Positions 1 to 64,000 of a DNA stretch of 64,000 nucleotides are shown in pieces. How positions within the stretch are numbered: the first letter of the stretch is position 1; each line of letters begins with the position of its first letter. The notes below the pieces were generated by a model. It was not told the origin of the DNA. It saw nothing but the letters and a program-made list of their open reading frames with translations, and did no database searches. Source of the stretch: Sulfurovum sp. Lineage in GTDB: Bacteria; Campylobacterota; Campylobacteria; Campylobacterales; Sulfurovaceae. A program made the translations under genes and the position numbers. The DNA is taken from contig JAMOTA010000013.1 in the NCBI GenBank assembly GCA_027068435.1, positions 1-64,000 on the forward strand, given 5' to 3'.

Positions 1-112
1 GGGGCTAGAGGGAGGGTCATACCCAGCTCCATTCCGAACCTGGAAGTCAAGCCTCCCATCGCCGATAATACTGCAGGCTACGTCTGTGGAAATGTAGGTC
101 GCTGCCACTTTG
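1..112 (+). rRNA. rrf: 5S ribosomal RNA, 3' part (truncated by window start)
   Basis: Sequence 'catacccagctccattccgaacctggaagtcaagcctcccatcgccgataatactgcaggct...gtaggtcgctgcca' matches the 5S rRNA core; 3' boundary approximate. Confidence 0.9.
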
Positions 113-154
113 AGTTATTTCTTCTTTACTTCTTATTCACTTATTAATATCACT

Positions 155-184
155 ACTTTTACTTTTACTTTTACTTTTACTTTT
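155..184. repeat. Hexanucleotide simple sequence repeat (ACTTTT)x5
   Basis: Read directly: five consecutive ACTTTT units upstream of the porin-like gene. Confidence 0.9.
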
Positions 185-342
185 TCTTATCCAATTTTAT
201 CTCTCATTTTAAACTATTTCACTATTTTTTACTTATTCTCCTTTTGTTTTTATCTATATATACTATTTAAGTTTATGTTTACCAATATTATCTTAGACTA
301 TATTTATATATTTTGGACGAATATAAATTAAGGAGTAATATA

Positions 343-1773
343 ATGAAAAAAATAGTACAGCTATCAATGATAGCAACAATGGCAATAAGTGGATTAAGTG
401 CAATGAGTAACTCAGCTTTGAGTGCAAAATTAACAGCACTTGAAGTTGAATTAGCAGATGTTAAAAAAGATTTAGTAAAGCAGAATACTAAAATAAATAA
501 AGTAAAAGCACATGATGCAAATGATAATATAAAATGGGGTGTTGATTTAAGAACATCAATGGATAAAATTAATTATGATATGGCTGATGGTAGCAGTAGA
601 AGTAATGATAGTTTATTATCAACAAGACTTTGGTTAAATATGGCATATGCACCAAATAGTCAAAATATTTTTAAGGGTCAACTTTCTATGAATAAAGCAT
701 TTGGTGCTGACTTTGGTAATAATAGAGGTTGGGGTATGGATACTTTTGACTGGGTAACTAATGAAGCATTAACTGGAAATGCATTGAAAGTAAGACAAGC
801 ATATTGGCTTTATTTGGGTGAAGATTTTCTTGGTACAGATATTCCTTGGACTTTTTCTATGGGAAGAAGACCTTCAACTACAGGTTTTCTTTCTAGCCTA
901 AGAGAAGATGATAAGGCACAATCTCCACTAGGACATATTATAGATGTTGAATTTGATGGAGCTAGTTCTCTTTTTAAGTTAGAAAATCTAACAGGTATCT
1001 CTGGTATGTCATTTAAAATATGTGCTGGACAAGGATCAACAAATGCGAAGCCAATGTTTAGTGATAGTACAACTTACGATGATGATGCAAATATTGTAGA
1101 TGATGTTAAGTTATTAGGATTTATTTTTGTACCATATGATGATGGGCAGTATAAAATTAAAACAAATGTATTTAGAGCTTATGATTTACCTGGTTTAGTT
1201 GATCCAATGGATTTATCACAAGGCTTTAAAACAGTTGGTAATATGGATGGTGCAGCTTTATCAGCTATGATGGATGGTTTAGCAGAAGATACAGTATTTG
1301 AAGACACGAAACTTTTTGCTTCTTTTGCTTGGACTAAAACAAATCCTGATTCTATGGAAAGTATGTTAGGCTCAACAGATAGTGAAACGGGTACATCTTA
1401 TTGGGTTGGACTACAACAACCTTTATTTGATGGTAAATTAGGTGTAGAATATAATCATGGTAGTAAATATTGGAGATCATTTACTTATGCAGAAGATACT
1501 ATGATAGGATCTAAATTAGCTGTACGTGGTGATGCTTTTGAAATGTATTATACTTACCAAATTAATGAGGCATTAAGTGCACAATTTAGATATACGGCAA
1601 TAGATTATGAATATACAGGAAGTAACCAATTCTTTGGTAATGGTGGTACACCAATGAAGATTTCAGATATTAAAAAGGGTGCGGCAGCTGGCGATCCTAG
1701 ATCTCAAGCAATGTTACCATTTATAGTTGATAAAGCACAAGATGCTAGATTTTATATTAGATATAGATTTTAA
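343..1773 (+). CDS. Outer-membrane porin-like protein (DUF3373-like)
   Basis: ORF 313-1773; likely start at 343 (MKKIVQLSMIATMAISGLSA signal peptide) preceded by AAGGAG; beta-barrel-like sequence ending in aromatic F (RFYIRYRF). Confidence 0.75.
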   Translation: MKKIVQLSMIATMAISGLSAMSNSALSAKLTALEVELADVKKDLVKQNTKINKVKAHDANDNIKWGVDLRTSMDKINYDMADGSSRSNDSLLSTRLWLNMAYAPNSQNIFKGQLSMNKAFGADFGNNRGWGMDTFDWVTNEALTGNALKVRQAYWLYLGEDFLGTDIPWTFSMGRRPSTTGFLSSLREDDKAQSPLGHIIDVEFDGASSLFKLENLTGISGMSFKICAGQGSTNAKPMFSDSTTYDDDANIVDDVKLLGFIFVPYDDGQYKIKTNVFRAYDLPGLVDPMDLSQGFKTVGNMDGAALSAMMDGLAEDTVFEDTKLFASFAWTKTNPDSMESMLGSTDSETGTSYWVGLQQPLFDGKLGVEYNHGSKYWRSFTYAEDTMIGSKLAVRGDAFEMYYTYQINEALSAQFRYTAIDYEYTGSNQFFGNGGTPMKISDIKKGAAAGDPRSQAMLPFIVDKAQDARFYIRYRF

Positions 1774-1779
1774 ATTATA

Positions 1780-1800
1780 GATAAGGGATATACCCTTATC
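1780..1800 (+). terminator. Stem-loop GATAAGGG-ATATA-CCCTTATC downstream of porin-like gene
   Basis: Perfect 8-bp inverted repeat just after the stop codon; no strong T-tract. Confidence 0.45.
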
Positions 1801-2075
1801 TGAATACTGCACACTTTCATTTATACTTCATTTGTTAACATTTATCATTAAAAATATTACATAACTTCTTTACATATTGTAAATATTCATTTAAAAGGTA
1901 AATAATTTGATTCTTTATTTTGATGATAATTATATGTTTCTTTGATTATTAATTATGATAGTGTAACATTTTGAGTATATAATTCAATTATATAAAAATA
2001 TATTATAATATATATTGACTTATTATGATAGCATCATTATACTACATAAAATAATATTTATAGATAGGAGGAATA

Positions 2076-3380
2076 ATGACTAAAATGAATCAGAAGAGTA
2101 AAAAATCTCTTGAGTCAAAGAGTCGAAGAGACTTTTTTAAAAAAACAAGTGTTCTAAGTGTAGCTGCTGCTGGTACTTTAGTACCTGTAGTACTAAGTGC
2201 TGATGATCAAGCAATTATGCATCATACAAAATGGGGGCAGTCATGGGGAGATGCTGTTACAAAGAATCTTTATGGTATTCCATCTGCATATGAACATAAT
2301 AATACTAGAAGATATACAAAGCTTCTCGCTTCAGGAAATTATCGAGCATCTATTGCTGTAACGCCTATTCATGAAAGTGAAGGGATTATTACACCAAATG
2401 GTCTTTTTTTTTCACGAAGCCATGGAGGAACTGCACATATAGATCCAAATGAATTTAGACTTATGATTACAGGGCTTGTTGATAAAGAAATAGTATTGAC
2501 ACTTGATCAACTTAAAAGATATCCAAGTGTAACAAGAACACACTTTATAGAATGTCCTGCAAATGGTGGTCAAGAGTGGAGAAGACCACAATATAATTCA
2601 CTTCAATTTGCAAAAGGCTTTATGGCATGTGCAGAGTGGACGGGTGTCTATATTAAGACTATATTAGAAGATTTAGGGCTTAGCTCTAAAGTACAATGGA
2701 TGCTTGCAGAAGGTAGTGACAATTCAGAAATGGGACGATCTGTACCTATAGATAAAATACTTGATGATGCTATGATTGTATGGGGACAAAATGGAGAAGC
2801 TTTAAGACCTGAACAAGGATATCCTGTTAGATTACTTCTTCCAGGTTGGGAAGGTAATCTTTGTGTCAAATGGTTAAAAAGATTAGATTTCTCTGAGGAA
2901 CCTTGGTTTGCAAAAGAGGAAACATCTAAATATACTGCACTTAAACCTGATGGTAAGGCAATACAACACTTTTATGCTAATGAAGTAAACTCTACAGTAG
3001 TTTCTCCTTCACCAGAAAAACCATGGAAAGATTTAAAAGATGGAGATGTTGTAGAAATACAAGGTTTAGCATGGTCAGGAATGGGTACGATAACAACAGT
3101 TGACTTATCTTTTGATGGTGGTAAAAATTATGTTGAAGCAAGTTTAAAAGGTTTGGTTCTTCCTAAGTGTTGGACAAGATGGAGTTATATACATACATAT
3201 AAAAAAGGTGATAAGTTACTACTCACATCAAGAGCAATGGATGATGCAGGATTTATTCAACCTACTATTGATCAAGAAGTATCGGTAATGGGTGTTGAGT
3301 CTATTTATCACAGAAATGCTGTAGAGACGTGGGAAGTTACTGAAAATGGGGAGGTGAATCATGTTCAAATTAGATCATAA
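2076..3380 (+). CDS. soxC: SoxC, sulfane dehydrogenase molybdopterin subunit
   Basis: Twin-arginine-like leader SRRDFFKKTS, sulfite-oxidase fold motifs (HFIECPANGG, GYPVRLLLPGWEGNLCVKWLKRL), followed by a diheme cytochrome and SoxYZ. Confidence 0.92.
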   Translation: MTKMNQKSKKSLESKSRRDFFKKTSVLSVAAAGTLVPVVLSADDQAIMHHTKWGQSWGDAVTKNLYGIPSAYEHNNTRRYTKLLASGNYRASIAVTPIHESEGIITPNGLFFSRSHGGTAHIDPNEFRLMITGLVDKEIVLTLDQLKRYPSVTRTHFIECPANGGQEWRRPQYNSLQFAKGFMACAEWTGVYIKTILEDLGLSSKVQWMLAEGSDNSEMGRSVPIDKILDDAMIVWGQNGEALRPEQGYPVRLLLPGWEGNLCVKWLKRLDFSEEPWFAKEETSKYTALKPDGKAIQHFYANEVNSTVVSPSPEKPWKDLKDGDVVEIQGLAWSGMGTITTVDLSFDGGKNYVEASLKGLVLPKCWTRWSYIHTYKKGDKLLLTSRAMDDAGFIQPTIDQEVSVMGVESIYHRNAVETWEVTENGEVNHVQIRS

Positions 3381-4485
3381 ATTATTATCAGTTACTGTAG
3401 CCACTGTACTATTTAGTACTTTAAGTTTTGCATCTTCTGAGATTGTAAAAAAAGAAGATATAAGTGGTGGTGTTCAGTACCCTATAGTTGGGAATCAAAC
3501 ACATTTGTATAGAGTAAATCCTAATGCCTATGGATTAAAATTAAATCATGGTAGATTAGCTACTAAGAATGAACTTAAAGCATGGGATAAAGATGTAATG
3601 CCAGATGGTACAGGATTACCAGAAGGTAGTGGTTCAGTAGAAGAGGGTGAAGAACTTTATGAAGCACAATGTGTAATGTGTCATGGTGACTTTGGTAGTG
3701 GAGGGGGCGGTTATCCCTCACTATCTAAAGGTAATGCAGTGGAGTTACAGAAAACACTTACAAACAACAGATGGAAAGATCCAGAAGCTGAAGGTCCTGT
3801 AAGAGTTTTTGGTTCCTATTGGCCACAAGCTAGTACATTATTTTGGTATATTAGAGATGCTATGCCTCATACAAAATCAAAAACATTAAGTGATGATGAG
3901 ACATATGCTTTAACTGCCTATATCTTAAATATTAATGAGATGGAAATAGATGGTGAAGAAGTTGATGATGAATATGTTCTCAATAGAGAAAAGTTTTTAA
4001 AGATTAAAATGCCAAATGTTGATGGGTTTGTTCCTAATATTAGTGGACCTGACGCACTTAAAGGAATCAGAGCATTCTATAGAGAACCTAAAAATTATGG
4101 TGCGATAAAAGTTGAAAAATCTAAAAGATGTATGAAAAATTGTCAAGAGCCTTCAGCTAAAATAGCAAGAGTTCAAGGTGCAGGAATTAGTGATTTTCAT
4201 CCTCCTATGAATGTTTCTAAGGATTTACCAGATAAAAAAGAAGATAGTGTACATAAGATGAGTTTTGATGCAGAAAAAGCGTATGAAGCTAGTTGTACTA
4301 TGTGTCATGGTGCTATTGCTCCAGCTGCAAAAGATAAAGATGCTTGGGCTCCATATGTAGAAAAAGGTGTTGAAAAAGTTTATGCTAATGGAATAAATGG
4401 TACAAATAAGGGTATGCCAGCACTTGGTGGTTCATCTCTTACAGAGAGTGAATTTAAACAAGTGGTTGACTTTATGTTGAAGTAA
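3361..4485 (+). CDS. soxD: SoxD, diheme c-type cytochrome subunit of sulfane dehydrogenase
   Basis: Signal peptide; two CXXCH motifs (CVMCH, CTMCH); overlaps soxC. Confidence 0.9.
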   Translation: MFKLDHKLLSVTVATVLFSTLSFASSEIVKKEDISGGVQYPIVGNQTHLYRVNPNAYGLKLNHGRLATKNELKAWDKDVMPDGTGLPEGSGSVEEGEELYEAQCVMCHGDFGSGGGGYPSLSKGNAVELQKTLTNNRWKDPEAEGPVRVFGSYWPQASTLFWYIRDAMPHTKSKTLSDDETYALTAYILNINEMEIDGEEVDDEYVLNREKFLKIKMPNVDGFVPNISGPDALKGIRAFYREPKNYGAIKVEKSKRCMKNCQEPSAKIARVQGAGISDFHPPMNVSKDLPDKKEDSVHKMSFDAEKAYEASCTMCHGAIAPAAKDKDAWAPYVEKGVEKVYANGINGTNKGMPALGGSSLTESEFKQVVDFMLK

Positions 4486-4589
4486 AAGTAAATAGTTTTA
4501 TCTACACATTTTTACTGCACAATGAAGTGATAGTATTAGAGATAGAACAAAGTATTTTTGTAGTAAAAATTAAATTTAAAGGAAAGAAA

Positions 4590-5042
4590 ATGAATAGAAG
4601 AAAATTCTTAGGATATTTTGGTAGTGCTGTTGCACTATCTGTAGTGCCTGCAAGCTTAAGTGCTGATGATTATAGAAAGTTAAAACCAAAGGTATGGGAA
4701 GCTAAAACAGTTGATGATGCTATTAAAGAACTTTTTGGTTCTGCAGAGATGATAGAGAAAGGGGTAAAGATAAAATTACCTTCAGTAGCATCAAATGGTG
4801 GTGCAGTACCTGTAAAGTTTAGTACGAAAATTCCTGCTAAAACTGTAGCTATTTTTCAAGATGCAAATCCTGAAAGTGCAGTAGCTGTATATAATGTAGG
4901 AAAATATGATTTAACACAATATTCTCTTAAAATAAAAATGGGAAAATCAGGAACGATTACTGTAGTAGTAGAAGGTCTTGATGGCAAGCTATATGTAGGG
5001 AAACAATCTCTTGAAGTAGCTGCTGGTGGTTGTGAAGGTTAA
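4590..5042 (+). CDS. soxY: SoxY thiosulfate carrier protein
   Basis: Tat-like leader MNRRKFLGYFGSAVALS; C-terminal GGCEG carrier-cysteine motif; next to SoxZ. Confidence 0.9.
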   Translation: MNRRKFLGYFGSAVALSVVPASLSADDYRKLKPKVWEAKTVDDAIKELFGSAEMIEKGVKIKLPSVASNGGAVPVKFSTKIPAKTVAIFQDANPESAVAVYNVGKYDLTQYSLKIKMGKSGTITVVVEGLDGKLYVGKQSLEVAAGGCEG

Positions 5043-5090
5043 TCTTCACAATGATTAAATATATAATTAAATAGTTTAAAAGGAATTTTA

Positions 5091-5399
5091 ATGAAAGTAA
5101 AAGCTAAATTAAAAAATGGTGTAGTTAAAGTAAAAATGATGGCTAAACACGCTATGACAACATATAATCAAGCAGAAAAAAAGACTGGAGATAGAGAGAA
5201 TGCAAACTTTATTACGCATCTTTCTGGAACAGTAAAAGATAAAGTAGTAATTGATATTTCAACTAGTCAATTTTTATCTAAAAACCCTATTTTCCAATTT
5301 AAATTTAAAGGCGATGAATTTAAATCTGGAGATGAATTCTCTATGACATGGGTAGATAGAAAAGGTAATACTAAAACTAAAAAAGTAAAAATAAAGTAA
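5091..5399 (+). CDS. soxZ: SoxZ thiosulfate carrier protein
   Basis: ~100 aa, KVKMMAKHAMTTYNQAEKKTG / NPIFQFKFKG features; follows soxY. Confidence 0.9.
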   Translation: MKVKAKLKNGVVKVKMMAKHAMTTYNQAEKKTGDRENANFITHLSGTVKDKVVIDISTSQFLSKNPIFQFKFKGDEFKSGDEFSMTWVDRKGNTKTKKVKIK

Positions 5400-5408
5400 G
5401 GATAGATA

Positions 5409-5894
5409 ATGAAAAAAATCATTATGGGAGTAGTACTCTCAGCAGGCTTACTTTTTGCAAATGAAGTATATAAGCCAATGTTTGATAAAGTAAATGTATC
5501 CGGTGCGGATATATATGTAGTCGGTGACGATAAAGAAGAAGCTATTGAAGAAGGTCAACTAGATCAAAACTGGTTTGCAGAGCTTATTAATAGTAAAAAA
5601 CCACTACCTAAGAATTTAACTTTGGTTGATTTAAGAAAAGTAGAGAGATATAATGCTCAACATATAGATGGTGCAATAAATATTCCTTTTGATATGAAGA
5701 CAGAGAAAATGGATCTTTCTAAGCTTCCTAAAGATGGTTTGATTGTATTTTATTGTAGAAAAGGTATGATGTCAACAGCTGCTAGAGCATCATTAGAAGA
5801 TGAATTAGCAGAAAGAGTATTTGTATTTGATGCAGTCTATAAATGTGATGATAAATATAAAAATTGTACGCTAACGCCTAACGAATTTTTATAG
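5409..5894 (+). CDS. Periplasmic rhodanese-like sulfurtransferase
   Basis: Signal peptide; LVDLRKVERYNAQHIDGAINIPF and CRKGMMS rhodanese active-site loop. Confidence 0.85.
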   Translation: MKKIIMGVVLSAGLLFANEVYKPMFDKVNVSGADIYVVGDDKEEAIEEGQLDQNWFAELINSKKPLPKNLTLVDLRKVERYNAQHIDGAINIPFDMKTEKMDLSKLPKDGLIVFYCRKGMMSTAARASLEDELAERVFVFDAVYKCDDKYKNCTLTPNEFL

Positions 5895-5903
5895 CAATAA
5901 GCG

Positions 5904-5926
5904 AGAAGAGAGTATTTGGCTCTTCT
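5904..5926 (+). terminator. Stem-loop AGAAGAG...CTCTTCT after sox/rhodanese genes
   Basis: 7-bp inverted repeat just after the last gene of the cluster. Confidence 0.4.
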
Positions 5927-5984
5927 TCTTAGGTCTGGGTATTAATACCAATGATATTTAATTTGAAATGTTATTGATATTAAT

Positions 5985-6485
5985 ATGAGTTATAAACACT
6001 TCACTGGTGTATGGAGTTTAAAAATGGGCAATTTAAAATTTGAAGAATTAGAGACAGTAGATAATATTAAAGATGTTGTTAAAAATCTTTTTGATGTGGA
6101 GTTGAATATATCTGGTGGATGGGGTTATAATGAACATAGTGCTTTAATTGTACATGATTTAAGTATGCCAATAGAACAATTTATGAATCTTTTTGCTACG
6201 TTACGGGCTAATATTGAGATGAACCTTACATTAGACTCAGATAAGCGTTATGGGGGGATTACTGTACAGTTTGAGAGAGAAGAGAATCACTCTATAGAGA
6301 ATAAAAAATTGATAGTAGCAACGTTTAAAATATCTGCTATGCGTGAAACAGATTATGCACAATTTATAAAAGAGTATAAAGAAAATTATGGTAAAAAAGA
6401 GTTTGATCTTGCTGACCACTTTAAAAGACGAAAAGAACAAACACTTACACGATTAATGGATTATTGGTTTATTAAGGATGCTTAG
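5985..6485 (+). CDS. Hypothetical protein
   Basis: ORF 166 aa directly abutting the MOSC gene. Confidence 0.6.
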   Translation: MSYKHFTGVWSLKMGNLKFEELETVDNIKDVVKNLFDVELNISGGWGYNEHSALIVHDLSMPIEQFMNLFATLRANIEMNLTLDSDKRYGGITVQFEREENHSIENKKLIVATFKISAMRETDYAQFIKEYKENYGKKEFDLADHFKRRKEQTLTRLMDYWFIKDA

Positions 6486-6926
6486 ATGAAAAAGACAGGA
6501 AAAATTTTAAAATTATTTGAATCTCATGTAGGAAAAAATGAGAGAGTTGAATGTTTAGAGCTAAGAGTCGATGAAAATGGTGTGCTTAATGATAAATTTT
6601 ATGCAAAGGATAGAGAGAGGTCTGTACTTATCTCTTCAATTGATAGTTATCTGTTAGCAACAAAAAATAATATCGAAATGCAGTATGGTGATTTAGGGGA
6701 GAATATAATTGTTGATTTTAATCCTTATCATTTTCCAAAAAAGTACCAATTTCAAATAGGTGAAGTTATATTTGAAATAAGTCAGTATTGTACATTATGT
6801 AAAAGCTTAACAAAAATAGATAGTAAATTACCTAAATTATTAAAAAATGATAGAGGTGTTTTTGCTAAAGTGATTAACTCAGGGAGTATTCATAAAGATT
6901 CTAAAGTAATATATACAGAAAGATAG
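6486..6926 (+). CDS. MOSC-domain-like protein
   Basis: YGDLGENIIVDF ... FQIGEVIFEISQYCTLCKSL resembles MOSC domain motifs. Confidence 0.65.
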   Translation: MKKTGKILKLFESHVGKNERVECLELRVDENGVLNDKFYAKDRERSVLISSIDSYLLATKNNIEMQYGDLGENIIVDFNPYHFPKKYQFQIGEVIFEISQYCTLCKSLTKIDSKLPKLLKNDRGVFAKVINSGSIHKDSKVIYTER

Positions 6927-6979
6927 AGAAAGCTAAATACTAATGAAATAGAGTATTTAGCTCTGTTAATTTTTATAGA

Positions 6980-8047
6980 CTAGAGTCCTGCTTCTTTAAT
7001 AGACTCTGTTCGTGCATGTGCCATAAGAGGCTCAAAGATGAGTTTTAGGTTACCATTACTCATAATATCATCTAATGCATAGAGCGTTAACCCTATACGG
7101 TGGTCAGTTAGACGGTTTTGAGGGTAGTTGTAGGTACGTATTTTCTCTGAACGTGAACCTGAACCTACTTGTAGTTTTCTTTGGCTAGCAGATTCATCTA
7201 AACTGGCTTGTAACATATGCTCATAAACTCTTGCTTTAAGTACTTTCATAGCCTTGGCTTTGTTTTTGTGTTGTGATTTTTCATCTTGAATGGCTGCGAC
7301 TATCCCTGTAGGGAGGTGTGTAAGACGTACAGCAGAGTCTGTTGTGTTAACTGACTGTCCTCCACATCCACTTGAGCGGTAAGTATCCATCTTAATCTCA
7401 TTAGGTTTGATATCTACTTCTACATCATCAACTTCAGGAATAACAGCTACGGTGATAGCTGAAGTATGTACGCGACCTTGTGTCTCGGTATCTGGAACAC
7501 GTTGAACACGGTGTATTCCACCTTCATATTTAAGTTCAGCATAGACATTTTCACCAGATATTTGTGCAATAAGCTCTTTGTACCCTCCAGCAGTCCCATC
7601 ATTACTACTAATAATTTCCATTTTCCATTTTGCTTGTTCTGCGTAGCGAGAGTACATACGGAAAATATCAGCAACAAATAAAGCAGCTTCATCTCCTCCT
7701 GCCCCAGCTCTAAGTTCAAGTAAAATATTTTTATCATCATTTTTATCTTTTGGAAGCATAAGAATTTTGATTTCACTTTCAAGTTGTGGGAGTAGAGGCT
7801 CTAGTTCTGAGAGTTCCTCTTTTGCTAAATCACCAAGCTCCGCATCGCTTAGAAGCTCTTTATTTTCTGTTATAGCATCAGCAGTCTCAATATAAATGAG
7901 AGCTTTTTCTACTAAAGCACTGAGTCCTGATTGTTCTTTACTTAGCTCTGTCATACGTGTAATGTCAGTGGCTATATCTTGGGAACTTAGAAGAGTGTTA
8001 ATATCATTATATCTGTCAATAAAAGGTTGGAGTTTTTCTTTGAACAT
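6980..8047 (-). CDS. prfA: Peptide chain release factor 1
   Basis: [14 protein letters not shown] and [24 protein letters not shown] (GGQ) motifs; PxT-type anticodon region. Confidence 0.97.
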
Positions 8048-8085
8048 AGGCGTTCTTTGTGTTGGATTATTAGGATGATTAAATT

Positions 8086-8112
8086 ATAGGATAACCTATA
8101 AGGTTACCCTAT
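8086..8112 (-). terminator. Stem-loop between rpsT and prfA
   Basis: ATAGGATAACC-N5-GGTTACCCTAT inverted repeat (one non-Watson-Crick pair). Confidence 0.5.
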
Positions 8113-8126
8113 AAAAGGAGAGCTAC

Positions 8127-8396
8127 TTATGCAGCTTCTATGTTATTTACCATTTTATGAAGACGGCTTACTTTTCTTGCAGCAGTTGCTTTCTTGATGA
8201 AACCTTTGCTTACGAGTGAGTGGATGCTTTTATTTGCTACTGCAAATGCTGCTAGTGCTGCTGGTTTGTCTGCTGCTTCAACTGCAGTGTGTACTGCTTT
8301 AACAATGTTTTTGATTCTTGTTCTGTAGTATCTGTTTCTTTCAGTTCTTACAGCAGTTTGTAAAATACGTTTTTTCGCTGATTTGTTGTTTGCCAT
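8127..8396 (-). CDS. rpsT: 30S ribosomal protein S20
   Basis: [30 protein letters not shown]; canonical S20. Confidence 0.97.
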
Positions 8397-8563
8397 GGAT
8401 AGTTCCTTTTAGGTGTATTGTTTATCACTGATAGTATAAAAGTGAATATTAGTTCGCGAATGTTATCTAAAAAAGTATTAAAATTGTATTAAAACTACTA
8501 AAGAGGTAGATTTAATTAAAGTTCCGTTAAAATTAAACAATTAATATTTAGAAGGAAATTATT

Positions 8564-9901
8564 TTGTCACTCTTTGGAACAGATGGTGTACGTGGAAAAG
8601 CAGGTAAAAAAGTAAGTGCTATAAATTCAATGCGTTTAGCAATGGCTACAGGAGTATATTTTAAACAGTTTGCAAAGACAAAAAGAATCCTTGTAGGTAA
8701 AGATACACGAAGAAGTGGTTATATGATAGAGAATGCTATTGTTTCAGGTCTTACAGCAGTGGGTTTTGATGTAATTCAGATAGGTCCTATGCCTACACCA
8801 GCTATTGCATTTTTAACAGAAAGTATGCGTTGTGATGCGGGGATTATGATAAGTGCTAGTCATAACCCTTATTACGATAATGGAATAAAGTTTTTTGATG
8901 GTGAAGGGAATAAGCTCAATAGAGATAAAGAAGTTGAGATAGAGAGTATCTATGAAAATCTTGAACTACTTGAATCATCACAAGTAACACATAAAGAGAT
9001 AGGTAAATCTAAAAGAATCGATGATGTTATTGGTCGTTATATTGTGCATATTAAGAACTCTTTTCCTAAGTCATTAACACTTGCAGGTAAACGTGTAGTG
9101 ATTGATTGTGCTAATGGAGCAGGTTATATTGTTGGTCCAACGATTTTGCAAGAGCTTGGTGCAGATGTAGTCGTTATAGGTGATAAACCAGATGGATTTA
9201 ATATTAATGAAGGATGTGGAGCGATGCATCCTGAGAATTTAGCCAAAGTTGTCTTAGAATTACGTGCTGATGTAGGAATAGCTTTAGATGGTGATGCAGA
9301 TAGATTGGTAATGGTTGATGAAAAAGGTGATGTTATTGATGGGGATAAGCTTATGGCGGTACTTGCAGTTCATCTTAAAAACGAAGGTAAATTAAGTGGA
9401 GAAGGTATGGTTGCTACAGTGATGAGTAATCAAGGACTAGGTGAATACCTCACTTCTGAAGGGCTTACTCTTCATCGCTCATCAGTAGGTGATAAAAATG
9501 TTGTAGAGATGATGCATGCTAATGGGATAAACTTTGGGGGAGAGCAGAGTGGACATGTGATTTTTTCAGATTATGCAAAAACAGGAGATGGTATCTCTAG
9601 TGCCTTGCAAGCACTGGCTTACTTGGTAGGAACAAAGCAAAAGGCAAGTGAAGCTTTTAACCCTTATGCCTCTTATCCTCAAATGCTTGTTAACCTTTTG
9701 GTTGAAGAGAAGAGAGATTTTGTAACTATTAAAGGTTTTGATGTGCTTAAAGAAAAAGTAGAGAGTTTAGGAATGCGTCATCTTTTTAGATATTCAGGTA
9801 CTGAAAATAAAATTCGTCTTCTTCTTGAGGGAAAAGATGAAGATAAGTTAGAAGAGATGATGGAAGAGTGCGTCTCTTTCTTTAAAGGAGCGTTGGTCTA
9901 A
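8564..9901 (+). CDS. glmM: Phosphoglucosamine mutase (TTG start)
   Basis: [33 protein letters not shown] motifs. Confidence 0.97.
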
Positions 9902-10350
9902 TGCGTACACTAGCAGTTTTTTTATTGGTTGCTTTAGGAACATTTGTAATTGATCAAAATATTAAGATACTCTTTGTTGATGGGTATTATCATGCAGGAA
10001 GTTGCATAGATTTAGAGTTACACTACAACAAAGGTGTAGCCTTCTCTATGTTTGCTTTTTTAGGTCCTTACTTAAAGTGGATACAGAGCCTTTTAGTTTT
10101 AGGTATTTTGTATTATGTATTTTCAGAGGGATACCTTAAACGCTATGCCTTTCCTATAGGGTTACTTGTTGGAGGAGCATTAGGTAATGTTTATGATCGC
10201 TTTATTCATGGGGGAGTAGTAGATTATATAGCGTGGCATTGTGGATTTAATTTTGCAGTCTTTAACTATGCTGATATTGCTATTGATTTAGCTGTTGTAT
10301 GGATACTTATAATGGTTTATTTTTTCCCTGATTCTAATAAAGAAAAATGA
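9901..10350 (+). CDS. lspA: Lipoprotein signal peptidase
   Basis: YNKGVAFSMF, GGALGNVYDR, VFNYADIAID motifs. Confidence 0.95.
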   Translation: MRTLAVFLLVALGTFVIDQNIKILFVDGYYHAGSCIDLELHYNKGVAFSMFAFLGPYLKWIQSLLVLGILYYVFSEGYLKRYAFPIGLLVGGALGNVYDRFIHGGVVDYIAWHCGFNFAVFNYADIAIDLAVVWILIMVYFFPDSNKEK

Positions 10351-10405
10351 AAATAGTTTTTTCTTGGGTCATTCCTTTATGCGATACTTTAATTTACTCT
10401 AAGAT

Positions 10406-11245
10406 ATGAGAATGAAGTCTATAAAAAAAATATTTCTTTACACTTTTTTATCAATCGTTCTTATGTTTATGCTATTTTTTGGACTAAAAGCTTATGCTCA
10501 AGCAAAAGTCTATGAAGAGACCACGGCTAAACTTGTTACGCAGATGACAGCCAAAAAATTAGTAGAGTTTCAACTTAAAGAGTTTGCCTCTACACTCTCT
10601 TTAGGCTTTTATGAAAATAAAAAAAAAGAGAAACTTGAAATGCTACGTACTTTAAAAGAGTATCAAAAACAAAAAAGTCAACGCTATACGGAGTACTTTA
10701 TTGGGTTTCTTCTGTTGATTTTAAGTAGTTATTTTTTTATCTCACTACGTGCTTTTACTTTTTTTACATCAGTATCAGCTGTAATTACACTATTTTTTGG
10801 GGTAATTACACCTATTATGATGGTAACTATCCATAAGGAGGTAGAGTATCTAGGTGATGTTATTCTCTCTTTTGAATCTAAAAGTCTTTTAGGCTCTATC
10901 TATAAACTTTTTGAAAACTCAGATGTAATTGTTGCTATGGTTATAGCACTCTTTTCTCTGTTTATTCCGTTGATTAAAGTACTCTCTTTAGTGTTTGTCT
11001 CACTCTTTGTAAGCTATGGGTTTGGTCATAAAATGGTAAAGTTTTTTAAGCTTATAGGCAAGTGGTCAATGGTGGATGTGTTTGTAGTAGCTACTTTTTT
11101 AGTTTATCTTACATCCAATAATGCTGAGGTAAGTCATGCAGAAATCGAAGTAGGACTCTATTTCTTTTTAGCGTATGTGCTTGTCTCTATATTAGTGAGT
11201 TTAAGTGCAGATAAAATGTTACATAAAGCTAAAAATGCTAGCTAA
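10406..11245 (+). CDS. Paraquat-inducible protein A-like membrane protein
   Basis: Multi-TM; resembles PqiA-domain proteins. Confidence 0.55.
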   Translation: MRMKSIKKIFLYTFLSIVLMFMLFFGLKAYAQAKVYEETTAKLVTQMTAKKLVEFQLKEFASTLSLGFYENKKKEKLEMLRTLKEYQKQKSQRYTEYFIGFLLLILSSYFFISLRAFTFFTSVSAVITLFFGVITPIMMVTIHKEVEYLGDVILSFESKSLLGSIYKLFENSDVIVAMVIALFSLFIPLIKVLSLVFVSLFVSYGFGHKMVKFFKLIGKWSMVDVFVVATFLVYLTSNNAEVSHAEIEVGLYFFLAYVLVSILVSLSADKMLHKAKNAS

Positions 11246-11312
11246 TGTTTAGTTCAAGACATGGTTACTTTTAACAAAAAATCAAGCATAATTTGAGTAA
11301 AATCGGATTTCG

Positions 11313-11338
11313 TTTTAGCTAGGAATGCTTAGCTAAAA
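11313..11338. promoter_or_regulatory. Inverted repeat TTTTAGCTA-N8-TAGCTAAAA upstream of nrdA
   Basis: Perfect 9-bp arms, 28 bp upstream of nrdA start. Confidence 0.55.
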
Positions 11339-11365
11339 TATTTATACCACAAGGGAGTGTATTGT

Positions 11366-13735
11366 ATGATAAGAGTAGTAAAAAGAAGTGGAAGAGTTGA
11401 AACTTTAGATGTGGCAAAAATCCAAAAATACACTTCTGCCGCAGTAGAGGGCTTGTCTGAGGTAAGTCAAAGTGAATTAGAAGTAGATGCTAAACTTCAA
11501 TTTCGTGATATGATTAGCTCAGAAGAGATACAGACAACACTTATTAAAACTGCTGTAGATAAGATAGATATAGATAGACCTAACTGGACATTTGTTGCCG
11601 CTAGACTTTTTTTGTATGATACTTACCATAAAGTGACAGGTTTTACAGGCTATAACCACCTTCGTGAGCACTTTGAACGTGCAGAAAAAGAGGGACGTGT
11701 AGTTCTTGGATTAAAAGATAAATATAATTTAGATGAGTTAAATGAGTACATAAAACCTGAACGTGATCTTCAGTTTTCATACCTTGGTATCCGTACACTT
11801 TACGACAGATACTTGTTAAAAGATGGTAATGGTGTACCTATTGAGTTACCACAGCAACTCTTTATGGGTGTAGCGATGTTTCTTGCCCAAAATGAATTTG
11901 ACTGTCAATCATGGGCAAAAAAGTTTTATGATATTTTGTCTAAATTTGAAGTAATGGCTGCAACACCAACACTCTCAAATGCAAGAACACCAAGACACCA
12001 ACTTAGCTCTTGTTACATCGGTTCTACTCCAGATAACATAGAGGGTATTTTTGATGCATATAAAGAGATGGCACTACTTTCTAAGTTTGGTGGAGGTATC
12101 GGTTGGGATTGGTCTTTAGTAAGAGGAATGGGTTCTTTTATTGATGGGCATAAACATGCAGCAGGAGGGATAGTCCCTTTTCTCAAAATAGCCAATGATG
12201 TTGCCATAGCAGTTGACCAACTCGGAACACGTAAAGGTGCTATTGCTGTTTATGTTGAGCCTTGGCATATTGATGTTCGTGATTTTCTTGATTTAAAGAA
12301 AAACTCAGGAGAAGAGCGAAGAAGAGCACATGACCTCTTCCCTGCACTCTGGCTCAATGACCTCTTTATGCAAAGGGTTCAAGAAGATGGTATGTGGACA
12401 CTCTTTGACCCTTTTGAAGTTACAGAACTTACAGAACTCTATGGTGAAGAGTTTGAAAAACGCTACATAGAGCTTGAAAAATCAGACAGCAAAATAACAA
12501 GAGAAGTGATCTCTGCAAAAGGGTTATGGAAAGAGATTTTAAGATCTTACTTTGAAACAGGTAACCCTTTTCTTACTTTTAAAGATACTGCTAACAGAAC
12601 AAACCCTAACAAGCATGCAGGTGTTATCAGAAGTTCAAACCTTTGTACAGAGATTTTTCAAAATACAAGTCCAGATACATATAAGATACAGTTTATATTT
12701 GATGATGGAACAACAGAGTCGTATGATGAAAATGAGATGATTACTGTTGACAATGAAACAACTAAACCTGCCAAAAAAGTGACAGCACTTGATAGTCTAA
12801 ATGGTAAACAGATTTGGATTGTTGATAAAGAGAAAACAGATGGAGATACAGCAGTATGTAACTTAGCTTCAGTAAACCTCTCTAAAATTCATACTACAGA
12901 AGACTTAGCAAGAGTTGTTCCCACAGCTATTCGTATGCTTGACAATGTGATAGAGTTAAACTTCTACCCTTTAGCAAAAGTGAAAAAGACCAATGAGAAG
13001 TCAAGAGCCATAGGTTTAGGTGTTATGGGTGAAGCTCAAATGCTTGCAGAAAATCAGATAGAGTGGGGAAGTGATGAACACTTTACTAAAATAGATGAAG
13101 TGATGGAGTCTTTCTCTTACTACGCGATACGAGCTTCAAGTGATTTAGCATTAGAGAAAGGGAAGTATCCTACTTTTGAAGGTTCAGATTGGTCTAAAGG
13201 AGTATTTCCTATTGACAAAGCCAATGCAAACGCGTGTAAACTTGTTGACAGAGGTGGACTCTTTGGATACACCCACGATTGGTTAGCACTTAGAGAGAAG
13301 GTTAAAACAGATGGTATTAGAAATGGATACCTTATGGCTATTGCTCCTACCTCTTCTATCTCTATTTTGACAGGAACAACACAAGCGATAGAACCTGTAT
13401 ATAAGAGAAAATGGTTCGAAGAGAACCTCTCTGGACTTATCCCTGTTGTTGCACCAAAACTCTCTGCTGATACATGGCAGTACTATACACCAAGTTATGA
13501 CCTTGACCAAAACCTACTGGTTAAAGCAGGGGCTATTCGTCAAAAATGGATAGACCAAGGACAGTCACTCAATATCTTTATCACACTTGACAAAGCAAGC
13601 GGTAAATACCTAAATGAGATTTATATGAATGCTTGGAAGTTTGGGTTGAAGAGTACTTACTACTTGAGAAGTCAATCACCTGAAAGTTCTGGAGATATTG
13701 AAGATAGAAGCCAAGAGTGTGTTGGTTGTCAGTAA
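11366..13735 (+). CDS. nrdA: Ribonucleoside-diphosphate reductase alpha subunit
   Basis: ATP-cone N-terminus, SSCYIGS, NLCTEI, AVCNLASVNLSKI, C-terminal ECVGCQ; RBS AAGGGAG. Confidence 0.96.
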   Translation: MIRVVKRSGRVETLDVAKIQKYTSAAVEGLSEVSQSELEVDAKLQFRDMISSEEIQTTLIKTAVDKIDIDRPNWTFVAARLFLYDTYHKVTGFTGYNHLREHFERAEKEGRVVLGLKDKYNLDELNEYIKPERDLQFSYLGIRTLYDRYLLKDGNGVPIELPQQLFMGVAMFLAQNEFDCQSWAKKFYDILSKFEVMAATPTLSNARTPRHQLSSCYIGSTPDNIEGIFDAYKEMALLSKFGGGIGWDWSLVRGMGSFIDGHKHAAGGIVPFLKIANDVAIAVDQLGTRKGAIAVYVEPWHIDVRDFLDLKKNSGEERRRAHDLFPALWLNDLFMQRVQEDGMWTLFDPFEVTELTELYGEEFEKRYIELEKSDSKITREVISAKGLWKEILRSYFETGNPFLTFKDTANRTNPNKHAGVIRSSNLCTEIFQNTSPDTYKIQFIFDDGTTESYDENEMITVDNETTKPAKKVTALDSLNGKQIWIVDKEKTDGDTAVCNLASVNLSKIHTTEDLARVVPTAIRMLDNVIELNFYPLAKVKKTNEKSRAIGLGVMGEAQMLAENQIEWGSDEHFTKIDEVMESFSYYAIRASSDLALEKGKYPTFEGSDWSKGVFPIDKANANACKLVDRGGLFGYTHDWLALREKVKTDGIRNGYLMAIAPTSSISILTGTTQAIEPVYKRKWFEENLSGLIPVVAPKLSADTWQYYTPSYDLDQNLLVKAGAIRQKWIDQGQSLNIFITLDKASGKYLNEIYMNAWKFGLKSTYYLRSQSPESSGDIEDRSQECVGCQ

Positions 13736-13757
13736 AATAAAATAAAAAAGGTATAAA

Positions 13758-14069
13758 ATGAAACAATTTGAAAATGTAAATGTAGAGTTAGAGGGTAATA
13801 GCTATTTTGATGGTGCCGTGACGAGTCGTACCGTAAATTTTGCTGATGGAACAAAAAAGACTTTAGGATTTATGCTTCCTGGTGAGTATGAGTTTGGTAC
13901 TGCTGCTGCGGAGTTGATGGAGATCACTTCTGGTGAGTTAGATGTAAAGTTACCAAACACAGATGAGTGGACAGCTGTTAAGGGTGGAGACTCTTTTGAT
14001 GTACCTGCTAACAGTAAGTTTCAAGTAAAAGTAAAAACTATTACTGATTATTGTTGTTCTTATCTTTAA
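13758..14069 (+). CDS. ppnP: Pyrimidine/purine nucleoside phosphorylase (DUF1255 family)
   Basis: Small cupin-like protein: TVNFADGTKKTLGFMLPGEYEFGTAAAELMEITSGEL. Confidence 0.9.
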   Translation: MKQFENVNVELEGNSYFDGAVTSRTVNFADGTKKTLGFMLPGEYEFGTAAAELMEITSGELDVKLPNTDEWTAVKGGDSFDVPANSKFQVKVKTITDYCCSYL

Positions 14070-14101
14070 GAGATAGATAAATTTTACACAATAGGATACA
14101 A

Positions 14102-14914
14102 ATGATTAAATTAAAAAGATGGATATACCTAGCTATAGTGCTTACTCTACTGTATTATATTTTCATCGCAAATATATGGATAACACTTACTGTTATCGCT
14201 TCTTTATATGTAGCATTTAAACTCTATAAGGTGTATGTGAGAACCAAACTCATCAAAACAGCAAGTTCTAAAGAGTCCTTTAGACAGAGTGAACTAGGAC
14301 TTTTTATCGCTTTGGTTGCAAAAGTTGCAAAATCAGATGGTAGAGTAGATGAATTAGAAGCACATCTTATTGGTATTATGTTTGATGACATTTCACGAAT
14401 TTTCCCAAATAAAGAGAAAACAAGAGATATTTTAAAAGAGATTTTCAATGAAGAAAAAGAGAAAATTGCTGATACTAAAGAGGTAGCAGAAGATTTAAAT
14501 ACCTTACTAGGGCGTAGTCAGTTAAAACGAAAACAGTATGTTGAGTTTTTAATACAACTTGCATTTGTAGATGGTGGAGTCAGTTCCGAAGAAGATAAAA
14601 TCTTACGTGTTATAGTAGAAGCATTACGCATTAGCTCTTCTGATTATACTGCAATGGTCAGTCGTTTTGAAGCGATGCTTAAAAATAAACAGCAAACCAT
14701 GACAGTAGAAGAAGCGTGTAAAATCTTAGGGGTAAATGAAACCGATGATATGAATAGCATCAAAAAAACTTACAGAAAACAGGTACGTCAATACCACCCA
14801 GACCTCATAAAATCACAAGACAAAGATGAAGCCTACATAGCAGAATCAACAGCTAAAATGCAAGAACTAAACCAAGCCTATGACCTGATGAAAGAGTTAC
14901 ATAAAAGTACGTAG
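14102..14914 (+). CDS. TerB/DjlA-type protein with C-terminal DnaJ domain
   Basis: N-terminal TM, TerB-like central domain, J-domain HPD motif (QYHPDLI). Confidence 0.85.
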   Translation: MIKLKRWIYLAIVLTLLYYIFIANIWITLTVIASLYVAFKLYKVYVRTKLIKTASSKESFRQSELGLFIALVAKVAKSDGRVDELEAHLIGIMFDDISRIFPNKEKTRDILKEIFNEEKEKIADTKEVAEDLNTLLGRSQLKRKQYVEFLIQLAFVDGGVSSEEDKILRVIVEALRISSSDYTAMVSRFEAMLKNKQQTMTVEEACKILGVNETDDMNSIKKTYRKQVRQYHPDLIKSQDKDEAYIAESTAKMQELNQAYDLMKELHKST

Positions 14915-14997
14915 ATTAAGAGATAATAGTCTATTTAATACGCTAATTCTAACACTAAATGCCGAAGTGTTCCGTTACGTGTTCAAGTAAAAGAAGC

Positions 14998-15003
14998 TAT
15001 AAT
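14998..15003 (+). promoter_or_regulatory. Candidate -10 box (TATAAT) upstream of small ORF
   Basis: GCTATAAT read directly; same motif precedes several other transcription units in this window. Confidence 0.5.
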
Positions 15004-15069
15004 CTTTTGTACCCTTTTTAGGTAATGGGGTAGTGTTCTTCTTTTCTTTTGAGTGGGTGGGCTTGAAGT

Positions 15070-15075
15070 TATAAT
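15070..15075 (+). promoter_or_regulatory. Second candidate -10 box (TATAAT) upstream of small ORF
   Basis: GTTATAATGC read directly. Confidence 0.4.
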
Positions 15076-15119
15076 GCTTTTTAGCATAGGCAGGGTTATC
15101 TCAGTTGAAAGGGTACATT

Positions 15120-15233
15120 ATGGAAATTTATTTTTCAGTACTAACTTTGATTCTTGGAGTAGCTAAAGTTACAATTATGTGGTTAAGTTATAAAGAGAGT
15201 AAAAGGTCAAAGAACACCGATAACGATAAGTAA
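15120..15233 (+). CDS. Unannotated 37-aa single-TM small protein, candidate type I toxin-like peptide
   Basis: MEIYFSVLTLILGVAKVTIMWLSYKESKRSKNTDNDK: hydrophobic N-terminal helix and charged C-tail. Below the length cutoff of the supplied ORF track; flanked by complementary sequences. Confidence 0.5.
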   Translation: MEIYFSVLTLILGVAKVTIMWLSYKESKRSKNTDNDK

Positions 15234-15243
15234 TCGCATTGAT

Positions 15244-15268
15244 CTCGAAGAAATGGAACTTCTTCGAG
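15244..15268 (+). other. Stem-loop CTCGAAGAA-ATGGAAC-TTCTTCGAG
   Basis: Perfect 9-bp inverted repeat just downstream of the small ORF. Confidence 0.7.
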
Positions 15269-15337
15269 TATCGATGTACCCTTTCCCTCATTGTACACAA
15301 TAAACTTTAAATACAAATAAAATCTATAGAAGTAAGT

Positions 15338-15856
15338 TTACCCTCCCCATCCATGCATCTTCTTAGAGATAAGTACATCGTAATTTTCAAATAAATCATC
15401 TATAGTGTTACTTGCTACATAGTAATGCTCTTCAAGTAGCTCTACCCAATGGTAACGCTCTTCATAGCTACCAGAGGGTAAAAAGATAATAATATTTCCT
15501 GCATTTTTGATAATACTATGGGCTTTTTTTAGAAAATCACTTCTCATCTCTTGGGGTATGGTACTTGTGACAAAAAGATACTCATACATCTTACCTTGTA
15601 TCATGTATCGTGGGCGTTCTAAGGTAAAGTTTATAGGCTTCACATGACTTAGCTCTTTGTAGGTTTGTGAGAGTGTTTCAAAAAAGGAGGGTTCTGTACA
15701 GTTTATCTGATATTCGTACGCTTTTTCTTGGCAAAGTTCACTAAGCATATTTACTATAGTCTCTCCTCCATCGGAAAAGTGACCTATACGCAGGGCAGGA
15801 GCATGGCTTATAATTTGTAAGAGTTTTTTGAACTCTGTTGTTTCTATTTTATTCAT
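15338..15856 (-). CDS. Conserved hypothetical protein (possible methyltransferase fold)
   Basis: ORF with HAPALRIGHFSDGGETIVNMLSEL and C-term ISKKMHGWGG; intact with no close antisense alternative. Confidence 0.6.
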   Translation of the reverse strand: MNKIETTEFKKLLQIISHAPALRIGHFSDGGETIVNMLSELCQEKAYEYQINCTEPSFFETLSQTYKELSHVKPINFTLERPRYMIQGKMYEYLFVTSTIPQEMRSDFLKKAHSIIKNAGNIIIFLPSGSYEERYHWVELLEEHYYVASNTIDDLFENYDVLISKKMHGWGG

Positions 15857-15936
15857 AAAGTTAGTCTATCTAAAATCAGTCTAAAAGTGTATAATGCGTT
15901 TTAAAAAAAATAAGAAATATGCAATAGGGTAGATAG

Positions 15937-16956
15937 ATGAAACGTAAAAAGATATATAATCCAGAATCAAAAGAAAAAACATCAGAGAGAAGAATATTTG
16001 GGGGAGACCCTACGGGGATATTTGAACTTAATGATATAAAATATCAGTGGGCGTATAATCTTTGGGAGATGATGTTAAACAATACATGGTTCCCTAAAGA
16101 GGTAGATATGACTAGGGATATTAGTGATTATAAGCATTTAACAGATGCCGAAAAATCTGCCTATGATAAAGTGTTAGCACAACTTATTTTTATGGATTCA
16201 CTACAAACCAATAATATAATAGATAATTTAAATCCATTTATCACTGCTCCAGAGGTAAATCTTATTTTGGTAAGACAAGCGTTTGAAGAGGCGTTACACT
16301 CTCAAAGTTATGCGGTAATGGTTGACAGTATATCTACAAACTCTGAAGAGATTTATGAACTGTGGCGAAGAGATATGAAGTTAAAATCTAAAAATGATGC
16401 CATCGCAAAAGTGTATGATGAACTCTCTGCAAATCCATCAGATACTAACATTGTTAAAGCGATGTTTGCTAACCAAATCTTAGAAGGTATCTACTTCTAT
16501 AGTGGTTTTGCTTACCTTTATACTTTGGCACGTTCAGACAAGATGCTAGGAACTGCACAGATGATACGTTTTATCCAAAGAGATGAAGTGACACATCTGC
16601 TTCTCTTTCAAAACATGATAAATGCAACAAGAAAAGAGCGACCAGAACTTTTTACTAAAGAGCTTATGGATGAAGTTTATGAGATGTTTAGGTCTGCTGT
16701 TAAGCTTGAGTCTGAATGGGGTGCTTATATTACACAAGGGCAGATACTTGGGCTTACTGATGAGATTATAGAGCAGTATATTCAGTACCTTGCAGATAAA
16801 AGATTACACGCAGTAGGGCTTAAAAAGATCTATAATGTAGAACACCCTATCAAGTGGGTAGATAACTTTTCACAGTTCAATGACCAAAAGACTAATTTCT
16901 TTGAGGGAAATGTAACAAACTACTCTAAAGGTAGTTTAGATTTAGATGACTTCTAA
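15937..16956 (+). CDS. nrdB: Ribonucleoside-diphosphate reductase beta subunit
   Basis: [52 protein letters not shown]. Confidence 0.95.
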
Positions 16957-16977
16957 CCGTAATAAAGGAGAAATAGG

Positions 16978-17709
16978 ATGAAAAAAACAGTTAAAAAGAT
17001 GGATGTAGCTGTTCTACAGCTCCCAAGTAAAAAACGCTATCAAGAGAACCTTAGTAAACTGTTGGACTTTTTAAACTCTAACCCAGAGAAAAAAATAGTA
17101 CTTGCCCCTGAGGTCTATTTAACCGCGTATGACTATGAACATTTAAGTACGGCTGCGAAATTTTCTGCAAAGGTCATAAAAACTTTAAAAAAAGTAGTAG
17201 ATGGCCAAATAGTGGTTTTAACCGTACTACTTAAAGAGGGTGATGATTTTGTGAACCAAGCAGTGGTCATACATAAACATAAGGTTGTACATAGACAAGA
17301 GAAAGCAAAGCTTTTTAAACTAGGAGAGGAAGACCTTTATCTCCGTGCAGGAAAAGAGAAGAAAATTAAACCATTTACTATAGATGGTGTACGTTATGCC
17401 TTGCTTATCTGTTTTGAGTTACGCTTTAAGTCACTTTGGAAACAGATAGAGGGTGCAGATGTCGTTCTTATACCTGCTAGATGGGGATTAGCACGTAAAA
17501 AACATTTAGAAATCCTCTCTCAAGCACTTGCTGTTATGAATCAGTGTTATGTTCTTCTCTCCAATAGTTCCAATAGTGATATGGCAAGCTCTTCAGCTAT
17601 TATCTCTCCCAATGGAGATGTGGTAATGGATGATACGCAAGAGATACTAGAAAGTACTGTAGATTTTAGAGAAATCAAAAAGATGCGACGCTATATTGTG
17701 TTAGATTAA
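16978..17709 (+). CDS. Carbon-nitrogen hydrolase family protein
   Basis: LAPEVYLTAYD, KAKLFKLGEED, ALLICFELRF (E-K-C triad pattern of nitrilase superfamily). Confidence 0.88.
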   Translation: MKKTVKKMDVAVLQLPSKKRYQENLSKLLDFLNSNPEKKIVLAPEVYLTAYDYEHLSTAAKFSAKVIKTLKKVVDGQIVVLTVLLKEGDDFVNQAVVIHKHKVVHRQEKAKLFKLGEEDLYLRAGKEKKIKPFTIDGVRYALLICFELRFKSLWKQIEGADVVLIPARWGLARKKHLEILSQALAVMNQCYVLLSNSSNSDMASSSAIISPNGDVVMDDTQEILESTVDFREIKKMRRYIVLD

Positions 17710-17772
17710 ATACTCTTAATCATATTTTAGATAAAATAATTTTAATATTTTATAACATTAGAAAGAGGAAAT

Positions 17773-18408
17773 ATGATAAAAGCGAGCCAAAGACGACATC
17801 TTGTACATGAGATAGAAACACATTTCAAGTTAGACAAGCATGTAAAAGAGGCTTTTATCACTATAGATAGAGAAGTATTTGTTCCTAATGAATTTAAGCA
17901 TCTCTCTTACAAACTAGATGCACTACCTTTGGCAGCTAGTCAGTGGATATCTTCTCCCTTAACCGTAGCAAAAATGACACAACATCTTGAACTAAAGGGT
18001 GTAGATTCCATACTTGAACTAGGGTGTGGGAGTGGGTATCAAGCAGCTATACTAAGTAGCATATGCCGTAGAGTTTTCACCATAGAACGTATAGATGAAC
18101 TTCTTAAAGAGGCAAAAAACAAGTTTTCACACTTAGAGATAAATAACATCTTTACACGTTTTGATGATGGGCAAAGAGGGTGGAAGCAGTATGCACCTTT
18201 TGAACGTATTTTGCTCTCTGCTACAGCAAAGAAAGTACCTGATATTCTTTTTGAACAACTTGCAGAAGGTGGGATACTCATCGCACCTATTGAGCAGAGT
18301 AAAGATTATCATATTATTACACGCTTTTATAAGAAAAATGGACGTATCACTTCTGAGAATATAGAACCTTGTCTCTTCGTTCCTGTCCTTAATGGAACAC
18401 AAAAATAA
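17773..18408 (+). CDS. pcm: Protein-L-isoaspartate O-methyltransferase
   Basis: ISSPLTVAKMTQHLEL, LELGCGSGYQAAILS, TIERIDEL motifs. Confidence 0.92.
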   Translation: MIKASQRRHLVHEIETHFKLDKHVKEAFITIDREVFVPNEFKHLSYKLDALPLAASQWISSPLTVAKMTQHLELKGVDSILELGCGSGYQAAILSSICRRVFTIERIDELLKEAKNKFSHLEINNIFTRFDDGQRGWKQYAPFERILLSATAKKVPDILFEQLAEGGILIAPIEQSKDYHIITRFYKKNGRITSENIEPCLFVPVLNGTQK

Positions 18409-18479
18409 CACTTTAGCACAAAAATGTCACAGCTTTTTGGTATACTTAATGTAAATTAGTATATTTAAAAGGAAGAATT

Positions 18480-21400
18480 ATGCAATTATTTATCCGTAAA
18501 ACAGTGAAGAGAGGTATTGTCCTAATGGTACTACTATGTACTGCTGGGCATACTACATCAGATATGCTTGATCTGTATATGATGGGGGTTTTACCTGCTA
18601 TTGTTGCCAATCAAAATAAAGTAGTAGATAAAGAGAAACCCGTATTGACATTAGTAGGTGCTGAACGTATGAATCTACAACTAGATGATACCTATAATGA
18701 AGAGGGTGCAACTTGTGAAGACAATAGTGACAAAACTTGTAGTGTGGTTATAGGTGGAGACACAGTAGATACCTCTACAGTAGGTACTTATATTGTGACA
18801 TATAACGCTACAGATTCAAGTGGAAATGAAGCAGATGAGTTAACAAGAACAGTAACCGTTGAAGACCCTGCTTTAGTAGTGGATGATTTTGCTTTTGTTG
18901 ATGAAATAGGTGTAGAGTATAATGTTTGGGTAAGTGCATCTATGGTAGTTAGTGGACTAGGAGCAGAGGTTAATGTATCTATCAGTAGCAGTGGTTATGA
19001 AGGACAAGCGTCACATAGTTACTTTACAGTCAACGATGAAACAGATGTTACAGAGGTTAAAAATGGAGATGTAGTTGAGGTAAGACACCTCTCATCTAAT
19101 GAAGATAATACAACCTTAAATACACTCATAACCATAGGAACGAAGAGTGATACCTTCAGTTCTAAAACAAAACAAAACGATAGTGTAAAACTACCACTTA
19201 TAGTAGGAGCTCCAAACTTTAATGCTAATGTACATGAAGTGTATAGTTACTTACCACAGTTAAGTACAGATGCTGATAACTTTGCACCTGCTACAAAACC
19301 ATTTACCATAGAAAACAGACCACAATGGGCTACTTTCGATACATCTACAGGTGAGTTAAGTGGCACACCGACACAAACAGCAGTACATCATAATATTAAA
19401 ATATCTGCTTATGGTGATAATGGTATGGATAGTATCGTATATGATTTAAGAGTGGAATCAAATCCTCCATACATAAACCCTACAGATTTAAGTCTTGAAA
19501 ACCCAGATTTGGTTTTAACGTTTAATGAAAATGCTGACTGGAGAAGTAAGGTAACAGCGGTAGCATTAAGAAGTTGTTATAGTCAAACCAAAGGGGTTAT
19601 TTTAGACCCAGCAGACTATACCTTTACAGAAGGTACATTAACCCTACATGCTTCAACTTCAGTAAATGTAGCACTACATATCCCTACAATGGGAGGTGGT
19701 GGCATTGAAGTAGTAGCTACAGATTATGAAAATAATGCTACAGGACTTATAGATTATATTGTAGATGGTCAATATGGAATAAAAGCAACAGTGAGTGCAT
19801 CAGAGAGTCTTACAGAGCTAAATATTGATAATCAAACGTTAGTGATGAATCTTTCAAACTATTTGGAGTTTAATGATAGTAGTTTAGTTGCATCAAACTT
19901 CAATATATGGGATCCAGATATTGAAGTAAGTAGTGTAGTGTATGTGAGTCCTACAGAAGCCAATATCACTTTAGCTTTTAACGGTAATGATTTTGATACG
20001 AATAAAACATTTACAATTAGTATCTCTCCTGAGGAGATGAATGTATGTGAATATGTTTCAACGAATGATATAAATGTTGAAGCTATTGTTGAGGTACCAA
20101 CATATATCTATCCTGATGATCCAACAGAAAATGCTATATTTGGATTTGACATAGATACAGATAATGAAAAAGTTGCTACTCTAGCAAGAAATGGTATATA
20201 TATACATGAAAAAGATAGCAATGGGGAGTATCAACAAAAGCAAAAAATTGTACCTCCTACAGATTATAATATTTCAGCTGATAGTAGTTCAATAGCTATT
20301 GATGGTGAGTACTTAGTTTATGGTGATGGTATGTACTATGTAAATGCTGAGCGTGGATTTGAAGGTAAAGTGTATATCTATAAAAAAGATTTAAATGGAT
20401 TTTATACGTTAGATCAAAACTTTACGGGAACAGGTGTTACTTCTTTTGCTCATTTTGGAGCAAGTGTAGATATTAGTGATGATTTGTTGATTGTAGGTGC
20501 ATATAATGATGATGATCATAAGGGTGCAGCATATCTATATCAATTAAATACTACAAGTGGAGATTTTGAACAAAAAGAGAGATTAACCCGTCAAGATGGA
20601 AAAGAGATGGATTGGTTTGGATATGATGTAACAATTGATGGTAACTACTTTGTTGTAGGTTCTATGTCAACCCCTATTGTAAAAGACGATAAAGATGAGT
20701 TAGGTTCAGGTTTTGCATACTATTACAATTACCTAAGTGATACACTAGAAGTTATGGCTGAACTTAAAGCATCAGATTCAACTGATTTAAGTGATCACTT
20801 TGGAATTAGTGTAGATATATCTTCTGATCATATAATAGTTGGTACTTATGATAAAGGTGCTTATTTATTTAAAAGAGAGTTTGATACGGCTTCTGAAAAT
20901 GGAAAATTAACACCTGAAGAGGGTGAAAAATTTGGTAGTCAAGTTGCTATGTTATATAGTAGTTTAACAAAATATATAGTTCTTGGAGAGCAAGGAAGTT
21001 GGAATTATTTTAGTACTAAAGGATTTGCTTTTATTCAAAGCAGTTCAACCAACCCAAAAAATAGCATAGAAACAAACGCAGAAGATAAGCTATCTAATTC
21101 AGTCTCTGTAGATGAAAACTTTGCTTATTTCTCTATGCCATATAATGAAGATAAGAAAGTTTATCATCATGGTGCTGTAATGGTTGTAGAACATGGTCAA
21201 AGTTATAACTTAGATGTAGAAGATACAGTAGCTTACATAAGTGGTACAAGAGACTTACTTGATGTTGAGTTAGATATAACTATTGTATTTGATGCAGAGA
21301 TAATTCAAATAAATAGTGAAGTAAATATAACTATATCAGGTGGAGAATACTCCATAGATGATGGTTTAAATTGGATAGATTATAGTACACCTATAACAGC

Positions 21401-21941
21401 GACACAAAGTATTAAAATCCGACATACAAGTTCAGGCGAGTATAATAGATCCACTTCTACAACACTAAGTGTTGGAACGCAAAGTGCAACATTTACTTCT
21501 ATAACTATGATTGAAGCAGATGAGAATGAAGATACAAATGGTACAGTTACAGTAGGAGAGTTAATGTGGGAAGACACTCCTGAGACTACAAGTTCCTCTT
21601 CAACACATACTTGGAGTGATGCAAATAGTTACTGTCAAGACTTAGACTTAGCAGGATATACTGACTGGAGATTGTCTCATATAGATGAAGACTGGGTAGC
21701 AGAAATCTCTTCTATTCGTGTCGCAAGTGATGGTGAAAATGATGATGATATTGTTATAATTGATAGCTTTAATCCTGTACGTCAGGGAGATGGTATTGCA
21801 TCATGGACAGATAAACTCAATGAAGATTCAGAAGAGAGTTCACACATTGCAATGATTTTCCGAGATAATATAGAAAATGGCGATTCATTTTTTGACACTG
21901 AGGAATTAAATGTTCGTTGTGTGAGAGATATAGCTAAATAA
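18480..21941 (+). CDS. Large secreted protein: DUF5011/Ig-like, FG-GAP-like repeats, C-terminal DUF1566/Lcl-like domain
   Basis: GAERMNLQLDDTYNEEGATCEDN...TYNATDSSGNEADELTRTVTV (DUF5011-like); repeated FGxSVDISxDxxIVGxY blocks; C-term YCQDLDLAGYTDWRLSHIDE. Confidence 0.75.
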   Translation: MQLFIRKTVKRGIVLMVLLCTAGHTTSDMLDLYMMGVLPAIVANQNKVVDKEKPVLTLVGAERMNLQLDDTYNEEGATCEDNSDKTCSVVIGGDTVDTSTVGTYIVTYNATDSSGNEADELTRTVTVEDPALVVDDFAFVDEIGVEYNVWVSASMVVSGLGAEVNVSISSSGYEGQASHSYFTVNDETDVTEVKNGDVVEVRHLSSNEDNTTLNTLITIGTKSDTFSSKTKQNDSVKLPLIVGAPNFNANVHEVYSYLPQLSTDADNFAPATKPFTIENRPQWATFDTSTGELSGTPTQTAVHHNIKISAYGDNGMDSIVYDLRVESNPPYINPTDLSLENPDLVLTFNENADWRSKVTAVALRSCYSQTKGVILDPADYTFTEGTLTLHASTSVNVALHIPTMGGGGIEVVATDYENNATGLIDYIVDGQYGIKATVSASESLTELNIDNQTLVMNLSNYLEFNDSSLVASNFNIWDPDIEVSSVVYVSPTEANITLAFNGNDFDTNKTFTISISPEEMNVCEYVSTNDINVEAIVEVPTYIYPDDPTENAIFGFDIDTDNEKVATLARNGIYIHEKDSNGEYQQKQKIVPPTDYNISADSSSIAIDGEYLVYGDGMYYVNAERGFEGKVYIYKKDLNGFYTLDQNFTGTGVTSFAHFGASVDISDDLLIVGAYNDDDHKGAAYLYQLNTTSGDFEQKERLTRQDGKEMDWFGYDVTIDGNYFVVGSMSTPIVKDDKDELGSGFAYYYNYLSDTLEVMAELKASDSTDLSDHFGISVDISSDHIIVGTYDKGAYLFKREFDTASENGKLTPEEGEKFGSQVAMLYSSLTKYIVLGEQGSWNYFSTKGFAFIQSSSTNPKNSIETNAEDKLSNSVSVDENFAYFSMPYNEDKKVYHHGAVMVVEHGQSYNLDVEDTVAYISGTRDLLDVELDITIVFDAEIIQINSEVNITISGGEYSIDDGLNWIDYSTPITATQSIKIRHTSSGEYNRSTSTTLSVGTQSATFTSITMIEADENEDTNGTVTVGELMWEDTPETTSSSSTHTWSDANSYCQDLDLAGYTDWRLSHIDEDWVAEISSIRVASDGENDDDIVIIDSFNPVRQGDGIASWTDKLNEDSEESSHIAMIFRDNIENGDSFFDTEELNVRCVRDIAK

Positions 21942-21946
21942 GTAGA

Positions 21947-21968
21947 TGAGGAGATACTCATCTCCTCA
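21947..21968 (+). terminator. Stem-loop TGAGGAGAT-ACTC-ATCTCCTCA
   Basis: Perfect 9-bp stem right after the stop codon of the large secreted protein. Confidence 0.7.
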
Positions 21969-22032
21969 CTGTAAACCTTTCATTAAACTTATGTTATGAT
22001 TGACAATCAAATGACAAAGGGGGAGAGTGTTT

Positions 22033-22692
22033 ATGGAGAGATTGGTAAAACCTGCTGAGTATGCTAAGGAACTTGGCATCTCAAGACAAGCCGTTTATGC
22101 GAAAATAAAAAGAGGAATACTCACTGCAAAGAGTGTAGAGGGTAAGCTTTACATCATTCTTGACACTCCAAGACAAGAAGAAACAACAGTGACAACAACC
22201 TCCTTAACAGATACATCATCTTCAAATAAAACCCATAAAAGTAGTGTGAGTAAAGTAAACACAAAAGACTATAAGTCTTTACTTAAAGCAAAAGATGAGA
22301 CTATCTCCATACTTAAGGGGACAGTTAAAGACCTTAAAAAGAGTAATAAACAGATAGCTTCAACGCTAAGAAGTGAGATAGATTTACTCAAAGATGCTTT
22401 TCATGAAATGCGAACACTGTATCTGCATAGACTCGAGCAGAAAAAATCACAAGATACCATAGAGGTAGTGATGGAAGAGGAAGAGAGTGTAGAGAGTATG
22501 GATGTACCTGCAGAAGAGTGGGGTAGTGTGAAAAAGTTTTTTAAAAAGTATAACATTAAAAAAGAGAAGCAACAGACACGTATTTTAAAAGCGTTAAAAA
22601 AAGCTTATAAAAAGGGTGACAAGCGTTTACAAAAAGAGCAAGGAAAGCTCAAAATAAATTTAGATAAAAAATATAAGGACATCATAAAATAA
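22033..22692 (+). CDS. Helix-turn-helix DNA-binding protein
   Basis: N-term VKPAEYAKELGISRQAVYAKIKRGILTAKSVEGKLYI; GGGGGAG RBS before ATG at 22033. Confidence 0.65.
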   Translation: MERLVKPAEYAKELGISRQAVYAKIKRGILTAKSVEGKLYIILDTPRQEETTVTTTSLTDTSSSNKTHKSSVSKVNTKDYKSLLKAKDETISILKGTVKDLKKSNKQIASTLRSEIDLLKDAFHEMRTLYLHRLEQKKSQDTIEVVMEEEESVESMDVPAEEWGSVKKFFKKYNIKKEKQQTRILKALKKAYKKGDKRLQKEQGKLKINLDKKYKDIIK

Positions 22693-23783
22693 TGCAGATA
22701 TTAAGAGATTTTTCAAAAGAGTATAGCCTTTTCTTAGCCATCATTACATTTTTCGTAATAGAGCAATTTGAGCATACATTAGTAGCAACAACAGGAGGAA
22801 ACTTACTTGGTTTTCTTATTTTATTTGTGGTTATCATCTATGCAGCAGTCAATGTAGCCCATCATGCAGAGATGTTAGCAGAGAAGTTTGGAGAGCCTTA
22901 TGGAACACTTATACTCACTTTTTCAGCAGTAGTTGTAGAGATAGTCATCATCGTTATTATAATGTTACATGCTGACAACCCCACTTTAGCTAGAGATACT
23001 ATCTACTCAGCTATTATGCTTGATATTAATGGTTTACTAGGTATCGCTGCTATTATAGGTGGTATCAAATACGGAGAACAACCTTACAATGTTGACTCCT
23101 CTAACTCTTACCTCTCGATGCTACTCGTTGCCATAGGGATAGCTATGGTACTTCCACACTTTATAGATGCTGAACATCATACAATGTTTGTAGTGTTTAC
23201 AGTCATTACATTTTTACTACTTTATGTGACATTTACACGTATACAGCTTAAGTCTCACAAGTACTTTTTCGAATACAAGGGTACAGCAGAAGAGGTGTGT
23301 GACGATGAAGAAAACTGTGAGAGCCATGGTGAGATAAATACCTTGTATCATGTCTTTGCCTTAGTTACATATATTATTGCCATAGGTGCATTGGCTGAGA
23401 TACTCTCTGTCTTTATGGGTAACACTTTAAGTCACTTAGGATTACCTCTAGCCATAGGTGCAGTAGGTGTAGCACTTATCTCTGCTTCTCCTGAGCTTAT
23501 AGTAGCAGTTCGTGCAGCACTTGACAACCGTATGCAAACAGTCATCAATATCGCCCTTGGTGCCTCACTAGCAACGATACTCCTTACTATTCCAGCAGTT
23601 ATCTTAGTCTCTTACTTTATGGGTATGGATTTACAACTTGCTATCAGCCCTATACAAGGAGTTATGCTAGGGTTAACACTCCTTGTAAGTATCGTCAACT
23701 TTAACGACGGAGAAACCAACGTCCTAGAGGGCTTCTTACATGTTATCTTATTTGTAGTATTTGCTTTTTTATTGTTTGTGTAG
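22692..23783 (+). CDS. Calcium/proton (cation/H+) antiporter, ChaA/CAX family
   Basis: Multi-TM; duplicated GEPYGTLILTFSAVVVEIVII and ISASPELIVAVRAALDNRMQTVINIALGASLATI repeats; acidic loop. Confidence 0.85.
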   Translation: MQILRDFSKEYSLFLAIITFFVIEQFEHTLVATTGGNLLGFLILFVVIIYAAVNVAHHAEMLAEKFGEPYGTLILTFSAVVVEIVIIVIIMLHADNPTLARDTIYSAIMLDINGLLGIAAIIGGIKYGEQPYNVDSSNSYLSMLLVAIGIAMVLPHFIDAEHHTMFVVFTVITFLLLYVTFTRIQLKSHKYFFEYKGTAEEVCDDEENCESHGEINTLYHVFALVTYIIAIGALAEILSVFMGNTLSHLGLPLAIGAVGVALISASPELIVAVRAALDNRMQTVINIALGASLATILLTIPAVILVSYFMGMDLQLAISPIQGVMLGLTLLVSIVNFNDGETNVLEGFLHVILFVVFAFLLFV

Positions 23784-23792
23784 ATATTGAGT

Positions 23793-23821
23793 TAGAGGTG
23801 TTGTAAGCGTTAGCACCTCTA
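23793..23821. terminator. Bidirectional stem-loop TAGAGGTG...CACCTCTA between convergent genes
   Basis: 8-bp inverted repeat between the + antiporter gene and the - DUF58 gene. Confidence 0.65.
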
Positions 23822-24646
23822 CAAAAACAAACTATTTAACTTACCTACTACTTCTTCGTCTGTGAATATTTTTATATATCTAATGCCATATTGTGAAAAG
23901 TACTCTTGGTTTTTTTCATCTTGTTCTTGTAGTTTTGCTAAGTATTTTTTTATGCTTCTTTTTCCAAAGTAGGTATCTACTTTGTTTTGGTTGTGTGGGT
24001 TATGAAGTGTGACTTCTGCGAGGCTTTTTGGGTTCTCTTCGGCTCGGTCTCTTACGATGACGGCTATAACCTCATGTTTTTGTGCAAGAAGAGAGAGGTC
24101 TATAGGTTCTAAAAAATCCCCTACGATAAATACCAATGAAGGTTTGGTTACTTTTTTAAAAAGTGCTTCTATAGCAGTAAGGGTGTTTAGTGTAGTCCCT
24201 AGTAGAGAGGTTTCAAAAAGATGTTTTGCGAATGCGTCTATGTGGTAAAGTTGCTTGGTTGGTGGGGTTATGTATGTTTGGTTTTGTGTATAACTCACTC
24301 CCGTAAAGAGGTCGTTACTGTGTAGTGTGGCGTAAGCTAGGAGGGTGGCTATCTCTGTAATCTTTACTTGTTTCGCATTGCCTTTACCAAAATAGAGACT
24401 TCCATCCATTAGGGTGCTCACTACAACTGAGAGTTCACGGTTAGCATGTAACTCTTTAATGTAGGGCTTTCCAAGCTTTGCAGTGATAGTCCAGTTTATT
24501 TTACGTATATCATCACCCATTTGGTACTCTCTTAACTCTGAGAAATCATACCCCTCACCATGAAGTTTAGAGAGGTTGTGTCCTGAGAGTAGCGTATAGA
24601 CTTGATGTCTAGCTTTAAGTTGAAGGGCTTTAAATGCTAGGCTCAT
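23819..24646 (-). CDS. DUF58 domain-containing protein
   Basis: GEGYDFSELREYQMGDDIRKINWTITAKLGKPYIKE motif typical of DUF58; downstream of moxR. Confidence 0.92.
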   Translation of the reverse strand: MSLAFKALQLKARHQVYTLLSGHNLSKLHGEGYDFSELREYQMGDDIRKINWTITAKLGKPYIKELHANRELSVVVSTLMDGSLYFGKGNAKQVKITEIATLLAYATLHSNDLFTGVSYTQNQTYITPPTKQLYHIDAFAKHLFETSLLGTTLNTLTAIEALFKKVTKPSLVFIVGDFLEPIDLSLLAQKHEVIAVIVRDRAEENPKSLAEVTLHNPHNQNKVDTYFGKRSIKKYLAKLQEQDEKNQEYFSQYGIRYIKIFTDEEVVGKLNSLFL

Positions 24647-25593
24647 TATGGTATAGGTAGTGTCTCAACAATAGTAGAGATAACGTCATCTACAAGTATG
24701 CCTTTTGCTCTTGCCTCATAAGAGAGTACGATACGGTGACGAAGTACATCATGCACAACATAACCAATGTCAGCAGGGCTTACAAACGTCTTACCACGTA
24801 AAAAGGCTTTGGCTTTAGAGGCTTTGTAGAGGTCTATAGAAGCTCTTGGACTTACCCCAAACATAATGCTATTAGCAAGTGTATTTAAGTGAAACTTTTT
24901 AGGCTCTCTTGTTGCAGAGATAAGGTGAATAATATACTGCTCTAACTCTTTGTCTATGTGTACGCTCTCTACCTCTTTTTGTAAGCTCTTTAGCTCTTCT
25001 ATATCTAGTACTTTCTGAACCTCTGTAAAGCTTTTATTTGCTCCCTTACGCATGATCTCTAGCTCCTCCTCTTCGGAGTTGTGTTGTACAACTATCTTCA
25101 TCATAAACCTATCTAGTTGTGCTTCAGGTAGAGCATAGACTCCCTCTTGTTCTATGGGATTTTGAGTTGCCATTACTAAAAATGCAGAGGGGAGTTTAAA
25201 GGTCTCATCTGCGATGGTGATTTGCCTCTCTTGCATCACTTCAAGGAGAGCAGACTGTACTTTTGCAGGGGCTCTGTTTATCTCGTCTGCAAGAAGAAGG
25301 TGGGTAAAAAGAGGACCTTTCTTAATGCTAAAACTGTGGTCTTTAGGGTTATATATCTGTGCACCTATAATGTCAGAGGGGAGAAGGTCAGGTGTAAACT
25401 GAATACGTTTAAAGTCTAGTCCAAAGAGTTTAGAAAAAGCGTTAATGGTAGTCGTTTTTGCTAACCCTGGAACACCCTCTACCAAAATATGTCCATCACA
25501 AAGAAGCCCTATAAGAAGTCCCTCTATCATCGTCTCTTGCCCTATGACTGCTTTACTTAGCTCTTGTTTGAGTTGTGTAATTTTTGTATTCAT
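24646..25593 (-). CDS. MoxR-family AAA ATPase
   Basis: VEGVPGLAKTTTINAF (Walker A), LLADEINRAPAKVQSALLEVMQERQIT (Walker B region). Confidence 0.95.
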   Translation of the reverse strand: MNTKITQLKQELSKAVIGQETMIEGLLIGLLCDGHILVEGVPGLAKTTTINAFSKLFGLDFKRIQFTPDLLPSDIIGAQIYNPKDHSFSIKKGPLFTHLLLADEINRAPAKVQSALLEVMQERQITIADETFKLPSAFLVMATQNPIEQEGVYALPEAQLDRFMMKIVVQHNSEEEELEIMRKGANKSFTEVQKVLDIEELKSLQKEVESVHIDKELEQYIIHLISATREPKKFHLNTLANSIMFGVSPRASIDLYKASKAKAFLRGKTFVSPADIGYVVHDVLRHRIVLSYEARAKGILVDDVISTIVETLPIP

Positions 25594-26744
25594 TCTAGTC
25601 CCTTTAGTAGTTCTGCTTTTACTGTGTGCACTGTTATTTTACTGTTTCCATATAGACTATTCTCTAGCTTCTCTATGCTTTGGCTATAGGCTTTACTGTC
25701 TGTTGCCATGAGAAGTTGCAAAAGTTGTTTCTTCTCTTGACATGCTTTTATCTTCTCTTTGAGTGGGTGTTGTGTGGTAGCTACTCTCTTCACTCTCCAC
25801 TTTAGACTTATAGCACTAAAATACCCAGCGATAAACACCATAAGGTAACTTAAAAATGAACTAAGCCAAGACCAGTCACTTTTTAGAGGAGTAGGGTAGT
25901 CTATTTTGTCAACTAAACTTTTGACTTCAACAGGCTCAACAGTAAAATGCTGTTTTTTTACTTTAAGCGTATAACTCTGTTTGGTTTTAGGGTTAAAGGC
26001 ATTGATGTTTAGAGGTGGAAGGGTAAAACTCTCTGTATGAGAGAATGCCATGGGGTAAGTTACGGTACTTATTGTCCCTTGTAAACTGTTAACGGCTTTG
26101 ATAATGGGACGCTCTTTAAAGAGTGTGAACTTATCCTTGTTAGTGTAGAGTTCTTCTAAGAGTGGAAGATAGCCTCTACCTTGAAGTGTCACTTGAAAAG
26201 GTAGAGGCTCATAGGCAGTGGCATGATGTTTTGTAAAGGTATGTGTGAGGTTAAAGTCACCTACTAGCATGGTACCTTTAGGAAGCGGTTTTACGTGAAG
26301 TGTCAATGGCATTAACGCAATGCTAGTGTTAACAGTAGTTAACCCTTTGACATTGTCTCTGTCTCCTGAGAAACTGTAGGCAAGGTTCTCCTCTGTAGTA
26401 CTCTTTTCTATGAGTTCAAAGTGAAGTTGTATCTCTCCCGAATGAAGAGGATAGATAAGATACTCATAATGCACCTTTGCTGCAATGTTCTCTCCACTCT
26501 CTTTTGCACTAAGACGATGAAAGGTGTAGTGAGGACTTTTTTTAAGTGTAAAGTGAAAGAACAGTACCATATTATGGTTTGTTTGGTTTAAGTCAAGTGT
26601 CAAAATGACCGCTTCTTTTACATACGGTGTAGCATTACTTAGTTTAAATTTATGGTTAAAGTCTTGAGAGTAAAGTGGCGTTACTCCCATGAGTCCTGTG
26701 AGAAGTAAAATATAGATATAATTTAAAGTATAAAGTTTTAACAT
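25590..26744 (-). CDS. BatD-like membrane protein
   Basis: Signal peptide, beta-rich ectodomain, single C-terminal TM; overlaps moxR by 4 nt. Confidence 0.6.
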   Translation of the reverse strand: MLKLYTLNYIYILLLTGLMGVTPLYSQDFNHKFKLSNATPYVKEAVILTLDLNQTNHNMVLFFHFTLKKSPHYTFHRLSAKESGENIAAKVHYEYLIYPLHSGEIQLHFELIEKSTTEENLAYSFSGDRDNVKGLTTVNTSIALMPLTLHVKPLPKGTMLVGDFNLTHTFTKHHATAYEPLPFQVTLQGRGYLPLLEELYTNKDKFTLFKERPIIKAVNSLQGTISTVTYPMAFSHTESFTLPPLNINAFNPKTKQSYTLKVKKQHFTVEPVEVKSLVDKIDYPTPLKSDWSWLSSFLSYLMVFIAGYFSAISLKWRVKRVATTQHPLKEKIKACQEKKQLLQLLMATDSKAYSQSIEKLENSLYGNSKITVHTVKAELLKGLE

Positions 26745-26812
26745 ATTTTCCTCTTCTCTCTACCTTTTCTATGAAGAGAGATATTATATCAAGATAGAGC
26801 TAAGAGTAAAAT

Positions 26813-29800
26813 CTATGCCTCTTTTTTCTTAAATATCTCTCTTATTATCTCTCTTGTAGCGTTTACTTTTAATGTTTTTATCTTATATGTTTTATCTTTC
26901 TCTTCTGAAACAAACATGATAGGTATCGCCCCAGAATCTTTTACACTATCTACAATGGTATGTTCAATCGTAGTACAGATTAACTCATCATACATAGCAT
27001 AGGTATAACTACTGGTTTTTAAGGCATCCATAAAACTTTTACTGTCTCGAACAATATCAACGTTAAAACCAAAAGTTTGAAATATAGAACGATAGATGTT
27101 GGATTGAAGTTTCATATGGTTATAAAGAAGAATGGTTACGGTTTCCTCTTCCACAGCTTGTTCTACTGGCTCTTGTGGCTTTACCTCTTCTTCATGTGGG
27201 AAGTATCTTGCAATAATATTTCTTAACTCTAGGAGGTTGATAGGTTTTGAAGCATAATTGTCCATACCTGCTTCCATATATTTCTCTCTGTCTCCTTTAA
27301 GTGCATTGGCAGTTAAAGCTACGATAGGAATATGCTTAATATTATTTTTCTTTTCATACGATAATATAGCTTTTGTTGATTCTATACCACTCATGATAGG
27401 CATTTGAATATCCATAAAGATAATATCAAATCCTCCCTCTTGTCTCTTCTCAAATGCTTCTTTTCCATTAGAAGTAAGTGTTACTTTTAATCCAAAGTTT
27501 TTAAGAGTCATTAAAAGTAGTTTTTGATTAATAACATTATCTTCAGCAACTAAAGCATGAATGTTTTCAAACTTTACATGACTTAGTTGACTGTTATTGC
27601 TTTTTGATGTACTAATATTATCTGAAGTATAATTTTCCATAATTCTATCTGTTTTAGATAGTGTCATGGGTTTATGTATCATGGTAAGAAGTTTTTGCTT
27701 TTTATTATTAAGTAGTTGCTTGAGCTTACCTGTAGTTTTTAAAACTAAATGAGTATCTAATTTTAAGAACTCATTCATAAGGGTTTCATCTTTTATATGT
27801 TGATGATCTACAAATAAAATATCTGGCATGCTTACAGGATGTTCAGATGAGAGAAGCTCTTCAAAGCTATAAAATTTAAAGGTAGAACCCAAATGTTCAA
27901 TATATGTTTTTAGATAGAGGTTTAACTCTCTCTCCTTCATATTAAGTGTTGGAATGGCAAGAGCTGTTGAGATGTTTTTATGGTTTTGATACACAGGTTC
28001 TGCATGGTTAAAATCTCTCTCTATTGCAATTGTAAAGAAAAACTCTGAACCTTCACCTACTTTACTTTCTACATCTAGTGTCCCACCCATATAATTAACA
28101 ATATTTTGAGAAATAGTAAGTCCTAGACCAGTTCCTCCATATTTACGGTTTGTACTTGAATCGGCTTGCGTAAAGGAACGAAAGATATTGTTTTTTTGTT
28201 CTTTACTTATGCCAATACCTGAATCATTCACTGAAAATCTTATACTTATGGTGTTCGAATCACTCTCTACTTCTTCTACCTTTAAATTTATAAACCCTTT
28301 ATCTGGAGTAAATTTAAGAGCATTACTTACAAGGTTAATTAAAACTTGTGATAACTTAGTGGGATCACCAATAAAATTTCTTGATAGTGTAGGTTCTATC
28401 ATAATACCGAGTTCTACACCTTTTTCATCTGCTTTTGCTACAAAAGTTTCTACTGCTGATTCTACTTTCTCATGTAGGTCAAAAGGTATGTGTTCTAGTT
28501 CCATTTTATTTGCATTTATTTTTGATATATCAAGTATATCATTTACTATAGAGAGAAGATTATCTGAACTATTTTCTATGATATTGATGAACTCTTCTTG
28601 ATCTGCTGTAAGAGGAGAGTCCTTTAGCAGTTGGGTAAACCCTACAATACCATTGAGTGGGGTACGAATCTCATGTGACATATTAGCAAGAAAAAGATCT
28701 TTTGCATTGTTAGCATCTTCTGCTTGAAGCTCTTTTTGATGTAAAAGTCTTAGAATAGACCGAATATAATCATATACTTGTTTTTTATCTGAAAAGTCTT
28801 TTAAAAGATTATCGCTATCTAAAACCTCTTTCTTACTCTCTTTTGTGAGAATCTCTATCTCTTCCATCATTTCATTTAGTGCTTTTTCATCGGCTTTCGC
28901 CTTACGTAGTGAACTTATGATAGTGTATATAAATAAGATTAGACCAAAAAGTGAAATCATAGCACTACCAAAAAGTATCATCTCTTCACTTGATATTATT
29001 TTCTGTACTTTATTTGAAAGGTGGTTTAATACAATAGATTTTGCCTCTCTAAAAAGATTCTGTTTCTCTTTGTTATACGATACCCAATCTTCTATATTAC
29101 TTTCATACTCTCCTGTTGTATGACTGACTAGTATATCGATACGCATATCATCTATTTTATTTACAATCTCTTCTCTTGTCTCTTCTGAAAATAGATGAAT
29201 TAGGCGAGGTTTTATATCATCTATATTACTATATGCTTCAATATCTGGAAATACAGATAACGTGATATATCGATCCCATTGTGCAAGATCTTTTGATGTA
29301 AATATTTTCTTATTAGATAAAAAATATGCTCCAAATGTTGTCTCTGTTGTTGAGTATGCATAGAGCTTATTGATTTGATTTAGAAAGTTAAAGTAATATT
29401 TATTCTCAGTAGTACTGTAGCTGTCAAAGTCTTTCCAATACTGTTCTATAGGGTTAAGAATATTTTTATGGTAATCACCTTCAATCAGCATTTTAAGATT
29501 TAATTTTTGAGAGGTATCAATATTGTATCTAATATCTTGTAGGATTTTCTCTAATTTACCTTTTTCAAGTAGTGAAAATTTTAAGGTATCTGTCTCCTCC
29601 TTAGAAAAAAGTATCTTGTTTATCTTTTTTGAGAGTAGGAGATGGTTTGACTGTTTCATAAGTTTACTAACAATGGTATTTGTTTGATTTCTAAATGTTT
29701 GACAAACCTCTTTTAAGTTCTCTCTATCTCCACTCATTTGGGCAGTACAGATATTCTCTTCATATATGGATTGCTCAAGTGACTGTAGAAGTTCGACTTT

Positions 29801-29938
29801 ACTTAAATGTTGTTCTAGCTCTGACGAGCTAGAGTATTTCATCCATGTTGTATAAAAAAAGTATGAACCTGTTACAAAAAGTATAACAAGTGGTAAGAGA
29901 ACCACAAGTTGAGTTATTTTAGTATTGTTGCTTTTCAT
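26813..29938 (-). CDS. Hybrid sensor histidine kinase / response regulator with NIT-like periplasmic domain
   Basis: FLANMSHEIRTPLNGIVGF (HisKA), NALKF / GTGLGLTISQNIV (HATPase), MDIQMPIMSG / VALTANALKGDREKYMEAGMDNYASKPI (REC); N-terminal TM-flanked all-alpha domain. Confidence 0.92.
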   Translation of the reverse strand: MKSNNTKITQLVVLLPLVILFVTGSYFFYTTWMKYSSSSELEQHLSKVELLQSLEQSIYEENICTAQMSGDRENLKEVCQTFRNQTNTIVSKLMKQSNHLLLSKKINKILFSKEETDTLKFSLLEKGKLEKILQDIRYNIDTSQKLNLKMLIEGDYHKNILNPIEQYWKDFDSYSTTENKYYFNFLNQINKLYAYSTTETTFGAYFLSNKKIFTSKDLAQWDRYITLSVFPDIEAYSNIDDIKPRLIHLFSEETREEIVNKIDDMRIDILVSHTTGEYESNIEDWVSYNKEKQNLFREAKSIVLNHLSNKVQKIISSEEMILFGSAMISLFGLILFIYTIISSLRKAKADEKALNEMMEEIEILTKESKKEVLDSDNLLKDFSDKKQVYDYIRSILRLLHQKELQAEDANNAKDLFLANMSHEIRTPLNGIVGFTQLLKDSPLTADQEEFINIIENSSDNLLSIVNDILDISKINANKMELEHIPFDLHEKVESAVETFVAKADEKGVELGIMIEPTLSRNFIGDPTKLSQVLINLVSNALKFTPDKGFINLKVEEVESDSNTISIRFSVNDSGIGISKEQKNNIFRSFTQADSSTNRKYGGTGLGLTISQNIVNYMGGTLDVESKVGEGSEFFFTIAIERDFNHAEPVYQNHKNISTALAIPTLNMKERELNLYLKTYIEHLGSTFKFYSFEELLSSEHPVSMPDILFVDHQHIKDETLMNEFLKLDTHLVLKTTGKLKQLLNNKKQKLLTMIHKPMTLSKTDRIMENYTSDNISTSKSNNSQLSHVKFENIHALVAEDNVINQKLLLMTLKNFGLKVTLTSNGKEAFEKRQEGGFDIIFMDIQMPIMSGIESTKAILSYEKKNNIKHIPIVALTANALKGDREKYMEAGMDNYASKPINLLELRNIIARYFPHEEEVKPQEPVEQAVEEETVTILLYNHMKLQSNIYRSIFQTFGFNVDIVRDSKSFMDALKTSSYTYAMYDELICTTIEHTIVDSVKDSGAIPIMFVSEEKDKTYKIKTLKVNATREIIREIFKKKEA

Positions 29939-29954
29939 TATGGCTCTCCCCTTG

Positions 29955-30737
29955 CTACTTGTTTACTAGTTTTTGATGATATTTTATAAGTTTAGTAATT
30001 GATCTTTCCATATGTTTAGTAGAAATAAATATAATGGTTGGAAGTTCACTTTTTTTGATACCTCTATAGAAACTTTTACTTGATGGCCAGTATCTTGCAA
30101 GTTTTCTAATAACTTTTTTAGAGATAGCTGGAGGATAAGTGTACTTTTCAACTTTTGCTAACTTTTTACCAAACTTATCTACTGCAATGTTTGCTTGTGC
30201 CACATTAACTGCATCTGTAAATCCTGCACTAAATGCAATGTAGTATTTAGCTGCTCTTGCTAATAGGTATTTCATATCTACAACCATAAGTAACATCTCT
30301 ACATCTTTACTTGGATTTTTAGGTGTTTGATATTTAGCAATAGTATCTGAACTCTCTAAAAGTGCTTCAGTATAATCTAGTATCAACCCTCCATTTTCTG
30401 GAGTATATGACTCTTTTAAAATATCTTTTAACTCTTCTGTACTAAATATCGTAAATTGTATTAAATCTTTAGTTTGTTGGTCTTTCGCATTGTCTCCAAT
30501 TATTTTTATACTTCTATCAAGTTCAAATATATCTTTTTTAAGACCTCTTTTTGCAGAAGATATCTGGATACCTTGATTAATATAAAAATAGTTCTTTGCT
30601 AAACTTTGAGATATAATTTTTATGTTTTCTGCATTTTGAAGAATAATATGAGATGTGTTTGCAGCTTGTGCAGTGTGTAGTCCAAATAGTGTAACCACAA
30701 TAAGTAGGTACAGTGGTTTTAGTGTGAGGTGTTTCAT
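29955..30737 (-). CDS. Secreted protein, PilJ N-terminal (PF13675)-like
   Basis: Signal peptide; NAENIKIISQSLAKNYFYINQGIQISSAKRGLKKDIFELDRSI resembles the PilJ-type sensory helix pattern. Confidence 0.55.
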   Translation of the reverse strand: MKHLTLKPLYLLIVVTLFGLHTAQAANTSHIILQNAENIKIISQSLAKNYFYINQGIQISSAKRGLKKDIFELDRSIKIIGDNAKDQQTKDLIQFTIFSTEELKDILKESYTPENGGLILDYTEALLESSDTIAKYQTPKNPSKDVEMLLMVVDMKYLLARAAKYYIAFSAGFTDAVNVAQANIAVDKFGKKLAKVEKYTYPPAISKKVIRKLARYWPSSKSFYRGIKKSELPTIIFISTKHMERSITKLIKYHQKLVNK

Positions 30738-30739
30738 GG

Positions 30740-31480
30740 TTATTTCCCTTCCAATATCTGTGTAATTATATCATTGATTGCTGATGCCTTTTTGTTTGCT
30801 AAAACAGGCATATATCTTCCAGAACTGCTTGAAACCATGAATTTAAGAGCAGTAAACTCTTTATCTAATTTCTCCAAATCACTCTTTTTAGCTACAGCAT
30901 CTAAACTTGTACGTATATCTTGATAGGATGAAATCATCTTAGCTATTTTTTTACTGTAAAGATTTGTATCCATTAAATCCCATGATTTAACCACATAAAG
31001 AGTAGTCATAGACTGTACGTTCAAGTTAAGCTTCGTAAAGAGTAACTTCTTTTTAGATTTGCTACTTGTCACACCTTTAGCTAGAGATTGACATTGTGTA
31101 TCAAAGGAGTTAAATCTTGTATAAAGATTAAGTGCTTTCTCTTGTGTAACCTTCTTCTCTGTTTTTTTCTTTATAGTAGCCCAAGATGATTTTAGAGCAA
31201 TAATTTTCTTATGAAGTTTTTTAGATAACTTCTCTTTTTTGAGTTGTAATAACTTCGTATCAATCTTTTTCTTTACGGCTATTAAGTTTTTCTCAGGATT
31301 ACTATAGGTAATATCCATACTTATAAGCAATTTGTCTTTTAATACATTTTGAGACATAGAACAAAGTTCTACTACCTCATACTGTTTACTTTTTGCGTGT
31401 ACTACCTGTGAAAATAGTACCAATGAGCATACAACGGTTATCTGTTTTAATCTGTTTGCATTTATCAAATAAGATTTCAT
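30740..31480 (-). CDS. Secreted all-alpha protein, possible second periplasmic sensor subunit
   Basis: Signal peptide; lysine-rich helical protein 2 nt upstream of the PilJ-N-like gene. Confidence 0.55.
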   Translation of the reverse strand: MKSYLINANRLKQITVVCSLVLFSQVVHAKSKQYEVVELCSMSQNVLKDKLLISMDITYSNPEKNLIAVKKKIDTKLLQLKKEKLSKKLHKKIIALKSSWATIKKKTEKKVTQEKALNLYTRFNSFDTQCQSLAKGVTSSKSKKKLLFTKLNLNVQSMTTLYVVKSWDLMDTNLYSKKIAKMISSYQDIRTSLDAVAKKSDLEKLDKEFTALKFMVSSSSGRYMPVLANKKASAINDIITQILEGK

Positions 31481-31527
31481 TTTTATCCCTAATTATTTAA
31501 AATAGTTTTTATTTTGTACATCAATAC

Positions 31528-32514
31528 TTATGGAAGTACTGGTGCTTTTGTATCTGGTTTTCTACCGTCAAGTGTTTTTAAGAATGTTACAATCTTATCT
31601 GCATCTACATCTGATATATCTACTAATAACTGTACCTCTCCCATAGTTTTTACTGCTGTAGCTAAGTCATTTACTGTTCCATTATGAAAATATGGTGCGG
31701 TTAAGGAGATGTTTCTAAGTGTAGGTGCTTTTATAAGACCATCTTTATCACCTTTAAAATCTCCTACATCATTGTATTTAAAGTCTGAACTAAGGTCAAA
31801 GGGTTGCATCTTCCCTCCAAGGGCAATGCCTACGTGACATGCAGTACATCCTGTCTCCATAAATAGTTTTAATCCCTCTTTCTCTTCTTTCGTAAGTGCA
31901 TCCTCTTGACCATTAAGGAAATCATCATATCTTGAAGGTGTAACTAGAGTACGCTCATAGATACCTATGGTGTTAGCAATCGTTTCAAATGTAACCTTTA
32001 CATCATCACTATAGGCTTTTTTGAAAGAGCTTACATAAGCAGGTATAGCATTGATTCTTTTTGATGCCTCTTCTTTGGTAATAGCCATCTCCGCTTTATC
32101 TTGCATAGGTCCTTGTGCTTGGGCTTCTAGGTCAGGACTTCTTCCGTCCCAAAATTGTCTCTCAAAAAAGACTGCATTATATACAGTAGGTGCATTAATA
32201 TGGTGTGGATTTTGTGTTCCTCTATGTCCTATAGACGTTGGTATGCCATCTACTCCACCTGCATCAAGCAAGTGACAAGTATGGCAACTTATCTTTCCAT
32301 CAAGTGAAAGTCTTGTATCAAAAAAAAGCTGTTTTCCTAATGCAACTCTTTCTGGTGTTATAGTTCCTTTAGGATCCGTTAATTTGAGAAGTTCTGTAGT
32401 GTCAGTAGGTATTGCTACTAACCCATTATGTTTGGCTTGTTCTACAAGGCTATTAGCCCCAAGTAGTATTGATGAAGCTACAATAGTAACCGATAAAATT
32501 TTTGTTATAATCAT
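31528..32514 (-). CDS. Diheme cytochrome c peroxidase
   Basis: CHTCH and CTACH heme motifs; APTVYNAVFFERQFWDGR, APTLRNISLTAPYFHNG. Confidence 0.93.
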   Translation of the reverse strand: MIITKILSVTIVASSILLGANSLVEQAKHNGLVAIPTDTTELLKLTDPKGTITPERVALGKQLFFDTRLSLDGKISCHTCHLLDAGGVDGIPTSIGHRGTQNPHHINAPTVYNAVFFERQFWDGRSPDLEAQAQGPMQDKAEMAITKEEASKRINAIPAYVSSFKKAYSDDVKVTFETIANTIGIYERTLVTPSRYDDFLNGQEDALTKEEKEGLKLFMETGCTACHVGIALGGKMQPFDLSSDFKYNDVGDFKGDKDGLIKAPTLRNISLTAPYFHNGTVNDLATAVKTMGEVQLLVDISDVDADKIVTFLKTLDGRKPDTKAPVLP

Positions 32515-32607
32515 TTTTTCTCCTTTAGTCTAATTATAACAAATTTTTATCTAAAAAGTTCTTATCATAAAGTATAAATTTGAGTAATATTAAAGTTGTT
32601 TTTTACA

Positions 32608-34164
32608 CTACCAAGGTTTTGTTTCATGGATATAACCTCTGTTTATAAGCTCATATACTTTAGAACTTAGGGGGTGTCTCTCCTCTTGTTGTGTATCTTG
32701 TATAAGTTTATTTTTCTCTTGTTTTTTGTTGTATTGTTTTTCTCCACCCTCTCCTTGGCTAGAGCTTGGTTCATCTTCACTTCTGTTCTCTTCTTTTTTG
32801 TTTTCACTCTCTTTTTTAGGGCTTTTACTACTGTCACTACTTTGTGACTTAGGGTGAGCTATGCCAAGAGAAGCCTTTTTTTTATTAAGTAAAAACATTA
32901 CAAGGTGTAGGTTTGCTCTGCTGTTGTTATCATCTCCTAGTTGTAAAGCTTTCACATAGTACACTTTTGCTTTTTCGTATGCCTCTTGTTTCACATAGGT
33001 ATTGGCTATGTTGTAGTAAAGTTTCTGTTTAACTGAAGGTGAGGTTGAACGAATACTTAGGTAACTACTTAACGCTTTTTTATAGTCACCTTGTTTGTAG
33101 TAAGTATTGCCCAAGGCAAAGTAACTTTGTAAAGAGGGCGTTGTTATTTGTGTAAGGTATTGACTACTTCTGTTGTAGTCATTGAGATGGTAACTTTTAT
33201 AGGCTTCATTTAGGTAGTAAGTATCTAGCATAGAAGCTTGCGTGTCTATGCCTAAGAGTGTAAAAATAAGAAGAAGATACTTAACCCCACGTGTGTGAAG
33301 CATCATAAAAAGTAACACAGCCAAGAGTAAGGGGAGTTGGTAAAGTTCGGTGTAGTGTTGTTGCTTTTTGACACTTAGTTTACGTATCTTGTCTTGTTCT
33401 TGTAATGCAGTGTAAATGGCTTGTGCTGTAGCAGTAGGTGTAGAAGATGCAGTGAAGTACGTGCCTTTGGTTTGTGAGCTTAGTTCTTCTAACATGGGGT
33501 TGACTCTGGAGACAACAAGATTTTGTGACGGGTCTTTTAGCAGTGACCCATCACTTTTTTCTATGGTTGTTCCTTGTCTGCTCCCTAGTGCGAAAACAGT
33601 TAACGAGATAGAAGCGTCATTAACTACTTTACTTAATGCCTCTACATCTTTCTCTTCTCCCCCATCTGTGAGTAAGATGAGGTTTTTTTGTGAACCTTTT
33701 TGTGAACTCTTCATAGAACCAACTTTTTTAAAAAGTCTCTCTAAGGAGGTACCTTTAGTCAAAATATACTCAAGCTTAAAACTCTTCAATGCCAAAGCTA
33801 TAAGCTGATGGTCAGTAGTTGGTGGAGAGAGTAGTAGAGGGTTAGTTGTAAATGCAATGAGCATAATGTTATCACTAGGGTTAAGTGTTAAAAGTGCATT
33901 TATGGTCTCTTTAGCAAAAGTGTAACGGTCAGGTTTTATATCTTTAGATCTCATAGAGTACGAGGCATCTATAGCAACGATAAACGTTTTACCCTCTATA
34001 GGTTGCACCTCTTCTCCTTGCTTAAATACAGGACGGCTGAGTGCTAAAACAAGAAGTATAACGATAACTAAATGCACAGTCTCCATAGCTTTCTTCTCTC
34101 TATAATAAAACAGAATCGTAAGTGGCACTAGCAGCCATAAAAAAGTAGGGTAGAGAATACTCAT
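32608..34164 (-). CDS. BatB/BatC-type protein: vWA domain plus TPR repeats
   Basis: FIVAIDASYSMRSKDIKPDR (MIDAS), LLTDGGEE, C-terminal TPRs (YFALGNTYYKQGDYKKALSSYLSI). Confidence 0.85.
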   Translation of the reverse strand: MSILYPTFLWLLVPLTILFYYREKKAMETVHLVIVILLVLALSRPVFKQGEEVQPIEGKTFIVAIDASYSMRSKDIKPDRYTFAKETINALLTLNPSDNIMLIAFTTNPLLLSPPTTDHQLIALALKSFKLEYILTKGTSLERLFKKVGSMKSSQKGSQKNLILLTDGGEEKDVEALSKVVNDASISLTVFALGSRQGTTIEKSDGSLLKDPSQNLVVSRVNPMLEELSSQTKGTYFTASSTPTATAQAIYTALQEQDKIRKLSVKKQQHYTELYQLPLLLAVLLFMMLHTRGVKYLLLIFTLLGIDTQASMLDTYYLNEAYKSYHLNDYNRSSQYLTQITTPSLQSYFALGNTYYKQGDYKKALSSYLSIRSTSPSVKQKLYYNIANTYVKQEAYEKAKVYYVKALQLGDDNNSRANLHLVMFLLNKKKASLGIAHPKSQSSDSSKSPKKESENKKEENRSEDEPSSSQGEGGEKQYNKKQEKNKLIQDTQQEERHPLSSKVYELINRGYIHETKPW

Positions 34165-35084
34165 GATTTAGCCCCTAAAATGGAGGTTCGTTTTGGGTAG
34201 AGTATCCAAAGTAGTAGAAGTAAGAGAACTACGTAGAGAGGAAAGAAGCTAAGAAGTCTTTGGTTGAGGTAGTTCTCACTGCGTATAGGGCTAGGTTCAA
34301 GCTGGTCTATCTCTTCATAAATTTTACGTAATTCACTAGCACTACTTGCATGGTAACTTTTTGCAGCAGACTCTTTAGAGATAGTCTCTAAAAGGGCAAC
34401 ATCATAGTCAGACTTTTTACCTATGCCTATAGTGTAAATCTTAATACCTAAACTTTTAGCCTTCTTAACAGCTAGAGAAGGAGAGGTTCTTCCTGCATTG
34501 TGAAATCCATCTGTTAGTAAAATAATCGCTCTGTTTTTTGCTTCGCCAAAAGAGAGGGTACGTATAGACTGCATGAGTGCATCTCCTATGGCAGTACTCT
34601 CACCTGCTAAACCTACGGTTGTCATCTCAAGTAAATAGCTTAACGCTTCTAAGTCATAGGTTAAAGGAGAAGCTGTGTATGCAAATGTTCCAAAGATAAC
34701 TACTCCCATGTTGTCGTCAAAACGCTTTTTTGTAAATGCTTTACTCAAGGCTATGGTTGTCTCAAATTTATTTTGAAATCTCTCTTTTTCATTGAACCCA
34801 CTTTGTGCCATAGAACCACTCGCATCTATCGCTAAGATGAGGTCTCTACCTTTTCTATGTTGCGTACTTTTGGTATTATAAACAAAAGGTTTAGCAAGAG
34901 CAAATACCATAAGAGAGAAGAGAAATATTTTAAGCCAAGGTTCCCAACTAAGTAGAGGAGTTTGCCTAGATACCCATGCGAGTTTAGGAAAATAGTAAAC
35001 CCTGTTATACTGTTTACACCATAAAAAACAGGGTAAAAAAAGTAATAGTACTAAGAAATAGGATGAGCCAAATGTAAAATGCAT
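34161..35084 (-). CDS. BatA-type vWA domain protein
   Basis: LILAIDASGSMAQSGF (MIDAS DXSXS), IILLTDGFHNAG, two C-terminal/N-terminal TMs. Confidence 0.88.
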   Translation of the reverse strand: MHFTFGSSYFLVLLLFLPCFLWCKQYNRVYYFPKLAWVSRQTPLLSWEPWLKIFLFSLMVFALAKPFVYNTKSTQHRKGRDLILAIDASGSMAQSGFNEKERFQNKFETTIALSKAFTKKRFDDNMGVVIFGTFAYTASPLTYDLEALSYLLEMTTVGLAGESTAIGDALMQSIRTLSFGEAKNRAIILLTDGFHNAGRTSPSLAVKKAKSLGIKIYTIGIGKKSDYDVALLETISKESAAKSYHASSASELRKIYEEIDQLEPSPIRSENYLNQRLLSFFPLYVVLLLLLLWILYPKRTSILGAKS

Positions 35085-35172
35085 AAGAATATTTTAGCAT
35101 AAGAGTATAAAGAATAGTTCTTTTATCCTATTTAGATATACTAATGTTAAAATTTTTTATGGGCGAGATGAG

Positions 35173-36843
35173 ATGATTAATGTTAAAAAAAGTGTAATAC
35201 GGTTACTGATGGGAATGGGTATTTTTTCTCTGTTATTGCTAAATGCAAATACAGAAAATATAGCATTTCATGAGTCGATGTCAGATGTCATGATGGAGCG
35301 GTTGCAAGTACAACCTAAAAGTAGTTTCTTACGTAAACTTTATACGCAAACTTTTTTTGTACCTATTTGGGTAGGAAAAGATAAAGTATCTACTTTAGGT
35401 CAAGAGCTGTTTTCTACCATTAAAGAAGATGAGAGTTTAGATAAAAATACAACACTTTACAAAAAAAATTTAGCCTTAGAGTATGAGCTACAACTGCTTT
35501 ACAATGTAGGCATGAACAGTACCGATGCTGTTGAACTAGAGTTTAAACTAAGCCAACTTTATCATGAATATGCAAACTATACACTTTATGGGAGTATCAA
35601 CTGGGGTTCTTTTCAAGCAAGACTCTCAAACCTTAGAGTAAGTGCTATTACCGCGGGATGGATTACTCATAAGCCTAAAGTTGGTCCTTTGGCGTTGATA
35701 GAAGATGCAACACTTAGTGGAAGTTTGAAGCAGGCAATAGCAAAAGCAGAGCCTACGAAGTACCGATACAGAGCATTGAAAAAAGAGCTTAATAAATACA
35801 TTGCAATTAAGAAAAATGGTGGATGGTCACGTGTAGTGCTTAAAAGAACACTAAAAGTAGGTAACAGACATAGTGCAGTTCCTCAGTTACGTGAGAGATT
35901 GCGTCTATCTGGCGACTATATTGACTGTGAAGAGCAAAACAGTAGTAGTGAACTGTATGACAACTGTTTAAAACAAGCTGTTATAAAATTTCAAAACAGA
36001 AACGGACTCATCGCAAAAGGTACCATAGGTAAAAAAACCCTTAAAGCACTAAACAGGAGTGTAGATGAGTATATCGCTACGATTAAAGTTAACTTGGATC
36101 GTATTAAGTGGCTCAATGAACGTAATACAAAACGTCACGTGATTATCAATATTCCAGCATTTAGACTCTACTTTGAAGAGGACAATAAGCTCAGACAAAC
36201 CATGAGAGTTATTGTAGGTAAGAAGAGAAACCCTACACCTATTTTCTCAAACTTAGTGCAAACGATTGTTCTTAATCCTTATTGGAATATTCCTAGAAGT
36301 ATTATTCAAAAAGAGATGATTCCTAAACTCATGAGAAACCCTAATGCCATGGCAAATAGAGGGATAGAGATACGAAGTGGTTGGGGTAAAAATGCAAAGA
36401 AAATAAGTGGTAGCTCTGTAAACTGGAGTCAATACCGTTACAGCAAAAGTATGCCTTTTCGTTTTGCACAAGTTCCAGGAAGAAGAAATGCTCTAGGAAA
36501 AGTGAAGTTTCTGTTTCCTAACGAGTTTTCTGTTTACATGCATGACACACCTAATAAAAATCTTTTTAACAGAAATGTAAGAGCATTTAGTCATGGCTGT
36601 ATCCGTCTGCATAAACCTAGAGAGCTTCTTAAAACGTTTTCTACCTTTAACACAAATGTAAATTATGCGAAATCAAAAAAGACGCTTAGAGGGAAGAAAA
36701 GAAAGTACCTTGCTTTAGATGCAAAAGTACCTATAGATGTAGTGTATCTGACAGCATGGGTAGACTACGATGGGGTACTTCAGTACAGAGATGATGTGTA
36801 TGATTATGACAAGATGCAAATCGCCTCTTCTCGTAAATGGTAA
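35173..36843 (+). CDS. L,D-transpeptidase (YkuD/YcbB-like) with peptidoglycan-binding domain
   Basis: PG-binding-like LRERLRLSGDY...AVIKFQNRNGLIAKGTIGKKTLKALN; catalytic SHGCIRL. Confidence 0.92.
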   Translation: MINVKKSVIRLLMGMGIFSLLLLNANTENIAFHESMSDVMMERLQVQPKSSFLRKLYTQTFFVPIWVGKDKVSTLGQELFSTIKEDESLDKNTTLYKKNLALEYELQLLYNVGMNSTDAVELEFKLSQLYHEYANYTLYGSINWGSFQARLSNLRVSAITAGWITHKPKVGPLALIEDATLSGSLKQAIAKAEPTKYRYRALKKELNKYIAIKKNGGWSRVVLKRTLKVGNRHSAVPQLRERLRLSGDYIDCEEQNSSSELYDNCLKQAVIKFQNRNGLIAKGTIGKKTLKALNRSVDEYIATIKVNLDRIKWLNERNTKRHVIINIPAFRLYFEEDNKLRQTMRVIVGKKRNPTPIFSNLVQTIVLNPYWNIPRSIIQKEMIPKLMRNPNAMANRGIEIRSGWGKNAKKISGSSVNWSQYRYSKSMPFRFAQVPGRRNALGKVKFLFPNEFSVYMHDTPNKNLFNRNVRAFSHGCIRLHKPRELLKTFSTFNTNVNYAKSKKTLRGKKRKYLALDAKVPIDVVYLTAWVDYDGVLQYRDDVYDYDKMQIASSRKW

Positions 36844-36856
36844 GAGTGTAACATCT

Positions 36857-37462
36857 ATGGCATTTGAGTATGCAGTCGTCTTAACAGGAAGCATCGCAAC
36901 AGGAAAAAGTTCTGTAGCGAAGTTTTTTAGAAAAGAGGGTTTTGTAGTAATAGACGCAGACCAAATAGCCCATACCATACTCAACCAAGAACATAAAGCT
37001 ATAGCGAAAATGTTTGGTGATGCCGTGGTAAAAGAAGAGTGTGTAGACAGAAAAGCTTTAGGGGCTATCGTCTTTTCTCAGAGTGAAAAACGTAAAGCAC
37101 TAGAGGCACTACTTCATCCTCTTATTTACGAAGAGATTTGTAGACAAGCAGAAGAGCAAGATAAACTTCAAAAACCCTATTTGGTAGATATACCACTCTT
37201 TTTTGAGAGTGGAAAGCGTTACCATATAGAGCGTGTTTTAGTGGTCTACACTACACTTCAAGAGCAGTTAAAACGACTGATGTTAAGAGATAGTTCTACA
37301 AAAGAAGAAGCACAAAAGCGTATATATTCACAAATCTCCATAGAGAAAAAAAGAGAGATGGCTCACTACCTCATAGACAACAGAGGTACCCTTAGTCAAC
37401 TTAAACATGTATGTGAAAAAATAAAAGAACAAATAGTAGGAGAGTTTAATGACCGTAACTAA
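36857..37462 (+). CDS. coaE: Dephospho-CoA kinase
   Basis: LTGSIATGKSSVAKFFRKEGFVVIDADQIAH; start placed at 36857, ORF-track start extends into the upstream gene. Confidence 0.92.
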   Translation: MAFEYAVVLTGSIATGKSSVAKFFRKEGFVVIDADQIAHTILNQEHKAIAKMFGDAVVKEECVDRKALGAIVFSQSEKRKALEALLHPLIYEEICRQAEEQDKLQKPYLVDIPLFFESGKRYHIERVLVVYTTLQEQLKRLMLRDSSTKEEAQKRIYSQISIEKKREMAHYLIDNRGTLSQLKHVCEKIKEQIVGEFNDRN

Positions 37463-38198
37463 ATACTCAGGAAATGGCAATGACTTTGTCATGTTTGTAG
37501 CCAAGAAAAAAGCAGACAGAACAGAACTTGCAAAAAAACTTTGCCATAGACAAAATGGTGTTGGAGCAGATGGTTTAGTAGTACTACTACCACATGAAAC
37601 GTATGACTTTGAGTGGGAGTTTTACAACTCCGATGGTAGTTACGCAGCGATGTGTGGTAACGCCTCTCGTTGTGTGGCACATTTTGCACAAGAAAAGGGC
37701 ATCTCTACTGAGGGTGTATCGGAGTTTTTAACAGGTGCAGGGGTGATAAAAGCAACCATAAATGGACTCTACGTAGTTAGTGACATGGTAGAACCTGACA
37801 TTCAAAGAACAGATATTCAAGAGAATGATGAGTCATGGTGGATCATAGACTCAGGAGTCCCACACTTAGTAGCACTACGTGACAACATAGATACCTTTGA
37901 CTTAAAAGAAGCACGACGTTTAAGAGAGAAGTACAACTGTAACGTAAACATCGCTAAAGTTGAGGGTGACACCATGTATGTAAGAACCTATGAACGTGGT
38001 GTAGAAGATGAAACATTAGCGTGTGGTACAGGTATGGTAGCTTGTTTTATTCGTGCTTTTCAAGAAGAGAAAGTAGAAAAACAGGTAAAAGTACACCCTA
38101 AAAGTGACGATGAACTCTATGTGAGTTACGAAGAGGGCATTTACCGTTTTGGTGGAAAAGTCACCAAAACTTTTGTAGCAGAGACATTTATAGACTAA
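37449..38198 (+). CDS. dapF: Diaminopimelate epimerase
   Basis: KYSGNGNDFVMF, MCGNASRCVAHF, ETLACGTGMVA motifs. Confidence 0.95.
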   Translation: MTVTKYSGNGNDFVMFVAKKKADRTELAKKLCHRQNGVGADGLVVLLPHETYDFEWEFYNSDGSYAAMCGNASRCVAHFAQEKGISTEGVSEFLTGAGVIKATINGLYVVSDMVEPDIQRTDIQENDESWWIIDSGVPHLVALRDNIDTFDLKEARRLREKYNCNVNIAKVEGDTMYVRTYERGVEDETLACGTGMVACFIRAFQEEKVEKQVKVHPKSDDELYVSYEEGIYRFGGKVTKTFVAETFID

Positions 38199-38263
38199 GC
38201 TTTAAGAGGAGATACCTAAGGCTATTAAGCTTTTTTTGCTATAATTTCTCCTCTTAACCCTTT

Positions 38264-38338
38264 GCTCGATTAACTCAGCGGTAGAGTGCCTCCATGACAT
38301 GGAGGTGGTCACAAGTTCAAATCTTGTATCGAGCACCA
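38264..38338 (+). tRNA. tRNA-Val (GAC)
   Basis: Acceptor GCTCGAT/ATCGAGC, anticodon loop ATGACAT, TTCAAAT T-loop, encoded CCA. Confidence 0.9.
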
Positions 38339-38415
38339 CTCCTAAACTTCTTCATTTTATCACTTTTTTAGTTTCCCAAAGTTACAATGCTCTCATACAA
38401 TTATTCAATATTTAT

Positions 38416-39498
38416 ATGGAGTTTTATATGCAATCAAATTTTTATTATCAAGAAGAGAGGCAGTATGGTGGGGTGAGATTAACTATTTTGTTTATTCTTA
38501 CTTTTTTTAGTATTATCCTTTTTGAACAAGTCGATATACAAATGGCAGAAAAAATGTTTTTTGTTAAAGTGGTTTTAGTAGGCATGCTTCTTATCTCTAT
38601 GTTTCATTATCTTTTTATTTTGCGAAAACCGCATACGCTTATTATTAGTAGAAAAGTGATGTTAATTTTACTTGATTTGTCTGTACTTACTTTTTTTATC
38701 TCTATTTTTGAACAAAATGGATTGTTTCTTCTTCCCCTGTATATTGTCATTGTGATGCAAAATGGTTTGAGTTTTGGTATCGCATACTTTTATGCGAGTA
38801 TTGCTTTAGCTAGTGTCTCATGGGTGTTGTTACTGCTTTACTCTCCTTACTGGAGAGAAGAGAATGAAATTATCGCTACTTTTGCGATGACTACTTTTCT
38901 CATACCTCTGTTTTACTTGAAATTTATAGGTAAAGTACATGAGAAAAATGATGAATTAAGTGAGATACTTAGCACTACAAAACATGATGCAAACCATGAC
39001 ATATTGACAGGTTTACCTAACAGAAAAAGGTATAAAGAGGAGATAAATAAAATTATAAAAAGTAAAGAGTTTTTTGCCTTGTTGTTTATTGACCTCAATA
39101 AGTTTAAAGCTATTAACGATACTTATGGACATGATGTGGGAGATAGTGTTTTACAAGAAGTTTCAAAAAGACTACTTAGTATCATGGGTAAAAAGGATTT
39201 TTTAGTACGGCTAGGGGGTGATGAGTTTGTTATTATTACTAGAAGAAAAAAGATATTTTTAGACAAGTTTATAGAAAAACTAGAGCAGACAGCCATAGGA
39301 GACCATGCTATACATGATGTAACCGTGTTTATAGAGTTAAGTATGGGAATAAGTCTTTACCCCGATGACATTAAAGGGAGTACTCTCCAAAATGGTGGGG
39401 TGGAAGCTACTTTAGTAAGGTTTGCAGATGAAGCAATGTATATAGCAAAGAAAAAACCAAATACATATCATATGCTATACAGTAATATTAAAAGTTAA
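38416..39498 (+). CDS. Membrane diguanylate cyclase (GGDEF)
   Basis: Multi-TM N-terminus; DILTGLPNRKRYKEE, FIDLNKFKAINDTYGHDVGD, RLGGDEFVII. Start moved downstream of tRNA-Val. Confidence 0.9.
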   Translation: MEFYMQSNFYYQEERQYGGVRLTILFILTFFSIILFEQVDIQMAEKMFFVKVVLVGMLLISMFHYLFILRKPHTLIISRKVMLILLDLSVLTFFISIFEQNGLFLLPLYIVIVMQNGLSFGIAYFYASIALASVSWVLLLLYSPYWREENEIIATFAMTTFLIPLFYLKFIGKVHEKNDELSEILSTTKHDANHDILTGLPNRKRYKEEINKIIKSKEFFALLFIDLNKFKAINDTYGHDVGDSVLQEVSKRLLSIMGKKDFLVRLGGDEFVIITRRKKIFLDKFIEKLEQTAIGDHAIHDVTVFIELSMGISLYPDDIKGSTLQNGGVEATLVRFADEAMYIAKKKPNTYHMLYSNIKS

Positions 39499-39563
39499 TT
39501 TTAGCTATAATAACTGCATTTTTAACGCGTGGCACAGTTGGCTACGATACACAAAGGTATAAT

Positions 39564-41378
39564 TTGAGCGAAAATCTTATCGGTTACATAGATGACCAAG
39601 GCAATATATTAGATACACAAACTGCAGGTGAAAACTGCACAGCTACTCCCATAGAGTATGACAATAGTGAGCAAGCATTAGAGATAGTTCGTCACTCTAC
39701 AGCACACCTTATGGCACAAGCTATTACAGAGCTTTACCCTAATTCACAGTTCTTTGTAGGACCTGTTGTTGATGAAGGGTTTTACTATGACTTTAGAATA
39801 GATGAGCAGATAGGTGAGAATGACCTTAAAGGCATCGAAAAAAAGATGAAAGAACTCATCAAGAAAAAGTATAAAATAGAGAAGTATGAGATAAGTAAAG
39901 AAGAAGCTTTAGTGAAGTTTGCTAATGATGATTTGAAACTAAAAGTGATGGAGCGTATTACTGATGATACACTCTCTATCTACAAGCAAGGGGATTTTGA
40001 AGACCTTTGTCGTGGGCCTCATGTTCCAGCACTTCGTTTTCTTCATAACTTTAAGCTTACTCGCGTTGCTGGGGCTTACCTCGGTGGAGATGAAAAAGCA
40101 GAGATGCTTACACGTATTTATGGTATAGCTTTTGCAGATAAAGAGTCTCTTAAAGCACACATGACTATGCTTGAAGAGGCAAAGAAACGTGATCACCGTA
40201 AAATAGGTGCAGAGATGAACCTCTTTATGTTTGATGAAGAGTCAGGAGCAGGACTTCCTTTCTGGATGCCACAAGGTGCAAAGTTGAGAGCAAAACTTGA
40301 AGATATTCTTCATAAAGCACACCGTGTAAGAGGGTATGAACCTGTACGTGGTCCAGAGATTCTTAAAGCAGATATGTGGAGAACATCAGGTCACTATGCG
40401 TGTTATGGTGAAAATATGTACCTTACAACTATAGATGAACAAGAGTATGGGATTAAGCCCATGAACTGTATTGGGCATATTCAAATCTTTAAACAGACAC
40501 AAAAGAGTTACCGTGACTTGCCTGTAAAGTTTTATGAATATGGTGTAGTCCATAGACATGAAAAGTCAGGGGTGCTTCATGGCTTACTTCGTGTAAGAGA
40601 GTTTACACAAGATGATGCACATATCTTCTGTGCTCCAGACCAGATAGCTACTGAAGTTATAGATGTAGTTGAGTTTGTTGATTCTGTGATGAAACTATTT
40701 GGTTTTGAGTACACTATGGAAGTAGCAACTAAACCAGAAAAAGCCATCGGTGAAGATGCAGTTTGGGAGTTAGCCACACAAGGTCTTAAAGATGCCTTGA
40801 CTGAAAACAAGTTACCTTTTACCATAGATGAAGGTGGGGGAGCATTTTATGGTCCTAAGATAGATGTAAAAATCACTGATGCACTTGGGCGTAAATGGCA
40901 ATGTGGTACAATACAAGTAGATTTTAACTTACCAGAGAGATTTGGTGTTGAGTATGTAGCTGAAGACAATACACGTAAACAGCCTGTTATGATACACCGT
41001 GCTATTTTAGGATCATTTGAAAGATTTATTGCTATTTTGGTTGAGCATTATGCAGGAGAGTTTCCATTCTTCTTAGCACCGACGCAAGTTATCTTTGTTC
41101 CTATCTCAGAAAGTCATGTAGCATATGCTAAAGCACTTAAGAAAACATTGATGCTAGAGGGGATAGACTCAGAGGTTTATGATAAAAATGATTCTTTGAA
41201 CAAACGTATAAGAACTGCAGAGAAGCAGAGAGTACCGTATGTAGTGATTGTTGGAGATGAAGAGGTTCAAGGAAATTCTGTTGCGATAAGAAATAGAAGA
41301 ACTAGAGAACAGTATAATCTTACTCAAGACGAATTTATGGTAGAATTAACACAACAACTTCAAGAAGGAAAAATTTGA
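39564..41378 (+). CDS. thrS: Threonyl-tRNA synthetase (TTG start)
   Basis: [47 protein letters not shown] motifs. Confidence 0.97.
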
Positions 41379-41926
41379 GTAGACACAACGACAGAAACAA
41401 CAGAGGAAGAAAGAAGCCAGATGATACCATCATGAATGATGCTATTAGAATTAATGAACTTAGAGTTCTTGGCGATGATGGGGAACAATTTGGTATTATA
41501 TCTCGTAGTGAAGCGATGAGTATAGCAAATGAAAAAGGTTTGGATCTTGTGCTTATGTCACCAGATGCAAAGCCTCCTGTTGCAAAGATCATGGACTACG
41601 GTAAATACAAGTATGAGCTTGAGAAAAAGAAAAAAGAAGCAAGAAAGAACCAAAAGAAGATAGAAGTAAAAGAGGTAAAGTTCTCTTGTAAGATAGCAGA
41701 AAATGACATTAACTATAAAGTCAAACACGCTAGAGAGTTCTTAGAGCAAGGAAAGCATGTAAAACTTCGTGTCTTCCTTAGAGGACGTGAAATGGCAAAC
41801 CCTGAATGGGGAGTAGATGTACTTAACCGTATATGGCCAATGCTAGAAGATGTAGGTAACCTAGAGAGTAGAGCTAGTCAAGAAGGTCGTTACATTAACA
41901 TGTACGTAACACCACTTAAAAAATAA
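41375..41926 (+). CDS. infC: Translation initiation factor IF-3 (TTG start)
   Basis: [46 protein letters not shown]. Confidence 0.96.
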
Positions 41927-41935
41927 TATCTACAA

Positions 41936-41953
41936 TGTGGGCTTCCGCCCACA
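41936..41953 (+). terminator. Hairpin TGTGGGC-TTCC-GCCCACA after infC
   Basis: Perfect 7-bp GC-rich stem and tetraloop immediately after infC. Confidence 0.7.
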
Positions 41954-42055
41954 AAACACCCCCTCCCTTCAAAAAATTAGTAACATCATTTTCATTTAAA
42001 TTATCAAAAGCTTTATGCTATAATCTTAACCATAAAATAAAAGTTGGAAATGGCA

Positions 42056-43057
42056 ATGATAAAAGATATTGAAATAGTTAAATACAAGGGTTTTAATAAT
42101 CTAAAACTAGAGAATCTAAGTCAAGTAAATATTATTAGTGGTGAAAATAATATTGGGAAGACAGCTTTATTGGAAGCTCTTTTTATTTATGACAATATAT
42201 TATCCTCTGATTCGTATTATATTTTTGAACCTTTTTCATTAAATCCATTTTTATTTATTGCGAAAACAAGAGATATTCAAAAAAATAGAATAAAAAATTA
42301 TTTAGAAAATATTGATTTTATAATATATACTAATAAATTAAAATTAAATATAAAATACAAAGCCAGATATAAGTTTAGTAAAGAAGAAAAAGAAGAAATA
42401 AAAAGATTTAACCAAGATTATAATGACTATATAGTTGGTTATGCTAATACTAACTTACAAATTTTTCCTATAGATAATATCTCTACTGATAATATAAATA
42501 GTTATAACTATATTGACTCCTCTAAACCAACCAATAAAAGACTTGTAGAGTTATATTCAAATATTCAATCTCAAGGTATTCAATATAAATTTTTAAGATA
42601 TCTAAAACTTTTAGACGGTGACATAGAGTGGATAGAACTACAACTTTTAGATGACGAGATGCTCTTACGTCTTAACCTCAATAACCCTGAACGCTCTCTT
42701 GTCTCTTCAGAACTAGGAGAGGGTACTAATCGTTATATAGAGATACTTTGTACTTTGTTAAGTAGTTCAGATGGTATAGTATTTATAGATGAGATAGAGA
42801 ATGGAATCCACTATACAAAACTATATGATATTTGGAAAGCTATCTTAGAGATAATAGAAAAAGAGAATATTCAACTTTTTGTAACTACTCATAATTTAGA
42901 GTCAATAGAAGCTTTAAATGAGGCTAGTGAAGCTATGAAGTTTGATAAAATATCTTCTGTTAAATTACAAAAAGATAAAGATAATACTATCTATTCTGTA
43001 GTACGAAACTATAGTTCATTTACAGCAACTGTTGATTCTGGAATGGATATAAGATAA
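42056..43057 (+). CDS. AAA ATPase (AAA15/AAA21-like)
   Basis: IKDIEIVKYKGFNNLKLENLSQVNIISGENNIGKTALLEALF (Walker A), DGIVFIDEIENGIHYTKL (Walker B), VTTHNLESIEAL. Confidence 0.85.
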   Translation: MIKDIEIVKYKGFNNLKLENLSQVNIISGENNIGKTALLEALFIYDNILSSDSYYIFEPFSLNPFLFIAKTRDIQKNRIKNYLENIDFIIYTNKLKLNIKYKARYKFSKEEKEEIKRFNQDYNDYIVGYANTNLQIFPIDNISTDNINSYNYIDSSKPTNKRLVELYSNIQSQGIQYKFLRYLKLLDGDIEWIELQLLDDEMLLRLNLNNPERSLVSSELGEGTNRYIEILCTLLSSSDGIVFIDEIENGIHYTKLYDIWKAILEIIEKENIQLFVTTHNLESIEALNEASEAMKFDKISSVKLQKDKDNTIYSVVRNYSSFTATVDSGMDIR

Positions 43058-43725
43058 TGACGGTTTTGTTAGTAGAGGGTATTACAGATGTTAATTTGGT
43101 TCGATATATTTATTCTCAAATAGATAATACATTTGATTTTTATGATTTTGAAGCACCTAAAAAAGGGACTAAATCTAAGGTTATAACTTTTAGCAATAAG
43201 AAAAATGTTAATCTTCAAATTATTAATCTAAAAGGACAAGATAATTTACCCTTTGCTTTAGAAGAACTACTTAACCCTATAGAAGAGAGTATTGACAAAA
43301 CAGCAATTATATCTGATGCCGATAGTGATTTTAAAAATTCCAAAGAACTTGTAGAAAAAGCTATTAAAAATTCTAAAATTAATAGCGATAAATTTACTAT
43401 GTTTTTAACACCAAATAATAGTGACATAGGTAACTTAGAAACCTTACTTCTCTCATCATTAGATAAAGAGTCTATCCCACAACTTCAATGTTTTCAAGCG
43501 TATAAAAAATGTTTAGAAGATAAGATAACAGATATTGAAAAGAGAGCAATAGATAAACATGAAGTAGAGGCATACATAAAATTCTCACAAAACCCTAGAA
43601 ATAGAAATCAGGCTCAATTTTCTTTCATAGATAGTAATGGAGATACGGGGTTATGGGATTTAACTAAAGAAGAGTTTATACCTATTGTAAGATTTGTAGA
43701 ATCAATTCTAAAAGTAAAAAAATAA
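43057..43725 (+). CDS. TOPRIM-like protein (DUF3226-like), partner of the AAA ATPase
   Basis: VLLVEGITDVNLVRYIY (TOPRIM Glu), IISDADSDF (DXD), NSDIGNLETLLL; TAATG overlap with the ATPase gene. Confidence 0.75.
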   Translation: MTVLLVEGITDVNLVRYIYSQIDNTFDFYDFEAPKKGTKSKVITFSNKKNVNLQIINLKGQDNLPFALEELLNPIEESIDKTAIISDADSDFKNSKELVEKAIKNSKINSDKFTMFLTPNNSDIGNLETLLLSSLDKESIPQLQCFQAYKKCLEDKITDIEKRAIDKHEVEAYIKFSQNPRNRNQAQFSFIDSNGDTGLWDLTKEEFIPIVRFVESILKVKK

Positions 43726-43746
43726 ATACTACTTGAGTGTTTTTTG

Positions 43747-46700
43747 TTAAAGTTCTCTTACATCCCAATGCAATTTTAATCCCTCATCTGTCATCATAAA
43801 ACCTGAGATGATAATCTCTCCTTCGTGTACCATGGTGTGGTGTTTTTTACATAGAGGGATGAGATTGTATTTGTGGTTTTTGTGAAAGTGGTTTATGTGT
43901 CCTGTATTGTTTGCCTTTTTTTGTTCACTAATATGGTGAACATCTTCAACATTTTTATCACATAATGCACATTTTGCAATGAAAAGATTTTTATGATATT
44001 TACTACTTTTTTGTTGGCTGAGTTTTTTGATGTCACTTTGTGTTTCATTGAGGTTTTCTCTAATAGTTTGAGCCATTTGTAAGAACTCTTTGTCCATGTG
44101 TAGGGACTTGGCAAACTCTAAACCATACAGACTGTCGCCTTTTCCTAGTTGAAGTACTCTGTTATAGATGAGTCTGTCGCTTGTCTCATCATACTGAATG
44201 CCTAAATGTAAAAAGATAAGATGTTTCACATTTTGTAACTGAGGGATATTTCCTAACTGATGTAAGTGTGTAGCAAAGATAAAGGTTGACTTTAAAGAGA
44301 TAAGTTTTAAGATGGCACTTGAAACGATGGCAAGGGCAGACTCTGTCTCTGTACCTTGACTTATCTCATCTCCTAAGACTAAAGAGCATTCATTGGCTCG
44401 GTTAAATATATTTTTAAGTTCCATCATCTCTACTGCAAAAGTAGATAGACCTTTATAAAGGTTGTCTTGTGAAACGATACGGGTAAAGAGTTTGTCGTAA
44501 AGTCCTAAGTGAAGTTCTACAGCAGGCACAAAAAATCCAGATTGAGCTAACACTACAGAGAGACCGACACTCTTCATAAGCGAGGATTTCCCTGAAGAGT
44601 TGATGCCGTAAAGTAGTACCCCTCGTACATCTTCACCCTCACTAGCATTCAAGGTAATATGGTTGTGTGCAGTGTGGTTGTTTTCCCCTAAAAATAGATC
44701 ATTAGGTACATAGATACCCCTCTCGTCATTGGCTTCTATAATAGGATGCCGCAGTGCAACTGCTTCATAAAAGTTTCCCTCTTTTATGTGTGGTCGAGTA
44801 AGGTTCATCTTTTTTGTACACTTTGCATTAGATATCGCTACATCAATGTTAGCGATAAAAGAGATAAGCTTTTCAAGGAGTAGAGAGAACCTATTTTCTA
44901 GCAAATCAAGACTCTCTATGTAGCGTTGTTTGACTAAAGAGACTAGCTTAACTTGAGATGTTTCATAGTTTCTAGTTATCTCTTCAAAAAGTGGTGCTTG
45001 TACTTTTACACTGTTTTTCAGGTATTTGTAGTGAAAGTCCTTAAAAAAGTGATGTTGGTTCTCTATGGTGATAAAAGACTCTTTTAAAGACTTCTCAATG
45101 AGTGTAAATCTGTTCTTGGTTAAACTTAGAAAATACCCTTCACTCTCTAGGTAAGAGACGGTGGTATAGCGTGTAGTTCCTGTAAAGAGTTTCTCTTTTT
45201 CAAAAAGTGACTCTACATGAACAGCAACATTATCCATCTTCTCAATCTCTTTTTGCTGTTTTTTTACGATGGTATCAATAGCAGGGTAGATACCATCTTT
45301 AAAGAGATTATCGTTTATCTGTTCTATCCGAAATCTTGCACAGATATCTAGTTCAAAGGTGTCATTTAGTACTTTTAGCATCTCTTTTGTCTCATCTTGA
45401 AGACGATTTTCTACCTCTAACCCTTCTGCTTGTGCATCGTTTAAAAGGTTTAAAATAGCTTCGAGTGACATGGAGATGTAGGTAAGCTCTACGGGGTGGA
45501 GTTTACGTAGTTTAATCCGTCTAGTGATGCGTTCTAAATCATAAATTTGTTTAAGATGTGTCTCAAAACGGTCAATGTTAGGAAGTAGTAGTTCTGTTAG
45601 GTTGTAACGTGCTTCAAGAAGTGCTTTGTCACAAATAGGGTTAAGAAGTCTCTCTTTAAGTAGGCGTTTTCCAAAGGCCGTAGAGGTTTTGTCTATAAGG
45701 TCTAGCAGCGTTATATCAGAGGGGTCACGAGAGATGACAGAGAGTTGTTCCATCGCGTTATTACCTATATACATATAACGGTTGTTACCCAAAAACTGTG
45801 GTTTATTCATTTTCTCTATGATACTCTCATCATGCTCAATAATAAAGTCAATAAGTATAGCCAAAGACTCAGTAGTGTAAGGGTGACGTTCAAGGTCTAA
45901 AAACTCAATACTTGAGAGAAAAGAGTTGATGTTAAATACATGGGTAAAGAGTTCATTTTGGAACTGTATCTTCATCCGTTTTTTATTTATACTATAGTGT
46001 ATAGACTCTAGTTCAAGGTAGTGTATAAGCCATGCTTGGTCTATCTCTTTACTTTCAAAAGTGACAATCACTTCTGAGGTTGTGTAGGTTTGTAAAAGGT
46101 TAAATGCTTCATCAAGGGCATAGGTTTTGTCATCACGTGTAGAGTGGATTTCATTACAGATGGTTTTACCTGTACTCACATCTATAGCAGCATAACCTAC
46201 AGAGTAGATGCCCATGTTTTCATCTATGATAAGTGATACGATGTTGTTTTCACTGGCTTCATTGAGGTATTCAAAATTTGTACCAGGAGAGACAATGTTA
46301 GAGACATAGCGTTTAATATGAGGCATTTCGCCTTTTTGTTTAACAACAACTATAGTGTACTTTTTTGTGCTAATTAGCCTAGAGAGGTATCTCTCAAGTG
46401 AGACAGCAGGTACCCCAGCTAAAAGAGGGTTATGTATGGAGTTTTCAAGAATAGCTTTGTTTTTTCTTGTAAGTTGTATGTTGAGTAGTTCAGCTATCTC
46501 TTTGGCTTTTCCTATTTTTAACGTATCATTATTTACTTCATATACTTCAAAAAAAGTACCTATCTCCATAAGTATCAACGCATCTTTACCATACTTTTGT
46601 TCAAAATAGTGTTGTAAATCAAAATAGACTTCTGTTAAAAGTTTCTTTTTATTAGAAAGTATTTTGGTAATCTCATCCACGAGCAATGCCTTTTTTGATA

Positions 46701-46866
46701 TTAAGATGGATTTTAACACATTAACGCTTGTAGAGGGTTGTACTATTAAAAGCGTAAAATATGGTTGATTTATAGTAATTTTAGAAACTTTAGGTATAAT
46801 ACCGTCCCATTTTCTATTACATTTAATGTATTGAAAAAATATTTCAAGGGAGTAAGCATATGCCAA
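43747..46866 (-). CDS. MutS-family mismatch-repair protein with C-terminal HNH nuclease (MutS7-like); start uncertain
   Basis: GTFFEVYE (mismatch-binding), [16 protein letters not shown] (Walker A), [15 protein letters not shown]-term [14 protein letters not shown]...[17 protein letters not shown]-track start overlaps rpmI; a downstream start such as GTG at 46719 is plausible. Confidence 0.88.
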
Positions 46867-47051
46867 AAATGAAAAGTGTAAAAGGCGCAGTTAAGCGTTT
46901 TAAAGTTAAAAAAAGCGGCAAGATTAAAAGAGGGACTGCGTATAGAAGTCACATTCTAACTAAGGTTGACGGTGGTCACCATAGAAGTATGAAAAGTCCT
47001 AAATATGTTGATGGCGCTGATGCTAAAAACATTAAAGAGATGATTAACTAA
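46860..47051 (+). CDS. rpmI: 50S ribosomal protein L35
   Basis: [35 protein letters not shown]. Confidence 0.96.
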
Positions 47052-47217
47052 GAAATTAGTTACATTTTTTAATAAGCTATAATCCCCCGATTAGGGGCAA
47101 GTTTAAGCAGAGAAAATGCTTAACACCTACTATAACATGACTTCAGCAGTCGGCTCATGCAACTCGTTGCATTTGAAGAAGCTTTAGCATAGTACAAGTA
47201 TAAGGTAAAGGATAACC

Positions 47218-47574
47218 ATGAGAGTAAAAACTGGTGTTGTAAGATCAAGAAGACACAGAAAACTATTAAAACAAGCTAGAGGATTTTACAGTGGTAGAAG
47301 AAAGCACTTTAGAAAAGCTAAAGAGCAACTCGAGCGTTCATTAGTATATGCTTACAGAGATAGAAGACAAAAAAAGAGAGATTTCAGAAGATTATGGATT
47401 ACGCGTATCAATGCGGCTACAAGACTTAATGGTATGAACTACTCAACATTTATGCATGGTTTAAAACTTGCAAATATTGAACTTGACAGAAAAATTCTTG
47501 CTGATATGGCAATGAACGCACCTGAAACGTTCACAAAAATAGCTGATGCTTCTAAAGCAGCACTTGCTAAATAA
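47218..47574 (+). CDS. rplT: 50S ribosomal protein L20
   Basis: [37 protein letters not shown]. Confidence 0.97.
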
Positions 47575-47592
47575 GTCTTAGTTGACTATCTT

Positions 47593-47614
47593 TTGAGGAG
47601 TCTCGGCTCCTCAA
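47593..47614 (+). terminator. Hairpin TTGAGGAG-TCTCGG-CTCCTCAA after rplT
   Basis: Perfect 8-bp stem followed shortly by ATTTTTA. Confidence 0.75.
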
Positions 47615-47660
47615 CCCCATTTTTAACCATTTCTCCTCTAATCATTAAGGAAAATTATCT

Positions 47661-49475
47661 TTGAAAAAAATACTTTTTATACTTCTATTTCTCTATATAA
47701 CAATACTCTCTTCCAATAATGATTTTGATGAATTTATTAATACACAAATTAAAATGGAAGCACAGTTTCTTGACCAAAATATTTCATTAGACGAAAAAAT
47801 GGATATGCAAGAGAAGCAAGACAAAATGTATCAAAAATTCTTCTTTAAATATGCTACTGAAAAAGAGATGCATCTTCAAAGTCTTGATCCTTATTATACG
47901 AAAATAAAACGATTAAAACTACGTTTAAAAAACAATCAATATAAGGGATACTATAATGCAGCTAAACGCGATGAAGTCCTTCTAAAAGCATATACGTTAC
48001 GTCAAGATATACGCAATTTACTACATGCTACTTTACTAAGTACAGAAAATACAAAAAAATCTACTTTTGAAGATAAAATTAATACTTTAGTACTTATATT
48101 TTATGAAAAGTTTAAACCATTAGATACGCATAAATATATTTCAGATACTAATGAGACAAATACCATTTTAAAAGACCTACATGAAGCATTAAAAACAGAA
48201 AATGCTTTGGAGAGTATTACCAATATTTTTACCTCTTCTTTAATACTCAATAAGTTATTAATTTATCGTACCTCACGGATTTCAGACTCAAAGTTTTTCA
48301 CTATTTTAAACACCATTAATAAATCTCCTTATAGTGAAAAATTCAATAAGTATTTACTACCATTACATTTAGATACAGCAAAAATTATAGCAGTACTTTT
48401 ATTTATCTTATTTATTATGATTATTATTAAATTAATGTATATTATTATTAATTACTTTTTACGACACTATAAATTAAAAGAGAATGATATAGACTATATT
48501 CATTCACATATTACCTCCGTGTTTAATATTTTTGCTGTATTACTTATTTTACATCTTATTATCGTAGCTTTCATTGGTATCGATATAAGTAGTTTATATA
48601 TTACTAAGATGTTTGGTATTCTTTATGTGGTTATTATCTCTTTACTTGCCTATCGTATTACACATACAGTAGCGTATCTAAAAATAGAGAGAATGAAAAA
48701 AAGTAAGATACTTAAAAATGAAGTTGTGAATCTTTCTATTAAGGTAATTAATGGACTTATTCTTCTTGTTGCTATAATATTTATTTTAAAAATATTGGGA
48801 GTGAATCTCACCGCACTATTATCTGGATTAGGGATAGCAGGAGCAGCAGTAGCTTTTGCAGCTAAAGATAGTATTGCCAATATTTTTGGGTCTATTTCTA
48901 TTTTGGCTGGTGATATTTTTGAACAAGGAGATTGGATAGAGACAAAAGATGTCAATGGTACCGTTGTAGAGATAGGGCTAAGAGCCTCTACTATACGTAC
49001 ATTCGATAATGCACTTATCTCTATACCTAACTTTGAGTTAGCTAACTCTGGGGTAAAAAACTGGAGTAGAAGACGTATAGGAAGACGTATAAAGATGAAT
49101 CTCTCTGTTACCTATGAGTCTAAATTTTCAGATATTAATCAAGCTATATTAGAGATAAGAGAGATGTTGAAAGAGCATAAAGGTATAGCTAACCAACGTA
49201 CCGAATATAAAAATGAATATCGCCAAGCAAGACTTGTTTCTGCAGAAGATTTTCAGGGTGTGAAACGTACAACATTAGTCTATATGGACAATTTTTCAGA
49301 ATCAAGTATCGATATCTTAGTTTACTGCTTTAGCCGTACAGTAGAGTGGAGTGAGTGGCTAGAGGTAAAAGAGGATGTTATGTATAAAATTGCAGAAATT
49401 TTTGAAAAGAATCATCTTGAATTTGCTTATCCTACATTAACGCTACACAAGGGTATAGGTACTTCCAAAAACTAG
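47661..49475 (+). CDS. MscS-family mechanosensitive ion channel (TTG start)
   Basis: LSGLGIAGAAVAFAAKDSIANIFGSISILAGDIFEQGDWIE pore/beta-domain motif. Confidence 0.92.
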   Translation: MKKILFILLFLYITILSSNNDFDEFINTQIKMEAQFLDQNISLDEKMDMQEKQDKMYQKFFFKYATEKEMHLQSLDPYYTKIKRLKLRLKNNQYKGYYNAAKRDEVLLKAYTLRQDIRNLLHATLLSTENTKKSTFEDKINTLVLIFYEKFKPLDTHKYISDTNETNTILKDLHEALKTENALESITNIFTSSLILNKLLIYRTSRISDSKFFTILNTINKSPYSEKFNKYLLPLHLDTAKIIAVLLFILFIMIIIKLMYIIINYFLRHYKLKENDIDYIHSHITSVFNIFAVLLILHLIIVAFIGIDISSLYITKMFGILYVVIISLLAYRITHTVAYLKIERMKKSKILKNEVVNLSIKVINGLILLVAIIFILKILGVNLTALLSGLGIAGAAVAFAAKDSIANIFGSISILAGDIFEQGDWIETKDVNGTVVEIGLRASTIRTFDNALISIPNFELANSGVKNWSRRRIGRRIKMNLSVTYESKFSDINQAILEIREMLKEHKGIANQRTEYKNEYRQARLVSAEDFQGVKRTTLVYMDNFSESSIDILVYCFSRTVEWSEWLEVKEDVMYKIAEIFEKNHLEFAYPTLTLHKGIGTSKN

Positions 49476-49508
49476 CATATTTTGGCAAGATACCTATTTA
49501 CTTAATCT

Positions 49509-50246
49509 TTACCCTCTTTGTGTTTCACCTTGGTAACCGATAATTCCTGGCTGAAGATTAGATACTTGTTCAAAGCCTAGAGATTTCATGGCATGTTGTA
49601 CTTGAAAACTTCTACTTCCTGTGTGACAATATACAATAACAGGTGTTTTTTTCTTGTCATTATGCTCTTCTATTTTGGCATAAAATTGAGATGTAGGCAC
49701 TAAAGCATCTGTACCTACGATATGACCCATCTGAAACTCCATAAACTCACGTACATCTAAAAGTGTAAACGCTATCATATTAAGATTTCTAGCTTCAATG
49801 AGTGCTTCAAGTTCATCACCATCTAGTTGCTCTTCTTTAAGAAGTGTTTGGGCTTGTTCTTGCGTAAGCCCTTTTGAGTGTTGATGTACGATCTCTTCTA
49901 TCTCATTTTTTTCTGTTTGAGCTTTTGCGTACTCTGGTGTACAGAAAATACCACAATGACAAAGACCCTCTTCAGGAATCTCTTTTTCTAAAGCAGGTTT
50001 ACACGGACAGATGCGGTTATTGGCAGCTTTTTGCTCCTCTTTTGTCTCTCCTTCTACCATGAAACATGGGCAGAAACGTTTTCCGTAAATAAGCTTGTTT
50101 CTAGCAAGTCCCATAGTTACACCCTCATTCACTTCTTCATTGGGGTTTTGAACAAAACCAAATTGATTATTGACTTTCTCTACAAACTGTATGGTTTTTT
50201 CCATCTCTGCTTGAAACTCATCTGAATTCATATCTATTTGTTGCAT
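49509..50246 (-). CDS. Ferredoxin-thioredoxin-reductase-catalytic-like domain fused to rhodanese
   Basis: FCPCF...RICPCKPAL...LCHCGIFCTPEYA (CPC/CPC/CHC) plus LLDVREFMEFQMGHIVGTDALV and VYCHTGSRS. Confidence 0.85.
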   Translation of the reverse strand: MQQIDMNSDEFQAEMEKTIQFVEKVNNQFGFVQNPNEEVNEGVTMGLARNKLIYGKRFCPCFMVEGETKEEQKAANNRICPCKPALEKEIPEEGLCHCGIFCTPEYAKAQTEKNEIEEIVHQHSKGLTQEQAQTLLKEEQLDGDELEALIEARNLNMIAFTLLDVREFMEFQMGHIVGTDALVPTSQFYAKIEEHNDKKKTPVIVYCHTGSRSFQVQHAMKSLGFEQVSNLQPGIIGYQGETQRG

Positions 50247-50257
50247 ATTATTATCCT

Positions 50258-50728
50258 TTATTGTGTGTTATTATCAAACTCTTTTGCTATATCGTTAAAC
50301 TCTTTGGCATAGACTTTCATCTTCTCATTCCACTGCTCAAGAAAACTTTTGGTTTTATTTAAATCTATACTAATGTGTTTTTTATCTATATCAATACCAG
50401 CATTACTGCTTTTCATCATGCCCTCGTCTAAATCTTTATGAATTTTATTCATTTTTTCTTTAATTTTATTTGCAAATGCATTGAAGAAGTGTTTTGTTTT
50501 ATTGGTATCGATAATAATTTTACCATCTTGGGTTGAAAATCCCATCTGTGAGTATTTGTTATCTTTTTTCTCTACCTCTTTGGCTTTAGCTTTTACTTTA
50601 AGCTCTTCTAGTAGAGCTTCTCTTGCCTCTTGTGCAACCTTAGCATCATGTTTTGCTTGTGCTTCTTGGGTATCTTGACATGCTGTAAATAAGAAGAGTA
50701 AAATGGTTGCTAATAAAAAGTGTTTCAT
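50258..50728 (-). CDS. Putative lipoprotein
   Basis: MKHFLLATILLFLFTAC lipobox; start placed at the internal Met. Confidence 0.65.
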   Translation of the reverse strand: MKHFLLATILLFLFTACQDTQEAQAKHDAKVAQEAREALLEELKVKAKAKEVEKKDNKYSQMGFSTQDGKIIIDTNKTKHFFNAFANKIKEKMNKIHKDLDEGMMKSSNAGIDIDKKHISIDLNKTKSFLEQWNEKMKVYAKEFNDIAKEFDNNTQ

Positions 50729-50810
50729 TGCATCTACCTTTTTTAAAATATTAAAGGTATTATACATATGTTTATATAAAAGTGTATCTCATTAAAAAAG
50801 TAGTTATAGT

Positions 50811-51320
50811 ATGAAACGAAGAGTTTTTTTAATCTTAGGGTCAATTTTTGGACTCTCCTCTATCTTATCTTCTAAAGATACTGATGTTCTAAAACTCTCA
50901 TCTTCACTGCAAGTAAAAAAGACTATATCTGCAGTGCAAGAGCATCTCTTCCCCACACAAAGTCTTCTCCCCTCGGCTAAGTCCATGCAAGTAATAGAGT
51001 TTTTATTTGAAACTATTATGCATAAAACGTATGATAAAGATATTCGCCTATTTATCCTTCAAGGTGCCAAAGAGTTAGAACGGCGTGAGAGGGGTGTATT
51101 TGTTTCTCTTACTTTCTTAGAGAAAGAGCGTGCCTTAAGAGCGTATGAAAACAGCTCGTATGGAAGTAGTTGGCTCTCTCAGATTATGGTTTTAACCCTT
51201 GAGGCTATGCTTAGTGACCCTATATATGGTTCTAATATCCATCAAGAGGCTTGGAGTGCGTTAGGTACAAATGGTGGAGAGCCAAGACCAAAGAAAGAGT
51301 ATCTTTTTGATGAAATATGA
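50811..51320 (+). CDS. Gluconate 2-dehydrogenase subunit 3-like protein
   Basis: Leader-like KRRVFLILGS; AVQEHLFPTQ..LLPSAKSMQVIEFLFETIMH; WSALGTNGGEPRP; adjacent to GMC oxidoreductase. Confidence 0.7.
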   Translation: MKRRVFLILGSIFGLSSILSSKDTDVLKLSSSLQVKKTISAVQEHLFPTQSLLPSAKSMQVIEFLFETIMHKTYDKDIRLFILQGAKELERRERGVFVSLTFLEKERALRAYENSSYGSSWLSQIMVLTLEAMLSDPIYGSNIHQEAWSALGTNGGEPRPKKEYLFDEI

Positions 51321-52989
51321 TGTCATAGTTGTTGGTTCAGGAGTAGGGGGAGCTGGAGTTGCATACAGCTTATGTAAAGCAGGCTATAAAGTAGCACTGT
51401 TAGAAAAAGGTAAGCTTATTAAAAGAGAAGAGTTCTCTAAAGATGAGTTAGCTTATGTACGTAGAGATATTGTAACCCCAAACCCTTTTGAAGAGTACCA
51501 CACCATAGAAGAGAGAGTAGATGGAGCATGGGTAAGTACATCTACTTATGCTTCTGGTTGGAGTTTTTGGAATGGTAATATCGTAGGAGGCTCTTCTACT
51601 TTTATGTCAGGAATGTTTCATCGTATGCACCCAGATGATTTTAGACTTAAAAGTAAGTATGGTAAGATAAAGGGTGCAAATGTTGAAGATTGGGCTATCT
51701 CTTATGAAGAGTTAGAACCGTACTATACTTTAGCAGAAGAGCTTGTGGGTATTACAGGTAGAGCAAACACGCATCGCTTTTCTCCTCCTAGAAGTAGAAC
51801 TTACTTTTCTCAAGCACCTACTAAAGAGAATGAAGTGGTAAAACTGTTTGATAAAAGTTGTAAAGACTTAGGTGTTACCTCTTTAGTTACTGCTAGAGCC
51901 ATACTATCTAAAGATAGAGGCACACGTAAGGGGTGTTACTACTCCAACTTTTGTGGAAGTTATGGTTGTAGCTCTGGGGCAAAGGGGAGTGCTATGGAAG
52001 CTCTTATCAAACCAGCTCTTGCAACAGGTAACCTTACGCTTATGAGTAATACTTATGTAAAAAAGCTTCTTTGTAACACTGAAACAGAGGTAGAGTCTGT
52101 TTTAGTGCTTAACACCATTACAAAAGAGGAGAAACAGCTTTTTGCTAAAGTATTTGTTGTGGCTGCACAAGCACATGAGAGTGCTAGACTTTTACTAAAC
52201 TCAGCTAACAAATACTACCCAGATGGTTTAGCTAACAGTAGTGGAGAGTTAGGAAAAAACTTACTTTTTTCAGGGGGAGGTTATGGATATGGTGAATTAC
52301 ATAAAGATGCACTACAGCAGATAAGTTTTGCATCACTCATGCAAAAAGGACTTTTTATTAATCGCTCTATTCTAGACTGGTACTTTGTTGAACATTGGTG
52401 GAAAGGTAAGTTTAAAGGTGGACTTGTAGAGTTTATGTTTGAACATCAAAATATCATCTCTCGTGCCGTAAGAAGTACAAAGAGTGAGCATAAGCTATTA
52501 TGGGGTAAAGCATTAGGGGAACATCTTGTTAGTAAATTTACAAAGAGTAAAAATGTACGTTTTGAAGTCTTTACTGATTGGCTTCCTCATAGCAACTGCT
52601 TTATATCTTTAGATAAAACACATAAAGATACGTATGGAATGCCCGTAGGTAAACTACGTATAGAGGCACATCCACAAGATGTGAAAGTGGGAGAGTATCT
52701 TGCTAAAAAATGTGAAGCAGTGTTAGAGGAGATGGGTGCAACCAATATACGAAGTGTCATTAATGCTTTACCTCCTCCAAATCTTATAGCTGGGGGCTGT
52801 CGCTTTGGTACGAATCCTAAAACTTCTGTACTCAATAAATATTGTCAAACACACGATATAGAAAACCTCTTTGTCTCTGATGCAAGCTTCATGCCAACAG
52901 GTGGTTCTACCCCTTATAGTTGGACTATTTATGCCAATGCACTCCGCGTAGGAGAACATATTGTAAAGCAGTTACGAAAGCGTAGTTGA
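51310..52989 (+). CDS. GMC-family oxidoreductase
   Basis: YDVIVVGSGVGGAGVAYSLCKAGYKVALLEKG (FAD), GSTPYSWTIYANALRVGEHIV C-terminus. Confidence 0.9.
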   Translation: MKYDVIVVGSGVGGAGVAYSLCKAGYKVALLEKGKLIKREEFSKDELAYVRRDIVTPNPFEEYHTIEERVDGAWVSTSTYASGWSFWNGNIVGGSSTFMSGMFHRMHPDDFRLKSKYGKIKGANVEDWAISYEELEPYYTLAEELVGITGRANTHRFSPPRSRTYFSQAPTKENEVVKLFDKSCKDLGVTSLVTARAILSKDRGTRKGCYYSNFCGSYGCSSGAKGSAMEALIKPALATGNLTLMSNTYVKKLLCNTETEVESVLVLNTITKEEKQLFAKVFVVAAQAHESARLLLNSANKYYPDGLANSSGELGKNLLFSGGGYGYGELHKDALQQISFASLMQKGLFINRSILDWYFVEHWWKGKFKGGLVEFMFEHQNIISRAVRSTKSEHKLLWGKALGEHLVSKFTKSKNVRFEVFTDWLPHSNCFISLDKTHKDTYGMPVGKLRIEAHPQDVKVGEYLAKKCEAVLEEMGATNIRSVINALPPPNLIAGGCRFGTNPKTSVLNKYCQTHDIENLFVSDASFMPTGGSTPYSWTIYANALRVGEHIVKQLRKRS

Positions 52990-53296
52990 AGCTGTTTTTT
53001 ATTTTAAAGCATATTGCGTTATTATAATTTATAGAGGTATTAAAAAATTAAACCTCATTTAGAAGCAGAGACTGAAAATAATAGAGCTTTAAAATAGTTA
53101 TATGTTATTTCTCTTCTCTCATGCTGTTATAGAGTTTTGTTTCAATTATAAGTACGATAAGATAGCACTTAGTATTAAGTTATATTTAAAATTAAGTTTA
53201 TTATTGATTAACGAATAATTGTTATAATTACATATATATTATCTTAGTATGGAACACAGTTTCTACTAAAAAACAATTCAACATTAGGAGAATTTA

Positions 53297-54478
53297 TTGA
53301 AAAAACTTTATACATTATTATTAACACTGTCATTTGGTACAGTATCGAGTTATGCGGCAACAAAAACAGTAAAGCATACCATTAAAAGTGGTGAAACACT
53401 TTATATGATTGCACATAAAAATCATACGACAATAGATGAAGTAAGAGTAGTAAATAACCTGAAAAAAGGTGAAACACTTAAATTAGGTAATGTATTAACG
53501 GTTCCTCAAAACACTTACTTTCCTGATAAAAAGATAGTAAAACATACTATAAAAAGTGGAGAGACACTCTTTACTATTGCTCGTAAGCATAAAACATCTG
53601 TAGATAAAGTAAGAGAAGCAAATGGCTTAAAATTAGATGACATGCTTAAAGTAGGTAAAGTCTTAACTATTGCAGAGAACACTTACTTCCCTCCTGAGGG
53701 TAAAAAACAAGCACCTAAACCTAGTAAAATAGTAAAACATACTATAAAAAGTGGAGAGACGCTCTTTACTATTGCTCGTAAGTATGGTTCTTCAGTAAAA
53801 GATGTGAGAGAGAAAAATGGTCTTAAGCTCAATGAAACATTAGCATTAGGAAAAGTATTACTTGTACCTAGAAATAGTTATACTAAAGGTAGTACAAAAA
53901 TAGTAAAGAACCAAAAAAAGATTACTAAGACTAAACATTCTAAAAAGTATGCAAAAAAGAAAAAATCTCATATTAAAAAGAGAGTTAAAGAGCAAAAACT
54001 TGCAAGAACACTAAGAAAAGTTAAAACAAAAAGATCTACTAAAAAACATAACGGTTTCTCTTTTGATAATATTTTCTTTAGTAGAAATTCAAATTCAAAG
54101 TCTAAAAAGATTACTAGTCTAGCAAAAAAAAAGCTTGGCAAAAGATATGTATGGGGTGCGATAGGTACTAAAAATACTTTTGACTGTTCAGGATTTACTT
54201 CTTATGTATGTAAAAAGAATGGTATCTCTATTCCTAGAACATCAAGAGCACAATCTTCTTACGGTAAATACGTAAGTAGAAGTAACCTTAGACCAGGAGA
54301 TCTTATCTTCTTTGATACTTCTAAAAGACGTAAAGGGTATGTTAATCATGTAGGTATCTATTTAGGTAATGATAGATTTATTCATGCAAGTTCTGCTAAA
54401 AAGAAAGTGGTGATTAGTAAGTTAGGTAAGTCATTCTATAGTAGAAGATACAAAGGTGCAAGACGCGTAACATCTTAA
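53297..54478 (+). CDS. Triple-LysM NlpC/P60 endopeptidase (TTG start)
   Basis: Three (V/I)KHTIKSGETL LysM repeats; FDCSGFTSYVCKKNG, VNHVGIYLGNDRFIHA. Confidence 0.93.
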   Translation: MKKLYTLLLTLSFGTVSSYAATKTVKHTIKSGETLYMIAHKNHTTIDEVRVVNNLKKGETLKLGNVLTVPQNTYFPDKKIVKHTIKSGETLFTIARKHKTSVDKVREANGLKLDDMLKVGKVLTIAENTYFPPEGKKQAPKPSKIVKHTIKSGETLFTIARKYGSSVKDVREKNGLKLNETLALGKVLLVPRNSYTKGSTKIVKNQKKITKTKHSKKYAKKKKSHIKKRVKEQKLARTLRKVKTKRSTKKHNGFSFDNIFFSRNSNSKSKKITSLAKKKLGKRYVWGAIGTKNTFDCSGFTSYVCKKNGISIPRTSRAQSSYGKYVSRSNLRPGDLIFFDTSKRRKGYVNHVGIYLGNDRFIHASSAKKKVVISKLGKSFYSRRYKGARRVTS

Positions 54479-54494
54479 ACCATTTCTCTCTTTA

Positions 54495-54513
54495 GAGGAG
54501 TTTTACACTCCTC
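54495..54513. terminator. Hairpin GAGGAGT-TTTAC-ACTCCTC between convergent genes
   Basis: Perfect 7-bp stem between the NlpC/P60 gene and ilvD. Confidence 0.6.
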
Positions 54514-54562
54514 ATCTCTTTGAAACTTTTCTATATTATTTTATAACATAGGGTGAAGCAGA

Positions 54563-56251
54563 TTACTCTGCTTCTAGTACTGCTCCATTACTTGCATTTG
54601 TTACTAAGGCTCTGTACTGCTTTAACCATCTACTCTTAAGAGGTTTTACGAGTGGTTTAAAGTTTTCTTTTCTTTGTGCTATCACTTCGTCACTTAAGTT
54701 TGCTTGTAAAATGTACTTATCCACATCAATATGAATCTCATCGCCATCTTCAAGTAGTCCTATAAGACCACCTTCTGCTGCTTCAGGACTTACATGACCG
54801 ATGCTCGCACCTCTAGTAGCTCCAGAGAACCTACCATCTGTAATAAGTGCAACATCATCTCCAAGACCCATACCCATGATAAGACTTGTAGGGCTTAGCA
54901 TCTCTTGCATACCTGGACCACCTTTTGGACCTTCATAACGTATAACAACAACATTACCAGCTTTTACTTTGCCATTGATAATACCTTTAATTGCTTCATC
55001 TTGTGAGTTGAAACATACAGCAGTACCTGTAAATACTCTATCACCTGTAATCCCTGCTGTTTTAATTACCGCACCTTGTTCAGCCAAGTTACCATAAAGT
55101 ATAGCAAGACCACCAACTTCAGAGTAAGGGTTATCTATCGTATGAATAATGTTAGTATCTAGTATTTTACTATTTTTGACTTTTTCATAGAGTGTCTCAC
55201 CTGTAACATTGAGGTTATCAAGTAAAATATTATCTCCACGTTTTATCATCTCGTGCATTACGGCATTAACCCCACCAGCTTTATTGATATCTTCCATGTG
55301 TACAGTTGTTAAAGAAGGAGATATTTTAGCGATATGAGAAACACGCTTAGAGATAGCATTGATATCTTCAAGGTTAAAGTTGACATCTGCCTCTTTAGCA
55401 ATAGCTAGCATATGAAGTACAGTATTTGAAGAACCACCCATTGCCATATCTACAGCAAAGGCATTACGTACAGCATTTTCATTAAGAATATTTTTCATTC
55501 TATACTTTTCACGCTCTGATGCTTCAAATTTAGCTATTTCACATACACGACGAGCTGCTTTTTTGTAGAGTTCGGTTCTCTCTGGTGTCAATGCCAAGAT
55601 AGTTCCATTCCCTGGAAGGGCAATACCCATAGCTTCCATAAGTGTATTCATAGAGTTCGCTGTAAACATACCAGAACATGAACCACCACTTGGACAAGCA
55701 TTACACTCTATGTCTGTAAGTTCTGCTTCGTCTATCTCTCCTGCTTCAAATTGACCTACTGCTTCAAATGCAGTTGCTAGGTCTATAGGTGTACCATCTT
55801 TCTTGTACCCTTTCTCCATAGGACCACCAGAGACAAATACTGTAGGTACATTGACTCTTAATGCACCCATAATCATCCCTGGAACGATTTTGTCACAGTT
55901 AGGTATAGCTATCATTGCATCAAGCTTGTGAGCGTTCATTACCGTCTCTATAGAATTTGCAATAATCTCACGACTAGGAAGAGAGAAAAGCATACCATCA
56001 TGACCCATAGCAATACCATCATCCACCCCAATAGTATTGAACTCAAAAGGTACACAACCATTGGCTCTTATCTCATCTTTTATAATTTCTGCAACTTTAT
56101 TTAAGAAAAAATGCCCAGGAATAATCTCTATAAATGAATTTGCTACACCAATAAATGGCTTTTCAAAATCTTCATCTTTTACGCCCGTAGCACGCAATAG
56201 ACTTCTATGTGGGGCTCTACTAAAACCTTGTTTTATTTCGTCACTTCTCAT
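54563..56251 (-). CDS. ilvD: Dihydroxy-acid dehydratase
   Basis: [51 protein letters not shown]. Confidence 0.97.
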
Positions 56252-56394
56252 TGAATCACCTTTGTTAATTAAGATATTTTATGGATTATAGCACTTTTTT
56301 ATTGAAAATTGCTATTTACCCTTTACATTCAAATATTATTTAGCTATAATCGCACTCCAATTTTAAATGAACTTGTTTAAATTGGTATGGATTT

Positions 56395-56469
56395 GCGGGC
56401 GTAGCTCAGCGGTAGAGCATAACCTTGCCAAGGTTGGGGTCGACGGTTCGAACCCGTTCGCCCGCTCCA
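56395..56469 (+). tRNA. tRNA-Gly (GCC)
   Basis: GCGGGCG/CGCCCGC acceptor, anticodon loop TTGCCAA, encoded CCA. Confidence 0.95.
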
Positions 56470-56502
56470 TATTTTTCAAATGTTATGAATGGTACCAATT
56501 AT

Positions 56503-56589
56503 GCCCGGGTGGTGGAATGGTAGACACAGGGGACTTAAAATCCCCCGGTCATTGTGACCGTGCCGGTTCAAGTCCGGCTCCGGGTACCA
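56503..56589 (+). tRNA. tRNA-Leu (TAA)
   Basis: Long variable arm, anticodon loop ACTTAAA, encoded CCA. Confidence 0.93.
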
Positions 56590-56658
56590 TTGATGAAACA
56601 TCAAATAGTAGATTTAATTATATACTTTATTTGATGTTTTATTAACCATATTTATGAT

Positions 56659-56734
56659 GGAGCCATCGCCAAGTTGGTAAGGCCGTAGATTGCAAATCTG
56701 CTATTCACCAGTTCGAGTCTGGTTGGCTCCTCCA
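56659..56734 (+). tRNA. tRNA-Cys (GCA)
   Basis: GGAGCCA/TGGCTCC acceptor, anticodon loop TTGCAAA, encoded CCA. Confidence 0.93.
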
Positions 56735-56784
56735 TATAAACTAACTTTTATCTTTTTTTAGGTAAAATACTTTTCTACAAATGT

Positions 56785-56872
56785 CGGGAGATGTCAGAGT
56801 GGTCGAATGTGCCGGTCTTGAAAACCGGTGAGGGTTATACCTCCGGGGGTTCGAATCCCCCTCTCCCGGCCA
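56785..56872 (+). tRNA. tRNA-Ser (TGA)
   Basis: CGGGAGA/TCTCCCG acceptor, anticodon loop CTTGAAA, long variable arm, encoded CCA. Confidence 0.93.
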
Positions 56873-56904
56873 CCAACTTTAATCAATAAAAAGTAATTAC
56901 ACTT

Positions 56905-57264
56905 ATGTTAAGTATGAATGAAAATTTAGAAGATGCCTTGCAAAAGTATATTCTTTTACTCCATAAAGAGAAGTATTTTGATGCTCATGAAGTACTTGAA
57001 GAAGCATGGCATTTTTTACGTGTAAATAACTCCTCTTTACAAAACTTAGTTAAAGGACTTATCAATGCTGCTATTTCCTTTGAACATCTTAAGCGTAACC
57101 GTACAAACGCAGCGTTAAAAGCACGTAAGGTTATGCTCTCTTTTGAACGCCATAAATGTTTATGTACAGATAATATTGAGTATGTGGAACTTTTCAGTAG
57201 GGCTTGTCATAAAATAGAATCATTAAAAAACAGACATAAAGAGGTCTTTCCTCTGTCTGTTTAG
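56905..57264 (+). CDS. DUF309 family protein
   Basis: LLHKEKYFDAHEVLEEAWHF...LQNLVKGLINAAISFEHL. Confidence 0.85.
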   Translation: MLSMNENLEDALQKYILLLHKEKYFDAHEVLEEAWHFLRVNNSSLQNLVKGLINAAISFEHLKRNRTNAALKARKVMLSFERHKCLCTDNIEYVELFSRACHKIESLKNRHKEVFPLSV

Positions 57265-57269
57265 TAGCT

Positions 57270-57491
57270 TTAGTGTGCTAATTCTTCAAGGGCTTTATTT
57301 TTTTCTTCTACTATCTTATTACTCTCTATTGCAGAGGCTTTAGCCATATCTAGTACATTTAAACGGCTATCTATGTAATTGTCTATAGGGTTTTCTAGTT
57401 TGTTAGGCTTCTCTGCTTCACTCTCATCTGAACAAGAGGTAAAGAGTAAAGCAAAAATGACAATGAGTGTAAAGCTAAAAATACGTTTCAT
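57270..57491 (-). CDS. Small putative lipoprotein
   Basis: MKRIFSFTLIVIFALLFTSC lipobox. Confidence 0.55.
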   Translation of the reverse strand: MKRIFSFTLIVIFALLFTSCSDESEAEKPNKLENPIDNYIDSRLNVLDMAKASAIESNKIVEEKNKALEELAH

Positions 57492-57543
57492 TAAGCAACC
57501 TTTTATTTTATATGTTTAAGTATATCATAAACTTTTACCAAGA

Positions 57544-57840
57544 TTATGGAACATCAGGAAAAACATCTACAAAGCTAATTTTGAAATCTCCAAATGCTTT
57601 TACTTTTTGTATCTTAAAGTCAGGAAAGGTATCAACTATTTGCCATTTTCCTACACTGTCTGGAAAATATTTTACCTCTTTTACTTTGAGGTCTGCAAAG
57701 TGCTTTACAACTTCCACTTTGTAGTCTGCAAAAGCATCAACATATTGGATCTTTCCATATATTTTACGCACATCTACGTTCTCCTTGGCTTGAGCTAAAG
57801 AGAGAAATATTACTAACAGTATTAAGAGTATGATTTTCAT
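57544..57840 (-). CDS. Small secreted beta-repeat protein (7(1) septoil-knot-like)
   Basis: Signal peptide plus recurring (V/I)xxVxxFxDxKV units: VDAFADYKVEVVKHFADLKVKEVKYFPDSVGKWQIVDTFPDFKIQKVKAFGDFKISFVDVFPDV. Confidence 0.65.
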   Translation of the reverse strand: MKIILLILLVIFLSLAQAKENVDVRKIYGKIQYVDAFADYKVEVVKHFADLKVKEVKYFPDSVGKWQIVDTFPDFKIQKVKAFGDFKISFVDVFPDVP

Positions 57841-58178
57841 AAAATACCTTTTTGGTAGATTTTAGCATAATTGTAAAGTACTCTATTATCTTTAGAGAAA
57901 ATTACTTTGAAAATTTATAGGGTTTTGTATATTTATAAATTTATCAAAATGAAGACACACAAAGAAAAGAAGAAATAGGCAATTTTGGGCTTCACAGTCT
58001 GAGGAATTGGTGTTTTTGATGTTGTATAAGGGTGATAACATGGAGAAATTAGCTTCTGTATTGGGTAATAAATAGGGTTGTACTAATTAGTTGAATTCAG
58101 GAATTGATAGGTTTTTGTAAAATATGAAAATGCGTGAAATGCCGATTATGTTGGGCTTTGAAGTGATATATAGATATA

Positions 58179-58266
58179 TGGCTGAGAGGAAGGGATTCGA
58201 ACCCTCGGTGAGTTACCCCACACAGACGTTCCAGGTCTGCACCTTCGACCACTCGGACACCTCTCA
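58179..58266 (-). tRNA. tRNA-Ser (GGA)
   Basis: Reverse complement TGAGAGG...CTGGAAC...CCTCTCA G CCA; long variable arm. Confidence 0.93.
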
Positions 58267-58341
58267 ACAGTAGTAATACATAGCTCTGTTTCATAAGTAA
58301 CTTAATAGTTAAATTTATTAGGAAAAAAGTTAAGTAGATTA

Positions 58342-58451
58342 GTACCTCTTCCCAGATATCTGCGGCACACAGAAAAGAAAGGTGGGCTGCTATGTTCCCA
58401 TCCTGACCCGTTATCTCTCAGTCCCGTTGCACAGGTCTGAAAAGAGGCACG
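58342..58451 (-). ncRNA. ffs: Bacterial small signal recognition particle RNA (4.5S)
   Basis: Reverse complement contains GGGTCAGGATGGGAACATAGCAGCCC apical motif and complementary termini; ends approximate. Confidence 0.88.
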
Positions 58452-58483
58452 TGAATTTTAGTGCAAAGATGCTTATGGAGTGC

Positions 58484-59611
58484 TTATATTTCACAAGTTT
58501 TTTGAGAAGAATCAGCATAATCAAGGTAATCATAGGATCTTTCATCGTGTAAAACACTCCATTCATCAAAGGGCAAGGCTTCAAAATGTAATTTCTCTAT
58601 ATGGTACTCATAAGAGTTTGCTACCGTAATGATACTCACTTTTTTAATACCATACTTTTTATATAGTGAAAACTTGCCCTGAGACTTTACCCATAAACTC
58701 TCTTCACTCTCAAAAGGAGCTGGAATGATAAGCTCGCTGTTTTGTGTGAGGTATCCATGTATGCCAAGAGTCTTTACTATTGTATGGTGTTTGATGAGTG
58801 TTAAGGCTATCATCGTGTCAAACTGCGTGATGAAGGGTTGTCCTATAGTAAGGTATTTACTAAAAGCAAAATCAAAAAGCAGCATCTTCTTCCCAGACTT
58901 CTGATAGTAGTCATCTATGAAAAAAAGTAATTTCTCCTCTTTAAAATATTTTATCGTTTTGTAGAGCCAATCTTTGGAGACTTTAAAATGCTCTTTAGCA
59001 AAAGTATAAATTTGATGTACGGTAAGGTGTTTGGTATGGTGTTGTGCAAGAACAAGTAGAAGTCTCTGTTCACTTTCATTAAATGCAGAGTAAAAAAAGG
59101 CTTTCATCACTTGCATACTACTCTTTTGAGAGAGTGCAAGTAGAGGTAGTGTACCAGAGCGTAAAAAGTGGTTAAATCCATTACTATGTGAAACAGTGGT
59201 TTCAAATGCTAAAAACTCCTCATAATCTAAAGGAAAAAGCTCAACAGAGGTTAGTGAAGGCGTTAGTAATGCAACACGCGAAAGTACAATGAGCTTTTCT
59301 ACTTTAGGGAATGTCGTAAAGTAATCTTTGGTGTAATGATCTAATACAAGTATGGTAATGGACTCCATATCTATATACTTCTGTAGTGTATGAAGAGAGA
59401 GTGGGGTTAAGAGTAAGTTAGGGTCCTTTAAATCTATATAGAGTGAATGTTCAGACACCTCCATATGAAGATAGTCAAGTATCATGGTAGTTTTTCCTGA
59501 ACCACGGACACCATAAAGGTTAAAGCTCTCTTCTAAAGGGAGTTGACATTTTCGTGTAATGTAGTTTTCTACAGATAAGGGCTGATTGTGATAATATTCT
59601 AGTAAGTTCAT
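58484..59611 (-). CDS. AAA ATPase (DUF4143-type-like architecture)
   Basis: FNLYGVRGSGKTTMILDYL (Walker A), ITILVLDHY, VELFPLDYEEFLAFE. Confidence 0.75.
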   Translation of the reverse strand: MNLLEYYHNQPLSVENYITRKCQLPLEESFNLYGVRGSGKTTMILDYLHMEVSEHSLYIDLKDPNLLLTPLSLHTLQKYIDMESITILVLDHYTKDYFTTFPKVEKLIVLSRVALLTPSLTSVELFPLDYEEFLAFETTVSHSNGFNHFLRSGTLPLLALSQKSSMQVMKAFFYSAFNESEQRLLLVLAQHHTKHLTVHQIYTFAKEHFKVSKDWLYKTIKYFKEEKLLFFIDDYYQKSGKKMLLFDFAFSKYLTIGQPFITQFDTMIALTLIKHHTIVKTLGIHGYLTQNSELIIPAPFESEESLWVKSQGKFSLYKKYGIKKVSIITVANSYEYHIEKLHFEALPFDEWSVLHDERSYDYLDYADSSQKTCEI

Positions 59612-59676
59612 TTGCTATCCTTCCTTCTTAAAAGGAAATATTTTTCTTTATTGTACCTCAAATTGGTTAAAAGCTA

Positions 59677-59705
59677 TTGCACCTTATAAAAAATTTGGGT
59701 ATAAT
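59677..59705 (+). promoter_or_regulatory. Candidate sigma70 promoter of the S10 operon (TTGCAC-N17-TATAAT)
   Basis: -35-like TTGCAC at 59677-59682, TATAAT at 59700-59705, ~90 nt upstream of rpsJ. Confidence 0.7.
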
Positions 59706-59797
59706 TCGCGTTCCTAAATAAATGTTAGAGGGGTAAAACCTTGTGTATTAGGCACCCGAGCAATGTCTTTGGCTAACGAGTTCTTTAAAGGGTAAAA

Positions 59798-60109
59798 ATG
59801 GAAAAAATTAGATTAAAGCTTAAAGCTTATGATCATAGAGTACTAGACAGATCAGTTGCTGCGATAGTAGATGCAGTTAAACGTACAGGTGCAGAAATTA
59901 GAGGGCCAATTCCAATGCCAACTAAAATGAAGCGTTATACAGTTCTTAAATCTCCACACGTAAACAAAGATGCACGTGAGCAGTTTGAGATTAGAATTCA
60001 CGGAAGAATGATTGATATCGTTTCAGCAACTTCAGATACTATCGATTCACTTATGAAGTTGGATCTAGCACCTGAAATTGAAGTTGAAATTCGTTCAATG
60101 GACAAGTAG
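59798..60109 (+). CDS. rpsJ: 30S ribosomal protein S10
   Basis: [43 protein letters not shown]. Confidence 0.98.
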
Positions 60110-60118
60110 GAGTAGGAT

Positions 60119-60700
60119 ATGGAATTTATTATTGAAAAAATTGGTATGAGCAGAACTGTTGATGTTCCAGCTGTTCCTGTTACACTTCTTAAAGTTATTG
60201 AAACAAAAGTATGTGAAGTCAGAGAAGACGGAAAAGCACTTGTTGCGTATAATTCTAGTAAAAAACTTAATAAAAGCATTGAAGGTCAACAGACTAAATT
60301 CAATGTAACTAAAGAGTTTAACAAATTTATGACTATCGAGGTAGCTGAAGGTACTGAATCTGGTGATTTAAGCACAGCTGTACTTTCTGATACTGTATTA
60401 GTTAAAACTTCTCTTAACACTAAGGGTAGAGGTTTTGCTGGTGGTATGAAACGTCATAATTTTGGTGGAGGACCTGGTTCACACGGTCACAGATTTGGTA
60501 GACGTATCGGTTCAATTGGTAATGCTGAATGGCCTGGACGTGTAATGCGTGGTAAGAAAATGCCTGGTCACTACGGTAACAGTCAAGTTACTGTTAAAAA
60601 TGAAGTAGTTTCATTTGACGCTGAAAATGGTATCTTAGTATTAAAAGGTGCAGTCCCTGGAGCAAATGGCTCACGTGGATTGGTTAGGATAGTTAAATAA
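60119..60700 (+). CDS. rplC: 50S ribosomal protein L3
   Basis: [32 protein letters not shown]. Confidence 0.98.
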
Positions 60701-61290
60701 TGAATACAACAGTAATTAAAACAAGTGATTTGCCACAGGCGTTTTTAGAAGTTCATCCACATAATCTTTACCTTTATTGTAAAGCATATGCTGCAGGACT
60801 TAGAGCTAACACAGCACAGACTAAAACTAGATCTGATGTACGTGGTGGTGGTAAAAAGCCATGGGCTCAAAAAGGTGGAGGACGTGCAAGAGCAGGTTCT
60901 TTAAGATCTCCAATATTCGTTGGTGGAGGGGTTGCATTTGGTCCTTCTACAAACAGAAACTATGATCAAAAAGTGAATAAAAAGCAAAAGAAATTAGCGC
61001 TTTATCATGCATTAGCAGAGATGGCAGCAAATGAAAAACTTTTTGTTGTAGATAGCATTTCTATTGAATCAGGTAAAACAAAAGATGCGATTGCATTTGT
61101 AAATGGTCTTGAGCAAAGAGATGTACTTGTAGTAAAAGAGATGATTGATGATAAGACTTTCTTAGCATTTAGAAATCTTCAAAACGCATACCTTATTGAA
61201 TCAAATGAGCTTAATGCTTATCTTGCTGCTGCATATCACTCAATTGTGATTGAAAAAGCAATATTTGATAAATTGACGAAAGAGGCTTAA
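60700..61290 (+). CDS. rplD: 50S ribosomal protein L4
   Basis: [40 protein letters not shown]. Confidence 0.98.
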
Positions 61291-61291
61291 T

Positions 61292-61573
61292 ATGGCAGAT
61301 ATTACAGATATTAAAGCAATTATGTATACAGAGAAGAGTTTAGCTCTTCAAGAAAGTGGTGTCATTGTGGTTCAAACAAGTCCAAGAATGACTAAAAATG
61401 GTCTTAAAGAAGTTTTTAGAGAATTCTTTGGGATTAATCCACTTAGAGTAAACTCAATGAGAGTAAACGGTAAAGTGAAGAGATTTAAAGGTATCGAAGG
61501 TAAAAGACCAGACACTAAAAAGTTCTATGTCTTACTTCCAGAAGATGCAAAAATCGAAAGCTTAGCGGTATAA
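61292..61573 (+). CDS. rplW: 50S ribosomal protein L23
   Basis: [21 protein letters not shown]; position in operon. Confidence 0.97.
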
Positions 61574-61582
61574 GGAGAGTAG

Positions 61583-62419
61583 ATGGCAATTAAAACATAT
61601 AAACCAACCACACCTTCACGTCGTTATATGACTAACCTTGATAGTAGTGATATCACTGCTAAAGCAAGTGTTAGAGCTCTACTTAAAAATCTTCCAAGAT
61701 CAGCAGGTAGAAACAGTAACGGTAGAATCACATCTCGTCACAGAGAAGCAGGTGCTAAAAAACTATACAGAATTATTGACTTTAAAAGAAATAAATTTAA
61801 TGTTGAAGGTACTGTTGCAACAATTGAGTACGATCCATATAGAAACTGTAGAATTTGTCTTATCAAATATGTTGATGGTGACAGAAGATACGTACTTCAA
61901 CCAAAAGGTCTTAACGTAGGTGATAAAATTATGTCAGCAGAGTCTGGACTTGATATTAAAACTGGTAACACAATGAAGTTAAAAAGTATTCCTGTTGGAA
62001 CACTTGTACACAATATTGAAATGAGTCCTGGTCATGGTGGTCAAATCGCACGTTCAGCGGGTGGTTATGCACAAATCATGGGTAGAGATGGTAAATACGT
62101 TTCTCTTAGACTTCCTTCATCAGAGATGAGATATATCCTTGGTGAGTGTCTTGCAACTATCGGTACAGTTGGAAATGAAGATTTCTCAAATATTGTTATC
62201 GGTAAAGCTGGTAGAAGTCGTCACCTTGGTATTAGACCACAAACACGTGGATCTGCGATGAACCCAATTGATCACCCACACGGTGGTGGTGAAGGTAAAA
62301 CGAATTCAGGTCGTCATCCAGTATCTCCATGGGGTACACCAGCTAAAGGGTTTAAGACTCGTAAGAAAAAAGCTAGCGATAAGTTAATTATCTCTAAAAA
62401 GAAAACAGGTAGGGGCTAA
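61583..62419 (+). CDS. rplB: 50S ribosomal protein L2
   Basis: [32 protein letters not shown]. Confidence 0.98.
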
Positions 62420-62422
62420 GAT

Positions 62423-62701
62423 ATGGCAAGATCGACAAAAAAAGGTCCATTTATCGATGGTCACCTAATGAAAAAAGTATTAGCAGCAAAAGAAGCTGGA
62501 GATAAAAAACCAATCAAAACTTGGTCAAGAAGATCTGTGATTTTCCCTGAGTTTATTGGTTTAACAATTAATGTACATAATGGTAGACAATTTATTCCTG
62601 TATTTGTTACAGAGAATCATGTTGGATATAAGCTTGGCGAATTTTCACCAACAAGAACATTTAGGGGCCATAAAGGTTCTGTTCAGAAGAAAGTAGGTTA
62701 A
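62423..62701 (+). CDS. rpsS: 30S ribosomal protein S19
   Basis: [33 protein letters not shown]. Confidence 0.98.
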
Positions 62702-62702
62702 T

Positions 62703-63041
62703 ATGAGTAGAGCATTATTAAAATTTGTAAGAGTTTCACCTACAAAAGCTAGACTTATTGCTAGAGAAGTACAAGGTATGAACGCAGAGTTAGCATTGGC
62801 TTCTTTAGAGTTTATGCCTAATAAAGCAGCAGGTATCATTTCAAAAGTAATTGCATCAGCAGTAGCTAACGGTGATTTTGAACCAGAAGAAGTTGTTATT
62901 ACTTCTTGTAGAGTAGATAAAGCAGCGGTAATGAAAAGATGGAGACCAAGAGCTAGAGGTACAGCTTCTAGAATCATTAAACCAACAGCACACATTCTTG
63001 TAGAAGTTGGCGTAGCTGAAAAAACTGAGAAGGACGCGTAA
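62703..63041 (+). CDS. rplV: 50S ribosomal protein L22
   Basis: [19 protein letters not shown]; operon position. Confidence 0.97.
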
Positions 63042-63748
63042 TGGGTCAAAAAGTAAATCCTATAGGTCTTAGACTTGGAATCAATAGAAACTGGGAATCA
63101 AGATGGTTTCCAGCAAAAGGAAGAACTGCTGAGTTTATCGCTGAAGATTATAAAATCAGAAAATTCCTAAAAAAAGAACTTTTCTATGCTGGTGTTTCTA
63201 ACATTATCATCGAAAGAACTGTTAAAAAGTTAAGAGTAAACATTGTAACTGCTCGTCCTGGTATCATTATTGGTAAAAAAGGTGCAGACATTGAGAAACT
63301 TAAAGCAACACTTATCAAAATGCTTGGTAAAGATGTAGCGATTAACATTAAAGAAGAGAAACGTCCACAAGCTTCAGGTCAACTGGCTGCTGAAAATGTT
63401 GCAACTCAACTTGAGAGAAGAACTGCATTTAGACGTGCGATGAAAAAAGTAATTCAAGGAGCACTTAAATCAGGTGCAAAAGGAATTAAAGTTTCTGTTT
63501 CTGGTCGTCTTGGTGGTGCTGAAATGGCAAGAACTGAGTGGTACTTAGAAGGACGTGTTCCTCTTCATACGCTTAGAGCTAAAATCGATTATGGTTTTGC
63601 AGAAGCACATACTACTTATGGTATTGTTGGTGTTAAAGTATGGATCTTCAAAGGTGAAGTTCTTGCTAAAGGTATCCAAGCAGAGCCAAAAGAAGAGAAA
63701 AAAGGTGGTAGAAGACCATCTAACAGAAATAATAAAAGAGGTGAATAA
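63041..63748 (+). CDS. rpsC: 30S ribosomal protein S3
   Basis: [23 protein letters not shown]. Confidence 0.98.
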
Positions 63749-63750
63749 CA

Positions 63751-64000
63751 ATGTTAATGCCTAAAAGAACCAAATGGAGAAAGCAGATGAAAGGCCGTAA
63801 CCGCGGCAAGGCTTTCAGAGGGTATAAAATTGAATTTGGTGATATCGCAATCAAAGCTGTTGAAGCTGGTAGAATTGACTCACGTCAAATCGAATCTGCG
63901 CGTATTACAATGACAAGAAAAATTAACCGTACAGGTAAAACTTGGATTAGAGTTTTCCCTGATAAACCACTTACTGCTAAACCACTTGAAACAAGAATGG
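63751..64000 (+). CDS. rplP: 50S ribosomal protein L16 (truncated by window end)
   Basis: Translation from ATG at 63751: [83 protein letters not shown]. Confidence 0.96.

Follow-up and report, generated by a model that had tools for sequence, protein, structure and literature searches.

On the strength of its sequence, the segment from 14998 to ~15325 of the window, by which we mean the whole 64,000-nucleotide stretch of Sulfurovum sp. DNA analysed here, is one copy of a dispersed, previously undescribed module of Sulfurovum-type vent bacteria. A short open reading frame (ORF) with a structured leader and a 3′ hairpin lies between two promoter motifs that face each other, and the mRNA 5′ end is predicted at ~15008–15009, at a GTACCC motif. 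The individual elements are the following:

14998–15003, plus strand: TATAAT, putative −10 box of the toxin mRNA; conserved, with GTACCC 5–7 nt later in almost every copy whose 5′ end is intact
15009–15018, plus strand: element A, GTACCCTTTT, predicted mRNA 5′ end and 5′ hairpin partner of 15028–15032; conserved, with a mean A:B pairing of 0.63 in 3′-truncated folds
15027–15040, plus strand: element B, GGGGTAGTGTTCTT, predicted switch strand; from RNAalifold on 15 full-length copies and a mean B:D pairing of 0.51 in 31 copies
15040–15113, plus strand: predicted leader hairpin over the Shine-Dalgarno (SD) sequence, arms 15040–15053 and 15100–15113; from SD-unpaired values and arms swapped jointly between leader subtypes
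15107–15118, plus strand: element C, the SD region GAAAGGGTACAT; from compensatory pairs of its GUAC with the ORF
15120–15233, plus strand: ORF of 37 aa, ATG at 15120 and stop TAA at 15231–15233, encoding a probable toxin; from 41 intact homologues, pN/pS, the family profile and hydropathy
15210–15217, plus strand: AAGAACAC within the ORF (codons K-N-T), 3′ half of a predicted long-distance interaction; from consensus pairing with 15033–15040
15237–15273, plus strand: 3′ hairpin, hypervariable in stem and loop; from covariation, and differing between paralogues of one genome
15274–15285, plus strand: element D, ATGTACCCTTTC, 3′ partner of element B and predicted antisense start region; core nearly invariant in 48–50 copies
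15290–15325, minus strand: predicted antisense promoter, −10 TACAAT (complement of 15290–15295) with a conserved A/T-rich upstream region; GTAnAAT in most of 50 copies

The elements named by the first-pass annotation are all present, namely TATAAT at 14998–15003, GTACCCTTT at 15009–15017, GAAAGGGTACAT at 15107–15118, the 37-codon ORF, a 9-bp hairpin at 15244–15268 and ATGTACCCTTTC at 15274–15285, and the hairpin extends into a longer, slightly interrupted stem (15237–15273). The perfect 12-nt complementarity it had pointed out between 15107–15118 and 15274–15285 is likewise borne out, and the fold of 15005–15300 is unusually stable (z = −4.0). Taken alone, the 12-nt match is weak evidence, because perfect pairs of at least 12 nt recur in 173 of 2000 dinucleotide shuffles of 14998–15290 (~9%); at the sequence level, what is decisive for the reality of the observation is conservation in ~50 other copies rather than the match.

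Distribution and coding constraint

A DNA search returned strong matches in many of the 78 genomes of the genus, several per genome, and searching the fetched loci iteratively with a profile yielded 63 matches. The peptide profile finds homologues in 26 of 176 family genomes, covering 4 of 11 genera, and gives short, noise-level matches only in the 398 genomes from the rest of the class; a covariance model of the module’s 3′ part locates 58 places in 27 of the 176 family genomes, with up to 5 per genome, and none outside the family in a search of the rest of the class. Most of the named carriers are metagenome assemblies of Sulfurovum and Nitratifractor, and one is a contig binned as Sulfurospirillum; many of the source genomes are fragmented metagenome assemblies. 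Neither the Rfam gathering score nor a relaxed limit of E ≤ 1 gives a match to the module, and the phage, plasmid and viral-contig collections hold none, so that nothing points to carriage by a phage or plasmid. Neighbouring genes are unlike between most pairs of copies, a common neighbourhood being restricted to a minority, and a clean empty site was not found: the J-domain gene upstream has orthologues in other genomes, where the gene order differs.

The existence of 58 dispersed loci with mostly different flanks would also suit a repetitive, MITE-like mobile element with an ORF and hairpins that promote its own spread. Coding and structural constraint already disfavour this reading, which we hold to be highly improbable: the copies are strongly diverged, many of them below 80% DNA identity, and still keep the reading frame and the RNA pairing, and neither terminal inverted repeats nor target duplications were noticed, without a systematic search for them. 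Several copies are decayed, three by a 25-bp insert that leads to a stop after codon 7 and others by deletion or truncation. The second copy in the window genome (contig C13, 138881–139048; L038:881–1048) is 5′-truncated and lacks promoter, SD and start; it retains the ORF end, the 3′ hairpin in another sequence and the predicted antisense promoter, and is possibly an orphan antidote remnant. As a separate observation, a short dispersed repeat around GGAAATGCCCTTGGGGT has inserted into several of the toxin copies, three of which have their ORF broken by it, its sites lying within the ORF in L047, L060 and L065, in the leader in L066 and upstream in L060; two to seven exact copies of this repeat occur in five of seven genomes searched, with none in the window genome.

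The 41 intact peptides, 32–48 aa in length, share the pattern MExxISVLALxxSxVKVTxMWLNYRxCKKxKNTDxD and consist of a single hydrophobic helix followed by a charged tail; their mean net charge is +1.8 and their mean best 19-residue hydropathy 2.16. In this they agree with type I toxins in general, which are small hydrophobic peptides, mostly shorter than 60 aa and with one membrane helix. Purifying selection on the peptide is indicated by a pN/pS of ~0.40 for moderately diverged pairs, a rough figure given that the ORF region is constrained by RNA pairing too. Searches of Pfam, NCBIfam and the PDB returned no match to the peptide, and hence no toxin family among them; judged by its sequence, the 37-aa product is probably a toxin.

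Predicted masking of the Shine-Dalgarno sequence

The SD sits in the 3′ arm of the leader hairpin whichever of the three leader subtypes a copy belongs to, and also in odd copies, L043 and L137 among them, and the 5′ arm differs to match (CTTTTGTTCTA/TAGAACAAAGG, CTTATGTTTACT/AGTAAACATGAG and CTTTTTCGTTA/TAACGAAGAAGG by subtype). Folding of 37 copies gives the SD a mean probability of 0.08 of being unpaired, versus 0.42 with shuffled leaders, and masking is predicted to start once the start codon has been transcribed, independently of the 3′ element. Furthermore, the GUAC directly after the SD’s GGG pairs with a GUAC in the ORF (15138–15141, codons 6–7), where compensatory variants are found on both sides (GUGC/GCAC in L041, L076 and L136; GUAU/AUAC in L045 and L137), some of which change the encoded amino acid from V to A or I. 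By prediction, and with covarying arms, the primary transcript would have the masked ribosome site that characterizes type I systems. In AapA3 of Helicobacter pylori, upstream and in-ORF anti-SD hairpins form during transcription and are followed by a 5′–3′ interaction, in a system that includes an antisense RNA and 3′ truncation of the mRNA; the leader and in-ORF pairing described here resembles these two transient anti-SD hairpins (PMC6733600).

A consensus fold (RNAalifold, 15 full-length copies) closes the molecule through GGGUA:UACCC, which joins 15028–15032 with 15277–15281, and through a second helix, GUGUUCUU:AAGAACAC, which joins 15033–15040 with 15210–15217, in a folding method that cannot represent pseudoknots. 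In the single-copy ensembles of 31 copies, 15274–15285 pairs mainly with GGGGTA at 15027–15032 (mean 0.51, as against 0.14 with the SD), and upon removal of the 3′ element 15009–15018 is predicted to take 15027–15032 into a local 5′ hairpin (mean 0.63). One compensatory change, in L045, alters both sides of this 5′ hairpin and keeps the pair (GTATCC/GGATAG). Since the 3′ element is almost invariant, its partners are not directly testable by covariation, and the AapA-type 5′–3′ interaction in the full-length mRNA is seen here as a prediction only.

The first-pass annotation had put a different pairing at the centre, with the ribosome-binding site (RBS) held by the 3′ anti-RBS at 15274–15285, and also by 15009–15017, in mutually exclusive pairs from which 3′ processing would release it. 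The perfect 12-nt match in the window speaks for this switch, as do the few copies in which the pair is favoured (L131, L050, L067 and L066) and the fact that, G-U pairs counted, the RBS AAAGGGTAC can still pair with the invariant 3′ element in almost every readable copy. Over the 31 full-length copies, however, its probability has a mean of 0.14 and a median of 0.01, and the pairing of 15009–15017 with the RBS is predicted in one copy only (L131); the leader masks the SD in nascent RNA regardless of the 3′ element, and RBS variants are compensated in the ORF rather than in the 3′ element. The start-region GUAC covaries with ORF codons 6–7 as its partner, whereas the 3′ element never varies. 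We consider this switch unlikely; as the main structure, we reject the RBS:3′-element pairing on the basis of the ensembles, the consensus fold, the compensation pattern and the nascent-RNA folds. The wider proposal of the same annotation, a type I toxin-like architecture in which a small membrane peptide is encoded by a translation-masked mRNA with alternative pairings, and of which AapA is the nearest analogue, is supported.

The hypervariable 3′ hairpin and a predicted antisense promoter

Across 48 copies, 97.2% of the stem cells of the 3′ hairpin are standard pairs, compared with 31–54% in slid controls, and double compensatory changes are present in 12 of 14 pairs (169 double-changed cells versus a shuffle mean of 54), a covariation that could serve either strand. 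Among the three paralogous copies of one genome (G129), the ORFs are 90–94% identical and the hairpins 27–64% identical, and none of the within-genome copy pairs compared has an identical stem-loop. We propose from these sequences that the hypervariable hairpin is a probable address for antisense recognition. A small hairpin also spans the stop codon at 15215–15245; it recurs at the corresponding position of other copies, in several sequence versions (TGCGAC AAGTA GTCGCA; TGAGA AA TCTCA; AGACTA AAGTC TAGTCT) with apparently compensatory changes.

No antisense RNA promoter had been identified in the first-pass annotation, but a conserved minus-strand promoter motif exists at 15290–15297. Directly 3′ of the invariant element, ATTnTAC, which reads GTAnAAT on the minus strand, recurs in most of 50 copies and places the minus-strand −10 ~57–62 nt 3′ of the stop codon; conserved A/T-rich positions adjoin it, and the information ends abruptly, reaching background ~38 nt past element D. 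The antisense RNA is predicted to start at ~15283–15286, near GGAAAGGGTACA, 6–7 nt downstream of the minus-strand −10, with a predicted 5′ end whose complement is found in the 3′ element as well as at the mRNA 5′ end (15009–15018). A consensus promoter/terminator scan was uninformative and gave a canonical terminator for neither strand’s RNA. What bears on the antisense overlap typical of type I systems is, at the sequence level, a conserved minus-strand promoter motif in ~50 copies.

The peptide’s purifying selection and its lack of a Pfam or NCBIfam toxin match would also fit a useful, non-toxic small membrane protein under translational control, with no antisense antidote and an incidental minus-strand motif. 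Such a protein is hard to reconcile with the conserved antisense −10 and its sharp boundary, the several decayed copies, the diversification of hairpins between paralogues and the masking of translation in multiple layers, and we regard it as quite unlikely. The reading we favour, with a probability of about 0.8, is that the window copy belongs to a new toxin-antitoxin-like family of type I, carried by the Sulfurovum/Nitratifractor family. Its basis in the sequence is a dispersed conserved family, coding constraint, covarying hairpins and two facing promoter motifs, from which we infer transcription, hairpin recognition, activation by processing and toxicity.

In the type I model that we propose, the promoter at 14998 would give rise to an mRNA of ~280 nt that begins at GUACCC and codes for the 37-aa membrane peptide. 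The nascent mRNA would be untranslatable, with the upstream leader arm on the SD and the start region on early codons; once the 3′ end has been made, the strand 15028–15040 would pair with the ORF end and with the UACCC of the 3′ element, closing the 5′–3′ interaction. From the opposite side, the conserved promoter would drive an antisense RNA from the 3′ element, complementary to the 3′ hairpin and to at least part of the ORF, and the hypervariable hairpin would serve as the address by which each antidote silences its own toxin. Were the antisense RNA to fail, processing of the mRNA would expose the SD and the peptide would damage the cell membrane. How the SD opens is the weakest step of this model: folds of RNA lacking the 3′ element still keep the SD masked, trimming of the 3′ end in the manner of AapA may therefore be insufficient to activate the mRNA, and 5′/leader processing or a tisB-like standby mechanism (PMC7708055) is possible.

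A candidate operator and the relation to known systems

Of 49 copies with a readable promoter, 26 carry ATGWCAATNTGNCATATTTTT or a close variant (e.g. L047, L063 and L121). The box is palindromic, ATGWCAATNTGACAT(ATTTTT), and stands at a fixed distance ahead of the toxin-module promoters: wherever GTACCC can be located, it ends 33–34 nt upstream of that motif. The same box precedes genes whose products match RuvA, RecA, DprA (DNA_processg_A) and ComM (ChlI) in Pfam, as well as genes read from their sequence as radA (zinc ribbon and ATPase), recQ (DEAD helicase) and recG (a fragment without a Pfam match), the boxed loci outside the toxin module being L217–L234; it further lies upstream of 27 of 27 genes for S24-peptidase proteins (loci L235–L264), and the one S24 protein scanned has a CI-type helix-turn-helix. 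Box patterns read backwards gave essentially no match. Separately, a Gp49/RelE-like toxin-type gene sits behind the same box in L219, so that the box regulon may include toxins of more than one type.

Epsilonproteobacteria including Campylobacter and Helicobacter have been reported without a LexA orthologue (PMC2390758). From the distribution of the box we infer an SOS-like regulon governed by an S24 CI/LexA-like repressor, which suggests that the boxed copies are damage-induced toxins. The window copy is without the box (10 of 20 positions, the background level), and damage control therefore applies to its relatives and not demonstrably to this copy. We put somewhat better than even odds on the broader proposal that, in Sulfurovum-family Campylobacterota, an SOS-like regulon with a self-regulated CI/LexA-like S24 repressor and the operator ATGWCAATNTGACAT drives recA, ruvA, radA, dprA and comM together with a family of new type I toxins, with a hypervariable hairpin as the address that keeps each antidote specific.

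Among known systems, AapA/IsoA of H. pylori (PMC6733600) belongs to the same bacterial class, has several chromosomal copies per genome and encodes a peptide of 30–40 aa with a membrane helix and a cationic tail; its SD is likewise covered initially through pairing with upstream and in-ORF segments and later through a long-distance 5′–3′ interaction, in structures supported by covariation. The predicted antisense promoter of the new module, however, lies 3′ of the ORF, whereas that of AapA/IsoA lies inside it (the IsoA3 −10 was mutated at mRNA nt 87 and 90, with the start codon at nt 52–54), and searches of family libraries, the PDB and, by profile, the rest of the class found no relationship between the peptides. 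Because of these two differences we do not file the module as AapA/IsoA. It further differs in a strong leader hairpin that would hold the SD even without the 3′ end, in its hypervariable 3′ hairpin and in its confinement to one family of the class.

The SD of Escherichia coli tisB (tisB/istR-1) is also masked in a structured leader (PMC7708055), and tisB is controlled by LexA (PMC8145889), much as about half of the module copies carry the operator common to recA and repair genes. Unlike in that system, the predicted antisense promoter here faces the toxin 3′ end and the window copy is without an SOS-type operator. IstR-1 is encoded apart from the 3′ end of the tisB toxin. The facing promoters and the antisense RNA overlapping the 3′ part of a toxin mRNA for a membrane peptide would be shared with yonT/SR6 of Bacillus (PMC5848175). 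Similar 3′-overlapping arrangements are found in txpA/RatA and bsrG/SR4, also from Bacillus. All of these belong to another phylum, and we know of no 5′–3′ interaction with a shared GUACCC element among them.

With this module, a class for which the literature we found describes AapA/IsoA only gains a further type I toxin-antitoxin-like family, one whose ~50 natural variants make the RNA structure testable by covariation. Its combination of an AapA-like mRNA logic with a different antisense arrangement bears on whether 5′–3′ masking is ancestral or convergent, and since hairpins change fast among the near-identical toxins that one genome carries, the avoidance of cross-talk among paralogous antidotes becomes directly testable. 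Finally, the operator that recA has in common with competence genes is suggestive of a damage response in relatives of Campylobacter and Helicobacter, which are reported to be without LexA (PMC2390758).

What the first reader, a model, noticed from the sequence alone, without database searches (positions are those of the whole stretch)
42019..43725. AAA ATPase + TOPRIM-like two-gene module, PARIS/OLD-like candidate defence system
Seen: an AAA ATPase (GENNIGKT, FIDEIENG) and a small protein with TOPRIM-like acidic motifs (LLVEGITD, IISDADSDF, GNLETLLL) are coupled by a TAATG stop/start overlap, follow a dedicated TATAAT box (42019-42024), and sit after an infC terminator hairpin. Established: AAA15 + TOPRIM pairings occur in anti-phage systems (PARIS AriA/AriB, OLD-family nucleases, Gabija GajA). 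Inference: this pair with a DUF3226-like TOPRIM is a defence or DNA/RNA-processing system different in detail from canonical PARIS, which uses a DUF4435 effector.
Basis: partly seen in the sequence, partly recalled or inferred. Interest (0 to 1): 0.75.

Follow-up and report, generated by a model that had tools for sequence, protein, structure and literature searches.

The report
AbiL-type ATPase–TOPRIM phage-defence gene pair
Two overlapping genes inserted between housekeeping genes of a Sulfurovum-like bacterium very probably form a small anti-phage 'self-sacrifice' system of the known AbiL type, in which an ATPase senses infection and a small nuclease acts; it is a new member of a known kind rather than a new kind of system.

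Summary
In detail: a 333-aa ABC/AAA ATPase gene (42056-43057) overlaps a 222-aa gene (43057-43725) by one base (TAATG), behind an extended -10 box TGCTATAAT. The second protein is Pfam DUF3226 (54.8 bits); profile comparison with OLD TOPRIM domains (95.7% probability, at most 0.4% in 30 shuffles) and a confident AlphaFold model with TOPRIM order support the TOPRIM reading. No DUF4435 match, so it is not PARIS. The best named match is AbiL: AbiLi 4.6e-43 over the full length; AbiLii only partial (1.7e-8). The pair is accessory: its 26.2% GC is lower than all 1,180 non-overlapping equal-sized windows tested, eight congeners carry an infC|mutS junction of 31-112 bp without it, and 30 of 32 related TOPRIM loci have the ATPase directly upstream. 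Distant relatives sit between gpA and portal gene in P2-like prophages, the place of P2's old-tin exclusion genes. Most likely the ATPase senses infection, the TOPRIM protein cuts host nucleic acid (RNA favoured), and growth stops. Activity, trigger and substrate are untested. Novelty is modest; more unusual are tandem arrays of 3-4 related pairs with a hypervariable ATPase middle in a relative.

The parts
41936..41953 (+). Hairpin just after infC (GTGGGC-TTCC-GCCCAC core), possible but non-canonical terminator
   Evidence: MFE -12.5 kcal/mol, z -3.39; no U-tract, terminator scan finds none
42016..42024 (+). Extended -10 promoter box TGCTATAAT; weak -35-like TTTAAA at 41995-42000
   Evidence: Among the best-scoring promoter-like sites of the region, 10 of 12, and the only one with TG before the second hexamer; motif not rare in the window
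42056..43057 (+). Gene A: 333-aa ABC/AAA ATPase, AbiLi type (stop included); alternative starts TTG 42044, ATG 42050
   Evidence: Pfam AAA_21 63.4 bits and AAA_15 49.6 bits; PADLOC AbiLi 4.6e-43 over residues 2-333 of the 334-residue query
42140..42163 (+). Walker A (P-loop) GENNIGKT
   Evidence: G30, G35 and K36 in alignment numbering invariant in 13 homologues
42782..42805 (+). Walker B FIDEIENG with catalytic Glu
   Evidence: D246, E247, E249, N250 and G251 in alignment numbering invariant in 13 homologues
43057..43725 (+). Gene B: 222-aa DUF3226 TOPRIM-type putative nuclease, overlapping gene A by one base (TAATG)
   Evidence: Pfam DUF3226 54.8 bits; hhalign to OLD TOPRIM 95.7%; AlphaFold pLDDT 86, pTM 0.85
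43072..43089 (+). TOPRIM motif 1, VEGITD (E7)
   Evidence: E7, G8 and D11 invariant; E7 follows strand 2-6 of the model
43315..43329 (+). TOPRIM motif 2, DADSD (D87, D89)
   Evidence: D87 and D89 invariant in 16 relatives; D87 ends strand 81-87
43429..43452 (+). Family motif GNLETLLL with E128, candidate third metal ligand
   Evidence: G125, E128 and L130 invariant; G125 and E128 kept in phage-contig relatives

Best explanation
An AbiL-type two-gene anti-phage (abortive infection) module, horizontally inserted between infC and a mutS-HNH gene. Proposed mechanism: (1) both genes are made from one promoter and translationally coupled (shown only as sequence layout); (2) the ATPase assembles with the TOPRIM protein and holds it inactive, its divergent middle region (about residues 50-195) recognising an infection signal (inferred); (3) ATP-driven rearrangement frees or activates the TOPRIM protein (inferred by analogy with AriA/AriB); (4) the TOPRIM protein, through E7, D87/D89 and probably E128 with two Mg2+ ions, cuts host nucleic acid, more likely RNA/tRNA than DNA (inferred); (5) growth stops and the phage does not spread (inferred). 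My probabilities: about 0.85 that it is a defence module, 0.65 that the TOPRIM protein is a nuclease effector acting by growth arrest, 0.45 that its substrate is RNA.
For: AbiLi is the top PADLOC match, full length, and also the top match of a phage-contig relative (7.1e-58). TOPRIM homology is supported by Pfam, conserved acids, hhalign with shuffle and ATPase-profile controls, and the predicted topology. Obligate pairing: 30 of 32 loci have the ATPase directly upstream; the others are a broken gene and a contig edge. Accessory behaviour: patchy presence (49 of 397 genomes, 20 of 68 genera), eight empty sites in congeners, lowest GC of the window. Defence context: in a P2-like prophage contig the pair lies between gpA (phrog_91, 5.4e-282) and portal gpQ (phrog_68, 7.6e-174), the hotspot that holds old-tin in P2 (PMC9122126). 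A related PDC-M38 pair in the same genome sits beside a C5 methyltransferase and a HpaII-family restriction enzyme. Literature: F. nucleatum AbiLii is toxic in E. coli (PMC3985639); AriB is a two-metal TOPRIM tRNase (PMC12409363).
Against: No functional data on this pair or close relatives. The immediate neighbours are housekeeping genes, not a defence island. The AbiLii match is partial and weak (58-175 against 8-101 of 125). Foldseek with the better model finds no significant PDB match. F. nucleatum AbiLi did not neutralise AbiLii, which argues against simple inhibition of B by A. RNA as substrate rests on analogy only; OLD and GajA are reported to cut DNA.
Confidence: 0.7

Rival explanations
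1. Same module and same defence role, but the TOPRIM protein is a DNA nuclease (as reported for OLD and GajA) that degrades or nicks invading phage DNA or both genomes.
For: The B profile is closer to OLD TOPRIM (hhalign 95.7%) than to DUF4435/AriB (90.6%). OLD and GajA are reported DNA nucleases (PMC10568477).
Against: The two-gene architecture resembles AriAB, whose TOPRIM protein is a tRNase. No helicase partner like GajB at the locus.
Confidence: 0.3
2. A toxin-antitoxin or addiction module maintained selfishly, without an evolved anti-phage function.
For: A related AbiLii is toxic alone (PMC3985639); AAA plus TOPRIM_OLD pairs are predicted TA pairs in NetFlax (PMC10440598); scattered insertions fit a selfish gene.
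Against: The tested F. nucleatum AbiLi did not neutralise its AbiLii. Distant relatives occupy the P2 exclusion-gene hotspot, and the founder AbiL is a phage-resistance system.
Confidence: 0.1
3. A housekeeping nucleic-acid processing pair (for example rRNA or tRNA maturation, or a chromosome function such as reported for an archaeal OLD-family ATPase).
For: It sits next to thrS-infC; some TOPRIM nucleases such as RNase M5 are maturases; an archaeal OLD-family ATPase is reported to act in the cell cycle (PMC12796447 abstract).
Against: Absent at this site from congeners, with eight short empty junctions. Present in only 49 of 397 phylum genomes, some copies broken. GC far below the surroundings.
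Confidence: 0.04
4. A member of PARIS (AriA/AriB) proper.
For: AAA_21 63.4 bits and AAA_15 49.6 bits pass the ATPase half of the published rule. AriA models match at 1.1e-19.
Against: No DUF4435 match at E up to 1, a required part of the rule. AbiLi scores far better than AriA (146.1 against 69.5 bits).
Confidence: 0.03

Closest known systems
AbiL (AbiLi/AbiLii), Lactococcus abortive infection system; PADLOC AbiL models
   Same: Two-gene ATPase plus TOPRIM_OLD layout; the ATPase matches AbiLi over its whole length (4.6e-43). A Campylobacterota relative of B matches AbiLii at 2.6e-41 (L006).
   Different: B itself matches AbiLii only in part (1.7e-8) and is longer than that 125-position model. 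The L. lactis proteins were not compared directly, and no abortive-infection phenotype is known for this pair.
PDC-M38 (PADLOC candidate class of ATPase plus small protein)
   Same: ATPase 4e-38 and B 2.9e-6. The same genome carries a full PDC-M38 pair on contig C58 (5.3e-286 and 2.1e-84).
   Different: A candidate class; no paper naming it was found in the library.
PARIS (AriA/AriB)
   Same: Separate ATPase and TOPRIM genes; same AAA_15/AAA_21 families; TOPRIM effector with a motif-1 Glu needed for activity (AriB E26, from the paper; here E7).
   Different: The effector is DUF3226, not DUF4435; profile similarity of the two effectors is remote (90.6% hhalign over 61 columns).
OLD nucleases and Gabija GajA
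   Same: ABC ATPase plus TOPRIM; B aligns with OLD TOPRIM domains over motifs 1 and 2.
   Different: OLD and GajA are single chains; here two genes, and no GajB helicase or retron is next to them.
PH0156 of Pyrococcus horikoshii (PDB 2P62)
   Same: Top sequence-profile match among solved structures (E 0.065) and top Foldseek match of the first, low-confidence model (2.5e-4).
   Different: Uncharacterised; not among the listed hits of the higher-confidence model.

Membership tests
AbiL | AbiLi-type ATPase over its full length | tested here: met
   PDLC02336 4.6e-43, residues 2-333 on 1-339 of 340
AbiL | AbiLii-type second protein | tested here: inconclusive
   PDLC02338 1.7e-8, partial 58-175 on 8-101 of 125; relative L006 matches at 2.6e-41
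AbiL | Adjacent, co-directional two-gene operon | tested here: met
   One-base overlap here; 30 of 32 relatives paired
AbiL | Abortive infection phenotype; toxic effector | not testable with these tools
   Only F. nucleatum AbiLii toxicity is known from the literature read (PMC3985639)
PARIS | AAA_15 (32 bits) or AAA_21 (27 bits) ATPase | tested here: met
   49.6 and 63.4 bits; rule in PMC9122126
PARIS | DUF4435 effector (27 bits) | tested here: not met
   No DUF4435 match at E up to 1 for protein B
OLD nuclease class 1 / Gabija GajA | ATPase and TOPRIM in one polypeptide | tested here: not met
   Two ORFs in different frames, 42056-43057 and 43057-43725
Gabija | Adjacent GajB UvrD-like helicase | tested here: not met
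   Neighbours are infC and mutS-HNH
TOPRIM domain superfamily | Glu after strand 1, DxD after strand 3, alternating beta-alpha fold | tested here: met
   Conserved E7, D87, D89; model strands 2-6, 53-57, 81-87, 113-118 with helices between; hhalign to OLD TOPRIM 95.7% against at most 0.4% in shuffles. Foldseek gave no significant TOPRIM match
TOPRIM nuclease | Metal-dependent nucleic-acid cleavage | not testable with these tools
   Needs purified protein

The most novel reading that the evidence does not exclude
AbiL-type ATPases carry a fast-diverging middle region that determines which infection signal is sensed, and bacteria keep and shuffle a repertoire of such modules (single insertions like this one, and tandem arrays of 3-4 pairs as in genome G420), so that the family is a modular, diversifying sensor set with a swappable DUF3226 effector.
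Probability: 0.2. Interest if true: 0.6.

Novelty: new member of a known kind. Interest (0 to 1): 0.36.

Why it matters
AbiL was described in 1999 and, in the papers found here, its mechanism is not worked out. This pair and its relatives supply a defined set of invariant residues (E7, D87, D89, E128 of B; Walker A and B of A), a structural model, and a link to the P2 old-tin hotspot. That makes the question of whether DUF3226 TOPRIM effectors cut tRNA like AriB or DNA like OLD directly testable. For Campylobacterota it marks a patchy, mobile defence module that can be missed when only PARIS or OLD profiles are used.

Tried and rejected
PARIS membership: rejected, no DUF4435. Gabija, retron or single-chain OLD: rejected on gene layout. 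Gene B on plasmids or in the phage record collection: no match; in viral contigs with the B profile: none, whereas the ATPase profile brought 20 phage-contig loci, most with a TOPRIM partner. Foldseek with the first, low-confidence model gave PH0156, but the better model gave no significant match in PDB or viral libraries, so fold search is not used as proof. First hhalign run against OLD was partly circular because small stand-alone proteins of the B kind were in the target set; repeated without them. PHROGs gave nothing for B. No paper mentions DUF3226 or PDC-M38 in the library. A structure of the two-protein complex could not be modelled with the tools.

Full report
What is there. The window lies in a 2.0-Mb draft genome (G000, contig C13). 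The closest named records with a B homologue are a Campylobacterales and a Sulfurovum metagenome-assembled genome, so the host is taken to be Sulfurovum-like. Between infC (41375-41926) and a mutS gene with a C-terminal HNH-like segment (43747-46866, minus strand) sit two overlapping genes on the plus strand. Gene A, best started at ATG 42056, encodes 333 aa with Walker A GENNIGKT, Walker B FIDEIENG and an H-loop TTH. Gene B (43057-43725) encodes 222 aa with VEGITD, DADSD and GNLETLLL. Stop and start overlap as TAATG. An extended -10 box TGCTATAAT (42016-42024) lies 31 bases before the ATG; it is among the best promoter-like sites of the region, although the motif itself is not rare in the window (11 found, 6.1 expected). 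The hairpin after infC folds at -12.5 kcal/mol (z -3.4) but has no U-tract.

What the proteins are. A matches Pfam AAA_21 (63.4 bits) and AAA_15 (49.6 bits); B matches DUF3226 (54.8 bits, cut-off 27) and sub-threshold OLD-like_TOPRIM. Against PADLOC, A's best match is AbiLi (4.6e-43, whole length), then PDC-M38A (4e-38), with AriA at 1.1e-19. B matches AbiLii (1.7e-8, partial) and PDC-M38B (2.9e-6). Across 16 relatives B keeps E7, G8, D11, D87, D89, P119, G125, E128 and others invariant. With phage-contig relatives at 17-26% identity added, E7, G8, G60, D87, P119, G125, L127, E128 and K167 remain invariant. hhalign of the B profile with TOPRIM domains of single-chain OLD proteins gives 95.7% probability (E 9e-9), against 0.7% with the ATPase profile and at most 0.4% in 30 column shuffles. 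This is as strong as DUF4435 against OLD (93.5%). The AlphaFold model built on 15 sequences has pLDDT 86 and pTM 0.85, with strand-helix alternation and E7 and D87 at the ends of strands 1 and 3, as expected for TOPRIM. Foldseek with that model found no significant PDB or viral match. A weaker first model matched PH0156, PDB 2P62. The fold claim therefore rests on motifs, profile comparison and topology, not on fold search.

It is an accessory insertion. In 26 other infC loci of the genus no copy of A or B is seen next to infC where the contig can be read. In eight of them infC is followed by the same mutS-HNH gene after only 31-112 bp. The pair's GC is 26.2%, against 34.6% for the window, lower than all 1,180 equal-sized windows that do not overlap it. 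B relatives occur in 49 of 397 genomes of the phylum, 20 of 68 genera, at many different places, some with internal stops. Of 32 B loci examined, 30 have the ATPase directly upstream on the same strand; the two exceptions are a broken B gene and a contig edge.

Defence association. Twenty viral-contig loci carry relatives of A, most with a DUF3226-like TOPRIM gene next to it. In L045 the pair lies between a gpA-type replication gene (phrog_91, 5.4e-282) and a P2-type portal gene (phrog_68, 7.6e-174). Rousset et al. describe exactly this gpA-gpQ position as a hotspot of anti-phage systems that holds old and tin in P2 (PMC9122126). L045's ATPase also has AbiLi as top match (7.1e-58) and its TOPRIM protein scores 97.2 bits to DUF3226. 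In the window's own genome a more distant PDC-M38 pair (contig C58) is followed by a C5 cytosine methyltransferase and a HpaII-family restriction endonuclease. These are family-level arguments; they do not show that this particular pair is active.

How it probably works. In PARIS, AriA senses a phage protein and releases dimeric AriB, a two-metal TOPRIM nuclease that cuts host tRNA; E26A kills the activity (PMC12409363). In AbiL, the F. nucleatum AbiLii is toxic to E. coli while its AbiLi does not neutralise it (PMC3985639), and AAA plus TOPRIM_OLD pairs are predicted as toxin-antitoxin or defence pairs (PMC10440598). By analogy A is the sensor-scaffold and B the effector. Between the window and its four nearest ATPase relatives the middle region (51-195) is 33-35% identical, while the N-terminal part is 53-67% and the C-terminal part 57-68%. 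This fits, but does not prove, a recognition region under diversifying pressure. Whether B cuts RNA or DNA is open.

Membership. It fails PARIS (no DUF4435) and single-chain OLD/Gabija (two genes, no helicase). For AbiL the ATPase and operon tests are met, the AbiLii test is inconclusive and the phenotype is untested. I therefore call it AbiL-type, not a proven AbiL.

Novelty. Existing profile libraries already place both genes in a defence class, so this is a new member of a known kind. The more surprising observation is in a relative of the same order (G420): arrays of four, four and three ATPase-TOPRIM pairs head to tail, whose ATPases share conserved ends and a hypervariable middle. That belongs to another subclade and was only partly followed.

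Noticed in passing
L122:3678-9957, L123:2518-8536, L124:3016-7631 (genome G420): Tandem arrays of 4, 4 and 3 ATPase-TOPRIM pairs in one genome of the same order; the ATPase first 70 alignment columns are 63-83% identical within an array, the middle is hypervariable, and the TOPRIM partners are 21-79% identical.
   Followed up: partly
window 43747-46866 (minus strand): MutS-family protein of 1039 aa with a C-terminal HNH-like segment, conserved beside infC in many congeners; from memory it resembles the MutS7 (mutS-HNH) lineage of Epsilonproteobacteria, giant viruses and octocoral mitochondria.
   Followed up: no
L129:3318-4882 (own genome, contig C15): A second AbiLi/PDC-M38A-like ATPase whose TOPRIM partner seems deleted: only about a dozen TOPRIM-like codons (MVKIVCEGKSEE) remain, in frame with an LptE-like protein. 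In G285 the close relative of the window pair lies at the same lptE-folC place (L126:6727-8390).
   Followed up: partly
L131:3593-8866 (own genome, contig C58): PDC-M38A (724 aa) and PDC-M38B (291 aa) pair directly followed by a C5 cytosine methyltransferase and a HpaII-family restriction endonuclease.
   Followed up: partly
infC-mutS junction in congeners, L096-L121: The stretch downstream of infC is variable: short junctions, non-coding insertions of 288-488 bp, or quite different genes in different species.
   Followed up: partly
L045, L046, L047, L048 (viral contigs): DUF3226-type ATPase-TOPRIM pairs next to portal or replication genes of P2-like and other temperate phages.
   Followed up: yes
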